Part shown: one piece after another, positions 1-64,000 of the stretch
How the letters are laid out: every line of letters starts with the position of its first letter
Position numbering within the stretch: the first letter of the stretch is position 1
DNA from: Sphingopyxis sp. LK2115
GTDB taxonomy: Bacteria; Pseudomonadota; Alphaproteobacteria; Sphingomonadales; Sphingomonadaceae
DNA length: 64,000 nt
Direction of reading: 5' to 3'
Assembly: GCF_014595975.1 (NCBI RefSeq)
Contig: NZ_JABWGQ010000060.1
Span: 186,001-250,000, forward strand
Position numbers and translations under genes: made by a program
Notes under the pieces: model-generated
What the model was told of the DNA's origin: nothing
The model's input: only the letters and a program-made list of their open reading frames with translations
Databases searched by the model: none

Positions 1-35
1 TGGCACTATGCTGGAGGACCACTAGAGCGCGTCGC

Positions 36-1829
36 TTGGTCGGGTTGCGGCGTGCTGCCGTCATCGCGCTCGCGTGCCTGTTGGGGACCGCAACGGGTCA
101 GGCGCAACCGCGATCCGGGCCGCCGCGTCAGCCCAATATCGTGATCTTCCTCGCCGACGACTGGGGCTTTTCGGACGTCGGTGCCTTTGGTTCCGAAATC
201 GCGACGCCGCATATCGACGCGCTGGCGCACGCAGGGATGCGCTTTTCCAACTTCCACGTCGCGGGTTCCTGCTCGCCGACGCGCGCGATGCTTCAGACCG
301 GGGTGATGAACCACCGCAACGGCCTCGGCAACATGCCCGAAACGATCCCCGACGCGCATCGGGGCAAGCCGGGCTATGACACGGTGATGAACCTGCGCGT
401 CGTGACGATCGCGCAACTGATGAAGGCGGCGGGATACCGCACCTACCTCACCGGCAAATGGCATCTGGGCGCCGATGCGAAGCGCCTGCCGCACGCGCGC
501 GGATATGACCGCGCGTTCAGCCTTGCCGATGCCGGCGCCGACAATTTCGAGCAAAGGCCGATCGAGGGGCTGTACGACAAGGCGAACTGGACCGAGAACG
601 GCAAGCCCGCGACCTTGCCCAGGGATTATTATTCGTCGGCCTTCGTCGTCGAAAAGATGATCGAATATATCGAATCGGATCGCGCGAGCGGCAAACCCTT
701 CTTCGCTTCGGTCAACTTCCTTGCCAATCATATCCCGGTGCAGGCGCCCGACAGCGACATCGCGCGCTATGCGGCGATGTACAGGGAGGGGTGGACGGCG
801 CTGCGCGCGGCTCGGGCGCGGCGCGCGGCGGCGCTTGGCATCGTGCCCGCGGGCGCGCCGATGGTGACGATGCCGACGACGCGCGACTGGCAGAAGCTGG
901 ACGACGACGAGCGTGCGGCGGCGGTGCGCGTGATGCAGGCCTATGCCGGCATGGCGACCGCGATGGACCGCGAGATCGGCCGACTGGTCGCGCACCTCAA
1001 GACCAGGGGCGATTACGACAATACGATCTTTGTCTTTCTGTCCGACAATGGCGCCGAACCGACCGATCCGTTCAGCTCGTTCCGCAACCGGCTGTTCCTG
1101 GGGATGCAATATGACCTTGCGACCGACAATATCGGGCGGCGGGGCAGTTTTTCGGCGATCGGAGCCAGCTGGGCGAGCGCGGCGGCGTCGCCTTTATCGG
1201 GTTATAAGTTCAGCGCGACCGAAGGCGGGCTGCGCGTCCCGCTGATCATCGCCTGGCCGGGGCATGGCGCGATTCAAGCGGGCGCGATCAGCGACGGGCT
1301 GGCGCATGTCACCGACCTTTTGCCCACGCTTGCCGAGCTGGCCGACGTGCCGCTGCACGATGGGCGATGGCAGGGGCGAAGCGTCGAGCCGATCACGGGG
1401 CGCAGCCTGGTGCCGATGCTGAAGGGGGGTGCGGGAAGCGTCCATGGCGACGCGCCGCTCGGTTATGAATTGTCGGGCAATGCCGCGCTGTTCCGCGGCG
1501 ATTACAAGCTGGTGCGCAACCTGCCGCCGACCGGCGACGGCAAATGGCGGCTCTACGACCTCAGCACCGATCCCGGCGAAACGCGCGACCTGTCGGCGGC
1601 GATGCCCGATCGATTCGCCGCGATGATGGCCGACTACCGCGCCTATGCAAAGGCGAATGGCGTGCTCGACATGCCCGCGGGCTATACGGCCGACGAGCAG
1701 ATCAACCGTTATGCGTGGGAGCAGCAGGGGCGCAAACGCGCGATCACGGCCGCGCTGTGGCTGGGCGGCGGGTTGATGGTGCTGGCGTTGCTGGTCTGGG
1801 GCTGGCGGCGGCGACGGGCGCGGGGGTAG
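36..1829 (+). CDS. Sulfatase (arylsulfatase-like), C-terminally membrane anchored
   Basis: Sulfatase-family hydrolase of 597 residues that would cleave sulfate esters in the cell envelope. The N-terminus is a signal peptide ending near AQA-Q. The metal-binding Asp pair is at residues 41-42 (FLADDWG), and the active-site motif C-S-P-T-R has its Cys at 79, the residue converted to formylglycine. A DNGAEPTDP segment follows near residue 340. The last 29 residues form a hydrophobic helix followed by an Arg-rich tail, so the enzyme probably stays attached to the inner membrane by its C-terminus. The start is a TTG at 36 (a second TTG is at 45) with GGAGGA upstream at 13-18. An open frame from the window edge stops at 23-25 and may be the end of an upstream gene. 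An FGE gene lies convergently just downstream. The substrate cannot be told from sequence. Confidence 0.85.
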   Translation: MVGLRRAAVIALACLLGTATGQAQPRSGPPRQPNIVIFLADDWGFSDVGAFGSEIATPHIDALAHAGMRFSNFHVAGSCSPTRAMLQTGVMNHRNGLGNMPETIPDAHRGKPGYDTVMNLRVVTIAQLMKAAGYRTYLTGKWHLGADAKRLPHARGYDRAFSLADAGADNFEQRPIEGLYDKANWTENGKPATLPRDYYSSAFVVEKMIEYIESDRASGKPFFASVNFLANHIPVQAPDSDIARYAAMYREGWTALRAARARRAAALGIVPAGAPMVTMPTTRDWQKLDDDERAAAVRVMQAYAGMATAMDREIGRLVAHLKTRGDYDNTIFVFLSDNGAEPTDPFSSFRNRLFLGMQYDLATDNIGRRGSFSAIGASWASAAASPLSGYKFSATEGGLRVPLIIAWPGHGAIQAGAISDGLAHVTDLLPTLAELADVPLHDGRWQGRSVEPITGRSLVPMLKGGAGSVHGDAPLGYELSGNAALFRGDYKLVRNLPPTGDGKWRLYDLSTDPGETRDLSAAMPDRFAAMMADYRAYAKANGVLDMPAGYTADEQINRYAWEQQGRKRAITAALWLGGGLMVLALLVWGWRRRRARG

Positions 1830-1995
1830 GCTTTTTTGGGATGTCGGCCGAGCGATAATCGGGGTGGCCGAAATCATTGCCGGCTTTGCGGTGGGCAGCC
1901 GTCGTGGCGCAAGCAAGCCGCGCGCCTTCAGGGAGGGGCCTTATGGCAGCAACCGGTCGCTTCCCGCCATTCCCGTCGTTGCTTGCGGCGCGGGC

Positions 1996-2916
1996 CTATT
2001 CCTTCGGCGGCGGGCGCGCCGTGTCGATCAGGCGAAAGCCGATATGGTCGGTGCCCAGGCTGCGTTCCTGGAACTGGCGTGCGGCCGGGCGATAGCGTGC
2101 GCAATAATTGGCGGCGCACAAAAAGCTGCCGCCCTTGATGACATTGCGTTCGCTGTCCGCCGCGCTCGTCGTCCATTCCCAGACATTGCCGATCAGGTCG
2201 TGGACGCCATGCGCATCCGCCGGAAAACAGGCGACCGGCGCGCGCCCGGTAAAGCCATCGGTGCCAAGGTCGCGAACGGGAAAGCTGCCCTGATAAAAAT
2301 TGGCGCGCGGCTTGCCGTCCTTGCCGACGGGACCATCGCGGTCGGCGCCGCCGGTCGCCGCGGCGAGTTCCCATTGCTCCTCGCTTGGCAGCGCCTTGCC
2401 CTTCCATTTGGCGAAGGCGAGCGCGTCCTCAAACCCTATCTGCACGACCGGATCGCGGTCGCGCCCGTCGATGTTCGTCGCGGGTCCCGCGGGGTGGCGC
2501 CACTCGGCGCCGACGACCCAGCGCCACCAGTTCGGGTTGCCGTCGGTCGGGGCGGTAAAGACCGCCGAGCCGGGGACGAGCATGTCGGGCGGCGCGCCGG
2601 GGATCGGCGGCGGGTCTTGCTCGGCGAGCGTCTTGTAACCCGTCGCACGGACGAACTCCGCGAAATCGGCGTTGGTCACCTCGTGCGTCGCCATCCAGAA
2701 GCCCGCGACGGTCACCTGGCGCGGTGGCCCCTCTTCGGGCAGCCGCGCGTCGGCGCCCATGGTGAAGGTGGCGCCGGGGATCCAGACATATTCCTGTGCC
2801 GGCATCGCGGGACATTCGGGGGACTTGGCCTGGGCCAGCGGCGGCGCGGCCTCGTCGCCGCACGCGGCGAGCGTGCCCGGCAGAAGCAGCGCAAGCAGCA
2901 TGGCGGCGCGGGTCAT
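1996..2916 (-). CDS. Formylglycine-generating enzyme (SUMF1/FGE family), predicted lipoprotein
   Basis: Converts the active-site Cys of Cys-type sulfatases to formylglycine, as both neighbouring sulfatases need. The 306-residue protein has the family pattern: WIPGATFTMG near the start, GNVWEWT near 250, then KGGSFLCAANYC, with the paired catalytic copper-binding cysteines at about 267 and 272, matching Cys336/Cys341 of human FGE, and a terminal GFRL. The chosen ATG overlaps the TetR stop as ATGA, so the two are translationally coupled; a longer frame would start inside tetR. The first 20 residues form a lipoprotein signal with an L-A-A-C box. That is odd for a bacterial FGE, usually taken to act in the cytosol, and suggests action in the envelope. 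Confidence 0.85.
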   Translation of the reverse strand: MTRAAMLLALLLPGTLAACGDEAAPPLAQAKSPECPAMPAQEYVWIPGATFTMGADARLPEEGPPRQVTVAGFWMATHEVTNADFAEFVRATGYKTLAEQDPPPIPGAPPDMLVPGSAVFTAPTDGNPNWWRWVVGAEWRHPAGPATNIDGRDRDPVVQIGFEDALAFAKWKGKALPSEEQWELAAATGGADRDGPVGKDGKPRANFYQGSFPVRDLGTDGFTGRAPVACFPADAHGVHDLIGNVWEWTTSAADSERNVIKGGSFLCAANYCARYRPAARQFQERSLGTDHIGFRLIDTARPPPKE

Positions 2917-3536
2917 TCGTCGGCCACCGTCGCCAGCAGCGCCTCGACCATATGCCCGATCACTTCGCCCGCGTCCTCTGCGGGCAGGCCCTGGTCGTGA
3001 CGCAGCGTGCGCCATGTGTGAAAGGAGAGCGTAGCGCACAGCGCCTCGACGGTGATGCGGTCGGTCAGCACGGGACCGGGGAGCAGGCGCAGGATCAGTT
3101 CGCGTTCGATCATCACGACGCGGCTATATTGCCCCATCAGAAAGGGCGACTGATAGCGCTTGATGTTCGCGGCGAGGCGGAAGGGCAAAGTCGTTTCAAA
3201 GACGCGGATACGGCGGCGGACGAGCTCGCGGACATTGGCGCGCCACGGCTGGTCGGGATAGGGCGCCATGATGATCGGCATCACGCGGTCGGTAACCGTC
3301 GCGGTGATCTCGGAATAGAGCGCGTCCATATCGTCGAAATGGCGGAATACGGTGCGCAGGCCGATGCCCGCTTCCTCGGCGACGCGCGCCGCGCTCGGCG
3401 ACAAATCGCCCGCGACGATCAATTCCATCATCGCCTCGACGATGCGCTTGTGGCTCGACCGGCTCCGCGCGCGGCGCCCGTCGATCCGCTCGGCGCCGCT
3501 GCGCGCCGCTTCCGATTTCCTCAGCCCGGTCGTCAT
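2913..3536 (-). CDS. TetR-family transcriptional regulator
   Basis: A 207-residue protein with an N-terminal TetR helix-turn-helix at about residues 28-75 (VAEEAGIGLRTVFRHFDDMD) and an all-helical ligand-binding domain after it. It is cotranscribed with the FGE gene (stop and start overlap) and divergent from the second sulfatase. The 123-bp gap between them carries a good palindrome, so the protein probably represses itself, the FGE gene and the sulfatase, with an unknown inducer that could be a sulfate ester or its product. The assignment to the family is clear; the ligand is not. Confidence 0.85.
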   Translation of the reverse strand: MTTGLRKSEAARSGAERIDGRRARSRSSHKRIVEAMMELIVAGDLSPSAARVAEEAGIGLRTVFRHFDDMDALYSEITATVTDRVMPIIMAPYPDQPWRANVRELVRRRIRVFETTLPFRLAANIKRYQSPFLMGQYSRVVMIERELILRLLPGPVLTDRITVEALCATLSFHTWRTLRHDQGLPAEDAGEVIGHMVEALLATVADE

Positions 3537-3594
3537 TGCGTTCCTCGCTGGCCCAGCGCGCCGCCGACGTCAAACGATCTTGCGCGTCGGCGAT

Positions 3595-3616
3595 TATAAT
3601 GACACATATAGTGTCA
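3595..3616. promoter_or_regulatory. Candidate TetR operator in the tetR/sulfatase divergent promoter
   Basis: A perfect inverted repeat TGACAC-ATATA-GTGTCA lies at 3600-3616, adjoining TATAAT at 3595-3600 on the plus strand. It is central in the gap between the divergent tetR and sulfatase genes. Arm length and position fit a TetR-type operator. The promoter elements are not clear enough to assign to one strand. Confidence 0.5.
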
Positions 3617-3659
3617 ATAGTTTCATGGCAAGCCGAAGCCGCGGGCGAAAGGGATGGGC

Positions 3660-5291
3660 ATGGCGAAAAAATGGGTCGTTCTGGGCACCCTGACGCTGGC
3701 AGCGGTGGGCGCCTATTGGGCTTATGACGCGAACAAATACCGTATCCCCGGCATCGTGCAGGACTGGCGCGACCCGGTGCAACCGAACCGGCAGGTCGCG
3801 TGGCAACAAGGGCCGACGGCGCCGCCGGAGGGCGAGCGGCCGCCGAACATCATCCTGATCGTCGCCGACGACCTTGGCTATAACGACATCAGCCTGAATG
3901 GCGGCGGCGTTGCGGGGATCGTCCAGACGCCGAATATCGACGCGCTGGCGCGCGAAGGGGTCCATTTCACCACCGCCTATGCCGCGAACGCGACCTGCTC
4001 GCCTTCGCGCGCGGCGATGATGACGGGGCGCTATCCAACGCGCTTTGGGTTCGAGTTCACCGCCGTGCCGATCGAGTTCGCCGAAAATCTGGCGCATGGC
4101 GAGGGTGTCGGGCCGCACCGGGCGATCTTTCACGACGAACTGGTGACCCCCGACATTCCGCCCTATCCCCAGATGGGCGTTCCGGCAAGCGAGGTGACGA
4201 TTGCCGAGGCGGTGAAGGCGGCGGGCTATCACACGCTTCACATCGGCAAATGGCATCTGGGCGAAGCGCCCGAGCTTCAGCCGCAGCGCCAAGGTTTCGA
4301 CGAAAGCCTCGCGGTGCTCGCGGGCGCGGCGATGTTCCTGCCGGAGGACGATTCCGATGCGGTCAACGCCAAGCTGCCGTGGGATCCGATCGACCGTTTC
4401 CTCTGGGCGAACCTGCGCCATGCGGTCACCTTCAACGGCAGCCAGCGCTTCGCCGCAAAGGGGCATATGACCGATTATTTCGCCGACGAGGCGATCAGGG
4501 CGATCGAGGCGAACCGCAATCGGCCTTTCTTCCTCTATCTGGCCTTCACCGCGCCGCACACGCCGCTTCAGGCGACGCGCGCCGATTATGACAGGCTCGC
4601 CGCGATCAAGGACCACAAGACGCGCGTTTATGGCGCGATGATCGCGCAGATGGACCGGCGGATCGGCGACGTGATGGCCAAGCTGAAAGAGGCCGGGATC
4701 GACGACAATACACTCGTCATCTTCACCAGCGACAATGGCGGCGCCTGGTATAACGGGATGCCAAAGCTCAACGCCCCGTTTCGCGGCTGGAAGGCGACTT
4801 TTTTCGAGGGCGGCCTGCGCGCACCCCTGTTCATGCGCTGGCCCGCGCGCATTGCGCCGGGGACCGTGCGCGCCGATGTGACCGGGCATCTCGACATCTT
4901 TGCCACCATCGCGGCGGCGGCGGGCGCGGCACTGCCCGAAGGCCGGACGATCGACAGCGAGAATATATTGGCCGGACCCGCGCGGCGGCCTGCGATGTTC
5001 TGGCGCTCGGGCGATTATCGCGCGGTGCGCGCGGGCGACTGGAAATTGCAGCTGACCAGGCGGCCCGAACGCGCGCGCCTCTATAACCTGGCCGCCGATC
5101 CGACCGAGCGGATCGACCTGTCGGCGCGCGAACCGGCCCGCGTCGCCGCGCTGCGCGCGATGATCGAAGCGCAGAATAAGGACATGGCCAGGCCGATCTG
5201 GCCGGGGCTGGTCGAAGGGCCGGTGCGCATCGACGTGCCGCTGAACGCGCCGTGGCGGGATGGGCAGGATTATATCTATTGGACCAACTGA
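3660..5291 (+). CDS. Sulfatase (arylsulfatase-like), N-terminally anchored
   Basis: Second Cys-type sulfatase of the cluster, 543 residues. An N-terminal hydrophobic stretch (residues 5-20) with no clear cleavage site looks like a membrane anchor. The metal-binding motif IVADDLGYND lies near residues 66-76, the formylglycine motif C-S-P-S-R has its Cys at 113 and is followed by TGRYPTRFG, and FTSDNGGAWYNG near 355 supplies more active-site residues. ATG 3660 is preferred because AAAGGG sits 6 bases upstream; ATG 3654 is in frame but leaves no spacing. It is divergent from tetR-FGE and probably co-regulated. It is distinct in sequence from the first sulfatase, so the two likely act on different positions or substrates. 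Confidence 0.85.
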   Translation: MAKKWVVLGTLTLAAVGAYWAYDANKYRIPGIVQDWRDPVQPNRQVAWQQGPTAPPEGERPPNIILIVADDLGYNDISLNGGGVAGIVQTPNIDALAREGVHFTTAYAANATCSPSRAAMMTGRYPTRFGFEFTAVPIEFAENLAHGEGVGPHRAIFHDELVTPDIPPYPQMGVPASEVTIAEAVKAAGYHTLHIGKWHLGEAPELQPQRQGFDESLAVLAGAAMFLPEDDSDAVNAKLPWDPIDRFLWANLRHAVTFNGSQRFAAKGHMTDYFADEAIRAIEANRNRPFFLYLAFTAPHTPLQATRADYDRLAAIKDHKTRVYGAMIAQMDRRIGDVMAKLKEAGIDDNTLVIFTSDNGGAWYNGMPKLNAPFRGWKATFFEGGLRAPLFMRWPARIAPGTVRADVTGHLDIFATIAAAAGAALPEGRTIDSENILAGPARRPAMFWRSGDYRAVRAGDWKLQLTRRPERARLYNLAADPTERIDLSAREPARVAALRAMIEAQNKDMARPIWPGLVEGPVRIDVPLNAPWRDGQDYIYWTN

Positions 5292-5325
5292 TCGCTACGT
5301 CCAACCGGAACGCTTCTGGCTGAAT

Positions 5326-5353
5326 CGTCATCCCGGCCATCGCCGGGATGACG
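5326..5353. repeat. Palindromic intergenic repeat / terminator-like hairpin
   Basis: Perfect 12-bp arms CGTCATCCCGGC and GCCGGGATGACG around a 4-base loop, 34 bases after the sulfatase stop. The same arms recur at 53998-54025 and, partly, at 46327. It may act as a transcription terminator, though no T-tract follows. The rest of the gap up to 5522 shows nothing else recognisable. Confidence 0.7.
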
Positions 5354-5522
5354 GGCGGCTGGGTTGCGTTGCGGTTCGCCCGATGCGCCGCTGGAGCGGC
5401 GAGCGTCTAATCAGGGCCATCGTCCCGTTCGCTCGACACCAACGGAGATGAAGCCTTGCCCATTCGGCGCAAGACGCTCTAGGCGCTTGTGAAACATCGC
5501 CGCTGCGCGTTAAGGGGCGGGG

Positions 5523-6530
5523 ATGGCACGGCGACCGGGGTCCAATGGCGGCGGCAACGCGCGCCCGACGATGGCGGACATCGCGAACGAACTCGGCCTG
5601 GCCAAGATCACCGTGTCGCGCGCGCTGTCGAACCCGGCGAGCGTCAAGGAAAGCACGCGGCGGCTGGTCCGCGAGACCGCCGAGCGCATGGGATACCGGC
5701 TCAACGTATCGGCGCGGAACCTGCGGCAACAGCGCACGCGCACGATCGCGGTGGTGATCGAAATGACGCCGTCGCACGAACGGTTGATGAGCGAGCCTTA
5801 CCCGCTGCTGCTGCTGGGCGGCATCCTGCAGGAACTGACCGCAGCGGGGCAGAATATGGTGCTGACGACGATTGACCTGTTCATTGCGGCGCCACCGTCC
5901 GCCGACGGGGTGATCCTGCTGGGGCAGGGGGTGCACGACGATGCCGCCGCGATGGTCGAGGCGACGGGGCTGCCCTATGTCGTGTGGGGCGCCGCACACG
6001 GCCCGCCGGAGCGCATCGTCGTCGGCAGCGACAATCGCGAGGGCGGGCGGCTCGCCGCAGAGCATCTGCTCGGCCGCGGTCGCCAAAGGCTCCTGTTCCT
6101 CGGCGATGCCGAACATGGCGAGGCCGAGGACCGGCTGCGCGGGTTCGAGGCGCGCGTCGCGACGTCGGACGCGGCGATCGTCGGCAATATCCCCTGCGCC
6201 TTCACCCTCGCTGCGGGACGCGCGGCGGTGGGGCCGCTGCTCGATGCACGGGGGCTCGATTTCGACGGCATTTTTGCGGCAAGCGACGCGATCGCCATGG
6301 GCGCGATCGAGGCGTTGCAGGCGCGCGGGCATAACGTGCCGGGCGACGTCTCGGTCGTCGGGTTCGACGATTCGCCGGGTGCCGCGCTCTTCTCTCCGCC
6401 GCTTACGAGCATCCGGCAGGACTGGGCGTTCGGCGGCGAGTTGCTGGCACAGAAGGTGCTCGCCAAGGTGGCGGGCCAGCCCGTCGAGTCGCGCGCGATG
6501 CCGGTGTCGTTGGTCACGCGCGAAAGCTGA
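5523..6530 (+). CDS. LacI-family transcriptional regulator
   Basis: 335 residues. An N-terminal LacI helix-turn-helix and hinge (residues about 16-60, MADIANELGLAKITVSRALS) is followed by a periplasmic-binding-protein-like sugar-sensing domain (GFDDSPGAALFSPPLTSIRQD near the end is typical). The gene is immediately upstream of a GH65 phosphorylase fusion, a TonB-dependent receptor and an MFS transporter. The gap between holds a strong palindromic operator with a central CG, as LacI-family proteins prefer. The likely role is a local repressor relieved by a disaccharide or its phosphorylated product. The ATG has an AAGGGGCGGGG stretch directly upstream. Confidence 0.9.
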   Translation: MARRPGSNGGGNARPTMADIANELGLAKITVSRALSNPASVKESTRRLVRETAERMGYRLNVSARNLRQQRTRTIAVVIEMTPSHERLMSEPYPLLLLGGILQELTAAGQNMVLTTIDLFIAAPPSADGVILLGQGVHDDAAAMVEATGLPYVVWGAAHGPPERIVVGSDNREGGRLAAEHLLGRGRQRLLFLGDAEHGEAEDRLRGFEARVATSDAAIVGNIPCAFTLAAGRAAVGPLLDARGLDFDGIFAASDAIAMGAIEALQARGHNVPGDVSVVGFDDSPGAALFSPPLTSIRQDWAFGGELLAQKVLAKVAGQPVESRAMPVSLVTRES

Positions 6531-6561
6531 AACAAGGGGATTTTTCGGGTTGCAGATACGG

Positions 6562-6615
6562 CTTTCCCGCAAAATGGTATCGATACCTTGACATCGATAC
6601 CATTTTGCGGGAAAG
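6562..6615. promoter_or_regulatory. Long palindromic operator region for the LacI regulator
   Basis: Two perfectly complementary 23-bp arms (6562-6584 and 6593-6615) are separated by 8 bases. Inside the left arm GGTATCGATACC (6576-6587) is itself a full palindrome with a central CG, typical of LacI-family operators; the right arm repeats ATCGATACC. A TTGACA (6588-6593) between the two could be a -35 element, so repressor binding would cover the promoter. As RNA the region would also form a very stable hairpin. Confidence 0.75.
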
Positions 6616-6650
6616 CAACGCCAAGAACGAAGGTCCGTGTCGCCTTCGTC

Positions 6651-9626
6651 ATGGGTGAGGATCGGGTGGCGAGCAGCGGACAGTTTCTGGAATCGATGCG
6701 GCTCGTCCGGCGCGGCGCGGCGCCGGACGACGCGAGCGCGCGGGCGCTGTTCGCGCTCGCCAACGGGCTGGTCGGGGTCGAGGGCGTAGCCGATGAATGC
6801 GCTGCGGCGCCCTGCGCCTATCTGCCCGATGCCTATATCCGCCGCCCGATCAGCTACCATGAAAGCTTCCCCGGCTATGCCAGCGCGACCGACACGCGCA
6901 TCGCCTGTCCCAGCCCGGTGCTGCTGCGGCTCGAAATCGACGGGCGGTCGGTCGATTTCGCCGCCGCCGAGCTGCTCGACAGCGAAAGCGTGCTCGATCT
7001 GGCGAGCGGGCAGTTGCAGCGCCGCGCGCGCTGGCGGTTCGCCGACGGGCGAACGCTGGAGATTGCCGCCGCGCGGATCGTGCCGCTGGACGGTGGCGCG
7101 ATCGTCGCCTCGCGCCTGCATATCCGCCCGGTCGATTTCGGCGGCGCCATTGCGGTGTCGCTGACCTATGGTTTCGACAGCGCCGCGCTTCATAAAGGCG
7201 ACGCCGACGATCCGCGCATTTCGGGGCGCCTGCGTGCCGCGTGGTGCATCACGCCCCCCCTGCCGGGTGACGCCCCTTCCGTCACTCGCTTCGCGCAGGA
7301 CGTCGTCGAGCTTGCCTATCGCCAGCATGTCGCCTGTCCCGGCGCGACGGTCGCCGTGACCGGAACGGGGCATGTCGTGCGCGGCGAGCTGGGTGTCGGC
7401 GACGCCCTGACGATCGACCGGGTGGTCGCGCTGGCCGCGGCCCGCGGCCGCCCGGTCGATATCGCCGCGCTGAACGATGGTGCGGCGGATTTCGACAGCA
7501 TTGCCGGGCGCCAGCGCGCAGCGGTGCGGAAGCTGTGGGACGCCGCCGATCTTGCGATCGACGGCGACGGCGGACTCGCCGCCGCGCTGCGCTTTGACCT
7601 GTTCCAGCTCCACCAGTCGGCCAGCCGCGATGCCAACCACAGCATCGGCGCCAAGGGGCTGACCGGCGAGGGTTATGAGGGCCATTATTTCTGGGACGCC
7701 GAAACCTTCATGCTGCCGGTGCTGGCGTTGCAGGCGCCGGAAAAGGCGCGGACGCTGATCGCCTATCGGATCGGCAAACTGGGCGCGGCGCGCGCCCATG
7801 CCCGCGCGATCGGCCATCGGCAGGGTGCGCTCTATCCATGGCGGACGATCGGCGGCGACGAATGTTCATCGCATTATCCGACGGGATCGGCGCAATATCA
7901 CATCAATGGCGACATCGCCTATGCGCTCGCGCTTTACGTGGCGGCGACGGGCGATGAGGCTTTGCGCGCCGAGGCGGCGGAGATGCTGTTCGAGACGGCG
8001 CGCATCTGGATGGAGATTGGCGCCTTTGATTCGCGGCGCGGCGGCGCCTTCTGCATCCATGGCGTCACCGGGCCCGACGAATATTCGGCGCTGGTCGACA
8101 ATGATTTTTACACCAACGCGATCGCGCGCCGCCATCTGTCCTATGCCGCCGAGACCGCCGACTGGCTGCGCGCGCGCGGCGATCTGGCGGCGGTGGCGGA
8201 CCGGATCGGGCTCGAAGCGGCGGAGGTCGCCGAATGGCGCCGCGCCGCCGCGGCGATGTGGCTGCCCGTCGATTCCGAACGCGGCATCAACCCGCAGGAC
8301 GATGCCTTCCTTGGCCGCCCCGAACTGCCGGGGCTGGCGGCGCGGGACGGCCACGGCCCGCTGCTCATGCGCTATCACCCGATGATCCTGTTTCGCCACC
8401 AGGTCGCGAAACAGGGCAATGTCGTGCAGGCGATGGCGATGGACCTCGTCGCCATCCCGCTCGCGCTGCAGCGGCGCAATCTCGACTATTATGCGCGCGT
8501 CACGACGCATGATTCGACGCTGTCGTCGGTGTCGTTCGCCATCGCCGCGGCGCGGCTGGGCGACGAGGCCGCGGCGATGGATTTCATGCGCGAATGTGCG
8601 TTCGTCGATCTTGAGGATCGCCACGGAAACACGTCGCACGGGCTGCACATGGCAGCACTCGCGGGCAGCTGGCTGGTGCTGGCACAGGGATGGGGCGGGC
8701 TGCGCCTCGACGGCGCGCTGCCCGCCTTTCGACCGCAGCTTCCGGCGGGGTGGACGGGCTACCGCTTCCGTCTGCAATGGCGCGGCAGCACGGTCGAGGT
8801 CGCGGTCGATGCTGCGGGGGCGACCTATCGCCTGCTGTCGGGCGCGCCGCTCGACCTTACCGACCATGGCCGCGCGCTGACGGTCGGCGCCGAGCGCCGG
8901 TTCGCTCCGCGCCCGGCGTTGAAGGGCGTGATCTTCGACCTCGACGGCGTGCTCACCGACACGGCGGAGGATCATTATCAGGCGTGGCAGGCGCTCGCCG
9001 ACGCGCACGGACTGCGCTTCGATCGCGAGGCGAACCATGCGCTAAAGGGCGTCGATCGCGCCGGATCGCTGCGGCTGATCCTCCAACATTCGGGCACGGC
9101 GGTCGAGCCGTCGAAGTTCGACGCGATGCTGGCGGAAAAGAACGCCGCCTATGTCGCGCGGCTCCGCGGCTATACACCCTCCAATCTGTTCGACGGGGTG
9201 GAGCGACTGTTCGCCGACCTGCGCGCGGCGGGGCTGAAAATCGGCCTCGCCTCGGCCAGCCGTAACGCGCGCGACGTCGTGGCCCGGCTCGGCATCGCCG
9301 ATGCGTTCGATTTCATCGCCGATGCGGGCGCGGTCGCGAACCCCAAGCCCGCGCCCGACATTTTCCTGGCCTGTGCCGATGGCATGGGCCTGTCCCCGGA
9401 CCAGTGCATCGGAGTCGAAGATGCACGCGCCGGAATAGCGGCCATCCATGCGGCGGGCATGGTGGCCATAGGCATCGGGTCTGAAGAGGCGCTGCCCGAT
9501 GCCGACGTCCACGTCCCCGCCATCGGCGACCTCACGCTTGGCCAGATCCTGTCGGCAGAACAGGAAAGGGCCGCGCGCGGGCGCCGGACAAGCAGAACAG
9601 CCAATGCGGAGGATATGCCATGTTGA
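6651..9626 (+). CDS. GH65 glycoside phosphorylase fused to beta-phosphoglucomutase
   Basis: A 991-residue bifunctional cytosolic enzyme. Residues 1 to about 755 are glycoside hydrolase family 65 (maltose, trehalose, kojibiose or nigerose phosphorylase type). G-P-D-E-Y places the probable general acid at Glu477, and the phosphate-site region HQVAKQGNVV is present. From about 757 the chain is a HAD-superfamily beta-phosphoglucomutase, with FDLDGVLTDT giving nucleophile Asp763 and acid Asp765. The first half would release beta-glucose 1-phosphate from a disaccharide and the second would convert it to glucose 6-phosphate. The ATG at 6651 is used; GTG 6666 has a better-spaced GAGG and is possible. 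The frame extends to a TTG at 6588, but that lies inside the operator. It overlaps the next gene by 7 bases. Confidence 0.85.
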   Translation: MGEDRVASSGQFLESMRLVRRGAAPDDASARALFALANGLVGVEGVADECAAAPCAYLPDAYIRRPISYHESFPGYASATDTRIACPSPVLLRLEIDGRSVDFAAAELLDSESVLDLASGQLQRRARWRFADGRTLEIAAARIVPLDGGAIVASRLHIRPVDFGGAIAVSLTYGFDSAALHKGDADDPRISGRLRAAWCITPPLPGDAPSVTRFAQDVVELAYRQHVACPGATVAVTGTGHVVRGELGVGDALTIDRVVALAAARGRPVDIAALNDGAADFDSIAGRQRAAVRKLWDAADLAIDGDGGLAAALRFDLFQLHQSASRDANHSIGAKGLTGEGYEGHYFWDAETFMLPVLALQAPEKARTLIAYRIGKLGAARAHARAIGHRQGALYPWRTIGGDECSSHYPTGSAQYHINGDIAYALALYVAATGDEALRAEAAEMLFETARIWMEIGAFDSRRGGAFCIHGVTGPDEYSALVDNDFYTNAIARRHLSYAAETADWLRARGDLAAVADRIGLEAAEVAEWRRAAAAMWLPVDSERGINPQDDAFLGRPELPGLAARDGHGPLLMRYHPMILFRHQVAKQGNVVQAMAMDLVAIPLALQRRNLDYYARVTTHDSTLSSVSFAIAAARLGDEAAAMDFMRECAFVDLEDRHGNTSHGLHMAALAGSWLVLAQGWGGLRLDGALPAFRPQLPAGWTGYRFRLQWRGSTVEVAVDAAGATYRLLSGAPLDLTDHGRALTVGAERRFAPRPALKGVIFDLDGVLTDTAEDHYQAWQALADAHGLRFDREANHALKGVDRAGSLRLILQHSGTAVEPSKFDAMLAEKNAAYVARLRGYTPSNLFDGVERLFADLRAAGLKIGLASASRNARDVVARLGIADAFDFIADAGAVANPKPAPDIFLACADGMGLSPDQCIGVEDARAGIAAIHAAGMVAIGIGSEEALPDADVHVPAIGDLTLGQILSAEQERAARGRRTSRTANAEDMPC

Positions 9627-11980
9627 AGACCACCCACCTGCTGTCGTCGATCGCGCTGTTTGCGCTGCCGGTGGCTGCGCACGCCCAGGAAGCGCCTCTC
9701 GACGATTCGGTCCCCGCCGACGAGGAAATCGTCGTCACCGGCACCGCCGGCGGCGGCATCAGCCGCCAGGACGCGGCGTTCGCGATCACCAACATCAATG
9801 CCGAGGCGATCGAGCGCGCGGCGCCGAACAGCACCGCCGACCTGTTCAAGGTCATCCCCGGCGTGTCGGCCGAAAGTTCGGGTGGCCAGAATGGCGCCAA
9901 CATCTTCGTGCGCGGCTATCCGTCGGGCGGCGACGCCGAATTCGTCACGCTGACGGTGCAGGGCGTGCCCTTCTTCTCGCCGCCGACCTTGTCCTTCCTC
10001 GAAAACACGCAGCTGATCCGCATCGACGAGACGATCGCGCGCGTCGAGGCAGTGCGCGGCGGCACCGGCGCGCTGTTCGGCAACGGCCAGCCCGGCCTGA
10101 CCGTCAACTTCGTCCAGAAAGAGGGCGGGCGCGATTTCGAGGGACTGGTGAAGGCCAGCATCACCGATTATGGCGACCTGCGCGGCGACATGCTCCTGTC
10201 GGGGCCGCTCGGCGAGTCGACCAGCTTCATGGTCGGCGGCTATTATGCGAGCGGCAACGGCATTCGTGACCCGCGCTTCACCGCCGAAAAGGGCGGACAG
10301 ATCACCGCCAACGTCCGGCACGACATGGACCGCGGCTCGATCCTCGTCTTTGCGCGCTACCTCAACGATCGCGGCCAGTGGCTGTTGCCTATTCCGGTGG
10401 TCCGCGACGGCGACAAGGTGCGCCGGTTCGGCAATATCGACCCCGGCACCGGCGTGCTTGCGGGTCCGGAGACGCGATTGAGCCTGCTGCCCGACGGCAC
10501 GCGCGCCGACCTTGCCGATGGGCGCGGCGCCGACCTCATCAACCTCGGCACCAATTTCGACTATGAGATCGGCGACGGGCTGCAGCTGCGCTATCGTGCA
10601 AGCTATTTGAAGGGCGATGCCGACACGACGGGCCTTGTCCCCGCGAGCACCGCGACAAGCGCCGACGCCTATGCCGCCTCGCTCGGCAGCACGATCGGCA
10701 GCCTCACCTATGTCAACGGGGGGCAGGCGGTCGCGGGCAGCCAGCAGGTGATCCGCGCGGGCACCTGGATCGTGCGCAAGCAGATCGAGGATTTCACCAA
10801 CGACCTTGCGGTCGAATGGGACAGCGGGAACAACAAGTTCACCGTCGGCGCCTATTATTCGGACTTTTCGTCGAACGACCAGTGGAACCTTGGCAACGTC
10901 CAGTTGCTCACCGCCGAAACGAACGCCCGGCTGCTCAACCTCGTCCTCGCGAACGGGCAGGTCGCGACCGACCGCGGTTTCACCCAGGGTTCCTTCTTCA
11001 ACGTCAACGCCGCCTATGACGGGCGCGAATATGCCTTCTATGCGGTCGACGAGTTTCAGCTGACGCCCGAACTGCGGCTCGACGCGGGCGTCCGTTACCA
11101 GCATTACAGGGCGAGCGGGACGCTGGAGAATAATGACTTCGGCGTGAACGTCGACGGCGATCCCGACACGCTTTATGACAACGGGACCGCGGTGCTCAAC
11201 GGCACCTTCCGCAACATCGCCTATAAAAAGGGTGCATGGTCGTGGACGATCGGGGCCAACTACGACCTCTCTTCGTCGGTCGGCGTCTATGCACGCTACA
11301 ACCGCGGCAACACCAACCCCTTTTTCGATAATCTGCGCGACGGGATTTTCGTTTCGCCGCGCGTCGACAATTATGAAGGCGGGGTGAAGGTCCGCACCGA
11401 CCTCGTGTCGCTTTACGCGACGCTGTTCCACACGCGGTTCAAGGGGTTGTCCACGACGGTCATCACCAACGGCGCGCCGATCGCGTCGGTCGGCGGCGCG
11501 CGCAGCACGGGGATCGAGCTCGAAGGGCAGATCCGCCCGGTCGACAATTTTTCGGTCGCCTTTTCGGGCACCTGGCTCGACGCGAAATATCGGAACTTCT
11601 TCACCGATGGCGGGGCGACCGACCTGTCGGGCAACCGGGTGCAGCGCCAGCCCAAGTGGCAGTGGCGCGTCACCCCGGCCTATGACATTCCGTTCGGAAA
11701 CGATGGCAAGGTCTCGCTCTATTCGACCTTCACCTATGTCGGCGACCGTTTCTCGGACACCGCGAACGTCCAGACGCTGCCCAATTATTTCAAGATCGAC
11801 GCCGGGATCAGCGTTGATGTGAACCGGGCATTGAGCTTTGCGGTGACCGCGGACAATCTGACCGACGAGGTCGGGCTGACCGAAGGCGATCCGCGCCAGC
11901 TCGGCGGCGGGAGCCAGGTCGTCAACGCCCGCCCGATCCTCGGTCGCTCGTTCCGCTTCAGCGCGGCGTATCGCTTCTGA
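9620..11980 (+). CDS. TonB-dependent outer-membrane receptor, sugar locus
   Basis: 786 residues with a signal peptide ending AHA-Q near residue 22, a TonB-box-like EEIVVTG, a plug domain (residues about 45-160, containing VRGGTGALFGNG) and a long beta-barrel ending in the aromatic C-terminal pattern of outer-membrane proteins (FSAAYRF). It starts inside the last codons of the GH65 fusion, with GGAGGA upstream, so it belongs to the same operon and probably imports the disaccharide that the fusion degrades. The plug resembles the siderophore-receptor subgroup, but context argues for a carbohydrate. Confidence 0.9.
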   Translation: MLKTTHLLSSIALFALPVAAHAQEAPLDDSVPADEEIVVTGTAGGGISRQDAAFAITNINAEAIERAAPNSTADLFKVIPGVSAESSGGQNGANIFVRGYPSGGDAEFVTLTVQGVPFFSPPTLSFLENTQLIRIDETIARVEAVRGGTGALFGNGQPGLTVNFVQKEGGRDFEGLVKASITDYGDLRGDMLLSGPLGESTSFMVGGYYASGNGIRDPRFTAEKGGQITANVRHDMDRGSILVFARYLNDRGQWLLPIPVVRDGDKVRRFGNIDPGTGVLAGPETRLSLLPDGTRADLADGRGADLINLGTNFDYEIGDGLQLRYRASYLKGDADTTGLVPASTATSADAYAASLGSTIGSLTYVNGGQAVAGSQQVIRAGTWIVRKQIEDFTNDLAVEWDSGNNKFTVGAYYSDFSSNDQWNLGNVQLLTAETNARLLNLVLANGQVATDRGFTQGSFFNVNAAYDGREYAFYAVDEFQLTPELRLDAGVRYQHYRASGTLENNDFGVNVDGDPDTLYDNGTAVLNGTFRNIAYKKGAWSWTIGANYDLSSSVGVYARYNRGNTNPFFDNLRDGIFVSPRVDNYEGGVKVRTDLVSLYATLFHTRFKGLSTTVITNGAPIASVGGARSTGIELEGQIRPVDNFSVAFSGTWLDAKYRNFFTDGGATDLSGNRVQRQPKWQWRVTPAYDIPFGNDGKVSLYSTFTYVGDRFSDTANVQTLPNYFKIDAGISVDVNRALSFAVTADNLTDEVGLTEGDPRQLGGGSQVVNARPILGRSFRFSAAYRF

Positions 11981-11994
11981 GTTCATCCCTCCCT

Positions 11995-12023
11995 GGGTGG
12001 CCGCAGCCTCTTTGCGGCCACCC
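11995..12023 (+). terminator. Rho-independent terminator after the TonB-dependent receptor
   Basis: An 11-bp perfect stem, GGGTGGCCGCA with TGCGGCCACCC, around a 7-base loop, followed by a short T-rich run (CTCTTTT). It lies 15 bases after the receptor stop codon. Confidence 0.75.
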
Positions 12024-12082
12024 CTCTTTTGGGGGGAGCAATGTCCCTTCCTCCCCCCCTTGATGGGGGAGGAGGAAGCGAT

Positions 12083-12101
12083 CCCCGGACCAAGTCCGGG
12101 G
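12083..12101. repeat. Small intergenic hairpin CCCCGGAC-CAA-GTCCGGGG
   Basis: Perfect 8-bp arms around 3 bases in the 283-bp gap between receptor and MFS gene. Just upstream is a second C/G-tract inverted repeat (12050-12075). Both look like the small dispersed palindromes common in alphaproteobacterial gaps. No further gene or promoter is recognisable in the gap. Confidence 0.5.
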
Positions 12102-12263
12102 CGCAGCAGAGGGGGGTGGGCTCTCGGCCTGCGACGATCGTGCAAGGGCACAACGCCACCCCCAATCCACCTTCGCCTGGTCGCTCCGCGACAAGGCTGT
12201 GTCTCCTTCGCCCGTCAAGGGCAAGGACTTGGTCGATCTTTCGGCCGTGACTAAGGACATGCC

Positions 12264-13493
12264 ATGGCCCGCACTCGATTGATCGCTGCGCTGATCCTGA
12301 CCTATGTCGCCTTTGCGATGCTGCTCAACAGCGTCGGGACGGTGATCCTTCAGTCGATTTCGAGCTTCGGCGTCAGCAAGCCGCAGGCGAGCACACTCGA
12401 AGGGTTCAAGGACATCACCATCGCGCTCGTGTCGTTTGCAACGGCGAGTTATCTGGCGCGGATCGGCCTTCGCACCGCGCTGATCGGTGCGCTGCTGCTG
12501 GCCATCGCGGGCTGCCTGGTGATGCCGATGCTTGGCAGTTTCGGCGCGGCGCAGCTCCATTTCGCGATGGTCGGCGCTGCGTTTGCCGTCGCCAAGGTCG
12601 CGGTCTATTCGATGATCGGCTTCGTCACTGCCGGGCCGCGCCAGCACGCCAGCCTGACCAGCCTGATCGAAGGCATGTTCATGGTGGGGGTGCTCGCCTC
12701 CTATTGGGTGTTCAGCGCCTTCATCGACCCCACCGGGCTGCGCTGGCTGAACGCTTATTGGGTGCTCGCGGGCATCGTCGCGCTGGCGCTCGCGCTGCTG
12801 CTCTCGGCGCGCGTCGACGAAGCGCCGGCGGGCGAGGAGCCCGCGGTGCCCGATGCGGCGCCCTTCCTTGCGATGCTGCGCCTCGCGGCGCTGCCGCTCG
12901 TGCTGGTTTTCGTGCTCTGCGCCTTTGTCTTCGTCGTCATCGAACAGGGGATCGGCACCTGGCTGCCGACCTTCAACAACGAGGTGCTGCACCTGCCCGC
13001 GCAGATGAGCGTGCAGGCGGCGAGCCTGTTCGCGGCGTGCATCGCACTCGGGCGCTTCGGCGCGGGGGCGGTGATGGCGCGTTTCGACTGGTATCCGGTG
13101 CTGAACGCCTGCCTGATCCTGCTCGCGGCGCTGATCATCCTCGTCCTGCCGCTCGCCGACGGGCTGTCGCCGCGGCCGATCGCGGGATGGCGCGACGCGC
13201 CCGTCGCGGCCTTTCTGTTCCCGCTCATCGGCTTTGCGCTCGCGCCCATCTATCCCACGATTATCTCGGCGATGCTGAGTGCGATGCCCGGCCGCCAGCA
13301 CCCGCCGCTGATGGGGCTGGTCGTCGTCTTTTCGGCGCTCGGCGGCACGACCGGGTCGGTCATCACCGGCCAGCTTTTCGCGCATCTCGACGGGCGCACC
13401 GCCTTCACGCTGATGCTCGTGCCGACGGCGATCCTCGGCATCGGCCTCTATCTGCTGCGGCGGCAGATCGGGGCAAGCGATACCGCGAGGTAA
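12264..13493 (+). CDS. MFS transporter (FucP/sugar-porter-like)
   Basis: 409 residues with about 12 hydrophobic segments and the long central loop near residues 185-200 usual for the major facilitator superfamily. Stretches such as GFALAPIYPTIISAMLSAMPG and VFSALGGTTGSVITGQL resemble the fucose/glucose symporter group. It follows the GH65-TonB receptor pair, so it probably carries the disaccharide or monosaccharide over the inner membrane. A terminator separates it from the receptor, so it may have its own promoter or depend on read-through. The exact substrate is not inferable. Confidence 0.8.
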   Translation: MARTRLIAALILTYVAFAMLLNSVGTVILQSISSFGVSKPQASTLEGFKDITIALVSFATASYLARIGLRTALIGALLLAIAGCLVMPMLGSFGAAQLHFAMVGAAFAVAKVAVYSMIGFVTAGPRQHASLTSLIEGMFMVGVLASYWVFSAFIDPTGLRWLNAYWVLAGIVALALALLLSARVDEAPAGEEPAVPDAAPFLAMLRLAALPLVLVFVLCAFVFVVIEQGIGTWLPTFNNEVLHLPAQMSVQAASLFAACIALGRFGAGAVMARFDWYPVLNACLILLAALIILVLPLADGLSPRPIAGWRDAPVAAFLFPLIGFALAPIYPTIISAMLSAMPGRQHPPLMGLVVVFSALGGTTGSVITGQLFAHLDGRTAFTLMLVPTAILGIGLYLLRRQIGASDTAR

Positions 13494-13549
13494 TTGGCGG
13501 CGGCACGCGGCTGTGGCAGGGGGCGGCTGACATTGCCGACGGAGACATC

Positions 13550-14392
13550 ATGCGCACCCTGCTCCTTTCGCTCGCCCTGTTCGCCCCCTTCGCGTCGGTC
13601 GCCGCCGAGGACCGGGTCATCGACACCCATGTCCATCTGTGGAACGGCGCCGAATCGGTTGCCGACTATCGCGCCAAGCTGAAAGCCGCGGGGCTTTCGG
13701 TCGAACGGTTCGGCGCGATGTGGTTCGGCGGCCCCAATCAGGCGCGCGCGGGCAATCCCGCCGACATCAGCGCCCGCAACGACGCGCTGATCGCGCTCGC
13801 CAAAGACCATCCCGACATGATCCCGATCGCGACCGTCCACCCCTATGACGGCGAGGCTGCACTGGCCGAAGTGACGCGCGTGGCGGGGCGCGGGGTCAAG
13901 ATACTGAAAATCCATCCGCACACGCAGGGATTCGACGCCGCCGACCCCCGCGTGCTCGCGCTGGTCCAACATGCCGGCGCGGCGGGGATGGTCGTGTTGC
14001 TCGACAACGGCGGCATCGTGCCCGCCGACAATGAAAAGCTGTTCAACCTCGCGCTCGCGGCGCCGAAGACGCGGTTCATCCTTGCGCATATGGGCGGGCT
14101 GGGGTTTCGCTTCTGGAACATCCTGGCACTCGCGCGCACGGCCGAGGGGTTGTTCGGCGAGAATATCTATTTCGACATTTCGGCGAGCGTCATCCTGGCC
14201 GCCGATTCGCCGATCGAGGACGAATATGTCTGGACGATCCGTAATGTCGGTATCGACCAGGTGCTGATCGCGTCGGATTATCCGCAGATTTCGCTCGCGA
14301 AGACGCTCGATGCGCTCGACAAGCTGGACCTGACCGAAGAGGAACGCGCGAAGATCCGCTCGGGCAACGCGAAGCGGCTGCTGGGACTCTAG
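13550..14392 (+). CDS. Exported amidohydrolase-family (amidohydrolase 2) metal hydrolase
   Basis: 280 residues from the ATG at 13550; a longer frame runs upstream antisense-like through the MFS gene and is rejected. The N-terminal 18 residues are a clean signal peptide (LALFAPFASVAA). The mature protein opens with D-T-H-V-H-L-W, the metal-binding HxH of amidohydrolases. It continues with K-I-L-K-I-H-P-H near 120, F-I-L-A-H-M-G-G near 182 and I-A-S-D-Y-P near 243, the conserved Asp. It is a TIM-barrel hydrolase or decarboxylase of the 2-pyrone/ACMSD-like group, acting in the periplasm. The reaction is unknown; 56 bases separate it from the MFS gene, so it could share that transcript. Confidence 0.75.
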   Translation: MRTLLLSLALFAPFASVAAEDRVIDTHVHLWNGAESVADYRAKLKAAGLSVERFGAMWFGGPNQARAGNPADISARNDALIALAKDHPDMIPIATVHPYDGEAALAEVTRVAGRGVKILKIHPHTQGFDAADPRVLALVQHAGAAGMVVLLDNGGIVPADNEKLFNLALAAPKTRFILAHMGGLGFRFWNILALARTAEGLFGENIYFDISASVILAADSPIEDEYVWTIRNVGIDQVLIASDYPQISLAKTLDALDKLDLTEEERAKIRSGNAKRLLGL

Positions 14393-14492
14393 GACGCGAT
14401 GCCCCGTCCCCGACATCGAGACGTGGGAGAGCGGGCGACGGGGCGAGCGCGCTTAAGCAGGGCGCGGATTGCGCGGAGCTGAACGATCCGGC

Positions 14493-15659
14493 CTAAGTTT
14501 CGAAAATCTTCGTATAAAGCATCGCCATTTCTTCGGCATCGGGGACGCGCGGATTGTTTGCCGGTGAACCCGATGCCGCCGCCTGCGCGCACATCGTCGG
14601 GACGAGCGCGTCCCAGCGCGCCGGGTCGATGCCCCATGCGGCGGGGCCCGGCACCTCCAGTTCGCGGTTGAGCGCCGCCAGCTCCTCGACCAGCCGCGCC
14701 ACCGCCGCCTGATCGCCCTCGGCATCTTCCGCGACGCCCATCGCGCGCGCGCAGTCGGCGTAGCGGGGAAGCGCGGCCGGCGCCGACCAGGCGGTGACCG
14801 TCGGCAGCAGCATCGCGTTCGACAGGCCGTGGGGCACATGGAAGTGCGCGCCGATCGGCCGGCTCATCCCGTGGACGAGCGCGACCGAGCTGTTGGAGAA
14901 AGCCATCCCCGCCTGCGTCGCACCCAGCATCATCGCCTCGCGCGCCGCGGTGTCCATCGGGTCGGCGCATACGCGGCGCAGGTTCGGCGCGATCGCGCGC
15001 ATCGCGAGCAGCGCCATGCCGTCGCTGAACGGATTGGCGCGGCGCGAGACATAGGCTTCGATCGCATGTGTCAGCGAATCGATCCCGGTATCGGCGGTAA
15101 GCCGCTTCGGTTTGGTAAAGGTCAGCTCATAATCGACGAGCGCCGCGACGGGCAGATAGGCGAGGCCGGGGCAGAGCATCTTTTCGTCGGTCGCATCGTC
15201 GGTGATGATCGTGAAGCGCGTCGCTTCCGAGCCCGTGCCGGCGGTCGTCGGGATCGCGATCACCGGCAGGCCGGGTATGTCCTGAACATGCGGCGCCTTG
15301 TAATCGGCCATCGCGCCGCCGTGGGCGGCGAGCAGCGCGATCGCCTTGGCGCTGTCGAGCGGGCTGCCGCCGCCGAAACCGACGACGCAATCGTGACGGC
15401 CTTGCTTGAGGAACGTCACACCCCTGTCGATCGAGACGGTCGTGGGGTCGGGCACGGTGTCGGCGAACACGCGCGCGCTGATTCCGGCCGCTGCAAGAAG
15501 GCCGGTCAGTTCGTCGACGCGGCCGCTGCGCAGCAGCCAGGCGTCGGTGACGATCAGCGGGCGCGACAGTCCCAAAGCATCGAGCACCTCGGCGAGCTGT
15601 TTCGATGCACCGCCGCCGATGCGGAGGATGCGGGGAAGGGCAATGGGCGCGATGCTCAA
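14493..15659 (-). CDS. Iron-containing alcohol dehydrogenase
   Basis: A 388-residue group III (Fe-type) NAD(P)-dependent alcohol dehydrogenase. The nucleotide-binding GGGSPLDSAKAIA lies near residues 93-105, and TTAGTGSEAT near 137 is diagnostic. The metal ligands are expected in D-x3-H of TGIDSLTHAIEAYVS (about 187-201) and in the later ALVHGMSRPIGAHFHVPHG. TTG at 15659 is chosen because AGGAGA ends 7 bases upstream; the frame also reads to a TTG at 15677 that would contain that ribosome site. It converges with the amidohydrolase gene across a 100-bp gap containing an 8-bp inverted repeat (14401-14408 and 14437-14444). The physiological substrate is unknown. Confidence 0.85.
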   Translation of the reverse strand: MSIAPIALPRILRIGGGASKQLAEVLDALGLSRPLIVTDAWLLRSGRVDELTGLLAAAGISARVFADTVPDPTTVSIDRGVTFLKQGRHDCVVGFGGGSPLDSAKAIALLAAHGGAMADYKAPHVQDIPGLPVIAIPTTAGTGSEATRFTIITDDATDEKMLCPGLAYLPVAALVDYELTFTKPKRLTADTGIDSLTHAIEAYVSRRANPFSDGMALLAMRAIAPNLRRVCADPMDTAAREAMMLGATQAGMAFSNSSVALVHGMSRPIGAHFHVPHGLSNAMLLPTVTAWSAPAALPRYADCARAMGVAEDAEGDQAAVARLVEELAALNRELEVPGPAAWGIDPARWDALVPTMCAQAAASGSPANNPRVPDAEEMAMLYTKIFET

Positions 15660-15713
15660 CGGACGATCTCCTGACAAGGCGGTCTTACGTCGTGGCGCGC
15701 AGGGCTGAAATCC

Positions 15714-16772
15714 CTATTGTGCGCGCTTGCCGATCGTCCGTGCGAAGAGGTCGAGCGCGGCCGTGATCGCGGCGCGATGGACAGCGGCGGGTCTGCGCTG
15801 GTGCGCGCAGAAGGGGAGCGGGTCCGGCGACCCCGCGGCGCAGGTGGCCAGGAAATCATAGTGCCCGGCGTCCGGCACGATCTGATGATGCGCGCGGGGC
15901 AGCCGCGCCGCGGCGACGAGGCCATTGGTGGTGCCGGGCGCCACATGGTCGGCGCCGCCGAGGATGAAGCGCGCCTCGGCGTCGATGGTGGCGAGGCTGG
16001 CGGGATCGAACGCCTGCACGATCGCGGGTGCCATGACGAGCAGCGCGCGGATGCGGGGGTGCGGCCGCGCGGCGGCAGCCTGCGCCAGCCGGGCGCGGGC
16101 CGGGGCACTGTCCAGAATCGCCAGCACGTCTTTGATGGGGACCGCATATTCGATCTGCGGGCGGCAGACGCCGTCGTCGGGGTTGGCTGCGCAGAAGCGG
16201 CGCAGCCGTTCCGGTTCGACGCGCGCGCCCGCGAGCGCGAGCGTGGTGAAGCCGCCCGCCGAGAAGCCTGCTGCGGCGACGCGGTCGGGGTCAAGCAGCG
16301 GGCCTAGCTCGGCGTCGGCGGCGACATGGTCATAGGCACGTCGCAGATCGCCGGGGCGTTCAAAGAAAAGCGCGGCGCCCGCCCTGGTCATCGGGTCGAG
16401 CCCGTTGTTGCCGGGATGGTCGACGCCAATCACGACATAACCCGCCTCGGCCATTGCGGCGGCGAACCAGCCCATCGCGACCGCTGCGCCGCCGAAGCCG
16501 TGCGAAAGGAGGATGACGCCGCGGCGTCCGCGGGCGGCAGGGGGCGCATCGCGCGCGGCGGGCGGCGCGGTTCCGGCACTGTCATCGCTTGCGGCAGGAT
16601 ACCAGACGGTGATGCGCAGCCGCGTGCTGCCATCGGCGCTGCGTATCGCCGCCGGCGGATGATCGGCAATCATCAACCGCTGTCCGATCACGGGCTCGGC
16701 CCGCGTCGCCGGGGCAGCGCACAGCAGCAGAAACAGGACAGCGAGGCACAGCGGTGCGCGAAGCCCGATCAT
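15714..16772 (-). CDS. Exported alpha/beta hydrolase (acetylhydrolase/dienelactone-hydrolase-like)
   Basis: 352 residues with a signal peptide (LCLAVLFLLLCAAPATRAE). Features include ILLSHGFGG (oxyanion-hole region, about residue 89), a nucleophile elbow G-F-S-A-G-G near 163, and a late H in PDAGHYDFLAT near 308 that could complete a Ser-Asp-His triad. Two Cys in CAANPDDGVC may form a disulfide in the periplasm. It resembles the platelet-activating-factor acetylhydrolase-like group. The ATG at 16772 has AAAGGA about 6 bases upstream; a GTG at 16796 is also in frame. It lies 54 bases upstream of the alcohol dehydrogenase on the same strand and may be cotranscribed with it. Confidence 0.75.
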   Translation of the reverse strand: MIGLRAPLCLAVLFLLLCAAPATRAEPVIGQRLMIADHPPAAIRSADGSTRLRITVWYPAASDDSAGTAPPAARDAPPAARGRRGVILLSHGFGGAAVAMGWFAAAMAEAGYVVIGVDHPGNNGLDPMTRAGAALFFERPGDLRRAYDHVAADAELGPLLDPDRVAAAGFSAGGFTTLALAGARVEPERLRRFCAANPDDGVCRPQIEYAVPIKDVLAILDSAPARARLAQAAAARPHPRIRALLVMAPAIVQAFDPASLATIDAEARFILGGADHVAPGTTNGLVAAARLPRAHHQIVPDAGHYDFLATCAAGSPDPLPFCAHQRRPAAVHRAAITAALDLFARTIGKRAQ

Positions 16773-16847
16773 CACCCGTCCTTTCTCAGCGCGCACCCTT
16801 GACCATTTTTGCCCCGTCGATCGATTACCTGGCGCGTCATGGCGCGG

Positions 16848-17867
16848 TCAAATAAGGTTGAGCGCCGCGGCGCGGCACGCCGCCATCGCCGGACTGGCGC
16901 ACCCCATCGTAGCCGCGATGCCGCGCAACCGCCGCTCGACCTCCGCTTCGGCCAGCGCGAGCCTTTGTCCGATCCCGTCGATCGAATAGCCGGCCGCGAA
17001 AAAAGCGAGCATGTCGCGGTCGACCGCTGCGAGGCGGGCCGGATCGTTGACCGGCAGCGCGGGCGTGCCCAGCCGGGCAAGCCGGTCGAGCAGCGCGGTT
17101 GCGACAAGGGTGACGGCGGTGCGCGTTGCAAGGTCGGTATCGATCGGCCCGGCCCAGGACGACAGCGCGCGCACCGAGCCGTCGCCCATCTGAACCGGCA
17201 TGACAAAGCCATCGGCGATCTGGAAATCCCGTGCCTCGTCGAGGATGCGGCGCTGGAGCGGCGAAAGCAGGGCAAGCGGGATGTCGCTCCAGAAAAAGCC
17301 GGCCGATGCGGCGGCGGTGGCGCGGATCAGATAGTCATGGTTGCGATAGCCGTTCACTTCATTGTGACGAAGCCATCCGATCGCGGGGCGCCCGTCGGCG
17401 TCGCGCGTCACTTCCCAGCCATGGGGGCCGCGCCGCAGCGTGCCGGTCATAAAGTGGGCGATCCCATTCGCCGCAAGGAAGCGCGCGGCAATGTCGACGG
17501 CGGCCGCGGCGTCGCGGGCACCCGCAATCGCCACCGCGGTCTCGAAGGCGGCCAGAGCCAGCGATGCGGCTTTGGCGGCGGTGGCCGCTGCGGCGGCCGG
17601 AGCGATCGTCGGTGCAAATCCCGCGGCGAGCAGCATCGCGTTGCGTTCGGCGGGGGCCAGCGCGAGCGCATCGGCGATACGCGCGACCATGACGGCGCTC
17701 GGGCGCGCGCGGCCCTTTTCAAGAAAGCCAAGGTGGCGCGGCGAAATGCCCATGTCGAGCGCCAGGTTCATCTGCGAACGTCCGTCGCGTTTGCGATGCT
17801 GGCGCAGCAGCGCGGGAAAGCCGGTCGGGCCCGGGCGGTCGGCGGCAGGGGAAAGCAAGGATGCCAT
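16848..17867 (-). CDS. Three-domain regulator: XRE HTH, autoinducer-binding domain, LuxR HTH
   Basis: A 339-residue protein with an unusual order of domains. Residues about 15-75 are a Cro/C1-type helix-turn-helix (MNLALDMGISPRHLGFLEKG, then RNAMLLAAGFAP as in MmyB-type regulators). Residues about 100-262 resemble the LuxR/TraR autoinducer-binding fold: W165, Y174, D178, W193 (GFFWSD) and G220 fall where conserved acyl-homoserine-lactone pocket residues are expected. Residues about 276-335 match a LuxR C-terminal helix-turn-helix (AAGYSIDGIGQRLALAEAEV). It is divergent from another XRE regulator. No luxI-type synthase is in the window. Ligand binding is inference. Confidence 0.7.
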   Translation of the reverse strand: MASLLSPAADRPGPTGFPALLRQHRKRDGRSQMNLALDMGISPRHLGFLEKGRARPSAVMVARIADALALAPAERNAMLLAAGFAPTIAPAAAAATAAKAASLALAAFETAVAIAGARDAAAAVDIAARFLAANGIAHFMTGTLRRGPHGWEVTRDADGRPAIGWLRHNEVNGYRNHDYLIRATAAASAGFFWSDIPLALLSPLQRRILDEARDFQIADGFVMPVQMGDGSVRALSSWAGPIDTDLATRTAVTLVATALLDRLARLGTPALPVNDPARLAAVDRDMLAFFAAGYSIDGIGQRLALAEAEVERRLRGIAATMGCASPAMAACRAAALNLI

Positions 17868-17887
17868 GGCGCTGCACTTCGTCGTCG

Positions 17888-17989
17888 GTCGGAACGCGCT
17901 TCCCAGCCTAATTTGGGATCGGCAATATATCCAGCGCCATGCGAAACATTATTACGCCTACCTGCGAGGTAGTCGACCGGAACGCGCTT
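17888..17989. promoter_or_regulatory. Divergent promoter region with repeats between two XRE regulators
   Basis: The 142-bp gap contains a 12-bp direct repeat CGGAACGCGCTT at 17888-17899 and 17978-17989, exactly 90 bp apart. It also contains an inverted repeat TCCCA...TGGGA (17899-17916) and a third, CTACCT-GCG-AGGTAG (17958-17972). These are candidate operators for one or both flanking regulators. Confidence 0.4.
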
Positions 17990-18009
17990 GGGCCGCATAG
18001 GCGGCACCC

Positions 18010-18852
18010 ATGACCAGCCGCCTCGGGCCCATGCTGAAGGCCATTCGCGAACGCGCGGGCATCGCGCAACTCGAACTTTCGCTGCGCATGAATGTATCGC
18101 AACGACATGTCAGTTTCGTCGAAAGCGGCCGGTCGCGACCGAGTCGCGATCTGCTTGAAGCATGGCTGGGTGAAGCGGACGCGCCGCCGTCGCTGCGCAA
18201 TGCGGTGCTGCTGGCGGCGGGCTATGCGCCCGCATCGCCCGACGTTTCGCCGCGTGACCCCAGGCTGGCGGTCGCGATCGCGGCGCTCGACCGCACGCTC
18301 GACCTGCACGAACCCTATCCCGGCCTGGTTTTCGATGCCGACTGGCAGGCGCATCTCACCAACCGCAGCGCGCGGCGGCTGATGCGACTGAACCTGCCCG
18401 ATTTCGTTGCCGCGCTCGATGATCTGTCGCTGGGGTTCAGCATGATCGACGCGCTGATCCACCCCGGCGGCATGTTCCGCTTTATGCGCGATCCGTGGAT
18501 CGGCGGCGGCGCGCTGCTTGACCAGTTGCGCCGCGAGCAATGGGTGCGCCCCGCGCTCGAGCCGCGCGCCGACCGCGTCGAAGCCTCGATGATCGAACGC
18601 TTCGGTCCGCGCCCGTCGCAGCCCGCGATGCCCTCGGCCGATCCCTATCTGAACCTCGTTTTCGACACGCCGCAGGGAGTGATGCGCTTTTTCACGATTC
18701 AGAGCGTCTTTGCCCTGCCTCAGGATGTCACGCTGGCGTCGCTGCGCATGGAGCTCTGGTTTCCATCCGACGAGCCGACGCGCGCCGCGATGAAGGCGCT
18801 CGCGAGCAGCGAGGCAGCCCCCGGCGAGCCTCCGGTCACCGCGAAACCATAA
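18010..18852 (+). CDS. XRE-family regulator with MmyB-like ligand-binding domain
   Basis: 280 residues. The N-terminal helix-turn-helix (residues about 5-60, LSLRMNVSQRHVSFVESGRS) is followed by RNAVLLAAGYAP and the MmyB-like domain (EPYPGLVFDADWQAHLTNRSA, a PAS-related fold) up to about residue 265. This family regulates small-molecule metabolism, often adjacent dehydrogenases; the ligand is not predictable. It is divergent from the three-domain regulator and shares its HTH style, suggesting that the two diverged from a common ancestor or cross-regulate. Confidence 0.8.
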   Translation: MTSRLGPMLKAIRERAGIAQLELSLRMNVSQRHVSFVESGRSRPSRDLLEAWLGEADAPPSLRNAVLLAAGYAPASPDVSPRDPRLAVAIAALDRTLDLHEPYPGLVFDADWQAHLTNRSARRLMRLNLPDFVAALDDLSLGFSMIDALIHPGGMFRFMRDPWIGGGALLDQLRREQWVRPALEPRADRVEASMIERFGPRPSQPAMPSADPYLNLVFDTPQGVMRFFTIQSVFALPQDVTLASLRMELWFPSDEPTRAAMKALASSEAAPGEPPVTAKP

Positions 18853-18880
18853 AGCCGGATATCGCCCCGATCGGGTGAGA

Positions 18881-18967
18881 TGGTGCGGTCGAGAAGACTC
18901 GAACTTCCACGGCCTTTCGGCCACAACGACCTCAACGTTGCGCGTCTACCAGTTCCGCCACGACCGC
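18881..18967 (-). tRNA. tRNA-Leu (anticodon GAG)
   Basis: On the minus strand the 87-base gene starts GCGGTCG and ends with the matching CGACCGC, A and an encoded CCA. The anticodon stem CAACG/CGTTG encloses the loop TTGAGGT, giving anticodon GAG. The long variable arm GTGGCCGAAAGGCCGT is the class II arm of a leucine tRNA, and GTTCGAGTC is the T-loop. It lies 28 bases after the XRE gene, in opposite orientation. Confidence 0.95.
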
Positions 18968-19100
18968 ACATCATGATGGTCCGGACGGGTCCGGCACCAG
19001 GTAGGAGCGCGCGCCTAGCAAAGCTTGCGGGGCGATGCAAGCGAGCTTCGCCGCTTTTATTTCTGCGCCCGCGAAGGCGCGATGCCCGCCACCACGGCGC

Positions 19101-19175
19101 CTGTCATCGAACCGACTCCGAAACGTCACCTAACTGTCACCGCTTTGGCGTCAGACCGTCATCGAATCACCCTAG
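19101..19175 (+). promoter_or_regulatory. Pho-box array and promoter upstream of lipoprotein/TonB receptor
   Basis: Half-sites like the PhoB consensus CTGTCAT lie on an 11-bp grid: CTGTCAT 19101, ACGTCAC 19123, CTGTCAC 19134 and CCGTCAT 19156; grid positions 19112 and 19145 are poor. A CTAG (19172-19175) starts 16 bases after the start of the last half-site, exactly as in the promoter of the secretion operon at 23711-23752. It probably includes the -10 region. The rest of the 316-bp gap between tRNA-Leu and the lipoprotein gene shows no other feature. Confidence 0.65.
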
Positions 19176-19283
19176 TGGCGGCCTCACCGGGGACGAGGGG
19201 CAGTTTCGCTCGCCCGCGGCATGTTTTTCATCAGGGGCGCCGCTCAACGCATTTTGGGGCGCACACCGGGAACGGAGATTTTC

Positions 19284-20861
19284 ATGGCGGCTTTCGCACG
19301 CATTCGTATGGTCATGCTCAGCGGCGTGGCCTGTTCCATTCTGGCCGCTTGCGGCGCTGACGGCGTTGCCTCGCCGGGCGAAGGCGTGATCGTCGTCCCC
19401 GCACCGACCCCGACTCCCACGCCGACCCCCACGCCGACTCCGACGCCCACCGGCGTGACGCCGGCCGCAAGCTGTCCGACGATCGCCGGCGCCGACCAGC
19501 TGACCGACCTCGGCACGATCACCGGCAATGAAGGCACCTGGCGAAACTGCGGCTTCCCCGCGCGTTTCAACTCGACCACCGCGATCCCGAAGGTCGCGGG
19601 CGTCATCTATTCGCTGCCCGGCCGCGTCGACGTCGGCACCGACCAGGGTGCCACTGAAGATGCCAGCGACCCGGCCGACGTTACGCTGACGATCGATCCG
19701 GGCGTCACCATCTTTGGTGCGACGGGCGTGTCATTCCTTGCCGTCAATCGCGGCAACAAGATCGACGCGGTCGGCACCCCGACGCAGCCGATCGTTTTCA
19801 CCGGCCGCGGCAACGTCGTCGGCAGCGCAACCGACGACACGTCGCAGCTGTGGGGCGGCGTCGTCCTGCTCGGCCGCGCACCGGTCACCGACTGCCTCGC
19901 GCCCGCTGCGACCCCCGGCACGGCGGCGTGCGAACGCAACACCGAAGGCGCGACGAACGCCCTTTATGGCGGCGCCACCCCGAACGATAATTCGGGCCGC
20001 ATGTCCTATGTCCAGATTCGCTATTCGGGCTTTGTCCTGTCGGCGAACAGCGAGCTGCAGGGTCTCACGCCGTCGGGTGTCGGGTCGGGCACGCAGATCG
20101 ACCATATCCAGATCCACAACAGCTCGGACGACGGTGCCGAAGTGTTCGGTGGCCGCGTCAACATGAAGCATCTGATCATCACCGGCGCCGAAGATGACAG
20201 CCTCGACACCGACGTCGGCTATCAGGGCAACATCCAATATGTCATCGGCGTCCAGCGCGCCGGCGGTGCGGTTGGCGACTCGATGATGGAGATCGACTCG
20301 GACGGCAACGAGGACACGACGCCGCGCCAGCGCGTCGCCCTGTCGAACTTTACCTATATCCAGCGCAACAATGCGGCGGGTAACGGTGCGGCGATCCGCA
20401 TCCGCGGCGGCGCCGACTACACCTTTGCCAACGGACTGATCGTCGCGCCGGGCATCCGCTGTCTGCGCATCGACAGCGCGACGACGACGCGCGCGGCCAA
20501 CCCGGCGCTGGACGATCAGGGTCCGCCGCGCTTCCATTCGGTGTCGCTCCAGTGCAACAGCACGCCGTTCCGCGGTTCGAACGGCGTCACCGACGCCGAA
20601 GTCCAGGCCATCTTTGAGGCCGGCACCAACAACCGGTCGAACTATGTGCCCAGCCTGACCAACCTGTTCGTCAACGGCGCCACCGAAACCGGCTTCACGC
20701 CCTTCAACGCCAAGACGTTGGACGCCTTCTTCGACACGACCGCCTATGTCGGCGCCGTCCGCGACGCCAACGACACCTGGTATCGGGGTTGGACCTGCAA
20801 TTCGGCGACGGCGAACTTCGGCACGTCAAGCGGCAGCTGCACCGGCATCCCGACGACCTGA
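19284..20861 (+). CDS. Beta-rich surface or outer-membrane lipoprotein, partner of the TonB receptor
   Basis: A 525-residue lipoprotein with signal MAAFARIRMVMLSGVACSIL and box L-A-A-C (Cys23). A linker of eight Pro-Thr units (residues 41-56) precedes a large domain rich in short beta-strands and Asn/Gly turns, such as TIDPGVTIFGATGVSFLAV and GTQIDHIQIHNSSDDGAEVFGG, like a right-handed parallel beta-helix. Cys pairs in the C-terminal half (CLRID, LQCNS, WTCNS, GSCTG) may form disulfides. ATG 19284 has GGAG upstream; a start at 19221 in the same frame would hide the lipoprotein signal. It is followed by its TonB receptor and then the type II secretion operon. It could be an accessory binding protein or a type II secretion client. 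No catalytic motif is recognised. Confidence 0.75.
   Translation: MAAFARIRMVMLSGVACSILAACGADGVASPGEGVIVVPAPTPTPTPTPTPTPTPTGVTPAASCPTIAGADQLTDLGTITGNEGTWRNCGFPARFNSTTAIPKVAGVIYSLPGRVDVGTDQGATEDASDPADVTLTIDPGVTIFGATGVSFLAVNRGNKIDAVGTPTQPIVFTGRGNVVGSATDDTSQLWGGVVLLGRAPVTDCLAPAATPGTAACERNTEGATNALYGGATPNDNSGRMSYVQIRYSGFVLSANSELQGLTPSGVGSGTQIDHIQIHNSSDDGAEVFGGRVNMKHLIITGAEDDSLDTDVGYQGNIQYVIGVQRAGGAVGDSMMEIDSDGNEDTTPRQRVALSNFTYIQRNNAAGNGAAIRIRGGADYTFANGLIVAPGIRCLRIDSATTTRAANPALDDQGPPRFHSVSLQCNSTPFRGSNGVTDAEVQAIFEAGTNNRSNYVPSLTNLFVNGATETGFTPFNAKTLDAFFDTTAYVGAVRDANDTWYRGWTCNSATANFGTSSGSCTGIPTT
19404..19451 (+). repeat. Tandem 6-bp repeat encoding (Pro-Thr)8
   Basis: Eight imperfect hexamer copies (CCG/CCC + ACC/ACT/ACG) give a Pro-Thr linker after the lipoprotein signal. 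Codon third positions vary, so slippage is less likely than in a pure repeat. Confidence 0.8.
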
Positions 20862-20880
20862 TCGCCCGCGATCGAATCTG

Positions 20881-20914
20881 GGGAGCGGGCTGCCACACCG
20901 GTCGGCCCGCTCCC
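20881..20914 (+). terminator. Intercistronic hairpin between lipoprotein and receptor
   Basis: A 10-bp perfect stem GGGAGCGGGC/GCCCGCTCCC with a 14-base loop and TTCTT after it. It lies 20 bases past the lipoprotein stop and 31 bases before the receptor start. It may attenuate transcription or stabilise the upstream message, giving more lipoprotein than receptor. Confidence 0.6.
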
Positions 20915-20944
20915 TTCTTGACAATATCCCTGGGGACATAATCC

Positions 20945-23638
20945 ATGACCAAGCGGCCGATCTTCGCCAGCCTGCTCCTCCTTAGCACCGCTCTTGTCGC
21001 CCCTGCCGCGCTTGCGCAGGACGGCAGCGCCGAACCGGCACCGGCCGCGGCCGACGAGCCCGTCGCCGATGAGGCTGCGCAGGACGAGGAGGCCGATGTT
21101 TCGATCCCCGGCGGCGCCGACGCCGAAATCGTCGTTACGGGTCGTTTCACCCCCAATGTCGTGCGTGCGACGCCCGAAGTCGTGTCGGTGTTGTCGTCGG
21201 CCGACATCGCGCGGACGGGCGAGGGCGACATTGCCGGTTCGCTCCAGCGCGTCACCGGCCTGTCGGTCGTCGGCAACGGTTTCGTCTATGTGCGCGGCCT
21301 TGGTGATCGCTATTCGCTCGCGCTGCTCAACGGATCGCCGCTGCCCAGCCCCGAACCGCTGAAGCGCGTCGTTCCGCTCGACCTATTCCCGTCGAACGTC
21401 ATCGATTCGACGCTGGTGCAGAAAAGCTATTCGGCGAACTTCCCCGGCGAGTTCGGGGGCGGCGTCATCAACCTTACGACCAAGTCGACCCCGCGCGAAA
21501 CCTTCCTGACCTTTTCGGGCGGCATCGGCTGGGACAGCGAGACGACGAACGAGCTTGGCTACACCTATTATGGCAGCGACACCGACTGGACGGGCTTCGA
21601 CGACGGCACGCGCGACGTGCCGCCGCTGTTGAAGGCTGCCTTTGCCAGCGGCAAGCCGATCCTCGAGGGCGCCGATTTCACGCAGGACGACCTCGAAGCG
21701 ATCCAGATGGAGCTGGTCAACGCCGAGACGAGCCTGCTTCAGCAGAACGACCATATCCCGGTTAACTGGTCGGCGGGCATCACCGGCGGCACGACGATCG
21801 CGCTGCCCGACGGCGAGCTTGGCATCATCGCGACGATGGGGATCAGCAACAAGTGGCGCACGCGCGACACGCTGCAACAGACTTCGCTGAACCGGGATCT
21901 GTCGGGCGATCCGCAGACGAGCTTCAACCGCGTCATCACCGACAACCGCATCGTCGTGAACGGCCTGCTCGGCCTTGGGCTCGAGCTTGGCGATCACAAG
22001 TTCCGCTGGACCAATTTGTTCATCCGCGACACGCTGAAGCAGGCGCGCCTCGGTCTTGGTGCCGACCGCAACCAGTCCGAACGCGACATTCTGGAGCAGG
22101 ACACGGCGTGGTATGAGCGCCAGCTCATCAACACGCAGCTTGTCGCTGAGTTCGATTTCGACCGGCTTCAGCTCGACCTGCGCGGCGGCTATGCCAATTC
22201 GCAGCGCGAGGCGCCCTATGAACGCGGCTTCACCTATGTCCGCACCAATCTGCCGACCGCACAGGATCCCACCGGCGACAAGTTCGTCAACGATCTGGGG
22301 GGCAACCGCGGCGACGCGACGATCGCCTTTTCAGACCTGAACGAGGATCTGTGGTCGGGCGGCGTCGATCTGTCCTATGAACTGGCACCGCGCATCACCG
22401 CGACGGTCGGCTATGCCTATAGCGACACCAGCCGCACCGCCGTGCGGCGCGCCTTTCAGTTCCGCGGATCGAACCTGCCGGTCGAGGTCACGCAGCTGCG
22501 CCCCGACTATCTCCTCTCCGACGCGACGATCCAGCTTTACGACATCTCGCTGCTCGAAACCTCGGCGCAGGACGGGACTGCGGCGTTCGATGCGGCGCTG
22601 ACGACGCACGCGGGCTATGCCCAGGTGCAGGCCGAGATCATTCCGGGGGTCAACGTCAACGCGGGCGTCCGTTACGAGGATGGCAATCAGACGGTGAGCC
22701 CGGTCGACCTGTTCAACACGGGCAGCAGCGCGATCGTCGCGACGAACCTGAAAAATGATTACTGGCTGCCCGCGGTCACGCTGACCTGGGAAGTCGCCCC
22801 CGACATGCAGCTGCGCCTCAACGGATCGAAGACGATCGCCCGGCCGCAGTTCCGCGAGCTGATTGCGCAGGTCTATCAGGACCCCGAATCGAACCGCGAG
22901 TTCCGCGGCAACCCGTCGCTGACCGACAGCGAGCTGTGGAACGCCGAGCTGCGGTACGAATGGTATTTCGATCGCGACCAGCGGTTCACGCTGGCCGGCT
23001 TCTACAAGTCGATCGACCGGCCGATCGAAACCTTCACCTCGATCAGCACCGACTCGGTCGCCAACTCGAGCTTTGCCAATGCGCCAAAGGCGACGCTTTA
23101 CGGCGCCGAGGTCGAAGTGCAGAAATATTTCGCGCTTGATACGATGTCGGACGCGCCGTTCTGGCAGAGCCGCCGTCTCGTGCTGATCGGCAACTATACC
23201 TATACCAAATCCGAGCTGAAGGTTGGCGCCGATGATACGACGGTGATCAACGGCGTCACGCTCGACGCTGCCGACTTCTTCTTCGACGGGTCGCCGCTGA
23301 CCGGCCAGTCGGATCATATCGTCAATTTCCAGATCGGGATCGAGGATCAGGACAGGCTGTCGCAGCAGACGATACTCGTCACCTATTCAAGCCCGCGCGT
23401 CACCAGCCGCGGTCCGTCGCAGCAGCCCGACATTCGCGAAAAGCCGGGCATTTCGGTCGATTTTGTGGCGCGGCAGGGCGTGACCCTGCTCAACAGGGAA
23501 ATCGAGCTGAAGTTCGAGGCGCGCAACCTGACGGGGCGCACCTATAAGGAAGTGCAGGAAGCGGGCGATAATCGCATCTTCCTCAACCGTTACAAGCTGG
23601 GCCGGACCTTCTCGCTCAGCGCGTCGTTGAAGTTCTGA
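20945..23638 (+). CDS. TonB-dependent outer-membrane receptor, phosphate-linked locus
   Basis: 897 residues: a signal peptide (LLLLSTALVAPAALA-Q), an acidic Ala/Glu/Asp-rich region to about residue 58, a TonB box AEIVVTG, a plug (residues about 70-185, with YVRGLGDRYSLALLNG) and a C-terminal barrel ending FSLSASLKF. The sequence belongs to the large receptors that sphingomonads and Caulobacter pair with a downstream or upstream lipoprotein. It is cotranscribed with the lipoprotein through a hairpin, under the Pho-box promoter, so uptake of a phosphate-containing compound is plausible but inferred. The ribosome site GGGGAC precedes the ATG. Confidence 0.9.
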   Translation: MTKRPIFASLLLLSTALVAPAALAQDGSAEPAPAAADEPVADEAAQDEEADVSIPGGADAEIVVTGRFTPNVVRATPEVVSVLSSADIARTGEGDIAGSLQRVTGLSVVGNGFVYVRGLGDRYSLALLNGSPLPSPEPLKRVVPLDLFPSNVIDSTLVQKSYSANFPGEFGGGVINLTTKSTPRETFLTFSGGIGWDSETTNELGYTYYGSDTDWTGFDDGTRDVPPLLKAAFASGKPILEGADFTQDDLEAIQMELVNAETSLLQQNDHIPVNWSAGITGGTTIALPDGELGIIATMGISNKWRTRDTLQQTSLNRDLSGDPQTSFNRVITDNRIVVNGLLGLGLELGDHKFRWTNLFIRDTLKQARLGLGADRNQSERDILEQDTAWYERQLINTQLVAEFDFDRLQLDLRGGYANSQREAPYERGFTYVRTNLPTAQDPTGDKFVNDLGGNRGDATIAFSDLNEDLWSGGVDLSYELAPRITATVGYAYSDTSRTAVRRAFQFRGSNLPVEVTQLRPDYLLSDATIQLYDISLLETSAQDGTAAFDAALTTHAGYAQVQAEIIPGVNVNAGVRYEDGNQTVSPVDLFNTGSSAIVATNLKNDYWLPAVTLTWEVAPDMQLRLNGSKTIARPQFRELIAQVYQDPESNREFRGNPSLTDSELWNAELRYEWYFDRDQRFTLAGFYKSIDRPIETFTSISTDSVANSSFANAPKATLYGAEVEVQKYFALDTMSDAPFWQSRRLVLIGNYTYTKSELKVGADDTTVINGVTLDAADFFFDGSPLTGQSDHIVNFQIGIEDQDRLSQQTILVTYSSPRVTSRGPSQQPDIREKPGISVDFVARQGVTLLNREIELKFEARNLTGRTYKEVQEAGDNRIFLNRYKLGRTFSLSASLKF

Positions 23639-23644
23639 CAGCGA

Positions 23645-23676
23645 GATGGCTCCTCCCCGCAAGGGGAGGAGCCATC
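23645..23676 (+). terminator. Strong hairpin with GCAA tetraloop after the receptor
   Basis: A 14-bp perfect stem (GATGGCTCCTCCCC with GGGGAGGAGCCATC) closed by a GCAA loop of the GNRA type, 7 bases after the stop codon. There is no T-tract, so it may be a processing-resistant 3' end. Confidence 0.7.
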
Positions 23677-23710
23677 GCGGCCTTGACGGACTCGCCCGGC
23701 CGACAAAAAA

Positions 23711-23752
23711 CTGTAATCTTCCCGTCAACTGATTGTCACCAATCGCCCCTAG
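23711..23752 (+). promoter_or_regulatory. Pho-box triple and promoter of the type II secretion operon
   Basis: Three half-sites at exact 11-bp spacing: CTGTAAT 23711, CCGTCAA 23722 and TTGTCAC 23733. CTAG at 23749-23752 is 16 bases after the start of the last half-site, the same geometry as upstream of the lipoprotein gene. It suggests induction of secretion by the phosphate-starvation regulator PhoB. Confidence 0.7.
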
Positions 23753-23799
23753 GCGATTCGCGAGGCACAGCGCATCAGTTGGGGGACAGGTAGATTTTC

Positions 23800-24666
23800 A
23801 TGGCGACGCTGATGTCCCGATCGGCCGTTCGGTTGCCGCGCGCGCTGCCATCATGGCTGCGCGCGCGCGGCCGTTCGCCGCGTGCGGTCTGGCCGCAGCT
23901 GCTGGTCGGTCTGCTCGGCGCGCTGCTCGTGTGGCAGGCGGTGCGGCTCTTGTGGGTGCTGCTGACGCCCGTATCGCCGCTCGGCGCGTGGCAGCCGCAG
24001 GCGGCGGTGATTGCGCCGCCCGCCGAACGACGCGCGTTGTTCGCCAGTCTCGATCCCTTTTTTCGCGGCGCGGCGCAGGGGCCGGCGGCGGCGACCGTCA
24101 CCTCGGCTGGCCTTACCCTCTTTGGCATCAATCTGAACGAAGCGACGGGTGGCGGTTCGGCGATCATCGCAGGCGAGGACGGCGTGCAGGCGAGCTATGC
24201 CGTCGGCGACGAAATCGCGCCGGGACTGAAGCTCGCGGGCGTCGCGTTTGACCATGTGCTGCTCGACCGCGGCGGCGCGCGCGAAAGCCTGTTCCTCGAC
24301 CAGAGCGGTGCGGCGCCGGTCGCCACCCCCGCGACACCGCTGCCCGCGCCGACGGCCGAGGTTGGCGCGGCGACGAGCGGCGAACTGACCGCCGCGGCGA
24401 TCAAGGCCGGGGTCGCTTTCGCGCCGCGAACCGAGAACGGCCGCGTCACGGGCATCGTCGTCCAGCCGCAGGGCGACGGCGCGACCTTCCGCGCTGCGGG
24501 GCTGCGGCCGGGCGACGTCATCCGGGCGGTGGGCGGCCGCCCGGTCGGATCGGCGAGCGATGCCGCCGCACTCGCCAACCAGCTTGTGCCGGGCGCGCGC
24601 ATCGCGCTCGAAGTCGAACGCGGCGCCAGCGTCGTCCCCGTCGCCATCTTCCTTTCGAAGCAATAG
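23800..24666 (+). CDS. gspC: Type II secretion protein C (PDZ type)
   Basis: Inner-membrane clamp protein linking the secretin to the assembly platform, 288 residues. It has a cytosolic N-terminus with basic residues, one membrane helix at about 33-53, a periplasmic homology region (about 65-165, LTLFGINLNEATG and YAVGDEIAPGLKL) and a C-terminal PDZ domain (about 195-288, GLRPGDVIRAVGGRPVGS). It is first in the gspC-O operon, 5 bases before gspD, and is preceded by the Pho-box promoter. The ATG lies 48 bases after the CTAG element. Confidence 0.9.
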   Translation: MATLMSRSAVRLPRALPSWLRARGRSPRAVWPQLLVGLLGALLVWQAVRLLWVLLTPVSPLGAWQPQAAVIAPPAERRALFASLDPFFRGAAQGPAAATVTSAGLTLFGINLNEATGGGSAIIAGEDGVQASYAVGDEIAPGLKLAGVAFDHVLLDRGGARESLFLDQSGAAPVATPATPLPAPTAEVGAATSGELTAAAIKAGVAFAPRTENGRVTGIVVQPQGDGATFRAAGLRPGDVIRAVGGRPVGSASDAAALANQLVPGARIALEVERGASVVPVAIFLSKQ

Positions 24667-24671
24667 GTATT

Positions 24672-26873
24672 ATGCGTCTCAAACTGTCCCTGATGCTCGC
24701 CGCCGCGCTCGTTTCCGCAAGCCCCGCGCCGGCGATCGCGCAATATACGCTGAACGTGCGCGACGCCGACATTCGCGCTTTCATCCAGGATGCGGCGCGG
24801 ATCACCGGGCGCACCTTCGTCATCGACGGGCGCGTCAACGGCAAGGTGTCGGTCGTCACCGACCGGCCGCTGTCACGCAGCGAATATTTCGAGATATTCC
24901 TTGCGACCCTGCGCTCGAACGGTCTTGTCGCGGTGCCGGGACCGAACGGCGCCTACCGCGTGCAGCCAATCGACGGCGCCGCAGCGCAGCCGGGCCGCAT
25001 CGGCAGCGGCGGCGCGGCGCAGAACCAGTTCGTCACCGAAATCATCCGCCTGCGCCATATCGACGCGGTCGCCGCGGTCGAAACGCTGCGCCCGCTGGTC
25101 AGCGCGCAGGGATCGCTTACCGCCAACCGCAACGCCAACAGCCTGGTGGTCGCCGACTTCGCCGACAATATCCGCCGCATCCGCGCGCTCGCCGCAAGCA
25201 TCGACCGCGACAGTTCGACCAGCCAGATCGTCACGCTCAAAAATGCCGGCGCGCGTGAGATCGCGGCGGCGCTTCAGGCGCTGGTCCCCGCGGCGGGCGA
25301 GGGCGCGCGCGCGCCCGTCGCGATCGTGCCGATCGACAGCAGCAATGCGATTGCACTGCGCGGCGACCAGGCGCTTGTGACGCGCTTCGTCGCAATGGCG
25401 AAAGAGCTTGACGCCAAGGCGGCGGGCGGCACCGAGCTGCGTGTATACTGGCTGGAACATGCCAATGCCGAAACGCTGCTGCCGACGTTGCAACAGCTTA
25501 TCGGCGGCGGCAGCGATCCGGCGCAAAAGGCGGGATTGCCGCCTGCATCATCATCATCGTCTTCCGATGGCGGCAACAATGCCGCGCCGACCGCCGCGCC
25601 GTCCGCGCCCGCCTCGACCGGCGCCGGGGGCAGCGGCAGCATATCGACGCGCGGCCCGGCGATCGTCACGCGCTATGAAGGCGCCAACGCGATCATCGTC
25701 GCGGCAAACAGCGAAGTGCAGCGGATGCTCGGCGAACTGATCCGCCAGCTCGATGCGCGGCGCCAGCAGGTTCTGGTCGAGGCGATCGTCGTCGAAATCG
25801 GCGACGATGCGGCAAAGCGGCTCGGCGTCCAGTTCCTGCTCGGCGGCAAGAATATCCCCTTCGTCGCGACCAGCTACAGCAACGCCTCGCCCAATATCCT
25901 GACCCTGGGTGGCGCCTATGCCTCGACACAAATCACCGAGGAAACGACGACCACCGACGGCACCACCGTCGTCACCCAGACGACGAGCGCGCTCGGCGAC
26001 GCCTTGCAGGAAGCGGCGGCGGCGCAGCTGCTTTCGGCGACCGGCGGCTTTGCCGGTTTTGCGGGCGACATCGGCAAAAACACGATCTTCGGCGCGATCA
26101 TCAATGCGGTGAAATCGGATACGACGTCGAACCTGCTCGCCACGCCGCATATCGTGACGCTGGACAATCAGCCCGCCAAGTTCCTTGTCGGACAGGATGT
26201 GCCGATCACCACCGGCGAAAAGCTGGGCGACAATTTCGAAAACGCCTTTCGCACCGTTCAGCGCGAAGAGGTCGGCATCAAGCTGGAAGTGACGCCGCAG
26301 GTCAATGGCGCGGGCGAAGTGAAGATGTTCCTGCGCCAGGAAGTGTCGAGCGTCGCGGGTCCGGTGTCCTCGCGCAACAGCGACCTCATCCTCAACAAGC
26401 GGTCGTTCGAAACGGTGCTGACGGTCGACGACGGCGAAATCCTTGCGATCGGCGGACTGCTCAACGATGATGAGCGTCGGACGATCGAACGCATCCCGCT
26501 TTTGAGCGATATTCCGCTGCTCGGCGAACTATTCAAATCGCGCAGCCGCACGCGGTCGAAAACCAATCTGATGGTCTTCATCCGCCCGACGATCCTGAAA
26601 AGCCGTGCGGACAATGCCGCGCTGACCGCGCGCCGCTATGGCTATATCCGCAATTTCCAGCTCGAACGAAACCCCGACGTCGAACCTGCGATCGATACGC
26701 TGGTGCGCGATTATATGGGGACGACGCCGCCGTCGCCGCCGACCCCGGACGACGTCACCGTCGGCCCGGTCGATCTGCCCGCGCTGCGCGGCGCGGACGG
26801 CGCGGTGATCCAGACCGACGTGCCGCCATCGGTTTCCGAAGCCCCCGTCCCTCCCGCCGGAGACGTTCCGTGA
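24672..26873 (+). CDS. gspD: Type II secretion secretin D
   Basis: Forms the outer-membrane channel. 733 residues with a signal peptide (ends AIA-Q at 24), an N0 domain (YTLNVRDADIRAFIQDAARI), N1-N3 repeats, and an N3 interruption of Ser/Gly/Ala-rich low complexity (about 290-330). The secretin core runs from about 360 (VEAIVVEIGDDAAKRLGVQ) to 650, including VPITTGEKLGDN and the closing FIRPTIL. A Pro-rich tail follows, without an obvious S-domain for a pilotin. Its stop overlaps the gspE GTG as GTGA. Confidence 0.95.
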   Translation: MRLKLSLMLAAALVSASPAPAIAQYTLNVRDADIRAFIQDAARITGRTFVIDGRVNGKVSVVTDRPLSRSEYFEIFLATLRSNGLVAVPGPNGAYRVQPIDGAAAQPGRIGSGGAAQNQFVTEIIRLRHIDAVAAVETLRPLVSAQGSLTANRNANSLVVADFADNIRRIRALAASIDRDSSTSQIVTLKNAGAREIAAALQALVPAAGEGARAPVAIVPIDSSNAIALRGDQALVTRFVAMAKELDAKAAGGTELRVYWLEHANAETLLPTLQQLIGGGSDPAQKAGLPPASSSSSSDGGNNAAPTAAPSAPASTGAGGSGSISTRGPAIVTRYEGANAIIVAANSEVQRMLGELIRQLDARRQQVLVEAIVVEIGDDAAKRLGVQFLLGGKNIPFVATSYSNASPNILTLGGAYASTQITEETTTTDGTTVVTQTTSALGDALQEAAAAQLLSATGGFAGFAGDIGKNTIFGAIINAVKSDTTSNLLATPHIVTLDNQPAKFLVGQDVPITTGEKLGDNFENAFRTVQREEVGIKLEVTPQVNGAGEVKMFLRQEVSSVAGPVSSRNSDLILNKRSFETVLTVDDGEILAIGGLLNDDERRTIERIPLLSDIPLLGELFKSRSRTRSKTNLMVFIRPTILKSRADNAALTARRYGYIRNFQLERNPDVEPAIDTLVRDYMGTTPPSPPTPDDVTVGPVDLPALRGADGAVIQTDVPPSVSEAPVPPAGDVP

Positions 26874-28363
26874 GCGACAGCGAACCGGCCGCGCCCGCGA
26901 CGGCGCCGGTCGACATCCCCTATGGCTTTGCGCGCGCACACGGCGTCGTCATCGCGCCGGGCGACGATGGCGTCTGGCTGGCGACCTTGCGCGAAGGCAG
27001 CGATCCGGCGGTGCTGATCGAGGTCAAGCGTTACCTTGCGCAACCGCTGCGCGTCGCGACTGCCGATGCCGCCGATTTCGACCGGCTGCTTTCGGACCAT
27101 TATGCGGTCGACAGTTCGGCGGCGGCGATGGCGGGGTCGGTCGGCGGCGACGGGCTCGACCTCGGCATCCCCAGCGCCGAGGACCTGCTCGACAGCGCCG
27201 ACGACGCCCCCGCGATCCGCCTGATCAACGCCATCATCGCCGAAGCGGTGCGGCAGGGGGTCAGCGACATCCATATCGAACCCTATGAAAGCGGGCTGGT
27301 CGTGCGGATGCGCGCCGACGGCGTGCTGCGCGAGCATCTGCGGATGCCGCCGCATGTCGCGCCGGTCGTCGTCAGCCGCATCAAGGTGATGGCACGGCTC
27401 GACATCGCCGAGCGCCGCGTGCCCCAGGATGGGCGTATCGCGCTGACGCTGGCGGGCAAAGCGATCGACGTGCGTGTTTCGACGCTGCCGAGCCGCGCGG
27501 GCGAGCGCGTCGTGATGCGCATCCTCGACAAGGAGGCCGCCGGGATCGACTTCGACATACTCGGCCTGTCGGGCGAGGCGGACCGGATCTTGCGCGAGGC
27601 GCTGGCCGAACCCAATGGCATCATCCTTGTCACCGGGCCGACCGGATCGGGCAAGACGACGACGCTCTATGCGGCATTGAAGCAGTTGAACGATGGCCAG
27701 CGCAACATCCTGACCGTCGAAGACCCGGTCGAATATGCCGTCGACGGCGTCGGGCAAACGCAGGTGAATGCCAAGGTCGGGCTCGATTTCGCCGCCGGAC
27801 TGCGCGCGATCCTGCGCCAGGATCCCGATGTGGTGATGGTCGGCGAAATCCGCGACCGCGAGACCGCCGACATTGCGGTGCAGGCCTCGCTCACCGGCCA
27901 CCTTGTCCTCTCGACCGTCCACACCAACGATGCGGTGGGGGCGATCACGCGCCTGAAAGATTTGAAGGTCGAACCCTTCCTGCTCGCCTCGACCCTGCGC
28001 GCGGTGATCGCGCAGCGGCTGGTCCGCAAGCTGTGCGACCAGTGCCGCGAGCCGGTGCAGGCCGACAACAGCATCGCCGCGATGCTGGGGCTCGACATCG
28101 GTACCGTCATCTGGCGGCCGAAGGGGTGCGAGGCGTGCGGCGGCACCGGGTTCAAGGGCCGCATCGGCGTGTTCGAGGCGATCAAGGTCGACGAGACGGT
28201 GCGCCGCTATATCTATGCCGGCGGCGATGAAGCGATGATCGCAAAGCACGCCTTTCTGAAATCGCCGACGCTGGCGTCCGCGGCGCGGGCGATGGTCGCG
28301 AAGGGGCTGACGACCGCCGAGGAAGCGATCCGCGTCGCGCGGCGCGAGGATGTCGATGCCTGA
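26870..28363 (+). CDS. gspE: Type II secretion ATPase E
   Basis: Cytosolic hexameric ATPase that powers pseudopilus growth, 497 residues. The Walker A motif GPTGSGKTTT lies near 258-267, an Asp box follows (EDPVEY), and the Walker B-like region is DPDVVMVGEIRD near 320. A zinc-binding tetracysteine is formed by Cys389, Cys392, Cys420 and Cys423, as in the family. It starts with GTG overlapping the gspD stop. Confidence 0.95.
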   Translation: MSDSEPAAPATAPVDIPYGFARAHGVVIAPGDDGVWLATLREGSDPAVLIEVKRYLAQPLRVATADAADFDRLLSDHYAVDSSAAAMAGSVGGDGLDLGIPSAEDLLDSADDAPAIRLINAIIAEAVRQGVSDIHIEPYESGLVVRMRADGVLREHLRMPPHVAPVVVSRIKVMARLDIAERRVPQDGRIALTLAGKAIDVRVSTLPSRAGERVVMRILDKEAAGIDFDILGLSGEADRILREALAEPNGIILVTGPTGSGKTTTLYAALKQLNDGQRNILTVEDPVEYAVDGVGQTQVNAKVGLDFAAGLRAILRQDPDVVMVGEIRDRETADIAVQASLTGHLVLSTVHTNDAVGAITRLKDLKVEPFLLASTLRAVIAQRLVRKLCDQCREPVQADNSIAAMLGLDIGTVIWRPKGCEACGGTGFKGRIGVFEAIKVDETVRRYIYAGGDEAMIAKHAFLKSPTLASAARAMVAKGLTTAEEAIRVARREDVDA

Positions 28364-29573
28364 TTATCGCTATGTGGCGATCGATCCCGCAGGCCGCGAA
28401 CGCAAGGGGCGGCTGACCGCCGCGAACGACGATGCCGCGCGCGCCAGCCTGATCGCGCGCAGGTTCCACATTGTTGCGGTCGAGATGGCGGGAACGAAGG
28501 CGACGTCGGGCCGCTCGCTTTTCGCCTTTCGCAAGGACCGTCTCGGCCGCAAGGAGCTGGCGCTGTTCACGCGGCAACTCGCGACGCTCGCCGAAGTCGC
28601 GCCGCTCGAAGAGGCGCTGCGCACCTTGACGCGCCAGAGCGAGGCCGAAAGCGCGCGCGCGGTGATCGGCGATGTCCACGCCGGGCTGCTCGAAGGGCGC
28701 CGCCTTGCCGATGCAATGGCGCGCCAGCCGACGAGTTTCCCGCCGCTCTATCGCGCGATGGTCGCGGCGGGTGAAACGACGGGCAGCCTGACGGTGATCC
28801 TCGCACGGCTTGCCGACCTGCTCGAACGTCAGGCCGAGGTGCGCGGCAAGCTCATCGCCGCGCTCGCTTACCCGATCGTGCTCGCGGTGGTCGCGATCGG
28901 CGTTGTCGCGGCGCTGATGATCTTCGTCGTCCCGCGCGTCGTCGAACAATTCACCGACACCGGCCAGCAATTGCCCTTTCTGACGCGCGCGGTGATCGGC
29001 GTATCCAGCTTTGCCGCGAACTGGTGGTGGCTGATCGCGCTGCTGATGGTTGCCGCGGCGTTCGGCTGGGTCGCGGCGATGCGGCGGCCGACGTTCAAGG
29101 CGCGCGTCGATGCGCGGCTCTTGCGCCTGCCGCTGCTCGGCCGCCTGCTCCGCGATCTTTACGCCGCGCGCTTTGCGCGCACGCTCGCGACGATGGTGTC
29201 GAGCCGCCTGCCGCTGGTCGAAGGGCTGCGGCTGACCTTGCCGACGATCCGCAACGCCGCGCTGGCGGGTGCGACCGCGACGATCGTCGATCAGGTGCGC
29301 GCGGGCGGCAGCCTGTCGGCGGCTCTCCGCGATGCCGGGGTCTTTCCGCCGCTGCTTGTCTATATGACCGCAAGCGGCGAGAGCGCCGGGCGGCTCGAGG
29401 TGATGCTCGAACGCGCGGCCGATTATCTGGAACGTGAGTTCGACCGGTTCACCGCCGCGTCGATGGCGCTTCTCGAACCTGTCATAATTGTCGTTATGGG
29501 GTCATGCGTGGCTCTCATCATCCTCGCCATTCTGCTGCCGATCCTTCAGTTGCAGAATCTAGCCGGACTGTAA
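28350..29573 (+). CDS. gspF: Type II secretion platform protein F
   Basis: Polytopic inner-membrane protein, 407 residues. Two cytosolic T2SSF domains (about 72-195 and 275-397) are each followed by membrane helices, giving three transmembrane segments (about 170-192, 220-243, 372-396). It starts 14 bases inside gspE; ATG 28356 with GAGGAT upstream is an alternative start two codons in. It binds GspE and GspL and takes part in pseudopilin assembly. Confidence 0.95.
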   Translation: MSMPDYRYVAIDPAGRERKGRLTAANDDAARASLIARRFHIVAVEMAGTKATSGRSLFAFRKDRLGRKELALFTRQLATLAEVAPLEEALRTLTRQSEAESARAVIGDVHAGLLEGRRLADAMARQPTSFPPLYRAMVAAGETTGSLTVILARLADLLERQAEVRGKLIAALAYPIVLAVVAIGVVAALMIFVVPRVVEQFTDTGQQLPFLTRAVIGVSSFAANWWWLIALLMVAAAFGWVAAMRRPTFKARVDARLLRLPLLGRLLRDLYAARFARTLATMVSSRLPLVEGLRLTLPTIRNAALAGATATIVDQVRAGGSLSAALRDAGVFPPLLVYMTASGESAGRLEVMLERAADYLEREFDRFTAASMALLEPVIIVVMGSCVALIILAILLPILQLQNLAGL

Positions 29574-29576
29574 TAA

Positions 29577-30083
29577 ATGTCGCTGATGCAGCTTTTCCTT
29601 CGCCTGATGCTCGACACCTCCTTTTCGGGAGCGCGTCGCCCGCGGGTTATCGGTCGCCGAAAAAAGGGCGAGCGCGGGTTCACGCTGACCGAGTTGATGG
29701 TCGTCATCTTCATCATCGGCCTGCTTGCGACGGTGGTGATGATCAACGTCCTGCCCAGCCAGGACCGCGCGATGGTGACGAAGGCCAAGGCCGACATCGC
29801 GACGCTCGAAAACGCGCTCGAACAATATCGGCTCGACAATCTGGCCTATCCGCCCTCGACCGACGGGCTGAACGCACTGGTCACCGCCCCGCCGTCGCTG
29901 GCGCAGCCCGAACGCTATCGCCGCGGCGGCTATATCAAGAAACTGCCCGAAGATCCGTGGGGCCGCCCCTATAATTATCAGGCGCCCGGTCCGAACGGCA
30001 AGGCGTTCGACATCTGGTCGCTCGGCGCCGACGGTGCGCCCGGCGGGACCGACGAAAATGCGGACATTCGCAGCGACGGCTGA
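29577..30083 (+). CDS. gspG: Major pseudopilin G
   Basis: Main subunit of the type II pseudopilus, 168 residues. The prepilin site is K-G-E-R-G followed by F-T-L-T-E-L, with the essential Glu at position +5 (residue 39), and a hydrophobic helix follows. The C-terminal Asp-rich region (SLGADGAPGGTDENADI) is the usual calcium site. The leader is 34 residues long, much longer than the common 6-10, and no good ribosome site precedes the ATG; a later start cannot be excluded (in-frame ATG at 29607). Confidence 0.9.
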   Translation: MSLMQLFLRLMLDTSFSGARRPRVIGRRKKGERGFTLTELMVVIFIIGLLATVVMINVLPSQDRAMVTKAKADIATLENALEQYRLDNLAYPPSTDGLNALVTAPPSLAQPERYRRGGYIKKLPEDPWGRPYNYQAPGPNGKAFDIWSLGADGAPGGTDENADIRSDG

Positions 30084-30546
30084 AGCCCGCGCCCGCGCGC
30101 GCCCCGACGCCAACGGATTCACGCTGGTTGAACTGATGGTGGTGCTCGCGATCCTTGCGCTCGCGGCGACCGCGGTGGTGCTGACGATTCCCGGCGAGGA
30201 GCGCAGCGTGCGCAGCGAGGCCGACCGGCTCGCCGCGCGCCTCGCCGCCGCGCGCGACGTCGCGGTGATCGAGGGGCGCAGCGTCGCGGTCCGCTTTGCG
30301 CCGTCGGGTTACGGCTTTGAACGCCGGATCGCGGGCGAATGGCAGCCCCTGCCCGGCCGCCCCTTTGAACAGCGGAGCTGGCCCGCCGAGGTGTCCTTTT
30401 CGGCCGAAGGCGGGCAGGCGGTCGCGCGCATCCTGTTCGACCGCGTGGGGGCCAGCCCGACGCCGCAGGCGGTGATTCTGTCGGGCGGCGATGCGCGCGA
30501 GATCGTCCGCGTGTCGGCGATGGGGGAGGTCAGCCGTGAGCGCTGA
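30058..30546 (+). CDS. gspH: Minor pseudopilin H
   Basis: 162 residues with leader ending A-N-G before F-T-L-V-E-L-M (Glu25 at +5) and a following hydrophobic helix. It overlaps the end of gspG by 26 bases; ATG 30058 is used, since the in-frame GTG at 30034 lies further inside gspG. The globular part fits the GspH/FimT group. It is part of the minor-pseudopilin tip complex with I, J and K. Confidence 0.85.
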   Translation: MRTFAATAEARARARPDANGFTLVELMVVLAILALAATAVVLTIPGEERSVRSEADRLAARLAAARDVAVIEGRSVAVRFAPSGYGFERRIAGEWQPLPGRPFEQRSWPAEVSFSAEGGQAVARILFDRVGASPTPQAVILSGGDAREIVRVSAMGEVSRER

Positions 30547-30913
30547 CGTGCCGCATCGGGGCGAAGGCGGCTTTACCCTGCTCGAAATGCTGGTGGCGCT
30601 CAGCATCATCAGCATCGCCGCGCTGACGCTGGTGCGGCTCGACGCTTATGCGGTGCGCACCGCGGGCGACCTTGATGTCAGCACCGTCGCGGGCATCGTC
30701 GCACAGAATCGCGCGGTCGAGCTGTGGACCGACCCCGCGCCGCCGACGATCGGCAACAGCGCGATTGGCGTCGCCAACGCCGGGCGCAACTGGCGCATCG
30801 ACCAGCGTGTGACGAAAACCGCCGACGCCGCGCTGCTGCGGATCGACCTGCTCGTCCGTCCCGAAGGGGGCGGCGGGCAGGCGGCGCTGACGATCATCCG
30901 GCCGGCGCGATGA
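30536..30913 (+). CDS. gspI: Minor pseudopilin I
   Basis: 125 residues from a GTG at 30536 preceded by GGGGGAGG. It overlaps the gspH stop by 11 bases. The cleavage site is G-E-G-G then F-T-L-L-E-M with Glu17 at +5. The short C-terminal domain is of GspI type. Frames beginning further upstream (30491) sit inside gspH and lack a ribosome site. Confidence 0.85.
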   Translation: MSADVPHRGEGGFTLLEMLVALSIISIAALTLVRLDAYAVRTAGDLDVSTVAGIVAQNRAVELWTDPAPPTIGNSAIGVANAGRNWRIDQRVTKTADAALLRIDLLVRPEGGGGQAALTIIRPAR

Positions 30914-31521
30914 ACGATCAGCGCGGATTCACCCTGGTCGAGATGCTCGTGGCGTTGTCGCTGTTCGCGGCGATCGCGGCGATGGGCGTCGGCTTGCTTC
31001 GCAGCAGCATCGACACGCAGGATGCGGTGCAGGAGCGGCTGAAGGGCATGAGCGGGATGAACCGTGCGCGCGCGGTGATGGCGAATGATCTGGCGCAGGC
31101 GGTCCAGCGCCCGACGCGCGGGCCGGCGGGCGAGGCGGTGCCGGCGTTCGTCGGGACTGCCACCGGCTTTGCCTTTGTCCACGCGGGCGCGGCGGCATTG
31201 GACGGCAGCCGGCGGCCCGCGGTCGAACGTGTCGGCTATGCGCTTGTCGGCAGCGAATGGCGGCGCGCGACGCAGCCAATGCTCGACGGAACGGCGCTGG
31301 GCGATGGCGACCGGCTGCTGGACGCGGTCGCCGCGGCGCGGGTGCGCTATCGCGACGAGGCGGGGAACTGGGGCGAGAGCTGGACGTCGGAGCCGGGCGA
31401 CCGCCTGCCGCGCGCGGTCGAGCTGCGCATCAGCCGCGCGGGCCGCGCGCCGCTGACGATGCTGTTTCTCACCGCGCCGACCTTGCTGCCGCCGCCAGCA
31501 ATCGCGGGGGCGGCGCCATGA
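30910..31521 (+). CDS. gspJ: Minor pseudopilin J
   Basis: 203 residues. The ATG overlaps the gspI stop (ATGA). The leader is very short, M-N-D-Q-R-G, followed by F-T-L-V-E-M with Glu11 at +5. The globular domain carries ERVGYAL and RDEAGNWGESW stretches usual in GspJ. Confidence 0.9.
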   Translation: MNDQRGFTLVEMLVALSLFAAIAAMGVGLLRSSIDTQDAVQERLKGMSGMNRARAVMANDLAQAVQRPTRGPAGEAVPAFVGTATGFAFVHAGAAALDGSRRPAVERVGYALVGSEWRRATQPMLDGTALGDGDRLLDAVAAARVRYRDEAGNWGESWTSEPGDRLPRAVELRISRAGRAPLTMLFLTAPTLLPPPAIAGAAP

Positions 31522-32522
31522 AGCCTTCGCCGGGCGAACGCGGCGCGGCCTTGCTCAGCGTCCTGCTGCTCGTTGCCGTGATGGCGGTGATCGCGGCGAC
31601 CGCGCTCGACCGGCTGACGCTGGCAACGCGGATCGCGGGCAGCGCGGCGACGGTCGATCAGGGACGTGCCTACAGCTTCGCCGCCGAACAGATTGCGCTT
31701 CGCCGCGTCGCCGATCTGGTCGGGCGCGATCCGGCGAAACTGACGCTGGCGGGCGATTGGCTGGGGCGCGATTTCGTGCTGCCCTTGCCCGGCGGCGAAG
31801 GCCGCGCGCGGCTGACCGACGCGAATAATTGCTTCAACCTCAACAGCCTGGTCGCCGAAACGGTGCCGGGGCGCCTGACGCAGCGCATGGGGGCGCAGCA
31901 GCAATTCGCCGCGCTGATGACCCTGCTCGGCATCGAGGACGGCGAAGCGCAAGCGATCGCGGGTGCCGCCGCCGACTGGATCGACAGCGACAGCAACGAA
32001 GGACGGCTCGGCGCCGAGGATAATGTGTATCGGTCGCTGCCCGGCGCCTATCTGCCCGCGAACCGCAAGATGGCGCATGTCAGCGAGCTGCGCGCGGTGC
32101 GCGGGGTCAGCGCCAAAATCTATGCGCGGCTCTTGCCATGGGTTTGCGCGCTGCCGTCGACTGACCCGGTAAGGCTCAACGTCAACACGCTCGCCGCCGG
32201 GCAGGCGCCGCTCGTTGCGATGCTGTGGCCGGGGGAAATCGACGTGGCAACCGCGCGGGCGGCGCTAGCCGCGCGCCCCGCGGGCGGCTATGGCAGCAGC
32301 GTGCGATTCTGGGAGGCGCCGGCGTTCGATCGCCGCAAGCCGCCGACCGATGTCGCCGAGCAGGCGGCGGTGACCAGCCGCTGGCTGGTGCTGACGACCA
32401 ATGTGACGATGGGGGACGGGTTTTTGACGGCAGTTTCACTCATCGACGCCAATGGCGGCGCGCCGTCGGCCGGCATGGCCCCGCCCGTGATCGTGCGCCG
32501 CGACTGGGGCGAGAGCGACTGA
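31518..32522 (+). CDS. gspK: Minor pseudopilin K
   Basis: 334 residues. The ATG overlaps the gspJ stop (ATGA). Leader M-K-P-S-P-G-E-R-G precedes A-A-L-L-S. The +5 Glu is absent, as is normal for GspK, which caps the pseudopilus tip. The large inserted domain contains DANNCFNLNSLV, DWIDSDSN and VNTLAA segments of the T2SSK family. Confidence 0.9.
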   Translation: MKPSPGERGAALLSVLLLVAVMAVIAATALDRLTLATRIAGSAATVDQGRAYSFAAEQIALRRVADLVGRDPAKLTLAGDWLGRDFVLPLPGGEGRARLTDANNCFNLNSLVAETVPGRLTQRMGAQQQFAALMTLLGIEDGEAQAIAGAAADWIDSDSNEGRLGAEDNVYRSLPGAYLPANRKMAHVSELRAVRGVSAKIYARLLPWVCALPSTDPVRLNVNTLAAGQAPLVAMLWPGEIDVATARAALAARPAGGYGSSVRFWEAPAFDRRKPPTDVAEQAAVTSRWLVLTTNVTMGDGFLTAVSLIDANGGAPSAGMAPPVIVRRDWGESD

Positions 32523-32523
32523 C

Positions 32524-33669
32524 GTGACGCGCACCCTGCTGATCTGGCTGCCCCCCGTGGCGGCGCTTGCGAACGACGATGCCGCCCCCGCCGCGTGGCT
32601 GCGCGTCGACGACGGCCTTGTCGTCGACAGCGGGCAGGATGATGGCTGGGTCGCCGATTGGGAAAAGCGGGGCGACGACGGCCCCGACGACCGGCTGGTC
32701 GCGCTGGCGCCCGCCTGCGACGTCCCGCTGCGCTGGCACCATTATCCCGACGCGGCCCCGGCTCAGGCCGCTGCCGCAGCGCGGATCGACGCGCTGAAGG
32801 ACAGTCTGGGCGATGCGGCGGGGCTGCATGTCGTCGCCGGACAGCCCGCCGAGATGGGGCAAACGGTGCCCGTGGCGGTGACGACCCATGCGGCGATGAC
32901 GGGCTGGACCGGCTGGCTGGCCGCGCGCGGGTTGAGCGCGGCGGCGATCATTCCGGCTGCGGCCGCGGTGCCGCCCCCCGAAGCCGACAGCCTGTGGGCG
33001 GCCGAACTGGGCGGTGAGCGGATCATCCGGTCGGCCGACCGCGCCTGGGCGTCGGACCCCGAACTCGATCCGCTGATCGCGGGCAATCACGATGTCGCGC
33101 CGCTCGATGCCGAAACGATGCGCGACGCGCTGCTGCTCACGCTCGCGGCGCCGCCGCTCGACCTGTTGAGCGGCGCGTGGAAGCCGAAGCGCCGCTGGGC
33201 AGTCGATCCGGCGATGTTGCGGCGCGCGAAACAGCTGGCGATCGCGCTGGTCGTGGTGAGCGCTGCGGTGCCGCTTGTTTACGCGCTGCGCCTGTCGGCC
33301 GACACGAGCCGCGCCGACGAGGCGGTGGTCGCCATGGCGAAAAAAGCGGGGGTGACCGCGTCCGATGCCAGCGCGGCGGAAACCGAAATCGACCGTCGGC
33401 TTGCCGCGGCGGGGGGCGGGCCGCTCGCCTTTTCGGTGCCCGCTTCGGCGCTGTACGACGCGATGCGCGATGCGCCGGGCGTGTCGCTGAAAACCCTGTC
33501 GCACCGCACCGACGGCACGCTGACGACGACGCTCGCGGCGCCGCGCGTCGATGACATCAACCAGGTGCTGCTGGCGCTGCAGGCGCGCGGCTATCGCATC
33601 ACCGCACAGCCGATGGCGGGCACCGACGGGCAGCAGATGGCCAATATCACGATCCGGGCGGTGCCATGA
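32524..33669 (+). CDS. gspL: Type II secretion protein L
   Basis: 381 residues, GTG start 1 base after the gspK stop. A cytosolic actin-like domain (residues 1 to about 235) binds GspE; a single membrane helix follows near 238-258 (IALVVVSAAVPLVYALRL), then a small periplasmic ferredoxin-like domain. It overlaps gspM by 4 bases. Confidence 0.9.
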   Translation: MTRTLLIWLPPVAALANDDAAPAAWLRVDDGLVVDSGQDDGWVADWEKRGDDGPDDRLVALAPACDVPLRWHHYPDAAPAQAAAAARIDALKDSLGDAAGLHVVAGQPAEMGQTVPVAVTTHAAMTGWTGWLAARGLSAAAIIPAAAAVPPPEADSLWAAELGGERIIRSADRAWASDPELDPLIAGNHDVAPLDAETMRDALLLTLAAPPLDLLSGAWKPKRRWAVDPAMLRRAKQLAIALVVVSAAVPLVYALRLSADTSRADEAVVAMAKKAGVTASDASAAETEIDRRLAAAGGGPLAFSVPASALYDAMRDAPGVSLKTLSHRTDGTLTTTLAAPRVDDINQVLLALQARGYRITAQPMAGTDGQQMANITIRAVP

Positions 33670-34148
33670 CCGACAGGCTGAAAAACTGGTGGACCGGATT
33701 GTCGGGGCGCGAACGCTGGCTGGTCGGCATCGCCGCGGTGCTGGCGCTGGGCGTGCTTGGTTGGGGAATCGCGCGGCCCGCCGTTGCCGTCTTCATCGAC
33801 CTGGAAAGCCGCCACCGCGCCGCGATCGAGCGCGAGGGGCGGGTCGCGGCGAAGGTCGCGCTGCTCGGTGCGCGCCCCGCGAAATCGGTCGCGGCGGGCG
33901 TGGACGCGGGCGCTATCGACCAGTTTCTTCAGCAGTCGGCGGGGGAGATCGGGCTGACGCTCGACCGCAACGAAGCGCGCGGCGCCAATCAGGCGACGAT
34001 TGCCATCGCCACGGCAAAGGCGCCGGTGCTCACCGACTGGCTCGCCGCGCTCGAAGCGCAGGGCTTCATCATCGACCAGCTGACGATCACCCCCGCCGCG
34101 GACGGCACCGTCGGGATGACGGCGGAACTCCGAAAGGGCGGACGATGA
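33666..34148 (+). CDS. gspM: Type II secretion protein M
   Basis: 160 residues: a short cytosolic start (MTDRLKNWWTGLSGRERWL), one membrane helix at about 20-37, a coiled segment and a periplasmic ferredoxin-like domain. It partners GspL. ATG overlaps the gspL stop and its own stop overlaps gspN. Confidence 0.9.
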   Translation: MTDRLKNWWTGLSGRERWLVGIAAVLALGVLGWGIARPAVAVFIDLESRHRAAIEREGRVAAKVALLGARPAKSVAAGVDAGAIDQFLQQSAGEIGLTLDRNEARGANQATIAIATAKAPVLTDWLAALEAQGFIIDQLTITPAADGTVGMTAELRKGGR

Positions 34149-34861
34149 ACGCGCGGCGGATATGGATCGTCGCGGCGGCGCTGCTTGCGCTCGTCCTGCT
34201 TGTCGCGACCTTTCCGATGCGCCTCGCGCTCGGCTGGTCGGGCGCAAGCGATGCCGGCGTGTCGGCGCGCGCGGTGCGCGGGTCGGTGTGGTCGGCCGAG
34301 CTGGTCGACGCTCGGCTCGGCGCGCTGCCGCTCGGCACGGTGCGCGCCAGCCTGTCGCCGCTGGCGCTGCTCACCGGCGAAACCGAACTCGCTTTCGAAC
34401 GCAGCGACGACCGGCTCGGCGCGCTTGCGGGGCGGCTGCACGGCAGCAATCCGCGCGGCATGTCCGACGTCAGCGGGACGAGCGCGTTGGCGAGCGGGCT
34501 GGGCCTGATCCCGGTCGATACGATCCGCTTCGACGGTGCGACGGTGCGGTTCAACGATGCCGGCAAATGTGTCAGCGCGGGCGGGCGGATTCAGCTGATG
34601 GTTGCCGCGCCGATTGCGGGGCTTGACCTGTCGCGCGGCCTTTCCGGGCCGCTGCGCTGTGCGAATGGGCGCGCCCAGGCAGCGCTTGCCAGCCAGTCGG
34701 GGATGGAGCGGCTGACGATCGGCTTTGACGGTGGCGGCGCGTGGGTTGCGCGACTGGCGATCAATGTCGACCGCGATCCGGCGATGGCGGCGGCGCTCGC
34801 AGCGCGGGGCTTCCGTGCCGGACCGGGCGGGTTCGTGCTGGCGACATCGGGCCGCTTCTGA
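34145..34861 (+). CDS. gspN: Type II secretion protein N
   Basis: 238 residues with one N-terminal membrane helix (about 6-24) and a periplasmic beta-rich domain (LSPLALLTGETEL, DTIRFDGATVRFND). GspN is optional in the system and is missing from many type II operons; its role is poorly defined. Position between gspM and gspO and the ATGA-type overlaps support the name. Confidence 0.8.
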   Translation: MNARRIWIVAAALLALVLLVATFPMRLALGWSGASDAGVSARAVRGSVWSAELVDARLGALPLGTVRASLSPLALLTGETELAFERSDDRLGALAGRLHGSNPRGMSDVSGTSALASGLGLIPVDTIRFDGATVRFNDAGKCVSAGGRIQLMVAAPIAGLDLSRGLSGPLRCANGRAQAALASQSGMERLTIGFDGGGAWVARLAINVDRDPAMAAALAARGFRAGPGGFVLATSGRF

Positions 34862-34862
34862 C

Positions 34863-35642
34863 GTGGCGATCCTCGATGCCTTGCCCTTCGGCACGGGCAT
34901 CCTTCTGGCCGGGCTGATCGGGCTGCTGCTTGGCAGTTTCATTGCCACGCTGGTGCTGCGCTGGCCCGCCGGGCGTTCGCTGCGCGGGCGTTCGCAATGC
35001 GACGGCTGCGGACGGGCACTCGGCGTGCGCGATCTGGTGCCGATCCTGTCGGCGTTATTGTCGCGTGGGCGGTGCCGGACGTGCGGCGCGGCGATCGACC
35101 CGTTTCATGGCCGGGTGGAGCTGGCATCGGCGCTGATCGGCGCCGCGGCACTGGCGCTGTTGCCTGGCACGGCGGGCTGGCTTTGGGCGCTGTTCGGCTG
35201 GCTGCTGCTGCCGCTCGCGCTGCTCGATGCGCGGCATTTCTGGCTGCCCGACCGGCTGACGCTGGTTCTGGCCGTCGCGGGGCTGTTGTTCGCGGGGCCG
35301 ATGCTCGGCACGTCGCTGGTCGATCGCTGGATCGGGGCGCTGGCTGGGGGTGGCGCGCTGGCGCTGCTCGCCTGGCTCTATGCGCGGGCGCGACGACGGG
35401 ACGGCATGGGCGGCGGCGACCCCAAACTCGCCGCAGCGATCGGCGCATGGCTCGGCTGGCAGACCCTGCCGCTGATGCTGCTGCTCGCCAGCCTGAGCGG
35501 GATCGTCGGGGCGCTGGCCCTTCAGCGAAAAGGGGACCGGCCGCTCGGCGAGCGGCGAGTCCCCTTCGGTGCATTTCTGGGCGGCGCCGCCTTTGCCACG
35601 GTTCCGCTCTGGCCGCTGCTGGTTCAGTTTCAGCTGCGCTGA
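34863..35642 (+). CDS. gspO: Prepilin peptidase
   Basis: 259-residue inner-membrane aspartyl protease that cleaves and N-methylates the pseudopilins. Zinc-type tetracysteine Cys46, Cys49, Cys71 and Cys74 lies near the N-terminus. Catalytic Asp are expected in LLDARHFWLPD and G-M-G-G-G-D-P-K-L. About 7 hydrophobic segments are present. It starts with GTG, 1 base after the gspN stop, and ends the operon 38 bases before the convergent pal gene. Confidence 0.9.
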   Translation: MAILDALPFGTGILLAGLIGLLLGSFIATLVLRWPAGRSLRGRSQCDGCGRALGVRDLVPILSALLSRGRCRTCGAAIDPFHGRVELASALIGAAALALLPGTAGWLWALFGWLLLPLALLDARHFWLPDRLTLVLAVAGLLFAGPMLGTSLVDRWIGALAGGGALALLAWLYARARRRDGMGGGDPKLAAAIGAWLGWQTLPLMLLLASLSGIVGALALQRKGDRPLGERRVPFGAFLGGAAFATVPLWPLLVQFQLR

Positions 35643-35680
35643 AACTGGCCAGTGCCCTTCTCTGACGGGGTCGGAGAAAA

Positions 35681-36193
35681 TCAACGCCCGATAACGACGG
35701 TCACCGCGCGGCGGTTCTGCGCCCAGGCTTCCTCGTTCGACCCGATCGCCGCGGGGCGCTCCTTGCCATAGCTGATGACGCTGATGCGCGAGGGATCGAT
35801 GCCGAGCGAGGCGAGGTAGTTTTTCGCCGCATTGGCGCGGCGTTCGCCGAGCGCGATATTATAGTCGCGCGTGCCGCGTTCGTCGGCGTGACCCTCCAGC
35901 GTGACGCGCACCGCGGGATTGCGCTGCAGCCATTGCGCCTGGCTTTGCAGCGTCGCCTGATCCTGCGCATCGACATTATACTGGTCGAAGTCGAAAAAGA
36001 TGCGGTCGGATGTGACATTGGCAACGAAGTCTTCCTGCGATCCCGGAACGACGCCGGTGCCCGTGTCGACGCCCGTATCGGTCCCGGTGCCTTCGGGCGC
36101 GGGGGGCAGCGTGTCGGGGGCCTTTTTTGCGCAGGCGCCAACAGCAAGCATGGTGATCGCCGCGATCATCGCGGTGCTTTTGCGTATCGTCAT
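35681..36193 (-). CDS. pal: Peptidoglycan-associated lipoprotein Pal
   Basis: 170 residues. The lipoprotein signal ends L-A-V-G-A-C (Cys21); an Asp/Thr/Gly-rich linker follows, then an OmpA-type peptidoglycan-binding domain (about 60-168), with FFDFDQYNV, LEGHADERGTRDYNIALGERRA and an SYGKERP loop. It anchors the outer membrane to the cell wall with TolB and is the last gene of ybgC-tolQRAB-pal. The 106-bp gap to tolB holds a small hairpin and a T-run on the minus strand. Confidence 0.95.
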   Translation of the reverse strand: MTIRKSTAMIAAITMLAVGACAKKAPDTLPPAPEGTGTDTGVDTGTGVVPGSQEDFVANVTSDRIFFDFDQYNVDAQDQATLQSQAQWLQRNPAVRVTLEGHADERGTRDYNIALGERRANAAKNYLASLGIDPSRISVISYGKERPAAIGSNEEAWAQNRRAVTVVIGR

Positions 36194-36299
36194 GTCTTCT
36201 GTCCTCTTGTTCTGGTGGAAAAAACCTTCGGGAGCGCATTTTTTGCGCGGTCGCGACGCGATAGTTGAACCCGATGGAGGCCCTTTGGTTCCTTGCTTG

Positions 36300-37664
36300 T
36301 CAAGGCAGCACCGGGCCCCAGCTGGGGTCCGATCCGTCCTGCGGGGTCGGCAGGCGGCGCAGGTTCACGCCGGTCAGGTCGACCTGCCACAGGCTGGATT
36401 TGCCCTCGCGCCCCGGCGTGGTGCGAAAGAACTGGATGACGCGGCCGTTCGGCGACCAGGTCGGCGCCTCGTCCTGCCAGCTGTTCGTCAGCATCCGCAC
36501 CCCGCCGCCCGATGGCGTCATCACGCCGATGCGGAACTCGCCGCCGCCCATGCGGGTGAAGGCGATCAGGTCGCCGCGCGGCGACCATTCGGGTGTGGCA
36601 TAGCGTCCGCCGCCAAAGCTGATCCGCTGCTGGTTCGATCCGTCGATGTTCATCACATAAAGCTGCTGGCTGCCCGACCGATCGCTTTCAAAGACAATCT
36701 TGCGCCCGTCGGGCGAGAAGCTGCCGCCGACGTCGATGCCGGGCGCGGTGGTCAGCCGCACCGGCGTGCCGCCGTTGGCCGAAATGCGATAGATGTCGGT
36801 ATTGCCGCCGACCGCCATCGAATAAAGGATCTGCGTCCCGTCGGGCGACCAGCGCGGCGCGAAGGTGGCGTTCGCGCTTTCGGTCACCAGCTTCTGCGTC
36901 CCCGACGCGACGTCATAGATGAACACGCGGACGCGGTTGTTGAGGTAGGAGACGTAGACGATTTTCTTGTAATCGGGCGAGAAGCGCGGGCTGATCGCCA
37001 GCGCCTGGCCGTTGGTGATGAAGCGGTGGTTGCCGCCATCCGAATCCATGATTGCGAGCCGCTTGATGCGGTTCCCCTTCGGCCCGCTTTCGGCGATATA
37101 GGCGACGCGGCTGTCAAAGAATGGCGCCTCGCCCGACAGGCGCGAATAAATGGCGTCGGCGCATTTATGCGCGGCGCGGCGCCAGTCGGCGGGCTGGATC
37201 TCGAACCCCTTGCGCACCAGTTCGCTGCCGAGCGCGGTGTCATAAAGATAACAGCCGACGATCAGGCTGCCGTTCGATCCGGCATCGACGAAACCGTGGA
37301 CGACATTTTCGGCGCCGCGCGCCTGCCACTCGCCAAAGCGGGGGGCCTGCACTTCGGCGCGGGTGATCGCGCGGACGCCGTTGGGGCCGATCGGTTCAAA
37401 AAGTCCGCTGCGTTCAAGGTCGGCGGCGATGACGTCGGCAAGCTGGCGGCCGAGGCTGTCAGTGCGCAGACCCGCGACGGTCTGCACCGATGCGGTGGCG
37501 AAGGGCGGGATGCCGATAACGGTGCGCTCTTGCGACAGCGTGCCCTCGATCGTTTCGCGCGGTTCGGTCTGCGTCACCGCGGGCGGCGTCGGCGCGGTCT
37601 GCGCCAGCGCCGGCGCGCTGGTCAGCAGCAGGGCGAACGATAGGCTGATCGGGCGGAGGAACAT
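36300..37664 (-). CDS. tolB: Tol-Pal system periplasmic protein TolB
   Basis: 454 residues. The signal peptide ends ALA-Q; an N-terminal alpha/beta domain (about 45-170) precedes a six-bladed WD40-like propeller with repeated SPDG motifs (FAPRWSPDGTQILYS, GSFSPDGRKIVFES, TPEWSPRGDLIAF, PTWSPNGRVIQFF). The ATG at 37664 has AAGAGG upstream and lies 6 bases after the tolA stop. It binds Pal and TolA. Confidence 0.95.
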   Translation of the reverse strand: MFLRPISLSFALLLTSAPALAQTAPTPPAVTQTEPRETIEGTLSQERTVIGIPPFATASVQTVAGLRTDSLGRQLADVIAADLERSGLFEPIGPNGVRAITRAEVQAPRFGEWQARGAENVVHGFVDAGSNGSLIVGCYLYDTALGSELVRKGFEIQPADWRRAAHKCADAIYSRLSGEAPFFDSRVAYIAESGPKGNRIKRLAIMDSDGGNHRFITNGQALAISPRFSPDYKKIVYVSYLNNRVRVFIYDVASGTQKLVTESANATFAPRWSPDGTQILYSMAVGGNTDIYRISANGGTPVRLTTAPGIDVGGSFSPDGRKIVFESDRSGSQQLYVMNIDGSNQQRISFGGGRYATPEWSPRGDLIAFTRMGGGEFRIGVMTPSGGGVRMLTNSWQDEAPTWSPNGRVIQFFRTTPGREGKSSLWQVDLTGVNLRRLPTPQDGSDPSWGPVLP

Positions 37665-37669
37665 GGTGC

Positions 37670-38491
37670 TTACCTCTTGATGAAATCGAGCGTGTAATTC
37701 TGCCAGAAGCTGTAATTTTCCTCGGGCAGGTCGAAGGGCGCGGCGAGTTCGACCGCGCGTTTGGCGCATTCCTGGTGCCGCTGGATCTGGAAGCGGTTGC
37801 TGTCATTCTCGCCAGTCGTGGTGACGCTGGTGAACCCAGCGAGCGCGCCCGATTGGGTCAGGCGGAACTTCACGACGGTCTTGAGCTGGTCGACATCGAC
37901 GCCCGACACGCGGCAGCCGTTCCAGCGCGGGGCGACTGCGGCCTTGATGCTGACGTCGATCGACCGGCGCACTTCGGCCGCGGTTGCGGCGGCGGGGGCG
38001 CCCCTGGTCGATGGCGATTTGGGCTGCGATTTCGACAGCCCCTCGGCAATGCCGTCAAGCCGACCGGTCGGGCGGGCGGGGCTGTCCTTGGCTGGCGGCG
38101 CCTTGGGCGCGGCCTTGGGCTGTGCCTTTTTGGTGGCGGGGGGCTGTTTCGGCGGCGCTGTTTTCGGCCGCGCGACCTGTTTGGGGGTCGGCGCGGGCGT
38201 CGGGCGCACGACGGGTTCGGGCAGCGGCGGCGCGGGCATCGGATCGGGCGCGGCAATGTCGACCATATCCTCGTCGCCCAGCCGCGCTGCGGGGGGCGTG
38301 TCGGCGATCACCGGCGCGGTCGATTGCACCGCGGTCTCGGCGATCAGGTCGACCTCCATCGGCGGATTGTCGAAACGGCGTTCGCCCGCGGTCCACTGGA
38401 CCGATAGCAGGCCGATGACGACGACATGCGCGGCCACCGCGATGGCAAAGCCGCGCCTTTCATTCCCCCGATTTGTGCCTGCTGCGGCCAT
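37670..38491 (-). CDS. tolA: TolA-like cell envelope protein
   Basis: 273 residues: an N-terminal membrane helix (about 16-33, AIAVAAHVVVIGLLSV), a Pro/Ala/Lys-rich periplasmic spacer (about 75-145) and a C-terminal TonB/TolA-like domain (about 170-273, with the Cys pair in NGCRV and QECAKR). It spans the periplasm and transmits the TolQ-TolR motor force to TolB and Pal. Position in the operon settles the name, since the sequence is poorly conserved. Confidence 0.85.
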   Translation of the reverse strand: MAAAGTNRGNERRGFAIAVAAHVVVIGLLSVQWTAGERRFDNPPMEVDLIAETAVQSTAPVIADTPPAARLGDEDMVDIAAPDPMPAPPLPEPVVRPTPAPTPKQVARPKTAPPKQPPATKKAQPKAAPKAPPAKDSPARPTGRLDGIAEGLSKSQPKSPSTRGAPAAATAAEVRRSIDVSIKAAVAPRWNGCRVSGVDVDQLKTVVKFRLTQSGALAGFTSVTTTGENDSNRFQIQRHQECAKRAVELAAPFDLPEENYSFWQNYTLDFIKR

Positions 38492-38500
38492 GGTGTCAGC

Positions 38501-39022
38501 CTATCGACCGCTATCTGAACCGTCGGTGACCGCGGCATCGGCGGCTGGCGGCGGTGCGTCTTCCGATGCCTCGGCCCCCGTGGTTACCAATGCGATGCGT
38601 GTCAGCCCCGCGCGGTTCAGTTCGCCCATCACGCGCATCACGCGGCCATAATCGAGCCCCTTGTCGGCGCGCAGCATGATCTGGCGCGGGCGCCCCGCAT
38701 CTTCGTTCGCGCGCGCGATCGCGTCGAGCCGCGCCGGAAGCTCGGCCTCGGGGACGACCTCGTCGCCGATATAAAGGGTGTCGTCGGCGTTTATCGACAG
38801 CTGCACCGGCTCCTGCTCTTCGGTCTCGACCGGCTTGGCGCGGCTTTCGGGCAGGTCGATCGGGACGGCGGAGGCAAGCAAAGGCGCGGTAATCATGAAG
38901 ATGATGAGCAGCACCAGCATCACGTCGACGAGCGGCGTGACGTTGATCTCCGACATCGGCGCGCGGCGGTGGCCGCGCCCGCGCCGTCCGCCGACACCGC
39001 CCGCAGGTCCGGTCATCGCCAT
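38501..39022 (-). CDS. tolR: TolR (ExbD family)
   Basis: 173 residues: a Gly/Arg-rich cytosolic start, a single membrane helix (SEINVTPLVDVMLVLLIIFM) with the motor Asp in LVD, and a periplasmic domain. The ATG overlaps the tolQ stop as TGATG. The C-terminal tail (about 150-173, EASEDAPPPAADAAVT) is longer than usual and acidic. Confidence 0.95.
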   Translation of the reverse strand: MAMTGPAGGVGGRRGRGHRRAPMSEINVTPLVDVMLVLLIIFMITAPLLASAVPIDLPESRAKPVETEEQEPVQLSINADDTLYIGDEVVPEAELPARLDAIARANEDAGRPRQIMLRADKGLDYGRVMRVMGELNRAGLTRIALVTTGAEASEDAPPPAADAAVTDGSDSGR

Positions 39023-39720
39023 CAGGCCTCGACCTCCAGTTCGCGGCTAAAGGTCGCGTGCAGCCCGTCGGCGAAGCGGCCGAGCCGCGATTCGAGCCGG
39101 TTCAGGCGCTGCGAAAAGGCGTTGTAGGCGATCACCGCGGGGATGGCGGCGAACAGGCCGATCGCCGTCGCGAACAAGGCTTCGGCGATACCCGGCGCGA
39201 CGACGGCGAGGCTGCTGTTATTCTCCGCCGCGATCGCGGTGAAGCTGCGCATGATTCCCCACACCGTGCCGAAAAGCCCGACGAAGGGCGCGACCGAACC
39301 GATCGTCGCGAGCGTGCCGATCTTTTCGGCCAGCCGGTCGACCTCGCCTGCGATCGCGCTGTTCATTGCGATGCCGAGCCGTTCGCGCGTGCCTTCGCGG
39401 TCGATCAGCTTGCCCTTGGTCGAACGGCGCCATTCGCTGATCCCCGCGCTCAGCACCTTGGCGCTCGGCAGTTCCTCGGCGCCATTCTTGTCGAAAAAGC
39501 GGTCGATATTGTCGGCGCGCCAGAAATCGCGCTCGAACCGGTCCGACGCGCGCATCAGCTTGCCGACGCCGCGGCCGTGGGAAAAGATCACCGCCCAGAC
39601 ATAGATGGAGGCGGCGAGCAGGCCTATCATCACCGCCTTGACGATGATGTCGGCCTGAAGGAACAGGGCGACGGGGGACAGGGTGGCCGCATCGGCGGCC
39701 AGCGAGATATTGTCTAGCAA
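39022..39720 (-). CDS. tolQ: TolQ (ExbB family proton channel)
   Basis: 232 residues with three membrane helices (about 25-45, 140-162, 175-195) and the conserved IGSVAPFVGLFGTVWGIMRSF segment. The start is TTG at 39720, read in T-T-G-C-T-A-G so that it overlaps the ybgC stop; GGAG lies 10 bases upstream. A longer frame starting at 39765 would give 15 extra residues inside ybgC. Confidence 0.9.
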   Translation of the reverse strand: MLDNISLAADAATLSPVALFLQADIIVKAVMIGLLAASIYVWAVIFSHGRGVGKLMRASDRFERDFWRADNIDRFFDKNGAEELPSAKVLSAGISEWRRSTKGKLIDREGTRERLGIAMNSAIAGEVDRLAEKIGTLATIGSVAPFVGLFGTVWGIMRSFTAIAAENNSSLAVVAPGIAEALFATAIGLFAAIPAVIAYNAFSQRLNRLESRLGRFADGLHATFSRELEVEA

Positions 39721-40193
39721 GGGATAGTGTCTCCATTCATGATCGCGGTGAAGCGCTGCACCCATTCGGCGGGCTGCCGCCGCGGCCGACCGCCGGGCGC
39801 CAGAAAGGCCGCCGTGACCTGCCCTTCGGTCAATGTCTCGCCGCTTAACGTGTCATTTGAGCGAAGGATGCGCTGGGCGATCACCACGCTCGCGCCGCGA
39901 ACGGCTTTGACGGTGCTGACGACGAGCAGATCGTCGTCGAGCTTGGCGGGGCTGCGGTATTTGATCGCAAGGTCGGTGACCGCCCACGCGCCTTCGCCGC
40001 CTTCCATCGCCGCGCGCTGGTCGATCCCCGCAAGGCGCAGCATGTCCGACCGCGCGCGCTCCATATAGCGCAGATAATTGGCGTGATAGACGATGCCGGA
40101 CAGGTCGGTGTCCTCGAAATAGACACGCGCCCGGTAACGATGTTCGGCCCCCACAAAGGCGCCGGGGATGAAGGGGGGTGGGGCATTGACCAT
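39714..40193 (-). CDS. ybgC: Tol-Pal associated acyl-CoA thioesterase YbgC
   Basis: A 159-residue hot-dog-fold thioesterase. Its catalytic signature YFEDTDLSGIVYHANYLRYMERAR (residues about 25-48) has the active Asp in T-D. It is first in the Tol-Pal group. ATG 40193 is used; a TTG at 40241 in the same frame would add 16 residues without support. Confidence 0.9.
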   Translation of the reverse strand: MVNAPPPFIPGAFVGAEHRYRARVYFEDTDLSGIVYHANYLRYMERARSDMLRLAGIDQRAAMEGGEGAWAVTDLAIKYRSPAKLDDDLLVVSTVKAVRGASVVIAQRILRSNDTLSGETLTEGQVTAAFLAPGGRPRRQPAEWVQRFTAIMNGDTIPC

Positions 40194-40283
40194 CGTTTCG
40201 ACCGATAGCCGCGCTTCGACTCGTCGCAAAGCCCTGATCAACGCTTCGTCGCGGTCGGGGGCCGGTTGGTGGAGGGCGCGGCC

Positions 40284-41306
40284 CTATTTTCCCGGGTCGA
40301 ACAAGCCGTCCTGCGCCCCCGCGGGCGGATTGAGCCCCAGATGCTTCCACGCGCTTGGGTTGAGCGTCCGACCGCGTGCGGTGCGGGCGATCAGGCCGAT
40401 TTGCAGCAAATATGGTTCGATCACATCCTCGATGGTGTCGCGCGGCTCCGAAAGCCCCGCTGCGAGCGTTTCGACGCCGACCGGGCCTCCGCGATAAATG
40501 TCCGCGATCATGGTCAGGTAGCGCCGGTCCATCGCGTCAAGACCAAGCGCGTCCACTTCGAGGCGGCTGAGCGCCGCATCGGCGGCGCGGGCGTCGACGA
40601 CCGCGTGCCCCGCGACCGTTGCAAAGTCGCGCACGCGGCGGAGCAGCCGCCCGGCGATGCGCGGCGTTCCGCGCGACCGCCGCGCGATTTCGAGCGCGCC
40701 GTCGGGCGCGATCGGCAATGACAACAGGCGCGCGGCGCGGCCGATCACCTGTTCGAGTTCGGCATGGGAGTAAAAGTTCAATCGCACCGGAATGCCGAAG
40801 CGGTCGCGCAGCGGCGTCGTCAACAGCCCCTGCCGCGTCGTCGCGCCGACGAGGGTGAATCTGGGAAGGTCGATGCGAACCGAACGCGCCGACGGCCCTT
40901 CGCCGATCATGATGTCGAGCGCGCGATCCTCCATCGCCGGATAAAGGATTTCCTCGACCGCGGGCGACAGGCGGTGGATCTCGTCGATGAACAGGACGTC
41001 GCCGTCCTCCAGATTGGTGAGCAGCGCGGCAAGATCACCGGCCTTGGCAATCACCGGGCCGCTGGTCGAACGGAAGCCGACGCCCAGCTCGCGCGCGACG
41101 ATCTGCGCCAGCGTCGTCTTGCCCAGCCCCGGCGGGCCAAAGAAAAGCACATGGTCAAGCGCGTCGCCGCGCGCCTTTGCTGCCTCGATAAAGATGCGCA
41201 GATTCTCCCGCGCTGCCGCCTGGCCGACGAACTCGGCAAGCGTCCTGGGCCGCAGCGCCGCGTCGGCGTCCTCGGGGGTGCGGATGGGGGTGGTGAGATC
41301 GGTCAC
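40284..41306 (-). CDS. ruvB: Holliday junction branch-migration helicase RuvB
   Basis: 340-residue AAA+ motor. Walker [10 protein letters not shown] near 58-66, Walker B FIDEIHR near 108-114, sensor GATTRQG near 158, and the C-terminal winged-helix DNA-binding domain. It starts with GTG. Together with ruvA and ruvC on the same strand it processes recombination intermediates. Confidence 0.97.
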
Positions 41307-41320
41307 GGTTTCGCCTTATA

Positions 41321-41343
41321 CCTTCTCCCTTCCAGGGAGAAGG
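41321..41343. repeat. Intergenic hairpin upstream of ruvB
   Basis: Perfect 10-bp arms CCTTCTCCCT/AGGGAGAAGG around TCC, 15 bases upstream of the ruvB start. It may be a dispersed repeat or the terminator of whatever once read through the adjacent gene remnant. Confidence 0.6.
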
Positions 41344-41389
41344 ATCGGCAGTCCCGCCGCTGAATGCGACCAGGCGACGTTGGATGACA

Positions 41390-41617
41390 GGCGGCGGCGG
41401 TGTGGCCGCTGTCACCGGTATACTGCCACATCGTCGCATTCGCTTCGCCCTCGATACGCACCTCGGCCGCGGGGAAACGGACCTGGGTGGCAAAGGGGCT
41501 GTCGCTCCGCGCCGTCCATTCGCGGCAGTGGCACACCGACACGCGGATGGGCTCGCCAATGCAGGCGATGCGGATCGGGCCGCAGCGGCGGGAGGCGTGG
41601 CGGGTGCGGTCGATCAC
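41390..41617 (-). pseudogene. Truncated GFA (CENP-V/glutathione-dependent formaldehyde-activating) domain gene
   Basis: The frame reads RCGPIRIACIGEPIRVSVCHC, then SPFATQVRFPAAEVRIEGEA and YTGDSGHTAAACH, which is recognisably the GFA zinc-fold family. The usual second zinc pair and beta-strands (an FCxxCG segment) are missing: after ACH the reading runs into unrelated sequence and the 41321 hairpin, up to 41303 inside ruvB. C-R-D-C-Q has also become C-R-E-W-T. It is probably a decaying remnant inserted between ruvA and ruvB, overlapping the ruvA stop. Confidence 0.55.
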
Positions 41618-42213
41618 TTTGCCGCTTTCTTGAGCGCCGCGCGCACCAGCGTATCCAAGCTCGCCCCGGCGCCCAGTTCCTCGCTTGCCGCCGCGACCGC
41701 GGCGCTCGCTTCGCCGGGCTTGAAGCCGAGGCCGGTGAGCGCGGCCACGGCGTCGCCGAGCGGACCGGGGGCGGCGGACAGGGCGGGGCCGCTGCCCGCG
41801 ACGCCGCCGAGCGCGCCCGCCTTGTCCTTCAGTTCATGCGCGATCCGCTGCGCCAGTTTCGGGCCGACTCCATTGGCGCGCGCGATCATCGCGCTGTCGC
41901 CGCTGGCCAGCGCGCGTTGCAAGTCGCCGACTTCCAGCGCCGACAGGATGGCGAGCGCCACCTTCGCGCCGACGCCCTGCACGCTGGTAAGCTGACGGAA
42001 CCAGTCGCGTTCCTCGGCCCTGGCAAAGCCCAGGAGGCGCAGGAAATCCTCGCCGACGAGCATTTCGGTGTGGATGGTGACGTCGCCGCCGACCGGACCC
42101 AGGGCGTCGAGCGTGCGCGCCGACGCCTCGACCAGATAACCGACGCCGCCGACGTCGATCACCGCATGGCCTGCGCCGCTGCTGTCGAGCCGTCCGGTGA
42201 GTTTCGCGATCAT
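41614..42213 (-). CDS. ruvA: Holliday junction DNA-binding protein RuvA
   Basis: 199 residues: an N-terminal OB fold ([13 protein letters not shown]), two helix-hairpin-helix motifs (about 70-130, [16 protein letters not shown] and [19 protein letters not shown]), an Ala/Gly-rich linker and domain III (about 150-199), which contacts RuvB. Tetramer binding the four-way junction. Confidence 0.97.
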
Positions 42214-42310
42214 CCTGCCTGCCTAGCGTGGGGGGAATGAAAAGGGAACAGTTTCCCTGCTTCGTCACGTCGGACGTGATCCGCGGCCCACCGGATCGGC
42301 ACGCGAATGG

Positions 42311-42331
42311 ATTCCGGGTCAAGTCCGGAAT
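42311..42331. repeat. ATTCCGG...CCGGAAT repeat overlapping the ruvC 3' end
   Basis: 7-bp arms ATTCCGG/CCGGAAT around GTCAAGT, followed by TGACG, related to the CGTCATCCCGG palindromes elsewhere in the window. It extends from the gap into the last four codons and stop of ruvC. Confidence 0.5.
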
Positions 42332-42813
42332 GACGATGGTGAGAGGCGTGGGCGATGGTTTGCGTGGCAGATCGCCACCGCCAGCGCGTCCGCGGCATCC
42401 GGCCCGGCGATCTTCGCCCCCGGCAACAGCACGCGCAGCATCGCCTGCACCTGTTCCTTCGCGGCGCCGCCGGTGCCGACGATCGCTTTCTTGACGAGGC
42501 GCGGGGCATATTCGGTGACGGGCAGTCCGCCACGCGCGCAGGCGAGCAGCGCGACGCCGCGCGCGTGCGCCAGCTTCAAGGTCGACTGCGGATTGTCGTT
42601 GACGAACACGTCCTCGACCGCGGCGCAGCTGGGCGCATGATCGGCGATCACCGCCGCGAGCATCGTGTCGAGGTGCGCGAGCCGGTCGGGAAGGGGCGCT
42701 TTGGCGTCGGTCTTGAGCTGGCCGTTGGCGATATGGCCGATCCGGCTGCCCTCGACGCGGATGACGCCCCAGCCGGTGCAGCTCAAAGAGGGGTCAAGGC
42801 CGAGGATGATCAT
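42319..42813 (-). CDS. ruvC: Holliday junction resolvase RuvC
   Basis: 164-residue endonuclease. Acidic residues in I-L-G-L-D-P-S-L (Asp7), VEDVF (Glu about 67) and [12 protein letters not shown] (Asp about 139/142) form the metal site. The last residues (SSFRT) are encoded by an intergenic-type palindromic repeat, so the C-terminus differs from the typical family end. Confidence 0.95.
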
Positions 42814-42827
42814 GCTGGTCCGTTCGT

Positions 42828-42948
42828 GCCGAGCGAGGTCGAGCCACCCCGAAGGCGTGCACGACCGATGGGCATCGCGACGTTCGCCTCAGGTGGACGT
42901 TCATACCGAGCGCCTGCCAGGACGGTCGGGGGGCTCGATGCGAACGGA
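42828..42948. repeat. Inverted-repeat-bounded gap between yebC and ruvC
   Basis: The 144-bp gap is flanked by TCCGTTCG (42828) and CGAACGGA (about 42941) and contains GCCGAGCGAGGTCGAG, as in the small dispersed repeats of sphingomonads. No gene or clear promoter was seen. Confidence 0.35.
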
Positions 42949-42957
42949 TTTTGCTGT

Positions 42958-43704
42958 TTAGCCAAGCTTTTCCATCACCGCGTCGGGGATTTCGTAATTG
43001 CCCCAGACGGTCTGGACGTCGTCGTCGTCGTCGAGCGTGTCGATCAGCTTGAACAGCGTCTGGGCGACGGCTTCGTCGGTAATTTCGCTCTTCAGCGTCG
43101 GACGCCAGGCGAGCTTGACGCCTTCGGCCTCGCCCAGCTTGGCTTCAAGCGCCTTCGCGACTTCGTGCAGGCTGTCGACGCTGGTCCAGATGTCGTGGCC
43201 GTCGTCGGATGATTCGACATCGTCGGCGCCGGCGTCGAGCGCCGCCTCGAACACCGTGTCGGCGTCGCCCGCGCCCGGCGGATAGCTGATGAGGCCAAGC
43301 CGGTCGAAGCCGTGGCTGACGCTGCCCGAAGTGCCGAGGTTGCCGCCATTTTTGCTGAACGCGGTGCGCACGTTGGTCGCGGTGCGGTTGCGATTGTCGG
43401 TCAGCGCCTCGACGATCAGCGAGACGCCGCCGGGGCCATAGCCTTCGTAACGGATTTCCTCGTAATTTTCGCCTTCGCCGCCACTCGCCTTGTCGATAGC
43501 GCGCTGGATATTATCCTTGGGCATCGACTGCGCCTTCGCCGCGTTGACCGCCGCCCGCAGGCGGGCATTGGCGTCGGGGTCGGGCAGGCCCATCTTGGCC
43601 GCGACGGTGATTTCGCGGCTGAGCTTGGAAAACAGGGCGCTGCGCTTTTTGTCCTGCGCGCCCTTGCGGTGCATGATGTTCTTGAACTTGCTATGGCCGG
43701 CCAC
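42958..43704 (-). CDS. yebC: YebC/PmpR-family regulator or translation factor
   Basis: 248 residues beginning [18 protein letters not shown], the invariant family N-terminus, with [20 protein letters not shown] near 88-107 and an acidic C-terminal domain. Members act as transcriptional regulators or as factors that relieve ribosome stalling at proline stretches. It starts with GTG after a strong GGAGGTAG. It heads the ruvCAB-ybgC-tol group, its usual position in proteobacteria. Confidence 0.95.
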
Positions 43705-43773
43705 GGCCTACCTCCATTGGAACGCGAAAATCTGGCGCCGCCCTAGCGCGGGCGGCCGCGCGACACAACGGCG

Positions 43774-44091
43774 TCAGATGACGACCGCGGTTCCCGACGC
43801 GCTGACCATCAGCATCGAGCCGTTCTGGCCGAGCACTTCATAGTCGATGTCCACGCCGACGACGGCATTGCCGCCGAGTTTCGCCGCCTCGGCCTCCATC
43901 TCGCCCAGCGCTTCCTTGCGCGCGCGGGCGAGCACATCTTCATATTTGCCCGATCGGCCGCCGACGATGTCGGTGATCGACGCGAAGAGGTCGCGGAACA
44001 GATTGGCGCCGACGATCACCTCGCCGGTGACGATGCCCAGATATTCGCGGACCGGATGGCCTTCGATCATATTGGTCGTGGTGCTGAACAT
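43774..44091 (-). CDS. UPF0145 (YbjQ) family protein
   Basis: 105 residues with the family pattern: [24 protein letters not shown], then [21 protein letters not shown] and [20 protein letters not shown]. The family forms pentameric rings in solved structures; its role is unknown. It is a complete and normal-length member. Confidence 0.85.
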
Positions 44092-44124
44092 CGTCGCTCT
44101 CCTGATTGTGGTCGGGTGGAAACG

Positions 44125-44367
44125 TCAGTCGATGCCGAGCGCCGATTTATAGACGTCGAGGATCGCTTCCATTTCCTTGCGGTCGTGAACCGGCATTTTG
44201 CGCAGGCGCACGATCTGGCGCATGATCTTGGGATCGTAGCCCTGCGATTTGGCTTCGTTATAGGTGTCGCGGATGTCGTCGGCGATGCCCTTTTTTTCTT
44301 CTTCCAGACGTTCGACGCGCTCGATGAAAAGACGCAGCTGTTCGTCGGACACGGTGGCTTCGCTCAT
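44125..44367 (-). CDS. gapR: GapR-like DNA-binding protein (UPF0335/DUF2312)
   Basis: An 80-residue helical protein with [19 protein letters not shown] coiled coil, the [24 protein letters not shown] segment and DAILD-like [12 protein letters not shown] end. It matches Caulobacter GapR, an essential alphaproteobacterial protein that binds overtwisted, AT-rich DNA ahead of replication and stimulates topoisomerases. It starts at ATG 44367; longer frames upstream overlap the next gene. Confidence 0.9.
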
Positions 44368-44422
44368 TTTATACTCCGCTGGAATGAAAGATGACGGGGC
44401 AAGAATCGCCCTCGGCGCGTCC

Positions 44423-44752
44423 CTAGCGGGCCTGCGGATTCTTCGCCATGCTTTCTTCCATCCGGGCGAGCTGTTCAGGGGTGGCGGGGGTGTGGAAGCG
44501 GGCTTTCCACTCTGCCGTCGGCATGCCGTGAACGATTGTGCGGCCTGCCTCCCGGTCCATATCGCCTGCCTCGGCGATCCAGTCGCCAAGGCAGTTGCGG
44601 CAGAAGCCCGCGAGCCCCATCAGGTCGATGTTCGCCGCGTCGCTTCGATGCTGGAGCAGGCGGACGAGGCGGCGGAAGGCGACTGCCGCGACGGCATCAT
44701 CGAGCGAGTCGAGAGCGTCGCCGGGGGCGGATGTTTCGTCGCTGCAGGACAT
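44423..44752 (-). CDS. DUF1244 family protein
   Basis: 109 residues with the family core [20 protein letters not shown], then [14 protein letters not shown] (a CxxC pair) and [12 protein letters not shown]. The function is unknown. It lies 55 bases upstream of gapR on the same strand, so the two are likely cotranscribed. It is divergent from pyk over 99 bp. Confidence 0.85.
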
Positions 44753-44851
44753 GGTTCGGGCCTTCTTGAATAGCTATACGGTGGTTGCGCTGGCGCGCGC
44801 GACGCGCCATGCCCTGCACACCGTAACGGCAAACAGGCAAGCGGAGCAATC

Positions 44852-46306
44852 GTGGTCCAGAGTTTTACCCCCCGCCAGCGCAAGGTGCGTATCCTGGCGA
44901 CGCTTGGTCCCGCGAGCGCCAATGCCGAGATGATCGCCGCGCTGCACCGCGCGGGCGCCGATGCCTTTCGCGTCAATATGAGCCACGGCGACCATGCCGG
45001 CCATGCGCAGGTGATCGCCGCGATCCGCTCGCTCGAAAAAGAAACCGGGCGGCCGACGACGATCCTCGTCGACCTGCAGGGACCAAAGCTGCGCGTCGGG
45101 ACGTTCAGAGACGGCCCGGCCGAGCTGGTGAAGGGCGCGGCGTTCGTGCTCGACACTGACAAGGCGCCCGGTGATGCCAGTCGCGTTCATCTGCCGCACC
45201 CCGAACTGTTCGCGGCGCTCGAACCCGATACGCGGCTGCTCATCGACGACGGCAAGCTGGTGCTCCGCGTGAAGAGCGTATCGGCCGAGCGGATCGAAAC
45301 GCTGGTCGAAGTCGGCGGCAAGATTTCGGATCGCAAGGGCGTCAACGTCCCCGACGTCGTGGTGCCGCTTGCTGCGCTTACCGAAAAGGACCGCAAGGAC
45401 CTGGCCTTCGCACTGGAACAGCATGTCGACTGGATCGCGCTGTCGTTCGTCCAGCGGCCCGAGGACGTTGCCGAAGCGCGGCGGCTGATCGGCGGCAAGG
45501 CGGCGCTGCTCGTCAAGTTCGAAAAGCCGTCGGCGGTGCAGCGGATCGAGGAGATATTGGAGCTTGCCGACGCGGCAATGGTCGCGCGCGGCGATCTGGG
45601 GGTTGAACTGCCGCCCGAAGCCGTGCCGCCGCTCCAGAAGCGCATCGTCGCGACCGCGCGGCGGATGGGCAAGCCGGTGGTTGTCGCGACGCAGATGCTC
45701 GAATCGATGATCGTCTCGCCCTCGCCGACGCGCGCGGAAGTCAGCGACGTCGCCACGGCGGTGTACGATGGCGCGGACGCGATCATGCTGTCGGCGGAGA
45801 CCGCGGCGGGTGCGTGGCCGGTGGAAGCGGTCGCGATGATGGATATGATCGCGCGCTCGGTCGAAAGCGACCCCGATTATTTCCGCCGCCTCCATTTCAC
45901 GGAAACTCAGCCCGATGCGACGACCGCCGACGCGCTGGCCGAGGCGGCGGGCAGCATCATCACGACGATCGCCGCCGACGCGATCATCTGTTTCACCGCA
46001 TCGGGTTCGACCGCGCGCCGCGTCGCGCGCGAGCGTCCGGGCGCGCCCTTGCTTGTGCTGACACCCAGGAAAGAGGCGGCGCGGCGCATGGGGTTGCTGT
46101 GGGGCGCCCACGCGGTGCCGACCAAGGATATCGGCAGCTTCGAGGAGATGATCGCCAAGGGCAAGCGCATGGCGCTGCGCCACGGGATCGGCAAGGCGGG
46201 ATCAAAGCTGGTGATGATGGCGGGCGTGCCGTTCGGCACGCCAGGGTCGACCAATGTGCTGCACGTCGCGACGCTGACCGGCGACGAATTGCGCGGATAT
46301 AGTTGA
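44852..46306 (+). CDS. pyk: Pyruvate kinase
   Basis: 484 residues. KVRILATLGPAS at the start, FRVNMSHGD near 38-46, the ADP/metal site MVARGDLGVELPPE near 245-258, and MLESMI near 285. It converts phosphoenolpyruvate and ADP to pyruvate and ATP, the end point for glucose 6-phosphate produced by the GH65 locus. The GTG start has GCGGAG 6 bases upstream. Full length. Confidence 0.97.
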   Translation: MVQSFTPRQRKVRILATLGPASANAEMIAALHRAGADAFRVNMSHGDHAGHAQVIAAIRSLEKETGRPTTILVDLQGPKLRVGTFRDGPAELVKGAAFVLDTDKAPGDASRVHLPHPELFAALEPDTRLLIDDGKLVLRVKSVSAERIETLVEVGGKISDRKGVNVPDVVVPLAALTEKDRKDLAFALEQHVDWIALSFVQRPEDVAEARRLIGGKAALLVKFEKPSAVQRIEEILELADAAMVARGDLGVELPPEAVPPLQKRIVATARRMGKPVVVATQMLESMIVSPSPTRAEVSDVATAVYDGADAIMLSAETAAGAWPVEAVAMMDMIARSVESDPDYFRRLHFTETQPDATTADALAEAAGSIITTIAADAIICFTASGSTARRVARERPGAPLLVLTPRKEAARRMGLLWGAHAVPTKDIGSFEEMIAKGKRMALRHGIGKAGSKLVMMAGVPFGTPGSTNVLHVATLTGDELRGYS

Positions 46307-46326
46307 ATCGTCGCTCGCACCTTATC

Positions 46327-46350
46327 CGTCATCCCGGCGAATGCCGGAAT
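46327..46350. repeat. Degenerate palindromic repeat after pyk
   Basis: CGTCATCCCGGC (46327-46338) pairs only partly with GCCGGAAT after a 4-base loop; a further CGCCGGGATGC follows about 50 bases on. A decayed copy of the repeat at 5326 and 53998. Confidence 0.5.
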
Positions 46351-46429
46351 CTTCGCCTGTCGGTTTCCCGCACGGGCGAGATCGCTGCCTTCGCCGGGAT
46401 GCAGAAACCCATCGGCATTTCTGATTCAC

Positions 46430-46546
46430 TCCGGCACAATCCTTACCGCGCGATTCACAAAAAAATGGAGCTGATTCAGATCGGCACGACTAAAAATGGT
46501 AAATGGTCTTTGCACCATTGACGCCGCGCGGCATAGTTGGTGCAAA
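46430..46546. promoter_or_regulatory. AT-richer region with inverted repeats before bpt
   Basis: Base composition drops relative to neighbours (runs of A, AAAATGGTAAATGGT). TTTGCACCA (46509-46517) is complementary to TGGTGCAAA (46538-46546), and ATGGT...ACCAT (46503-46518) forms a competing hairpin. This could be the bpt promoter and operator or a small RNA; nothing decides. Confidence 0.35.
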
Positions 46547-46604
46547 CAGCGCGCCGGGCCCGCGTCGGGGGGCGCCGCATCGCCATTTCGGAGGTCTAGT
46601 CCGC

Positions 46605-47378
46605 GTGTCCGCACCGTTCCGTTTTCCGCGCTTTTTCGTCACCAGCCCGGCGCCCTGCCCCTATCTGGCGGGCAAGACCGAGCGCAAGGTGTTCACCGAG
46701 CTTAGCGGAAACAATGCGGCGGAACTCAACGACGCGCTGGGCCGTATCGGGTTCCGGCGCAGCCAGTCGGTCGCCTATCGCCCGAGCTGCGCCGATTGTT
46801 CGGCGTGCGTGTCGGTGCGCGTGTGCGCCCGCGAATTTACTCCCAGCAATTCGCAAAAACGCAATCTGCGCCGCAACGGCGATCTGGTCGTCACGGCGTG
46901 CAAGCCATGGGCGACCGAGGAGCAATATGCCTTGCTGCGCGCCTATCTCGCGTCGCGCCATCCCGATGGCGGCATGGCCGACATGGATGAGCAGGATTTC
47001 GCCGACATGGTCGAGCAGACCCCGGTCGACAGCTATATGGTCGAATATCGCGAACCCGTCGCGGGCGGCGGCAAGGGACGCCTTGTCGGCTGCTGCCTGA
47101 CCGACCGGCAGAGCGACGGCCTGTCGATGATCTACAGCTTCTTCGACGCGCATCATCCGCTGCGCGAGGGGCTGGGCACCTATATCATCGCCGACCATGT
47201 GCAGCGCGCGGCGAAGGCGGGGCTGCCCTACGTCTACCTTGGTTACTGGATCGAGGGGTCGGCGCGCATGGCCTATAAGGCGCGCTTCCGCCCGCTCGAG
47301 AAGCTCGGCCCCGATGGCTGGTCGCGCTTTGAACCGACGCCGTCGGAACGGATCGCGGCGATGTTCGAATTGGCTTGA
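46605..47378 (+). CDS. bpt: Aspartate/glutamate leucyltransferase (N-end rule, Bpt)
   Basis: 257 residues of the ATE/Bpt family, which transfers leucine from its tRNA to proteins with N-terminal Asp or Glu, marking them for ClpS-ClpAP. C-P-Y-L-A-G-K near 24, [11 protein letters not shown] near 56-66, then [17 protein letters not shown] and the acetyltransferase-like core ([34 protein letters not shown]). GTG 46605 is supported by GGAGG 11 bases upstream; the longer frame from 46503 has no such site. Confidence 0.9.
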
Positions 47379-47810
47379 TCGGCGGCGGCCTTGGAGCGGG
47401 AAGCGGCCGTCAAGCGCTCTCGCCTTCAGGGGAGCGGGTTGGGCGCGCAACCTTGCCCCCGCTCAACGGCGGCTAGCAGGACAAGCCGGCAAGCCCCCGC
47501 ATCTCTCCCCTGATGGGAGAGAGCGATTCTTCCAACCACCGCATCCCGTCATCAGCGGCCTTCAGATGGCCGATCCGCCTCCTCTGACCGCAAAACGGTT
47601 GCCAAGGGTTCGCAGCACGGTTTCTCGCCGCTTGCGGTTGACCTTTTCCCGCTTTCAAGGGCATAGCTTGCCGTCAGGACATAAGTCCGGGTCGCATCCA
47701 GTGTTGGTGATCGCTCAGGGGTGGGCGATTGGGGGAAATGGGATGCCCGAACATGCGTTCGCCGATGGCTTGTTCGCGGATGCTCGCTCCGCCCGCGAAG
47801 GCGCGCGCGC
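47379..47810 (+). other. 432-bp non-coding gap before the redox module
   Basis: Contains a small inverted repeat TCTCTCCC/GGGAGAGA (47502-47522) and a possible promoter TTGACC (47638) with an 18-base spacer and CATAGC (47662). A reading frame open from 47721 is in phase with the oxidoreductase, but its sequence is not protein-like and the ATG at 47811 opens directly onto the FAD-binding fold. No CRP-type site was seen here. Confidence 0.4.
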
Positions 47811-50261
47811 ATGAGCGAGGCGGCCCCTCTTGAACGCGTAAAGGTCGCGATCATCGGGTCGGGGCCGGCGGGTCTGAGCGCCGCGGCACGCGCAGCGCAG
47901 CTGGGGATGAGCCACATTCTGCTGGAAAAGACCGACCATCTTTCCGACACGATCTTCAAATATCAAAAGGGCAAGCGCGTGCTCGCAACGCCCGAACGCC
48001 TTGATCTCCGCTCCGACTGCCGCTTTGCGGAAGGCGCGCGCGAACATATCCTCGCCAATTGGGACGAGGATGCAGCGAACAACGGGGTCAATGTGGTCTA
48101 TCGCGCCGACGTCGCCGAGGTAACGGGCGAGAAGGGCGCGTTCGCAATCAAGACCGCGCAGGGGGATGTCTTTCACGCGGAAAACATCGTGCTGGCGATC
48201 GGCACACAGGGCAATCCGAACCGCCTGCGCTGCGAAGGCTACGACCTGCCGCACATCATCTATCAGGTCGACGATCCCGAGGATTTCAAGGACAAGCATA
48301 TCACCGTCGTCGGATCGGGTGACGCGGGGATCGAAAATGCACTGGGGGTGGCCGAGGAAGCGCTGGAAAACACGGTCACCATCCTCAACCGATCCAGGGA
48401 TTTTGCGCGCGCCAAGGCCAAGAATGTCTCCGACCTGATGGAAGCGGGCGAAAACGGACTGATCGCGATCCGCACCGAGACGCAGCCGAAGAAAGTCGAA
48501 CCCGGCTGGCTGACGCTCGACACCCCCGATGGCGAGGAACGCATCCCGTGCGACGTCATCGTCGCGCGGCTGGGTTCGGTTGCGCCGCGCGCCTTCGTCG
48601 AATCGATGGGGATCGAGTTCACCGGACCCGACCGCGAGGCCTTTCCCAAGCTGTCGCCGACCTTTGAATCGACGGTGCCCGGCATTTTCGTGATCGGCGC
48701 GCTCGCGGGCTATCCGCTGATCAAGCATTGCATGAACCAGGGTTATGACGTCGTCGAGTTCATCAATGGCAACACGGCGCTGACCCCCGCTGACGAAAAG
48801 GATCTGGCGGCGATCTTTGCGGGGTTGCCGCAGCAGAAATCGGTGAGCCAATGGCTCGACTATCTGCGCGAACGGGTGAGCATTTTTGCCGATGTCTCGC
48901 CGCTCCAGATGCGCGAGTTCATGCTCGATTCGAAGGTCGCTTTCTATCGCAAGGGCGAGGTGGTGTTCGAGAAGGGCGAACCGGGGTCGTCACTGTTCGC
49001 GATCGCCGATGGTTTTGCCGCGGTCGAGGTCGGTTCCGGCGTTACCGTGCCGATCGAACAGGGGTCGATTTTCGGCGAAGTCGGGCTGATTTCGGGGCGC
49101 AAGCGCGGCGCGACGATCCGCGCGGGTGCCGACAGCATTTTCGTCGAAGTGTCGCGCACCGCGGCGCTCAAGCTGATGGCGGCGGTGCCGGGCGCGAAGC
49201 GCGCGATCAACCGCATTTCGCTCGAACGCCAGTTGCTGCAAATCTTCAAGGGCGGGCTGACCGCCGAGGATCTGGCCCCGGTCGTCGAGGCGGCCGAGGT
49301 CGAGCGCGTCCCCGCGGGCAAGGCCGTGCTGACCGAGGGCGAACAGGGTGACGATGTCTATGTGATCCGGTCGGGTTCGATGGTGGTCGAAAAGGACATC
49401 GGCGGCAAACCGATCTTCCTGCGCTATCTGCCCGCGGGCAGCTTCTTCGGCGAAATGGGGGTGCTGAGCGGCCAGCCGCGCAACGCCACGGTCAAGGCGG
49501 CGGTCGGCAGCGAGGTCATCAAGCTGACCGGTGACAGTTTCCGCAAGATGCTCGCGGCGCGGCCGCAGGTGCGCGAAGCAACCGAGGCCGCGGTGGCCGA
49601 ACGTGCGGCGATGAACAGCTTTATCGAGTCGCGCAAGGCGAGCTATTCGAGCGCGGTCGACCTCTATTCGGACACCGCCAGCTTTATCATGAAAGAGGGG
49701 TTGGGCGAGGCGACCGACGCGCTGCTCATCGACGAGAATCTGTGCGTCGGCTGCGACAATTGCGAAAAAGCGTGCGCCGACAGCCACGAAGGGCTGTCGC
49801 GGCTCGACCGCGAGGCGGGCAAGACCTTTGCGCATCTGCACGTCCCCACCAGCTGCCGCCACTGCGAGCATCCGCATTGCATGGCCGACTGCCCGCCGAA
49901 CGTCATCCACCGCGGCCCCGACGGCGAAGTGTTCATGGAACCGGGCTGCATCGGTTGCGGCAACTGCATGCGCAACTGCCCCTATGGCGTGATCCGCATG
50001 GAGGCGGCGCCGCCGCCCAAGCCGGGGCTGCTGAGCTGGTTGCTGCTCGGGCGCGGGCCGGGGCCGGGCGAACCTTCGCCCAAATGGACAAGGAAGCAAT
50101 TGGGCGACGAGAAGCCCAAGAAGATCGCGGTCAAATGCGACATGTGCAAGGGCATCGCCGGCGGCCCAGCGTGCGTGCGCGCCTGCCCGACGGGCGCCGC
50201 GATCCGCGTGTCGCCCGAAGAGTTTCTGTCGATCGCGCGGCTCGACGAGGCGACCGACTGA
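47811..50261 (+). CDS. Fusion: FAD/NAD(P) oxidoreductase, two cyclic-nucleotide-binding domains, 4x[4Fe-4S] ferredoxin
   Basis: 816 residues, cytosolic (no signal). Residues about 10-350 form a thioredoxin-reductase-like flavoprotein: VAIIGSGPAGLSAAARA binds FAD and VVGSGDAGIENALG (about 165-178) binds NAD(P)H; no CxxC redox pair was seen. About 365-480 and 495-605 are two cyclic-nucleotide-binding domains, both with phosphate-binding cassettes (F-G-E-V-G-L-I-S-G with Glu423 and Arg432; F-G-E-M-G-V-L-S-G with Glu548 and Arg557, each followed by x-A-T). From 640 come four Cys clusters of the HybA/DmsB type: C645-x2-C-x2-C-x3-C and three more, enough for four [4Fe-4S]. The stop overlaps the cytochrome b ATG (TGATG). 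Confidence 0.85.
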   Translation: MSEAAPLERVKVAIIGSGPAGLSAAARAAQLGMSHILLEKTDHLSDTIFKYQKGKRVLATPERLDLRSDCRFAEGAREHILANWDEDAANNGVNVVYRADVAEVTGEKGAFAIKTAQGDVFHAENIVLAIGTQGNPNRLRCEGYDLPHIIYQVDDPEDFKDKHITVVGSGDAGIENALGVAEEALENTVTILNRSRDFARAKAKNVSDLMEAGENGLIAIRTETQPKKVEPGWLTLDTPDGEERIPCDVIVARLGSVAPRAFVESMGIEFTGPDREAFPKLSPTFESTVPGIFVIGALAGYPLIKHCMNQGYDVVEFINGNTALTPADEKDLAAIFAGLPQQKSVSQWLDYLRERVSIFADVSPLQMREFMLDSKVAFYRKGEVVFEKGEPGSSLFAIADGFAAVEVGSGVTVPIEQGSIFGEVGLISGRKRGATIRAGADSIFVEVSRTAALKLMAAVPGAKRAINRISLERQLLQIFKGGLTAEDLAPVVEAAEVERVPAGKAVLTEGEQGDDVYVIRSGSMVVEKDIGGKPIFLRYLPAGSFFGEMGVLSGQPRNATVKAAVGSEVIKLTGDSFRKMLAARPQVREATEAAVAERAAMNSFIESRKASYSSAVDLYSDTASFIMKEGLGEATDALLIDENLCVGCDNCEKACADSHEGLSRLDREAGKTFAHLHVPTSCRHCEHPHCMADCPPNVIHRGPDGEVFMEPGCIGCGNCMRNCPYGVIRMEAAPPPKPGLLSWLLLGRGPGPGEPSPKWTRKQLGDEKPKKIAVKCDMCKGIAGGPACVRACPTGAAIRVSPEEFLSIARLDEATD

Positions 50262-51142
50262 TGGCGAGCCTGTTTCAGCGACGCCGCAACCGCGCGACCC
50301 AGACCGAGCGGGTGCGCGAGCGCCGGCACGAAGGCTTCCTGCGCTATGCGGGGTTCCGCTGGGCAAAGATTTCGGGCGGGCTGTGCCTGCTCATCATCCT
50401 TTCCTATGCTCTGGTCGATGTGACGCCGCGGCACAATGGCGGCAGCTGGTATGGCTATACGCTGGGGACGATCGGCGCGCTGCTGATCCTGTGGCTGACC
50501 GCGCTCGGTTATCGCAAGCGCCGGATGACGAGCGATTACTGGTCGCTGAAAGCCTGGACGTCGGCGCATGTCTATCTGGGTCTGAGCCTGATCGTCATCG
50601 GCACCTGGCACACGGGGTTCCAGCTCGGCTGGAATGTCCACACGCTGGCCTGGGCGTTGATGATGCTTGTCATCCTGTCGGGGCTTTATGGCGTCATCGT
50701 CTATGCGACCTTGCCCGCCGCGCTGTCGAACAATCGCGAGCAGATGACGCAGATGCAGATGCTGGAGGCGATCCGCGCCTTCGACCGCCAATTGCACAGC
50801 GCCGCGCAGCCGCTGACCCCGGCGGACAGCGCCGCGGTGCTCGCCTCGCTCGACCAGGATCCCTTTGCGGGCGGCGCGTGGGCGCGTCTGCGCGGCCGCT
50901 ATCCGGACTGCGCCACCGCTGCGGCGCGCCGCGCGCTGGCGACATCGCAGGGCGGCGACGCCGACGCGCGGGTGAAGGTTGTGCAGCTGTTGTCGCAAAA
51001 GGAGGCGGCGCTGGCGCGGCTGCGCGAACATCTGCGGCTGCGCGCGCTGCTCGAAATCTGGCTTTATGTGCATGTGCCGCTGACCTTTGCGCTGATCGCG
51101 GCGCTGTCGGCGCATATCGTCAGCGTCTTTTTCTATTGGTGA
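50261..51142 (+). CDS. b-type cytochrome-like membrane protein
   Basis: 293 residues with five hydrophobic helices (about 36-52, 67-83, 100-118, 128-150, 267-290). Histidines placed for heme b lie in the third helix (His103, His117, in AHVYLGLSLIVIGTWH) and the last (His271, His285, in VHVPLTFALIAALSAH). A large helical segment, about 155-260, is cytosolic or periplasmic. It overlaps the preceding fusion by one base and lies 10 bases before the decaheme gene. It likely passes electrons between the ferredoxin domain and periplasmic hemes; heme binding is inference. Confidence 0.7.
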   Translation: MASLFQRRRNRATQTERVRERRHEGFLRYAGFRWAKISGGLCLLIILSYALVDVTPRHNGGSWYGYTLGTIGALLILWLTALGYRKRRMTSDYWSLKAWTSAHVYLGLSLIVIGTWHTGFQLGWNVHTLAWALMMLVILSGLYGVIVYATLPAALSNNREQMTQMQMLEAIRAFDRQLHSAAQPLTPADSAAVLASLDQDPFAGGAWARLRGRYPDCATAAARRALATSQGGDADARVKVVQLLSQKEAALARLREHLRLRALLEIWLYVHVPLTFALIAALSAHIVSVFFYW

Positions 51143-51152
51143 GGCGCAGGCG

Positions 51153-53087
51153 ATGAGCTTCATTCTCCGCCGCATCGCGACGACCAAGACGGGCAAGCAG
51201 ATCGTCCGTGACCAGGCGCTGCCCGGCGACACGATCACGTTGGGGCGCGACAGCGCAAACACGATCCATGTCGCCGATCTGGCGGTGAACCCGAACCATG
51301 CGACGATCAGCAGCGGCGACGGTCGCATGGTGCGGGTGACGGCGCGGGAAGGGCTGGGGTTCGACCTTAACGGCCGCACCGAAACCGTCGCCGATATCGA
51401 CAGCGGCGCGGGCGCCGAGCTGCGTTTCGGCGGGCACCGGCTGACGATCGCGCGCGAGGATGACAAGATCATCCTGCTCGTCGAGCGGATCGACGAACTG
51501 TCGCAATCGTCGAAGGACGTCGACGAGGTAAGGGCCTTTTCGCTCGCGGGCGTGATGCCGGGCAAGCGCGTCAGCGCGTGGACCTTTGGCTTGCTCATGC
51601 TGCTTGCGTTTCTGGTCGGCCCGATCTGGGCGTGGCACAGCTATCGCGAGGTCGCCGAGCGGCCGGGCACGTTCCACGCCGACCGCACATGGATTTCGGG
51701 TCCGCTGTCAAGCGCGCACGCCAATCTGACCAGGGATTGCCAGTCGTGCCATGTCGAGCCCTTCGTCGCGGTGACCGACACGGCCTGCGTCAATTGCCAC
51801 ACCGGCGAGCACAAGGCGATGAGCATGGCGCACGCGGGTGCGCCGACCGCGATGCTGCTTGCGGCGCGCGCGCCGACGGGCGGATTCGACAGATTCCTCG
51901 CCAACGTCGGCGAGGCGTTCAACCGGCCGCAGGGGCGCTGCGTCGATTGCCACACCGAACATGAAGGGGCAGGGCCGATGGCGGCGACGCCGCAAAGCTT
52001 CTGCGCCGATTGCCATGACGGAATGCAGGGACGGCTCAAAAGCGCGGGGTTTCCGACGATGCTGGCCGATGCGAGCGATTTCGGCACCGGCCACCCAGAG
52101 TTTCGCCCGCTCGTTCGCGCGGCGCCGGGGGCGACGCTGGCGCGCGCTGCACCGGGCAAGGCGACGGTCGATTACAACGGGCTGAAGTTTCCGCACGACC
52201 TGCATCTTCAGGCGACCGGCGGCGTGGCGCGCATGGCGGCAAGCTTCCGCGGGCGGCATGATTTCGGGCAAAAGCTCGAATGCGAAAATTGCCATCGCGT
52301 CGAGGCCGACGGCGTGCGCATCAAGCCGGTCGAGATGGAACGCGACTGCGCCATGTGCCATAGCCTGGCGTTCGAGACGGTCGGCGGGGTGACGCGAACC
52401 TTGCGCCACGGCGAACCGGCCCAGGTCGTCGCCGACCTCACCGCCTATTATCGCTCGACCCCGCCGTCGCGGCCGCTCCAGCTCGGCGGGATGCAGCGGC
52501 GGCGGCCGGGCGCCTATGCCGAGGGGCAGGTCTATAACATCTATTTCAACGAGGTGGCGGTGCGGCCGAGCCGGGCAGAGGACGCGGTGCGCGCGGTCTT
52601 TTCAAAAGGCGGCGCGTGCTACGACTGCCACACCATCTTTGCGCCCGCAGCCGGGAACAGCTGGCGCGTCGCGGCGGTCAACCAGACGCCGCGCTTTCTG
52701 CAAAAGGGCTGGTTCGACCATGACGCGCACCAGGAAACCGCCTGTGCCGATTGCCATATCGCGGCGTCCGCGTCGAAAACGTCGACCGACCTGCTCGTTC
52801 CCGGCCTGCGCCAATGCCGCGATTGCCATGTCGGCGAGGGCGGGGCGCGGCTGGTGAAGGTCGAAACCGCGACCGAATCGCCGTGCGCGATGTGCCACGA
52901 ATATCATTCGGACGGCGGCAAGCCGTGGGTGCCCAACCGTCAGCGGAGGGTTAACAGCGCGGCAATTACAAATAAACGCGCGGATGCTAGTGCGGGTGTG
53001 AGCGCGATCACAGGAACCGCGGCGCGCGGTCTTTATCGTGTGACTTGGCGCACACCCGCCTTGCACGCGGCAAGACGGGGCGGGTGA
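51153..53087 (+). CDS. FHA-domain membrane protein with ten c-type heme motifs
   Basis: 644 residues. Residues about 20-105 are a forkhead-associated fold (ITLGRDSANTIHVADLAV, with NPNH in place of the usual SxxH). One membrane helix (about 139-161) gives an N-in orientation. The periplasmic part has ten C-x-x-C-H motifs between about 196 and 582, alternating types (CQSCH, CVNCH, CVDCH, CADCH, CENCH, CAMCH, CYDCH, CADCH, CRDCH, CAMCH), as in multiheme cytochromes c. After WVPNRQRR (about 600) the last 45 residues look like translated intergenic DNA and overlie two CRP-type sites. Confidence 0.85.
   Translation: MSFILRRIATTKTGKQIVRDQALPGDTITLGRDSANTIHVADLAVNPNHATISSGDGRMVRVTAREGLGFDLNGRTETVADIDSGAGAELRFGGHRLTIAREDDKIILLVERIDELSQSSKDVDEVRAFSLAGVMPGKRVSAWTFGLLMLLAFLVGPIWAWHSYREVAERPGTFHADRTWISGPLSSAHANLTRDCQSCHVEPFVAVTDTACVNCHTGEHKAMSMAHAGAPTAMLLAARAPTGGFDRFLANVGEAFNRPQGRCVDCHTEHEGAGPMAATPQSFCADCHDGMQGRLKSAGFPTMLADASDFGTGHPEFRPLVRAAPGATLARAAPGKATVDYNGLKFPHDLHLQATGGVARMAASFRGRHDFGQKLECENCHRVEADGVRIKPVEMERDCAMCHSLAFETVGGVTRTLRHGEPAQVVADLTAYYRSTPPSRPLQLGGMQRRRPGAYAEGQVYNIYFNEVAVRPSRAEDAVRAVFSKGGACYDCHTIFAPAAGNSWRVAAVNQTPRFLQKGWFDHDAHQETACADCHIAASASKTSTDLLVPGLRQCRDCHVGEGGARLVKVETATESPCAMCHEYHSDGGKPWVPNRQRRVNSAAITNKRADASAGVSAITGTAARGLYRVTWRTPALHAARRGG
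52997..53054 (+). promoter_or_regulatory. Tandem CRP-type binding sites upstream of the phosphodiesterase
   Basis: TGTGA-GCGCGA-TCACA at 52997-53012 is a perfect match to the CRP consensus half-sites. TGTGA-CTTGGC-GCACA at 53039-53054 matches 9 of 10 positions. Centres are 42 bp apart, four DNA turns. They lie at the 3' end of the decaheme frame and 75-130 bp before the phosphodiesterase start. Confidence 0.65.
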
Positions 53088-53128
53088 ACTATCGGGCCGG
53101 GACCAGCCGGTGACAGCAGGGGACGGAT

Positions 53129-53977
53129 ATGCTGATCGCCCAGATCACCGATATCCATATCGGGTTCGATCCGGACAATCCGGCCGAATATAATCGCAAG
53201 CGCCTCGACGAGGTGCTCGACGTGCTGATCGAGGGGCCGAACCGCCCCGACCTGTTGCTCGCCACCGGCGACATCACCGACCGCGGCGACGCCGACAGCT
53301 ATCGCCGTCTTGCGACCGCTTTTTCGCGCTGTCCCTTTCCGGTGTGGCCGAGCGTCGGCAACCATGATCTGCGTGACAATTTCCATGCGCGCTTTCCGGG
53401 GTTCGACGACGGCAACGGCTTTGTCCAATATACGATCGAGCTGCCCGAACTCAGGCTGGTGACGATCGACACGCTGGAAGAGGGACGCCACGGCGGCGCC
53501 TTTTGCGCGCGCCGCGCGGCGTGGCTCGACACCGAACTGGCAAGGGAGCCGGTCAAGCCGACCTATATCGTCATGCACCACCCGCCGGTCGAAAGCGGGA
53601 TCGAATGGATGAACACGCACCCCGACGAACCGTGGGTCGCGACCTTTACCGATGTCGTGCGGCGTCATCCGCAGGTGCGCGGCCTTATCTGCGGGCATCT
53701 CCACCGCAGCGTGACGGTGGCGTGGGAGGGGCGGACGATCGCGATCTGCTCATCGACCGCGCCGCAGGTGTCGCTCGACCTTCGCCCCATCGACGAAAAC
53801 CATCCCGACGACCGGCCCATGATCGTCGCCGAAGACCCCGCCTATGCGCTCCATCGCTGGAACGGGCGCGAACTGGTAAGCTTTTACGACCATGCGGGGG
53901 CGCACACCATGCTGGCCAAATATGACGAACGGTTGCAGCCGCTGGTGCGCGAGCTGAAGGCAGAGCGACCGGGCTGA
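53129..53977 (+). CDS. Metallophosphodiesterase, CpdA/GpdQ family (class III cyclic nucleotide PDE-like)
   Basis: 282 residues with all five calcineurin-like motifs: IAQITDIHIG (Asp8, His10), ATGDITD (Asp48), VGNHD (Asn78, His79), VMHHPPV near 153 and GLICGHLHR near 189. The C-terminal cap segment and length fit GpdQ and CpdA enzymes, which hydrolyse cyclic AMP or glycerophosphodiesters with two metals. Context is in favour of cyclic AMP: the upstream redox fusion has two cyclic-nucleotide domains and the promoter has CRP-type sites. ATG follows AGGGGACGG. Confidence 0.8.
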   Translation: MLIAQITDIHIGFDPDNPAEYNRKRLDEVLDVLIEGPNRPDLLLATGDITDRGDADSYRRLATAFSRCPFPVWPSVGNHDLRDNFHARFPGFDDGNGFVQYTIELPELRLVTIDTLEEGRHGGAFCARRAAWLDTELAREPVKPTYIVMHHPPVESGIEWMNTHPDEPWVATFTDVVRRHPQVRGLICGHLHRSVTVAWEGRTIAICSSTAPQVSLDLRPIDENHPDDRPMIVAEDPAYALHRWNGRELVSFYDHAGAHTMLAKYDERLQPLVRELKAERPG

Positions 53978-53997
53978 ACGCCGGGACCGGCATTATC

Positions 53998-54025
53998 CGT
54001 CATCCCGGCCTTTGCCGGGATGACG
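53998..54025. terminator. Bidirectional hairpin between convergent genes (repeat family)
   Basis: CGTCATCCCGGC/GCCGGGATGACG, 12-bp perfect arms, loop CTTT, between the phosphodiesterase and dehydrogenase stops. Same arms as 5326-5353. Confidence 0.7.
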
Positions 54026-54035
54026 AACCGGGATG

Positions 54036-54980
54036 TCAGTAGCCTAAAGTGAGGTCCACCCGCGGTTCCACCGCCTCGCCCTTGTGCCAACGGTCCAGAT
54101 TATCCAGAAACCGCTCTGCCGACCGCACGAACATCCTGTCCTGCGCGCGGCCCGACAGATGCATGGTGATGTGCGCGTTGTCGAGGCTCCACAGCGGGTC
54201 GTCGACGGGGAGTGGTTCGGGGGTGGTGACGTCGAGGAAGGCGGAGGCAATCTGCCGCGCGTCGAGCGCGGCGACGAGCGCGTCCTGATCGACGACGCTG
54301 CCGCGCGCGATGTTGATGAGCGTCGCCGTCGGCTTCATCGCCGCCAGTTCCGCCGCGCCGATCATGCCATCGGTTTCGGGGGTGGCGGGAACCGCCAGGA
54401 TCACCCAGTCGAAATCGCCCAGTCGCGCGCGCCACTGGTCGGGGCTCAGAATATGTTCGCCCGGCGTGCGGCGCACCACGGTGACCTCGACCGCAAAGCC
54501 CTTCAGCCGTTCCTCGACCAGCTTGCCGATCGCGCCATAGCCGAGGAGCAGCGCCTTCGATCCGAACAGCTCGACCTTGCCCGGCGAGTCCGTCAGCCAT
54601 TCGCGGCGTTCCTGCGCGCGCACGACTTCGCGATATCCCTTGGCGACGGTCAGCATCCCCATCACGACATATTCGGCGATGGTGATCGCGTTGATCCCCG
54701 CGCCATTGGTGACGACCGTGCCGCGCTTTTTGAGCAGATCGAGCGGCATCCCGTCGACCCCCGCGTAGATCGAGTTCAGCCATTTCAGGTTGGTCGCCGC
54801 GGTGATGACCGCGGCCATGTCCTTTTTGTCATACATGTCGAACCAGCCGATTTCGGCGTGCGGCGCCAGCGCCATCGCCTCCTCCTTCGACTGGAAAAAG
54901 CGCGGTTCGACCCAGTCGGGAAGGCGGCTTTCGACTAGGGGACGGATCAGGCCCGACAGGACGGTGACGGTTTTGGTCAT
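54036..54980 (-). CDS. D-isomer-specific 2-hydroxyacid dehydrogenase
   Basis: 314 residues. An NAD-binding Rossmann core (about 140-290) has LLGYGAIGKLVEERL as a GxGxxG-type loop. The active-site residues expected are Arg in NIARGSVVDQ (about 228), Glu in DVTTPEPLP (about 257) and His in ITMHLSGRA (about 278). It reduces 2-keto acids or oxidises D-2-hydroxy acids; substrate unknown. ATG 54980 with AAGGATCG upstream is used. It converges with the phosphodiesterase and lies 48 bases after the cysS start direction break. Confidence 0.85.
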   Translation of the reverse strand: MTKTVTVLSGLIRPLVESRLPDWVEPRFFQSKEEAMALAPHAEIGWFDMYDKKDMAAVITAATNLKWLNSIYAGVDGMPLDLLKKRGTVVTNGAGINAITIAEYVVMGMLTVAKGYREVVRAQERREWLTDSPGKVELFGSKALLLGYGAIGKLVEERLKGFAVEVTVVRRTPGEHILSPDQWRARLGDFDWVILAVPATPETDGMIGAAELAAMKPTATLINIARGSVVDQDALVAALDARQIASAFLDVTTPEPLPVDDPLWSLDNAHITMHLSGRAQDRMFVRSAERFLDNLDRWHKGEAVEPRVDLTLGY

Positions 54981-55028
54981 ATTCGATCCTTCTTGTCCGC
55001 CCCATCGCAAGTCGATGGGGAGGATATT

Positions 55029-56516
55029 CTATGGCTCCAGCCGCCAGTCCCAGCCGAGCGGGTCGCCGTCCATCACCTCGACCCCCGCGGCGATGAGTTC
55101 GTCGCGCAGCGCGTCGGAGGCGGGGAAGTCCTTTGCGGCACGAGCTTCCTTGCGGCGGGCAAGGATGGCTTCGATTTCGGCTTCGGTGATGGTAGCGGTT
55201 TTGGGGCGGATACGGAGGTCAGTGCGCTTTAAGCTAAGCAACTCAAGGCCGAGCACCTTGTCCATTTCGTCCACCAGATGAAGCCGGAGAGACGCAGGCA
55301 GGCGCTTTGCTTCGATGACTTGTTCCATCAACGGCAACGCTTTCGGGATGCTCAGGTCATCGCTGACAGCCTCGTCAAAAGAGCCCTGTATTACCTTGGC
55401 TTGCGTCAGCGTCGTCGGAGAAACCTCTCCGCCGGTTGCCGAACGAAGCTTTTCTATGCCCATCACCATCCGCTTGAGCCGCGTCAGCGCGGCGCCCAGC
55501 CCCTCCCACGAAAACTCCAGCTCGCTGCGATAATGCGCCTGAAGGCACATCAGGCGATAGGCGAGGGGGTGGTAGCCCTTGTCGATCAGCAATTGCAGGC
55601 GCAGGAACTCGCCCGCGCTCTTGCTCATCTTGCCGCTGCGTTCGACGAGGAAATTATTATGCATCCAGATGCGCGCGCCGCTGTCGGCCGAGCAGCTGTG
55701 CGCCTGGTTCTGCGCGATTTCGTTCGGGTGGTGGATTTCGCGATGGTCGATGCCGCCGGTGTGGATGTCGAACGGAAAGCCAAGCAGCGCTTCGGACATC
55801 ACCGAGCATTCGAGGTGCCAGCCGGGCGCGCCGCGGCCCCATGGGCTGTCCCATTCCATCTGGCGCGTTTCGCCCGGCGGGGTCTTGCGCCAGATCGCGA
55901 AGTCGGCGGGGTGGCGCTTGCCCTCGACGGGGTCGATGCGGCTTTCGCCTTCATCGGTCGCATGACGCGCGAGGCGGCCATAGTCGGCGACGGTCGAGGT
56001 GTCGAAATAGAGGCCACTATCCAGTTCATAGCAATGTTTGTCGGCGATCGCTTTCGCAAACTCGATCATCTGGGGGACATAATCGGTGGCGATCGACCAG
56101 TGCGCGGCCTCGGGTTTCCCCGCCTTCATCGGGCCTCGGATGTTCAGCGCCTTCACATCGGCCCAATATGCCTCGGTATAATGGCGCGCGATGTCCCAGA
56201 TCGATTGCGCTTTCTCGGCGGCAGCCTTTTCCAGCTTGTCCTCGCCCGCATCGGCGTCGTCGGTCAGATGACCGACGTCGGTGATGTTGATAACGTGGGT
56301 GAGCCTGTAGCCCTTGAACGACAGGGTGCGCCCCAGCGTGTCGGCAAAGACATAGGCGCGCATATTGCCGATATGCGGATAGTTATAGACCGTCGGGCCG
56401 CAGCTGTAGACGCGCGCCTCTTGCGCGTGGACGGGCCGGAACTCTTCAAGCGTGCGCGTCAGGCTGTTGAACAGCCGCAGCGGCGCGCCGGAGGCAGGGG
56501 ATGGGGCGTCGGTCAT
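55029..56516 (-). CDS. cysS: Cysteinyl-tRNA synthetase
   Basis: 495-residue class I synthetase. C-G-P-T-V-Y-N-Y-P-H-I-G-N carries the zinc Cys and the HIGH motif, KMSKSAG is present, GWHLECSVMS and GGIDHREIHHPNEIAQ supply the remaining zinc ligands, and a DALR-type C-terminal domain follows. ATG 56516 is chosen; the frame extends 24 codons further without a ribosome site. Confidence 0.95.
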   Translation of the reverse strand: MTDAPSPASGAPLRLFNSLTRTLEEFRPVHAQEARVYSCGPTVYNYPHIGNMRAYVFADTLGRTLSFKGYRLTHVINITDVGHLTDDADAGEDKLEKAAAEKAQSIWDIARHYTEAYWADVKALNIRGPMKAGKPEAAHWSIATDYVPQMIEFAKAIADKHCYELDSGLYFDTSTVADYGRLARHATDEGESRIDPVEGKRHPADFAIWRKTPPGETRQMEWDSPWGRGAPGWHLECSVMSEALLGFPFDIHTGGIDHREIHHPNEIAQNQAHSCSADSGARIWMHNNFLVERSGKMSKSAGEFLRLQLLIDKGYHPLAYRLMCLQAHYRSELEFSWEGLGAALTRLKRMVMGIEKLRSATGGEVSPTTLTQAKVIQGSFDEAVSDDLSIPKALPLMEQVIEAKRLPASLRLHLVDEMDKVLGLELLSLKRTDLRIRPKTATITEAEIEAILARRKEARAAKDFPASDALRDELIAAGVEVMDGDPLGWDWRLEP

Positions 56517-56566
56517 ACCCCGCGCCCATGCCCCGCGCCGGGGCGATCCGTCAACCGAAAGGCGGA

Positions 56567-59500
56567 TCAATCGGCGGGCGGGGTCCACAGATCATCGTTG
56601 CCTGCGCCGGTCACCGGATCGTCGACGAGCGGCTCGCCGCGCAGCGGATCGACGTCGCGCATCGTGATGAGCGCCTGTCGCAGGTTAAAGCCGTCGGTCC
56701 GTGCATCGTCGCCGTCGCCGTCGATCTCTTCCTCGATCACGTCCTGCACCGGAAAGCCGCCGTCGCCGTCGCGGTCAAAGGGGATGCAAGCGGCAGGGCT
56801 GGAGATCAGGCAGCCATTGACCGTCGACCGCGGATCATAGCTGCCGACAATGGGGGCGATGCCGTTGACCGTCACACGCTGAAGCGCCTGGAGCCCCGTG
56901 ACCGGTCCGCCAGGCCCCAGATGCACCCCGTTGATGACAATCCGCGACGCACCCTCGGTCACAACGTCCATCCCGCCTGCTCCGAAGGTCAGACCGCGGC
57001 GTTCCCCGATCGTGGTTCCGGCGCCGCTGTTCTGGACATAGAAGCCGCCGACGACCTCGGCGCGGATGCCGCGCGCGAAGAGCGCGCCTTCGTCAAGGAG
57101 GATGCCGTCATTCCGGGTGAGCCGCCCGTTGATCGCGTCGGTCGTCGTCGCCGCGCCGACGTCGGCGATCGCCGCCGCAGTTGCGACGATGATGTCGTCG
57201 GACACCATGTTGAGCTGGCCCGCCGGCGCCGCGCCGTTGACGAGGCGAATGCTGCCCTGGCCCAGTATGACTTCCAGCGCGTCGTTCGCGATCAGGTTCA
57301 GCGCGTTGGTATCGGACAGCCCGGTGAGTTGGACACCGCCGATGACGCGCATCTTGCCCGGCGTGCGGATCGTCAGCGCGCCACTGGCGCCGAGGTTCGA
57401 GCCGGGCGCGCCGCCCGCGAGCGTGAAACCGTCGACGATCACATCGGGCGGCGCGGCCGATCCGACCGATCCGCCGCCCGCAGATGCCACTTCGGGGGCG
57501 AAAATCTCGATCTGGGTAGCGAACAGGCGGGTGAGTTCGCCGGCATCGATATAATAGCCCGCGACGCTGCCGCCCGGCGCGCCGCCCACGAAGGTCTGGT
57601 TGTCATTATTGTTGTTTGCGATCGACAGGGTCGTGGTGACGCCTGCCGTTCCGACCCGCCCGCCCGGATCAATCGCAATGTCCGCCGATGCGAGTGAAAT
57701 GGCCTGTCCCGTGACGATTCCGGTGATGCCAAGCGACGATAGCGCCGTGGCGCCGAGGTCGCCTGCCACCGTCACTGTGTCGAGGTTCAGGACGCCGCCG
57801 TTGCTCGCAAGGATCGCGTCGTCGGCGGTCAGCGCAGTGATCGTCATCACGGCGCCTTGCGTGGAAAGATCGGCGGTGCCTGCAACGCTGCCGCTGCCGA
57901 GCGACAGATCGCCGTTCGCGCGGACGAAGGCGTCGCCGACATCGGTGGCGAGCGTCTGAAAGGCCATGTCGCCACCGCTCTCGATACGGATTGCATTGGC
58001 GCTGGCGTCGATCGGACCCGAAGCGAAAAGCGTTCCTATCCGGATATTGCCGCCGCTGCTGTCGAGGCTGGTCGCGCCGAGTGCATAGACTTGATCGACA
58101 TCGACGCCCGCGGTGCCCGCCAGGGCGACGTCCTGACCCTCGACTGACGTCAGGTCGATCGCGGTGGCAGCGGTCAGCGTGCTGTTGCCGAGCGCACGGA
58201 CGCCGCCGCCGGTAATCCCCGCTGCCGAATCGATCACGATATTGCCGTCGGCGGCGAGCGTCGGAACCGCATTGCCGCCGGGATCGGTCAGCGCGGCGAT
58301 TGTAACGCCGGTCGCCGTGATCGCGACGTCGCGCCCGGCGTTCACCGGGCCGGTCAGGGCGGTGGCGGCCGTCGAATCGACGATGATGTCGCTGAACGAA
58401 GCAACATCGGCGAGCGTCGTTACGCCCCCCTGGGTGCGCAGGCTGCTGTCGCCGCCGGTCGCGCCGAGACCCAGTGTCGATGCGCCGCCGACCGCGATGC
58501 TGTTGGCGGCGGTGAGCAGAATATCGTCGCCCGCCGACAGCCCCGCGGCGTCGATCGCCCCCGCGGTCGATTGCAGGGCGATGTCGGCGCCGTCGGCCGT
58601 CTGTGCGGTGATGGTAAAGGTCGGCCTGCCCGAAGCGGCGGTGAAGCCAAGGACATGCGTGTCGGCGCCGGCGCCGGTGGCGGCAACACCATCGGCCGCG
58701 ATGTTGCCGGACGCCTGGACCGTCACATCGTCGCCCGAGGTGACATTGGCGAGGCTGGCGGTCGTGCCTGCGAGCACGAGCATGTCCTCGCCGGCGGTGC
58801 CGCCGTCGATCGTCGCCGCGCCGCCGGCGCTGACGCCGAACATGCGCGCGGCGGCGCTCGTCACCAGATTGGCGTCGGCGGCGGCGATGACGAACAGATT
58901 ACCCTCTGCGAGCAGGCCGTTGCCATCGACATAACCGCCGTTGGCGATCGCCGACGCGGTGATATTGGCATCGGAATTGAGGAAGATGTCGCCGCCCGCG
59001 ACGAAATTGCCTGTCAGATCGTCGGCGGCAAAGATCGAAATCGTGCCCGCGACATCGGCGGCATCCACCGACACCGCGCCACCAATGCCAAAGGCGACGA
59101 AGGATGCATCTCCGGTGACGGGGCCGGTCAGCGCGACGCTGTTGGCGAACAGGCTGATGTCGCCGGCCGCGGCGATCGCGCCGCCGTCGATGCCGTCCAC
59201 GGCCGACAGGCTGACCGTCAGCCCCGCGTCGATGCTGTTAAAGGCGATCGACTGGCCCGACACCTGGACGAAACCGCCCGCGCTCGAATTGCCCAGATCG
59301 ACCGCGCCCGGCGAGACGATGCTGATGTTGCCGCCGGTGATGATCGAGTTGAGACCGGTGGCGAAGCTGCCCGCATTGGCCGAGAAATTGCCCACGGCCT
59401 CGGCATGTTCGACCCTCGTGGCGCCGGGGCTGGACATCAGAATATTGCCGCCCGCTAGTCGGTCGACGGCGATCGTGCCCGCCGGTCCCGCGATTGCCAG

Positions 59501-62500
59501 CGACAACGTGCCGTCGGCGGCGACAAGGCTGCCGGTTGCGCCGGTGATGGCGGTCCCCGCCGTCAGCGTCACATCGCCGCTCGCGTTCAGCGTTGGTGCG
59601 GTGCCTTCGCGACTGTCATGGCGCAGGTCGATCTGGTCGCCCGCGTCGATCGTCAGCGATCCGGCGACGTCAAAGCTGCCGTTCGACTGGCCATAGACGC
59701 CGATCGACCCGTCGGTGGCAAGCGTGACATCGCCCTGGCTTGTGATTGTGCCGCCCGCAGGGGCGACGAAGATGCCGGTCGCCGCGATGTTGGTATTGTT
59801 GTTTGTCGGCGCGGCAAGGCCGAAAGCCTGTGCGGTGAGGCCCGCAAAATTGATGGCTCCGCCGGTGCTGCGCAACTCGACGCGGCCCGCGGCATCGCCG
59901 CTGGCGTCGATGCTCGTCGCTCCCAGGTCGATCTGTCCGGTTCCCGCAGGACGATCGCTCGCTTCGATCTCGACGCGGCCGCCGGCGGTCAGGCCGATGG
60001 CGCCCGCGCCGCCACCGCTGCCGCCGCCCTGGCCAAGCCCGCCGATGCCGCCTTCGCCCGCAACGCCATTGGCGGCAAGGCCGACGGCCTCGCCGCCCGA
60101 ATCGATCGTGCCGCCCGCCGCGACCAGGCGAAGGGTGCCGCCGCTGCCGTTACCCCCGTCGCCGCCATTGCCGGCCTGGTTCCCGGCGCCGAAAACGCTG
60201 TTCGCCCCTGCGCCGCCGACGCCGCCTGTGCCGCTGCTGGCGAGTGCGACGCCGCCGCCGGTGCCAAGGCCGAGCGTGACCAGCGCCCCGTCCGTCGCGG
60301 CGATTTCGATCGTGCCGCCGCGACCGTCGCCGCCATTGCCGCCGTCCGGGGCGACAGCGGGGAAGGCGCCAAAGCCAAGCCCCCCCGATCCGCCGTTGCC
60401 GCCGACCCCGCCGGTGACGAAATTGGTTTCGACGATGGTAAGCCCCGCGCCGGCGCCGTCGGCCTGCATGCGTGAGGTTCCGCCGCTGCCGCTCCCCCCG
60501 TCGCCGCCATTGCCGTCGCGGCCGTCGCCGCCGTCGCCGCCCGTGCCGGTCGACGCGATGGTGACGACCAGCGCGCCCGCGTCGAAACCAGTAACGATCG
60601 CCTGCGCCACGCCACCGACGCCATCGCCGCCCGTCCCCCCGACGTTGTGGATGCCACCGGCGCCGCCCGTTCCTGTCGCGACGCTGCTGGCCGAAGCGAC
60701 GGCGGGGATCGCGGTTTCGAGCGCGAGTGTCGCCGTGCCGCCGCGGCCGGTCCCGCCTGTCCCGCCGACGCCGATGCCCGTCGCAGCCCCGCTGCTGCTC
60801 GAAAAGAAGCTGTCGCCGCCATCGCCGCCGATTCCCGAAGCGTCGGCGATCATGCTGCTTGCGCTCGTGGCGCCGCCGGTGACGTTGATCGCGGCCGTGC
60901 CGCCGATCCCTTCGCCGCCGTTGCCGGGGGTGCCGGGCACGCCGCTGAAACTTGATGCGTTAAAGAAGTTCCCGCCGCGCCCGCCGACGCCAAGCGCGCT
61001 TGCCTGCACGACGCTCGCATCGACGACAGCGGTTCCCGAAATATTGATGATGGCAGAGCCGCCGCGCCCCTGGTTGCCTTCGCCGCCGGGGACGATGTTC
61101 AGCGGGTCGTCGTCATTGCCCGACAAACCGTTGCCGCCAAAGCCGTTGGCGCTCGCCACGATGTCGGCGACGGTGATCGACCCGCCGCTGACGTCGATCG
61201 TCGCGCTTCCTCCCTCGCCACGCCCCGATTGCCCCTCGATGGCGCCACCATCGGCGGCGACCCGCATGTCCCCGATCGCAGCGGTGCCGCCGGTCTGCGA
61301 AAAGACGGCGATGCCCCCGCGTCCTGCCCCGGCCGTGCCTGCGTCGCCGAACTGGCCGACGGCGCTGGCGTCTATCGTCAGGAGCGATGCGGTGAGGCTG
61401 CCGCCCGTAAGGGTGAGGCTGGCAGTGCCGCCCTGTGCGTCGCCCGTCACGGCGTCGGGCACCCCGGACGCCACAATGGCAAGATCGCCCGCGGCGAATA
61501 TCCCGCCCGTAACGGTCAGCGCTGCGTTGCCGACGGCGCCCGCCGTGCCGCCGGACTGGAGCGTGAAGTTGCCGGTCGCGCCGCCCTGTTGGCCCATACC
61601 GATGGTCAGCGATGCGCCGGCGTCGCCAGTGAAGCTGCCATCGCCTTCGACGAAGAACAGGCCGTCCGCCGAAAGCGGCGGCGGCGACGCAGGCAAGGTC
61701 TGTGTTGGTCCCGCGGCAAAGGTGCCGCTGGCGCGCGCAATCGTGTTGCTGCGCAGCAGCGTGTCGGTGGCGACGATGTTCGCGGTTACGGCGCTGACCG
61801 GCGCAGCGTCCAGCTCGCCCCCGACGATATTATAGCCCGCCGACAGCCGCACGGCGCCATCGGGGTCGACCTGCGCCGATACGGCATCGTCATAGCCGAT
61901 CGCGCCGCCGACGAGCAGCGTCACCGCGTCATTCTTTGGAATGGCGACCATATAGATGCGGTTCTGGTCGGTATCGCCCTGTTCGTGCGCGGGGCCGGTG
62001 GTCGTGCCGGAATGGTCGATCACCGTGCCGCCCTCCGCTCCGACCGTCACGTCGATGTCGAAGAGGCCGCCATTGATTCGGATATTCGCCGCCTCGGCGG
62101 CGACATAGGCCGCCGATCCGTCGACACGCACATTGCCCGCCTGGACGATGCGCGGGGCGACGAGCGCGACATAGGAACTGCCCGGATCGCCGACATTGTT
62201 GGCGTTGATCGCTCCGTTGACGGTGATCGCGGCGGTGCTCCCCGATGCGCCGGCCAGGCGGATCGTGCCGCCGGGGCCGAACAGCCCGCCGTTCGTGTCG
62301 ATGTCGTTCGTGGTCAGCAACAGGCTGCCGACATTGATGACCCCGCTGGCGCCGATCAACAGGCCGCCGGCGTTATAGAACCAGATATTGCCGCCGCGCG
62401 GGCCGGTTGTCGAACCGATATAGGAATTGACCGTGCCGTTGAGCGCGATCTGGCGGCTGAGTGCGCCGCCCGATGCGTCGACGAAGCGGTTGAGCACCGT

Positions 62501-62812
62501 ATAGTTACCCGTGCCGACGAAGTTCCAGATTTCGCCCGCCGGAAGAATGTCGATCGCGCCGCCGGTCGGCGCATTGTCGGTCGGCACCCAGTTGATGACG
62601 CTTTCGCTGGTCGTAACCGTCACGGTTGTCGTGTTGGTGGCTCCATTGTTGCCGATTGTGCCCGCGCCCGAAACAAAGCTGCCGTTGCCCGCAACCTGCG
62701 CAGCGACAGGGCCGCCATGTGCCAGTGCGGCCAGTCCTGCGGCGATTGCGCAACTGGCCAGCAGCCGCTGTTTGCCGTTGCGGCGGGGCGATAGGGTGGC
62801 GATGGAACGCAT
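56567..62812 (-). CDS. TpsA-type exoprotein (filamentous-haemagglutinin-like), two-partner secretion
   Basis: 2,081 residues. An extended signal (RNGKQRLLASCAIAAGLAALAHGGPVAAQ) is followed by the TPS domain (about 45-270), with NIWFYNAGGLLIGASG and VNVGSLLLTT-type strands for recognition by TpsB. A Gly/Asp-rich stretch (about 550-930) has GGDGG and GGxGG triplets; the rest is about 20-residue beta-helix coils. Near the C-terminus are CLISSPAAC and DRDGDGG (calcium-site-like). ATG 62812 has GAGGA 7 bases upstream; ATG 62839 is in frame but poorly placed. Probably a large adhesin or inter-cell protein at the surface; no toxin domain seen. Confidence 0.85.
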   Translation of the reverse strand: MRSIATLSPRRNGKQRLLASCAIAAGLAALAHGGPVAAQVAGNGSFVSGAGTIGNNGATNTTTVTVTTSESVINWVPTDNAPTGGAIDILPAGEIWNFVGTGNYTVLNRFVDASGGALSRQIALNGTVNSYIGSTTGPRGGNIWFYNAGGLLIGASGVINVGSLLLTTNDIDTNGGLFGPGGTIRLAGASGSTAAITVNGAINANNVGDPGSSYVALVAPRIVQAGNVRVDGSAAYVAAEAANIRINGGLFDIDVTVGAEGGTVIDHSGTTTGPAHEQGDTDQNRIYMVAIPKNDAVTLLVGGAIGYDDAVSAQVDPDGAVRLSAGYNIVGGELDAAPVSAVTANIVATDTLLRSNTIARASGTFAAGPTQTLPASPPPLSADGLFFVEGDGSFTGDAGASLTIGMGQQGGATGNFTLQSGGTAGAVGNAALTVTGGIFAAGDLAIVASGVPDAVTGDAQGGTASLTLTGGSLTASLLTIDASAVGQFGDAGTAGAGRGGIAVFSQTGGTAAIGDMRVAADGGAIEGQSGRGEGGSATIDVSGGSITVADIVASANGFGGNGLSGNDDDPLNIVPGGEGNQGRGGSAIINISGTAVVDASVVQASALGVGGRGGNFFNASSFSGVPGTPGNGGEGIGGTAAINVTGGATSASSMIADASGIGGDGGDSFFSSSSGAATGIGVGGTGGTGRGGTATLALETAIPAVASASSVATGTGGAGGIHNVGGTGGDGVGGVAQAIVTGFDAGALVVTIASTGTGGDGGDGRDGNGGDGGSGSGGTSRMQADGAGAGLTIVETNFVTGGVGGNGGSGGLGFGAFPAVAPDGGNGGDGRGGTIEIAATDGALVTLGLGTGGGVALASSGTGGVGGAGANSVFGAGNQAGNGGDGGNGSGGTLRLVAAGGTIDSGGEAVGLAANGVAGEGGIGGLGQGGGSGGGAGAIGLTAGGRVEIEASDRPAGTGQIDLGATSIDASGDAAGRVELRSTGGAINFAGLTAQAFGLAAPTNNNTNIAATGIFVAPAGGTITSQGDVTLATDGSIGVYGQSNGSFDVAGSLTIDAGDQIDLRHDSREGTAPTLNASGDVTLTAGTAITGATGSLVAADGTLSLAIAGPAGTIAVDRLAGGNILMSSPGATRVEHAEAVGNFSANAGSFATGLNSIITGGNISIVSPGAVDLGNSSAGGFVQVSGQSIAFNSIDAGLTVSLSAVDGIDGGAIAAAGDISLFANSVALTGPVTGDASFVAFGIGGAVSVDAADVAGTISIFAADDLTGNFVAGGDIFLNSDANITASAIANGGYVDGNGLLAEGNLFVIAAADANLVTSAAARMFGVSAGGAATIDGGTAGEDMLVLAGTTASLANVTSGDDVTVQASGNIAADGVAATGAGADTHVLGFTAASGRPTFTITAQTADGADIALQSTAGAIDAAGLSAGDDILLTAANSIAVGGASTLGLGATGGDSSLRTQGGVTTLADVASFSDIIVDSTAATALTGPVNAGRDVAITATGVTIAALTDPGGNAVPTLAADGNIVIDSAAGITGGGVRALGNSTLTAATAIDLTSVEGQDVALAGTAGVDVDQVYALGATSLDSSGGNIRIGTLFASGPIDASANAIRIESGGDMAFQTLATDVGDAFVRANGDLSLGSGSVAGTADLSTQGAVMTITALTADDAILASNGGVLNLDTVTVAGDLGATALSSLGITGIVTGQAISLASADIAIDPGGRVGTAGVTTTLSIANNNNDNQTFVGGAPGGSVAGYYIDAGELTRLFATQIEIFAPEVASAGGGSVGSAAPPDVIVDGFTLAGGAPGSNLGASGALTIRTPGKMRVIGGVQLTGLSDTNALNLIANDALEVILGQGSIRLVNGAAPAGQLNMVSDDIIVATAAAIADVGAATTTDAINGRLTRNDGILLDEGALFARGIRAEVVGGFYVQNSGAGTTIGERRGLTFGAGGMDVVTEGASRIVINGVHLGPGGPVTGLQALQRVTVNGIAPIVGSYDPRSTVNGCLISSPAACIPFDRDGDGGFPVQDVIEEEIDGDGDDARTDGFNLRQALITMRDVDPLRGEPLVDDPVTGAGNDDLWTPPAD

Positions 62813-62842
62813 GGCGGTCGTCCTCGATGCACGATTCATGGG

Positions 62843-64000
62843 TCAGCGCGCCCTGACGCCGAATTGGGTGGTGAGCGACACGAGCAGGCGCGGGTCGGGC
62901 CGCCCGGTCAGGAAGCCACCCCGATTGAGCGGGACTGCGAGCGTCACGTCGAGCCGCGCGACATCGCCATAGGCGACGCGCACGCCGCCGCCCGCCGAAA
63001 AGAGTTTCTGCGGATCCAGCCCGTCGAAAGCCGCGTCCTCGTTCCACACCCAGGCGGCGTCGAAAAAGGCGAAGGGCTGGATCGCAAACGCCTTGGTATT
63101 GGCGGGGACGAACGAACCGTAGCGCGCCTCCAGCGCCACCGCGACGCCGCTGTCGCCGATCACCGTGCCGGGATCGAAACCGCGTCCGACGGTGAAATTG
63201 CCGCCCGAAAACTCCTCATAGGCAAGCAAGGGATCGGCGGCCCATTGCGCGCGCGGCGCCGCCGACAGGGTGAACAGCTTGGCCGGGCGCCACTCGGCGA
63301 GCGCCTGTGCGCGGACGAGAAAGGCACCGGGCTGTCCCTCGATGCGGGTCAGGGGCACCGCGCCGGGCAGGAAACAGGCCGCGCCGCCGGGGCCGCAATC
63401 GTCGCTTGCGCCCAGCACATCCACGCCTTGCCTCGCTTCGAGCGAAGCGGCCAGCGACCAGCGCGGTTCACCGGCGCTATAGCCGCCGCGTCCGGCAATC
63501 GATCCGGGATCGACCCAGTTCGCATCAGCGCGCAGATTGAAGACGCGCAGCCGGTCCCTGTTGAGCGGAATGCCCGACAGGCTGATGTCCTGGTCGATGA
63601 AATCGAGCCCGCCGCCGACGGCCACCCGCCGCGCCTGCGTCAGCACGAGCGGGTAGGACGCAAAGAGGCTGACGATCTGCGTGTCCGACTTGATCGGCAG
63701 TCCGACGAGGTCCGGACGTGTCCAGGCATAGGTATAGCTGGCGCCGATCCGCAACCCTTCGCCGCCGACGCGCATTTCGTGTCCGACCTGCACGACCTTC
63801 TGTTCGTCGAAATCGGGGGTTGCATAGAAGCTCAGCGTCGTAAGGTCGCCCATGCCGGTCAACCCCGCGAAGCGCGCACGCGCATTGGCGCCCCAGCGGC
63901 CGACATCGCGCGATCCGAGATTCTGGGCGTTGAAGTCAAATATGACGGGCGTGCGCACCACCGTCACTTCGCCGACGACCTCGCCCGATGTGGCGCCGGG
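62843..64000 (-). CDS. TpsB-type outer-membrane transporter (partial)
   Basis: The C-terminal part of a FhaC/ShlB-like two-partner secretion translocator; the 5' end lies beyond the window edge. A string of beta-strands (e.g. LTTLSFYATPDFDEQKVVQV, LFSAGGGVRVAYGDVARLDV) and the conserved FSGGNFTVGRGFDPGTVIGDSG (VRGY/FxGRG-type barrel loop) are present, ending in LLVSLTTQFGVRAR. It secretes the downstream TpsA through the outer membrane. Its stop lies 30 bases before the TpsA start, so the pair forms one operon. Confidence 0.85.
   Translation of the reverse strand, partial: PGATSGEVVGEVTVVRTPVIFDFNAQNLGSRDVGRWGANARARFAGLTGMGDLTTLSFYATPDFDEQKVVQVGHEMRVGGEGLRIGASYTYAWTRPDLVGLPIKSDTQIVSLFASYPLVLTQARRVAVGGGLDFIDQDISLSGIPLNRDRLRVFNLRADANWVDPGSIAGRGGYSAGEPRWSLAASLEARQGVDVLGASDDCGPGGAACFLPGAVPLTRIEGQPGAFLVRAQALAEWRPAKLFTLSAAPRAQWAADPLLAYEEFSGGNFTVGRGFDPGTVIGDSGVAVALEARYGSFVPANTKAFAIQPFAFFDAAWVWNEDAAFDGLDPQKLFSAGGGVRVAYGDVARLDVTLAVPLNRGGFLTGRPDPRLLVSLTTQFGVRAR

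Follow-up and report, generated by a model that had tools for sequence, protein, structure and literature searches.

A flavoprotein, b-type cytochrome and FHA-decaheme gene set in Sphingopyxis sp. LK2115, a proposed cyclic-nucleotide-controlled input to a trans-envelope electron pathway

The window analyzed in this study is a stretch of 64,000 nucleotides from Sphingopyxis sp. LK2115 (contig NZ_JABWGQ010000060.1, positions 186,001 to 250,000 of the forward strand), and all positions given here count within it. It harbors three tightly packed genes, here named P1, P2 and P3, whose domains, motifs and gene packing, first described in an earlier note on this DNA, were confirmed. That note took the three genes for the whole system; the triad is indeed a real unit, but the system is larger, as a phosphodiesterase (PDE) gene and several outer-envelope partners had been missed. 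In a public record, genes of the unit carry the annotation "hypothetical protein." The features of the locus are as follows.

47811..50261, + strand: P1, flavoprotein of 816 amino acids with two cyclic-nucleotide-binding (CNB) domains and four predicted [4Fe-4S] clusters
47811..48800, + strand: FAD/NAD(P) domain of P1 (about aa 1-330), with GxGPAG and GxGDAG motifs; Pfam Pyr_redox_3/2
48882..49178, + strand: CNB1 of P1 (about aa 358-456), pocket residues E423 and R432
49302..49556, + strand: CNB2 of P1 (aa 498-582), pocket residues E548 and R557
49728..50210, + strand: Fe-S domain of P1 (aa 640-800), 16 Cys, HycB-like
50261..51142, + strand: P2, five-helix b-type cytochrome with two predicted b hemes and an insert between the last two helices
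51153..53087, + strand: P3, FHA-TM-decaheme c cytochrome of 644 amino acids
51153..51488, + strand: FHA domain of P3 (aa 1-112); G31, R32 and H49 kept, phosphate-binding Ser missing
51582..51638, + strand: membrane helix of P3 (aa 144-162 by hydropathy; helix 138-164 in the structure model)
51708..52922, + strand: heme domain of P3, predicted periplasmic, with ten CxxCH motifs and further conserved His
53129..53977, + strand: PDE, class III metallophosphoesterase, CpdA/SpdA-like; fourth gene of the unit, following P3

We analyzed whether the three genes occur together elsewhere, as the earlier note's reading required. They do: the order P1-P2-P3 was found in 58 of 71 named loci, which form the best-scoring part of a scan of at least 584 stretches and at least 355 relatives (best 80 of 355 kept), and in 15 of 15 relatives fetched from the window's family. 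Some genomes enter twice among the loci, and row counts below are unthinned unless a distinct count is stated. Three loci (L115, L136 and L138) carry P1 without P2 or P3 in the available DNA, two of which (L136 and L138) start inside P1 at a contig end; in L109, P1 and part of P2 are followed by the contig end. Presence of P2 differs among members of the same genus in several genera. The distance matrices of P1, P2 and P3 show pairwise correlations of 0.88 to 0.92 (51 loci), and in two genomes (loci L065 and L067) P1 and P2 are fused into a single gene, which argues that the two proteins may form a complex. The triad was also found in a Gallionella locus (L121), where P3 has nine CxxCH motifs plus one longer motif, and in a metagenome-assembled genome (MAG) titled Biocath_Alpha_33 (L129). 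The gene set is widespread and apparently takes electrons out of the cytoplasm and across the two membranes of the cell.

In P1, the CNB domains sit between the flavin and the Fe-S domains. The motif glycines of the flavin part are invariant, and YpdA/Bdr and ferredoxin-NADP reductases are among its solved relatives. YpdA/Bdr enzymes have an active-site Cys after GxGP; the corresponding residue 20 of P1 is Ala or Gly in 12 of 12 rows. The flavin part also contains no CxxC motif, and P1 scores 124.9 bits against a cut-off of 339.9 for the YpdA/Bdr disulfide reductase family TIGR04018, so that P1 was rejected as a bacillithiol or thioredoxin reductase. NOX-type domains were absent among the best 25 of 32 families matched by P1. 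The CNB family PF00027 matches two stretches of the protein (112 bits, cut-off 27.5), with PKG, PKA and CRP domains among the solved relatives. In each of the two domains, Glu and Arg of the pocket, i.e., the phosphate-binding cassette, show no change in 12 of 12 broadly sampled P1 rows, and all 16 Fe-S cysteines are invariant across 12 rows.

P2 contains two H-x13-H pairs (H103/H117 and H271/H285), the predicted heme ligands, which are invariant in 53 of 53 rows. Its only Pfam match, to Ni_hydr_CYTB, is weak and below the cut-off, and P2 was therefore rejected as a Ni-hydrogenase b subunit; as a ferric reductase it was rejected for want of any match. A PDB profile search with P2 returned nothing useful, and in structure comparison the top matches were long helical bundles of unrelated proteins, with b561-like matches only suggestive. 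P2 and the b cytochromes of PCC3-like clusters are homologous (hhalign 99.5%, E 4.9e-23, 7 rows); these clusters, loci L040 to L044, were assigned to PCC3 by heme counts only. This kinship, together with the triad in Gallionella and in Biocath_Alpha_33, would fit an inward chain, in which an extracellular or periplasmic donor feeds the c and b hemes and, through P1, NAD(P)+ or another cytosolic acceptor. PCC3 is reported from iron oxidizers, and an oxidative role has been proposed for it (PMC10734462). We nevertheless consider such electron uptake unlikely. For most donors, the transfer of external electrons to NAD(P)+ goes uphill in redox potential, and the membrane potential opposes it; in addition, many carriers of the triad, judged by their names, are presumably aerobic heterotrophs.

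All ten CxxCH motifs of P3 are invariant in 46 of 46 rows, and ten more His columns are kept in 43 to 46 of these. P3 has the FHA fold, in which the phosphothreonine-binding Ser lies three residues before the conserved His. At this phosphate-contact position, Ser was found in 4 and Thr in 2 of the 46 aligned rows, and the window has Asn. Since the expected Ser is missing in 42 of 46 rows, the window included, the earlier suggestion that the FHA domain binds a phosphoprotein is unsupported; it is probably a docking domain without need for phosphothreonine.

The outer partners comprise a large decaheme propeller protein (here named DECA), a beta-barrel, an HbpS-type lipoprotein and a c554-type cytochrome, whose genes cluster with the triad. 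DECA is present in 52 of 52 P1-positive and 1 of 97 P1-negative genomes of the window's family, counts that are uncorrected for shared ancestry. In another set, it is absent in 4 of 15 P1-positive genomes, in one of which (G296) the contig stops just past the gene for the barrel, and no linked outer genes were seen in the Methylotenera and Gallionella loci. The final residue of the beta-barrel open reading frames is Tyr or Phe in 56 of 56 cases. No Pfam family was found for the barrels of L064, L155 and L164 at E values up to 0.1, 0.01 and 0.001, respectively; an SH3 domain in the barrel of L106 was the sole match among the barrels scanned. PDB profile searches with barrel and DECA gave nothing useful.

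DECA itself is 60 to 79% identical to the first row across classes (15 rows), with a mean identity over 11 loci of 68% versus 38% for P3. Such enzyme-like conservation would suit an envelope reductase of metalloid oxyanions (tellurite or selenite) with its catalytic site in DECA, as would a sub-threshold match to ExtM of a Geobacter selenite/tellurite operon (8.2e-19, 67 of 800 bits), although this match is partial and may stem from heme motifs. The unit is also present in Sphingomonas ursincola KR-99 (L078), which we take to be the same strain as Erythromonas ursincola KR99. The latter, according to PMC5488091, reduces tellurite by an NADH-using membrane enzyme. The purified enzyme, however, is reported there to consist of 62- and 55-kDa subunits, with GroEL as the nearest named mass-spectrometry match (PMC5488091), and we regard a metalloid reductase as very unlikely.

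The earlier note further proposed that a cAMP-like ligand acts on the chain, and a cyclic-nucleotide input is, as far as genomics can tell, well supported by the invariant CNB pockets (12 of 12 rows), the PDE gene after P3 and a cyclase gene in 52 of 52 P1-positive family genomes. Of the 21 named sphingomonad loci that could be evaluated, again within the best-scoring part of the scan, 20 have PDE next to P3. Its position beside P3 was observed in sphingomonads and one Rhizobiales locus; in the other named, best-scoring loci, two PDE seeds found no match except in Brevundimonas (L079), 6 kb away. The Metallophos domain of PDE scores 63.7 bits (cut-off 21.5), and D8, H10, D48, N78, H79, H150, H190 and H192, presumably the metal ligands, are invariant in 52 of 52 rows (49 distinct). 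Scores are far below the equivalog cut-offs of SpdA (136.5 of 400) and CpdA (79.8 of 225). As SpdA is named as a 2',3'-cyclic-nucleotide enzyme, we only infer that the controlling ligand is most likely 3',5'-cAMP.

A class III cyclase gene with a CHASE2 domain lies about 1.6 kb beyond the window end (PF00211, 61 bits, cut-off 21.9). Its residues D508, D552, N630 and R634, which we take to be catalytic, are invariant in 24 of 24 rows. Within the window's family (n = 149), the cyclase occurs in all 52 P1-positive versus 11 of 97 P1-negative genomes (p ~1e-29, uncorrected for shared ancestry), and it was also found in 7 of 7 P1-positive genomes of other families. In 41 of the 52 genomes, where 5.1 would be expected by a rough estimate, no more than 40 kb separates it from P1 or DECA; in the remaining 11, no cyclase was found within this distance. 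A further 15 genomes were selected for a cyclase close to P1 on one contig.

Cyclase and PDE might instead act on gene expression via CRP-type regulators, with the chain itself as described and its CNB domains binding another ligand or serving a structural role. The genome of the strain does encode a further protein with a CNB domain, similar in size to CRP (L002). In known cAMP sites, the pocket Arg is often followed by Ser, Thr or Ala; in CNB1 of the window and in 5 of 12 rows, it is followed by Gly. Because neither CNB domain of P1 itself shows variation in its pocket Glu and Arg, and the PDE and cyclase genes are linked to redox genes, we judge control through expression to be improbable.

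With the parts, their order, the conserved pockets and ligands, the linkage and the co-inheritance established at the level of sequence, we think it reasonably probable that the triad serves, at the inner membrane, as the entry module of a trans-envelope electron pathway under cyclic-nucleotide control. The previously claimed arrangement of the cofactor-binding parts, with flavin and Fe-S in P1, b hemes in P2 and c hemes in P3, was borne out. In the proposed mechanism, for which we infer the cofactor loading, NAD(P)H would reduce the FAD of P1, whose four [4Fe-4S] clusters would pass electrons to the heme b on the cytosolic side of P2 (H103/H271). From there, electrons would cross to the second heme b, on the periplasmic side (H117/H285), enter the ten c hemes of P3 and then, via the outer module of DECA, beta-barrel, HbpS-type lipoprotein and c554-type multiheme cytochrome, arrive at an extracytoplasmic acceptor. 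Our only pointer to this outward direction is the type of flavoprotein. The two CNB domains of P1 would gate the flow, with the ligand made by the CHASE2 cyclase and removed by the neighboring PDE. That CNB and FHA are signaling domains and that a CHASE2 cyclase is linked would also suit an envelope sensor, in which P1 and FHA report the redox state to the cytosol and bulk electron flow plays no part. The triad, however, has 17 predicted redox centers (one flavin, four Fe-S clusters, two b and ten c hemes), and the outer module adds up to 15 heme motifs; both are in excess for a sensor, which makes this reading scarcely probable.

Envelope electron export in bacteria is known mostly from metal-respiring species, and the control described for it acts mainly on gene expression. 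Here, the control element apparently lies inside the electron carrier, and cyclase and PDE genes are co-inherited; if true, this would be an example in which a transmembrane redox chain is gated directly by a second messenger. More tentatively, the gene set may represent a stand-alone class of second-messenger-gated redox machines, in which a complete cAMP circuit (sensor cyclase, PDE and two CNB domains in the first carrier) switches electron flow from NAD(P)H across the two membranes, ending at a surface enzyme that has multiple hemes and is highly conserved. This switch would work by direct allostery and not by transcription, in aerobic bacteria of several proteobacterial classes and a second phylum. 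The findings would offer a role for genes annotated as hypothetical and point to unrecognized chemistry of the envelope in bacteria from freshwater and the sea, cultured ones included.

The earlier note knew of no named system with this set, and none was found in the open-access literature searched. Within the text accessible there, searches for combinations of CNB, FHA, multiheme, cyclase, HbpS and LVIVD gave no description of the gene set among the best-ranked matches, and the match for porin-cytochrome plus cyclic nucleotide concerned c-di-GMP. The conduits MtrCAB, MtoAB and PioAB share with the present unit an inner-membrane input, a multiheme periplasmic cytochrome and a predicted outer-membrane beta-barrel. 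P3 scores below the DmsE cut-off (22.8 versus 192.2 bits), and the barrels scanned have no MtrB/PioB-type Pfam match. The Mtr input is quinol-fed and CymA-type (PMC13322032), whereas the present unit has an NAD(P)H-type flavoprotein. As the defining cytochromes are absent, an assignment of the triad to MtrCAB or PCC3 complexes was rejected. NADPH oxidases, ferric reductases, STEAP and superoxide oxidase (b561-like) use another flavoprotein type, and the membrane plus FAD/NAD domain combination of NOX and ferric reductases was not found among the P2 matches and the best 25 of 32 families for P1; the unit adds an Fe-S relay, a decaheme acceptor and CNB domains. The Geobacter extHIJKLMNOPQS cluster likewise has multiheme cytochromes, a porin-like protein and a b cytochrome, and DECA misses the ExtM equivalog cut-off (67.3 of 800 bits); the accessible text on that cluster names no CNB or FHA part (PMC5877670).

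Likeness also extends to the PCC3-like clusters, whose b cytochrome has two H-x13-H pairs as in P2 and whose flavoproteins (L041 and L140) combine YpdA-like and ferredoxin domains, similar to P1. These two flavoproteins, however, have about 440 amino acids and no CNB match, in contrast to the two CNB domains of P1, and L041 also encodes an ankyrin/Sel1 protein. Where the present unit has the FHA-decaheme protein and DECA, PCC3-like clusters have 21-24-heme and 19-49-heme cytochromes. PCC3 is defined by a periplasmic cytochrome with 21 to 27 hemes (PMC10734462), versus ten each in P3 and DECA. The accessible text of the same study lists, under "Other" in its Table 1, a Gallionellaceae MMSeqs cluster (403) described as "Forkhead-associated protein" with 10 heme motifs in 27 of 87 iron oxidizers, with no operon or mechanism given there (PMC10734462). 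By this table description, cluster 403 is probably P3 itself, and the role proposed here would then probably extend to the ten-heme protein of iron oxidizers.

Three tightly packed genes had been claimed for this locus in the earlier note, and their positions were confirmed exactly: P2 begins at the final base of the P1 stop codon, and P3 starts ten bases past the P2 stop. A fourth gene, absent from that three-gene set, follows P3 and encodes a CpdA/SpdA-like phosphodiesterase (PDE).

47811-50261 (+): P1, flavoprotein of 816 aa: FAD/NAD(P) domain of the Pyr_redox type, two cNMP_binding domains, Fe-S domain (16 Cys in four groups)
50261-51142 (+): P2, b cytochrome of 293 aa
51153-53087 (+): P3, FHA-TM-decaheme protein of 644 aa with ten CxxCH
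53129-53977: PDE, class III metallophosphoesterase (Metallophos, 63.7 of 21.5 bits)

The window belongs to a genome of 3.2 Mb, and its P1 is 87 to 93% identical to those of Sphingopyxis species, the closest among the named matches listed; the window's family is accordingly taken to be Sphingomonadaceae. Just upstream of the triad lies an arginyltransferase gene (46503-47378, +; NCBIfam 7e-114), found beside it only in Sphingopyxis-like loci. A 2,090-residue glycine-rich, secreted-looking protein is encoded at 56567-62839 (-); it matched no Pfam family at E values up to 0.01, and its relatives are found in Sphingopyxis loci, with weak ones near L073 and L077.

The two cyclic nucleotide-binding (CNB) domains of P1 are placed between the flavin and Fe-S domains and are similar to PKG, PKA and CRP domains. 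As far as can be judged from sequence, both have the Glu and Arg found in working pockets, these residues being present in 12/12 aligned rows. In P2, H103, H117, H127, H271 and H285 are invariant (53/53 aligned rows). Such an arrangement, with two H-x13-H pairs carried by two helices, is typical of proteins that bind two stacked b hemes. The confidently predicted structure of P2 (pLDDT 90.2) contains five long membrane helices, with residues ~160 to 233 forming a soluble insert. By the positive-inside rule, the charges place the N terminus and the insert in the cytosol; the heme on the cytosolic side would then be bound by H103/H271 and the one on the periplasmic side by H117/H285.

A P2 search of the order (147 genomes) yielded 36 positive genomes, including the window's own; 25 were strong, all in the window's family. 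Fifteen of the 24 other strong genomes were fetched for locus comparison, and all 15 loci contain P1-P2-P3 in order with 16 Fe-S Cys and ten hemes. A P1 profile search of the phylum was positive in 15/398 genomes, seven of them outside the family, and 7/8 loci fetched from these seven have all three parts. In two of these loci, which come from related genomes (family f52), P1 and P2 form one gene of 1,118 to 1,123 residues:

L065:3052-6423 and L067:7850-11206: P1-P2 fusion, then P3 with nine CxxCH

The eighth locus (L068, G147:C17) is a lone second copy of P1; P2 and P3 are not nearby, and a class III cyclase lies about 4 kb away.

Synteny, which the earlier note had proposed as a check, also held in named genomes. 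Among the best-scoring 79 loci kept, 71 have this P1 and 8 a shorter flavoprotein like that of PCC3, a porin-cytochrome conduit; P1-P2-P3 are collinear in 58 of the 71, and in 53/62 with more than 3.5 kb downstream. P3 of the 58 collinear loci has ten CxxCH in 54 and nine in one, and a contig end cuts three. The nine exceptions include five rearranged operons (L090, L092, L104, L106 and L126) with P2-P3, or the end of P3, at their far end; P1 is split over two frames in L124, and L115, L136 and L138 have P1 without P2/P3 in the available sequence. Pairwise distances of P1, P2 and P3 correlate at 0.88 to 0.92 (51 loci). Hosts by record title include Sphingomonadaceae, Brevundimonas denitrificans, Rhizobiales, Methylotenera, Gallionella, Lysobacterales, Woeseiaceae, Alcanivorax, Chromatocurvus and Nitrospina. 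The titles of L092, L133, L126 and L105 name Bordetella parapertussis, Klebsiella pneumoniae and Thermoflexus hugenholtzii, yet these are metagenome bins; some of the species names look wrong, because the genes of L105 and L106 (titled beta proteobacterium) are near-identical.

PDE is near P3 in 15/15 fetched family loci and within about 210 bases of it in 20/21 evaluable named sphingomonad loci (exception, L085; 3/24 end too early to judge). The best named models were SpdA (1.2e-39) and 3',5'-cAMP phosphodiesterase CpdA (2.3e-22), both below cut-off, and the metal ligands are invariant in 52/52 rows, 49 of them distinct. Other window neighbors tested are kept in Sphingopyxis loci, rarely beyond.

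Class III cyclases (PF00211) were searched in 149 genomes of the window's family and seven further genomes. Among the 149, the cyclase (E up to 1e-6) is present in 63 and P1 in 52; it occurs in 52/52 P1-positive versus 11/97 P1-negative genomes (Fisher 1.3e-29, shared ancestry not factored in). P2 presence varies inside at least five genera of the order sample. In 41/52 genomes, the cyclase gene is no more than 40 kb away from P1 or from DECA, a decaheme propeller protein, versus 5.1 expected by rough estimate. Outside the family, 7/7 P1-positive genomes have it, four of them on the same contig within 25 kb of P1. The window's own genome encodes a cyclase just past the window end:

65599-67833 (equivalent window positions): CHASE2 cyclase of 744 aa

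Since the CNB pockets are kept and cyclase and phosphodiesterase are co-inherited, the simplest reading is that a cyclic nucleotide would gate electron flow directly via the CNB domains of P1.

In L150 to L155, from genomes preselected for a nearby cyclase, a second operon (outer module), facing the triad and PDE, contains DECA, a beta-barrel, an HbpS-type lipoprotein and a c554-type cytochrome, then the cyclase. DECA combines ten CxxCH with an LVIVD propeller; the c554-type cytochrome has one CX4CH beside its four CxxCH. Each of the 56 listed barrel ORFs, no two of them identical, has Tyr or Phe as its last residue, a usual signature of outer-membrane proteins. DECA was found in 53/149 genomes of one family sample (all 52 P1-positive and one 67%-complete genome) and in 11/398 of one phylum sample, all P1-positive, with four P1-positive genomes lacking it. 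The outer operon of the window's own genome is on a separate contig (L164). The order is P1-P2-P3-HbpS-barrel-DECA in many gammaproteobacterial loci and P1-P2-P3-c554-HbpS-barrel in Nitrospina L116. Barrel and DECA precede P1 in the rearranged operons (L090, L092, L104, L105, L106, L126 and L133), as does the c554-type cytochrome except in L104, where it follows P1; P2-P3, or the end of P3, stands first in the five loci whose DNA reaches that far. P1 is also present on 12 Sphingobium plasmid records. The one examined, a 951-kb plasmid (L168, AP027315.1), carries the genes P1, P2, P3, PDE, DECA, barrel, HbpS and c554 in that order; its annotation names cpdA and labels the others "hypothetical protein".

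L123 and L128, likewise Methylotenera and Gallionella loci, have other linked outer genes or none. The outer set next to the triad is different in L123:3869-9977 and L128:15146-20108: it comprises a protein of about 600 aa with five CxxCH, a 540-aa protein whose operon position is barrel-like, and either one or two cytochromes of the c554 type. DECA matches in G574:C21 and G588:C93 contain one internal TAA each, possibly assembly errors or decay.

DECA is 60 to 79% identical to the first row (15 rows), and mean identity over 11 loci is 68% for DECA versus 38% for P3. This difference suggests that DECA has a specific catalytic function beyond conduction.

Of the proposed mechanism, the sequences show the parts, their conservation and linkage and the P1-P2 fusion; we infer cofactor loading, electron direction, ligand, gating and substrate. 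NAD(P)H would reduce the FAD of P1, and electrons would pass outward through four Fe-S clusters, two b hemes and ten c hemes to the outer module. A partial match of DECA to ExtM, a protein of the Geobacter selenite/tellurite operon, and one strain hint weakly at a tellurite role for the system.

A Gallionellaceae table in PMC10734462 contains a "Forkhead-associated protein" with 10 motifs (27/87), which is probably P3; this entry was the sole printed trace of the unit found in our literature search. P2 and the b cytochrome of L040 to L044, loci assigned to PCC3 by heme counts alone, are homologous (hhalign 99.5%). Tested flavoproteins of such PCC3-like clusters resemble YpdA and carry a ferredoxin domain, and CNB is not among the families shown for them. 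The triad unit lacks defining features of PCC3 and also of MtrAB, another porin-cytochrome conduit. Because P2 is homologous to the PCC3-like b cytochrome, the unit may be regarded as working like a porin-cytochrome conduit, with common ancestry in one subunit.
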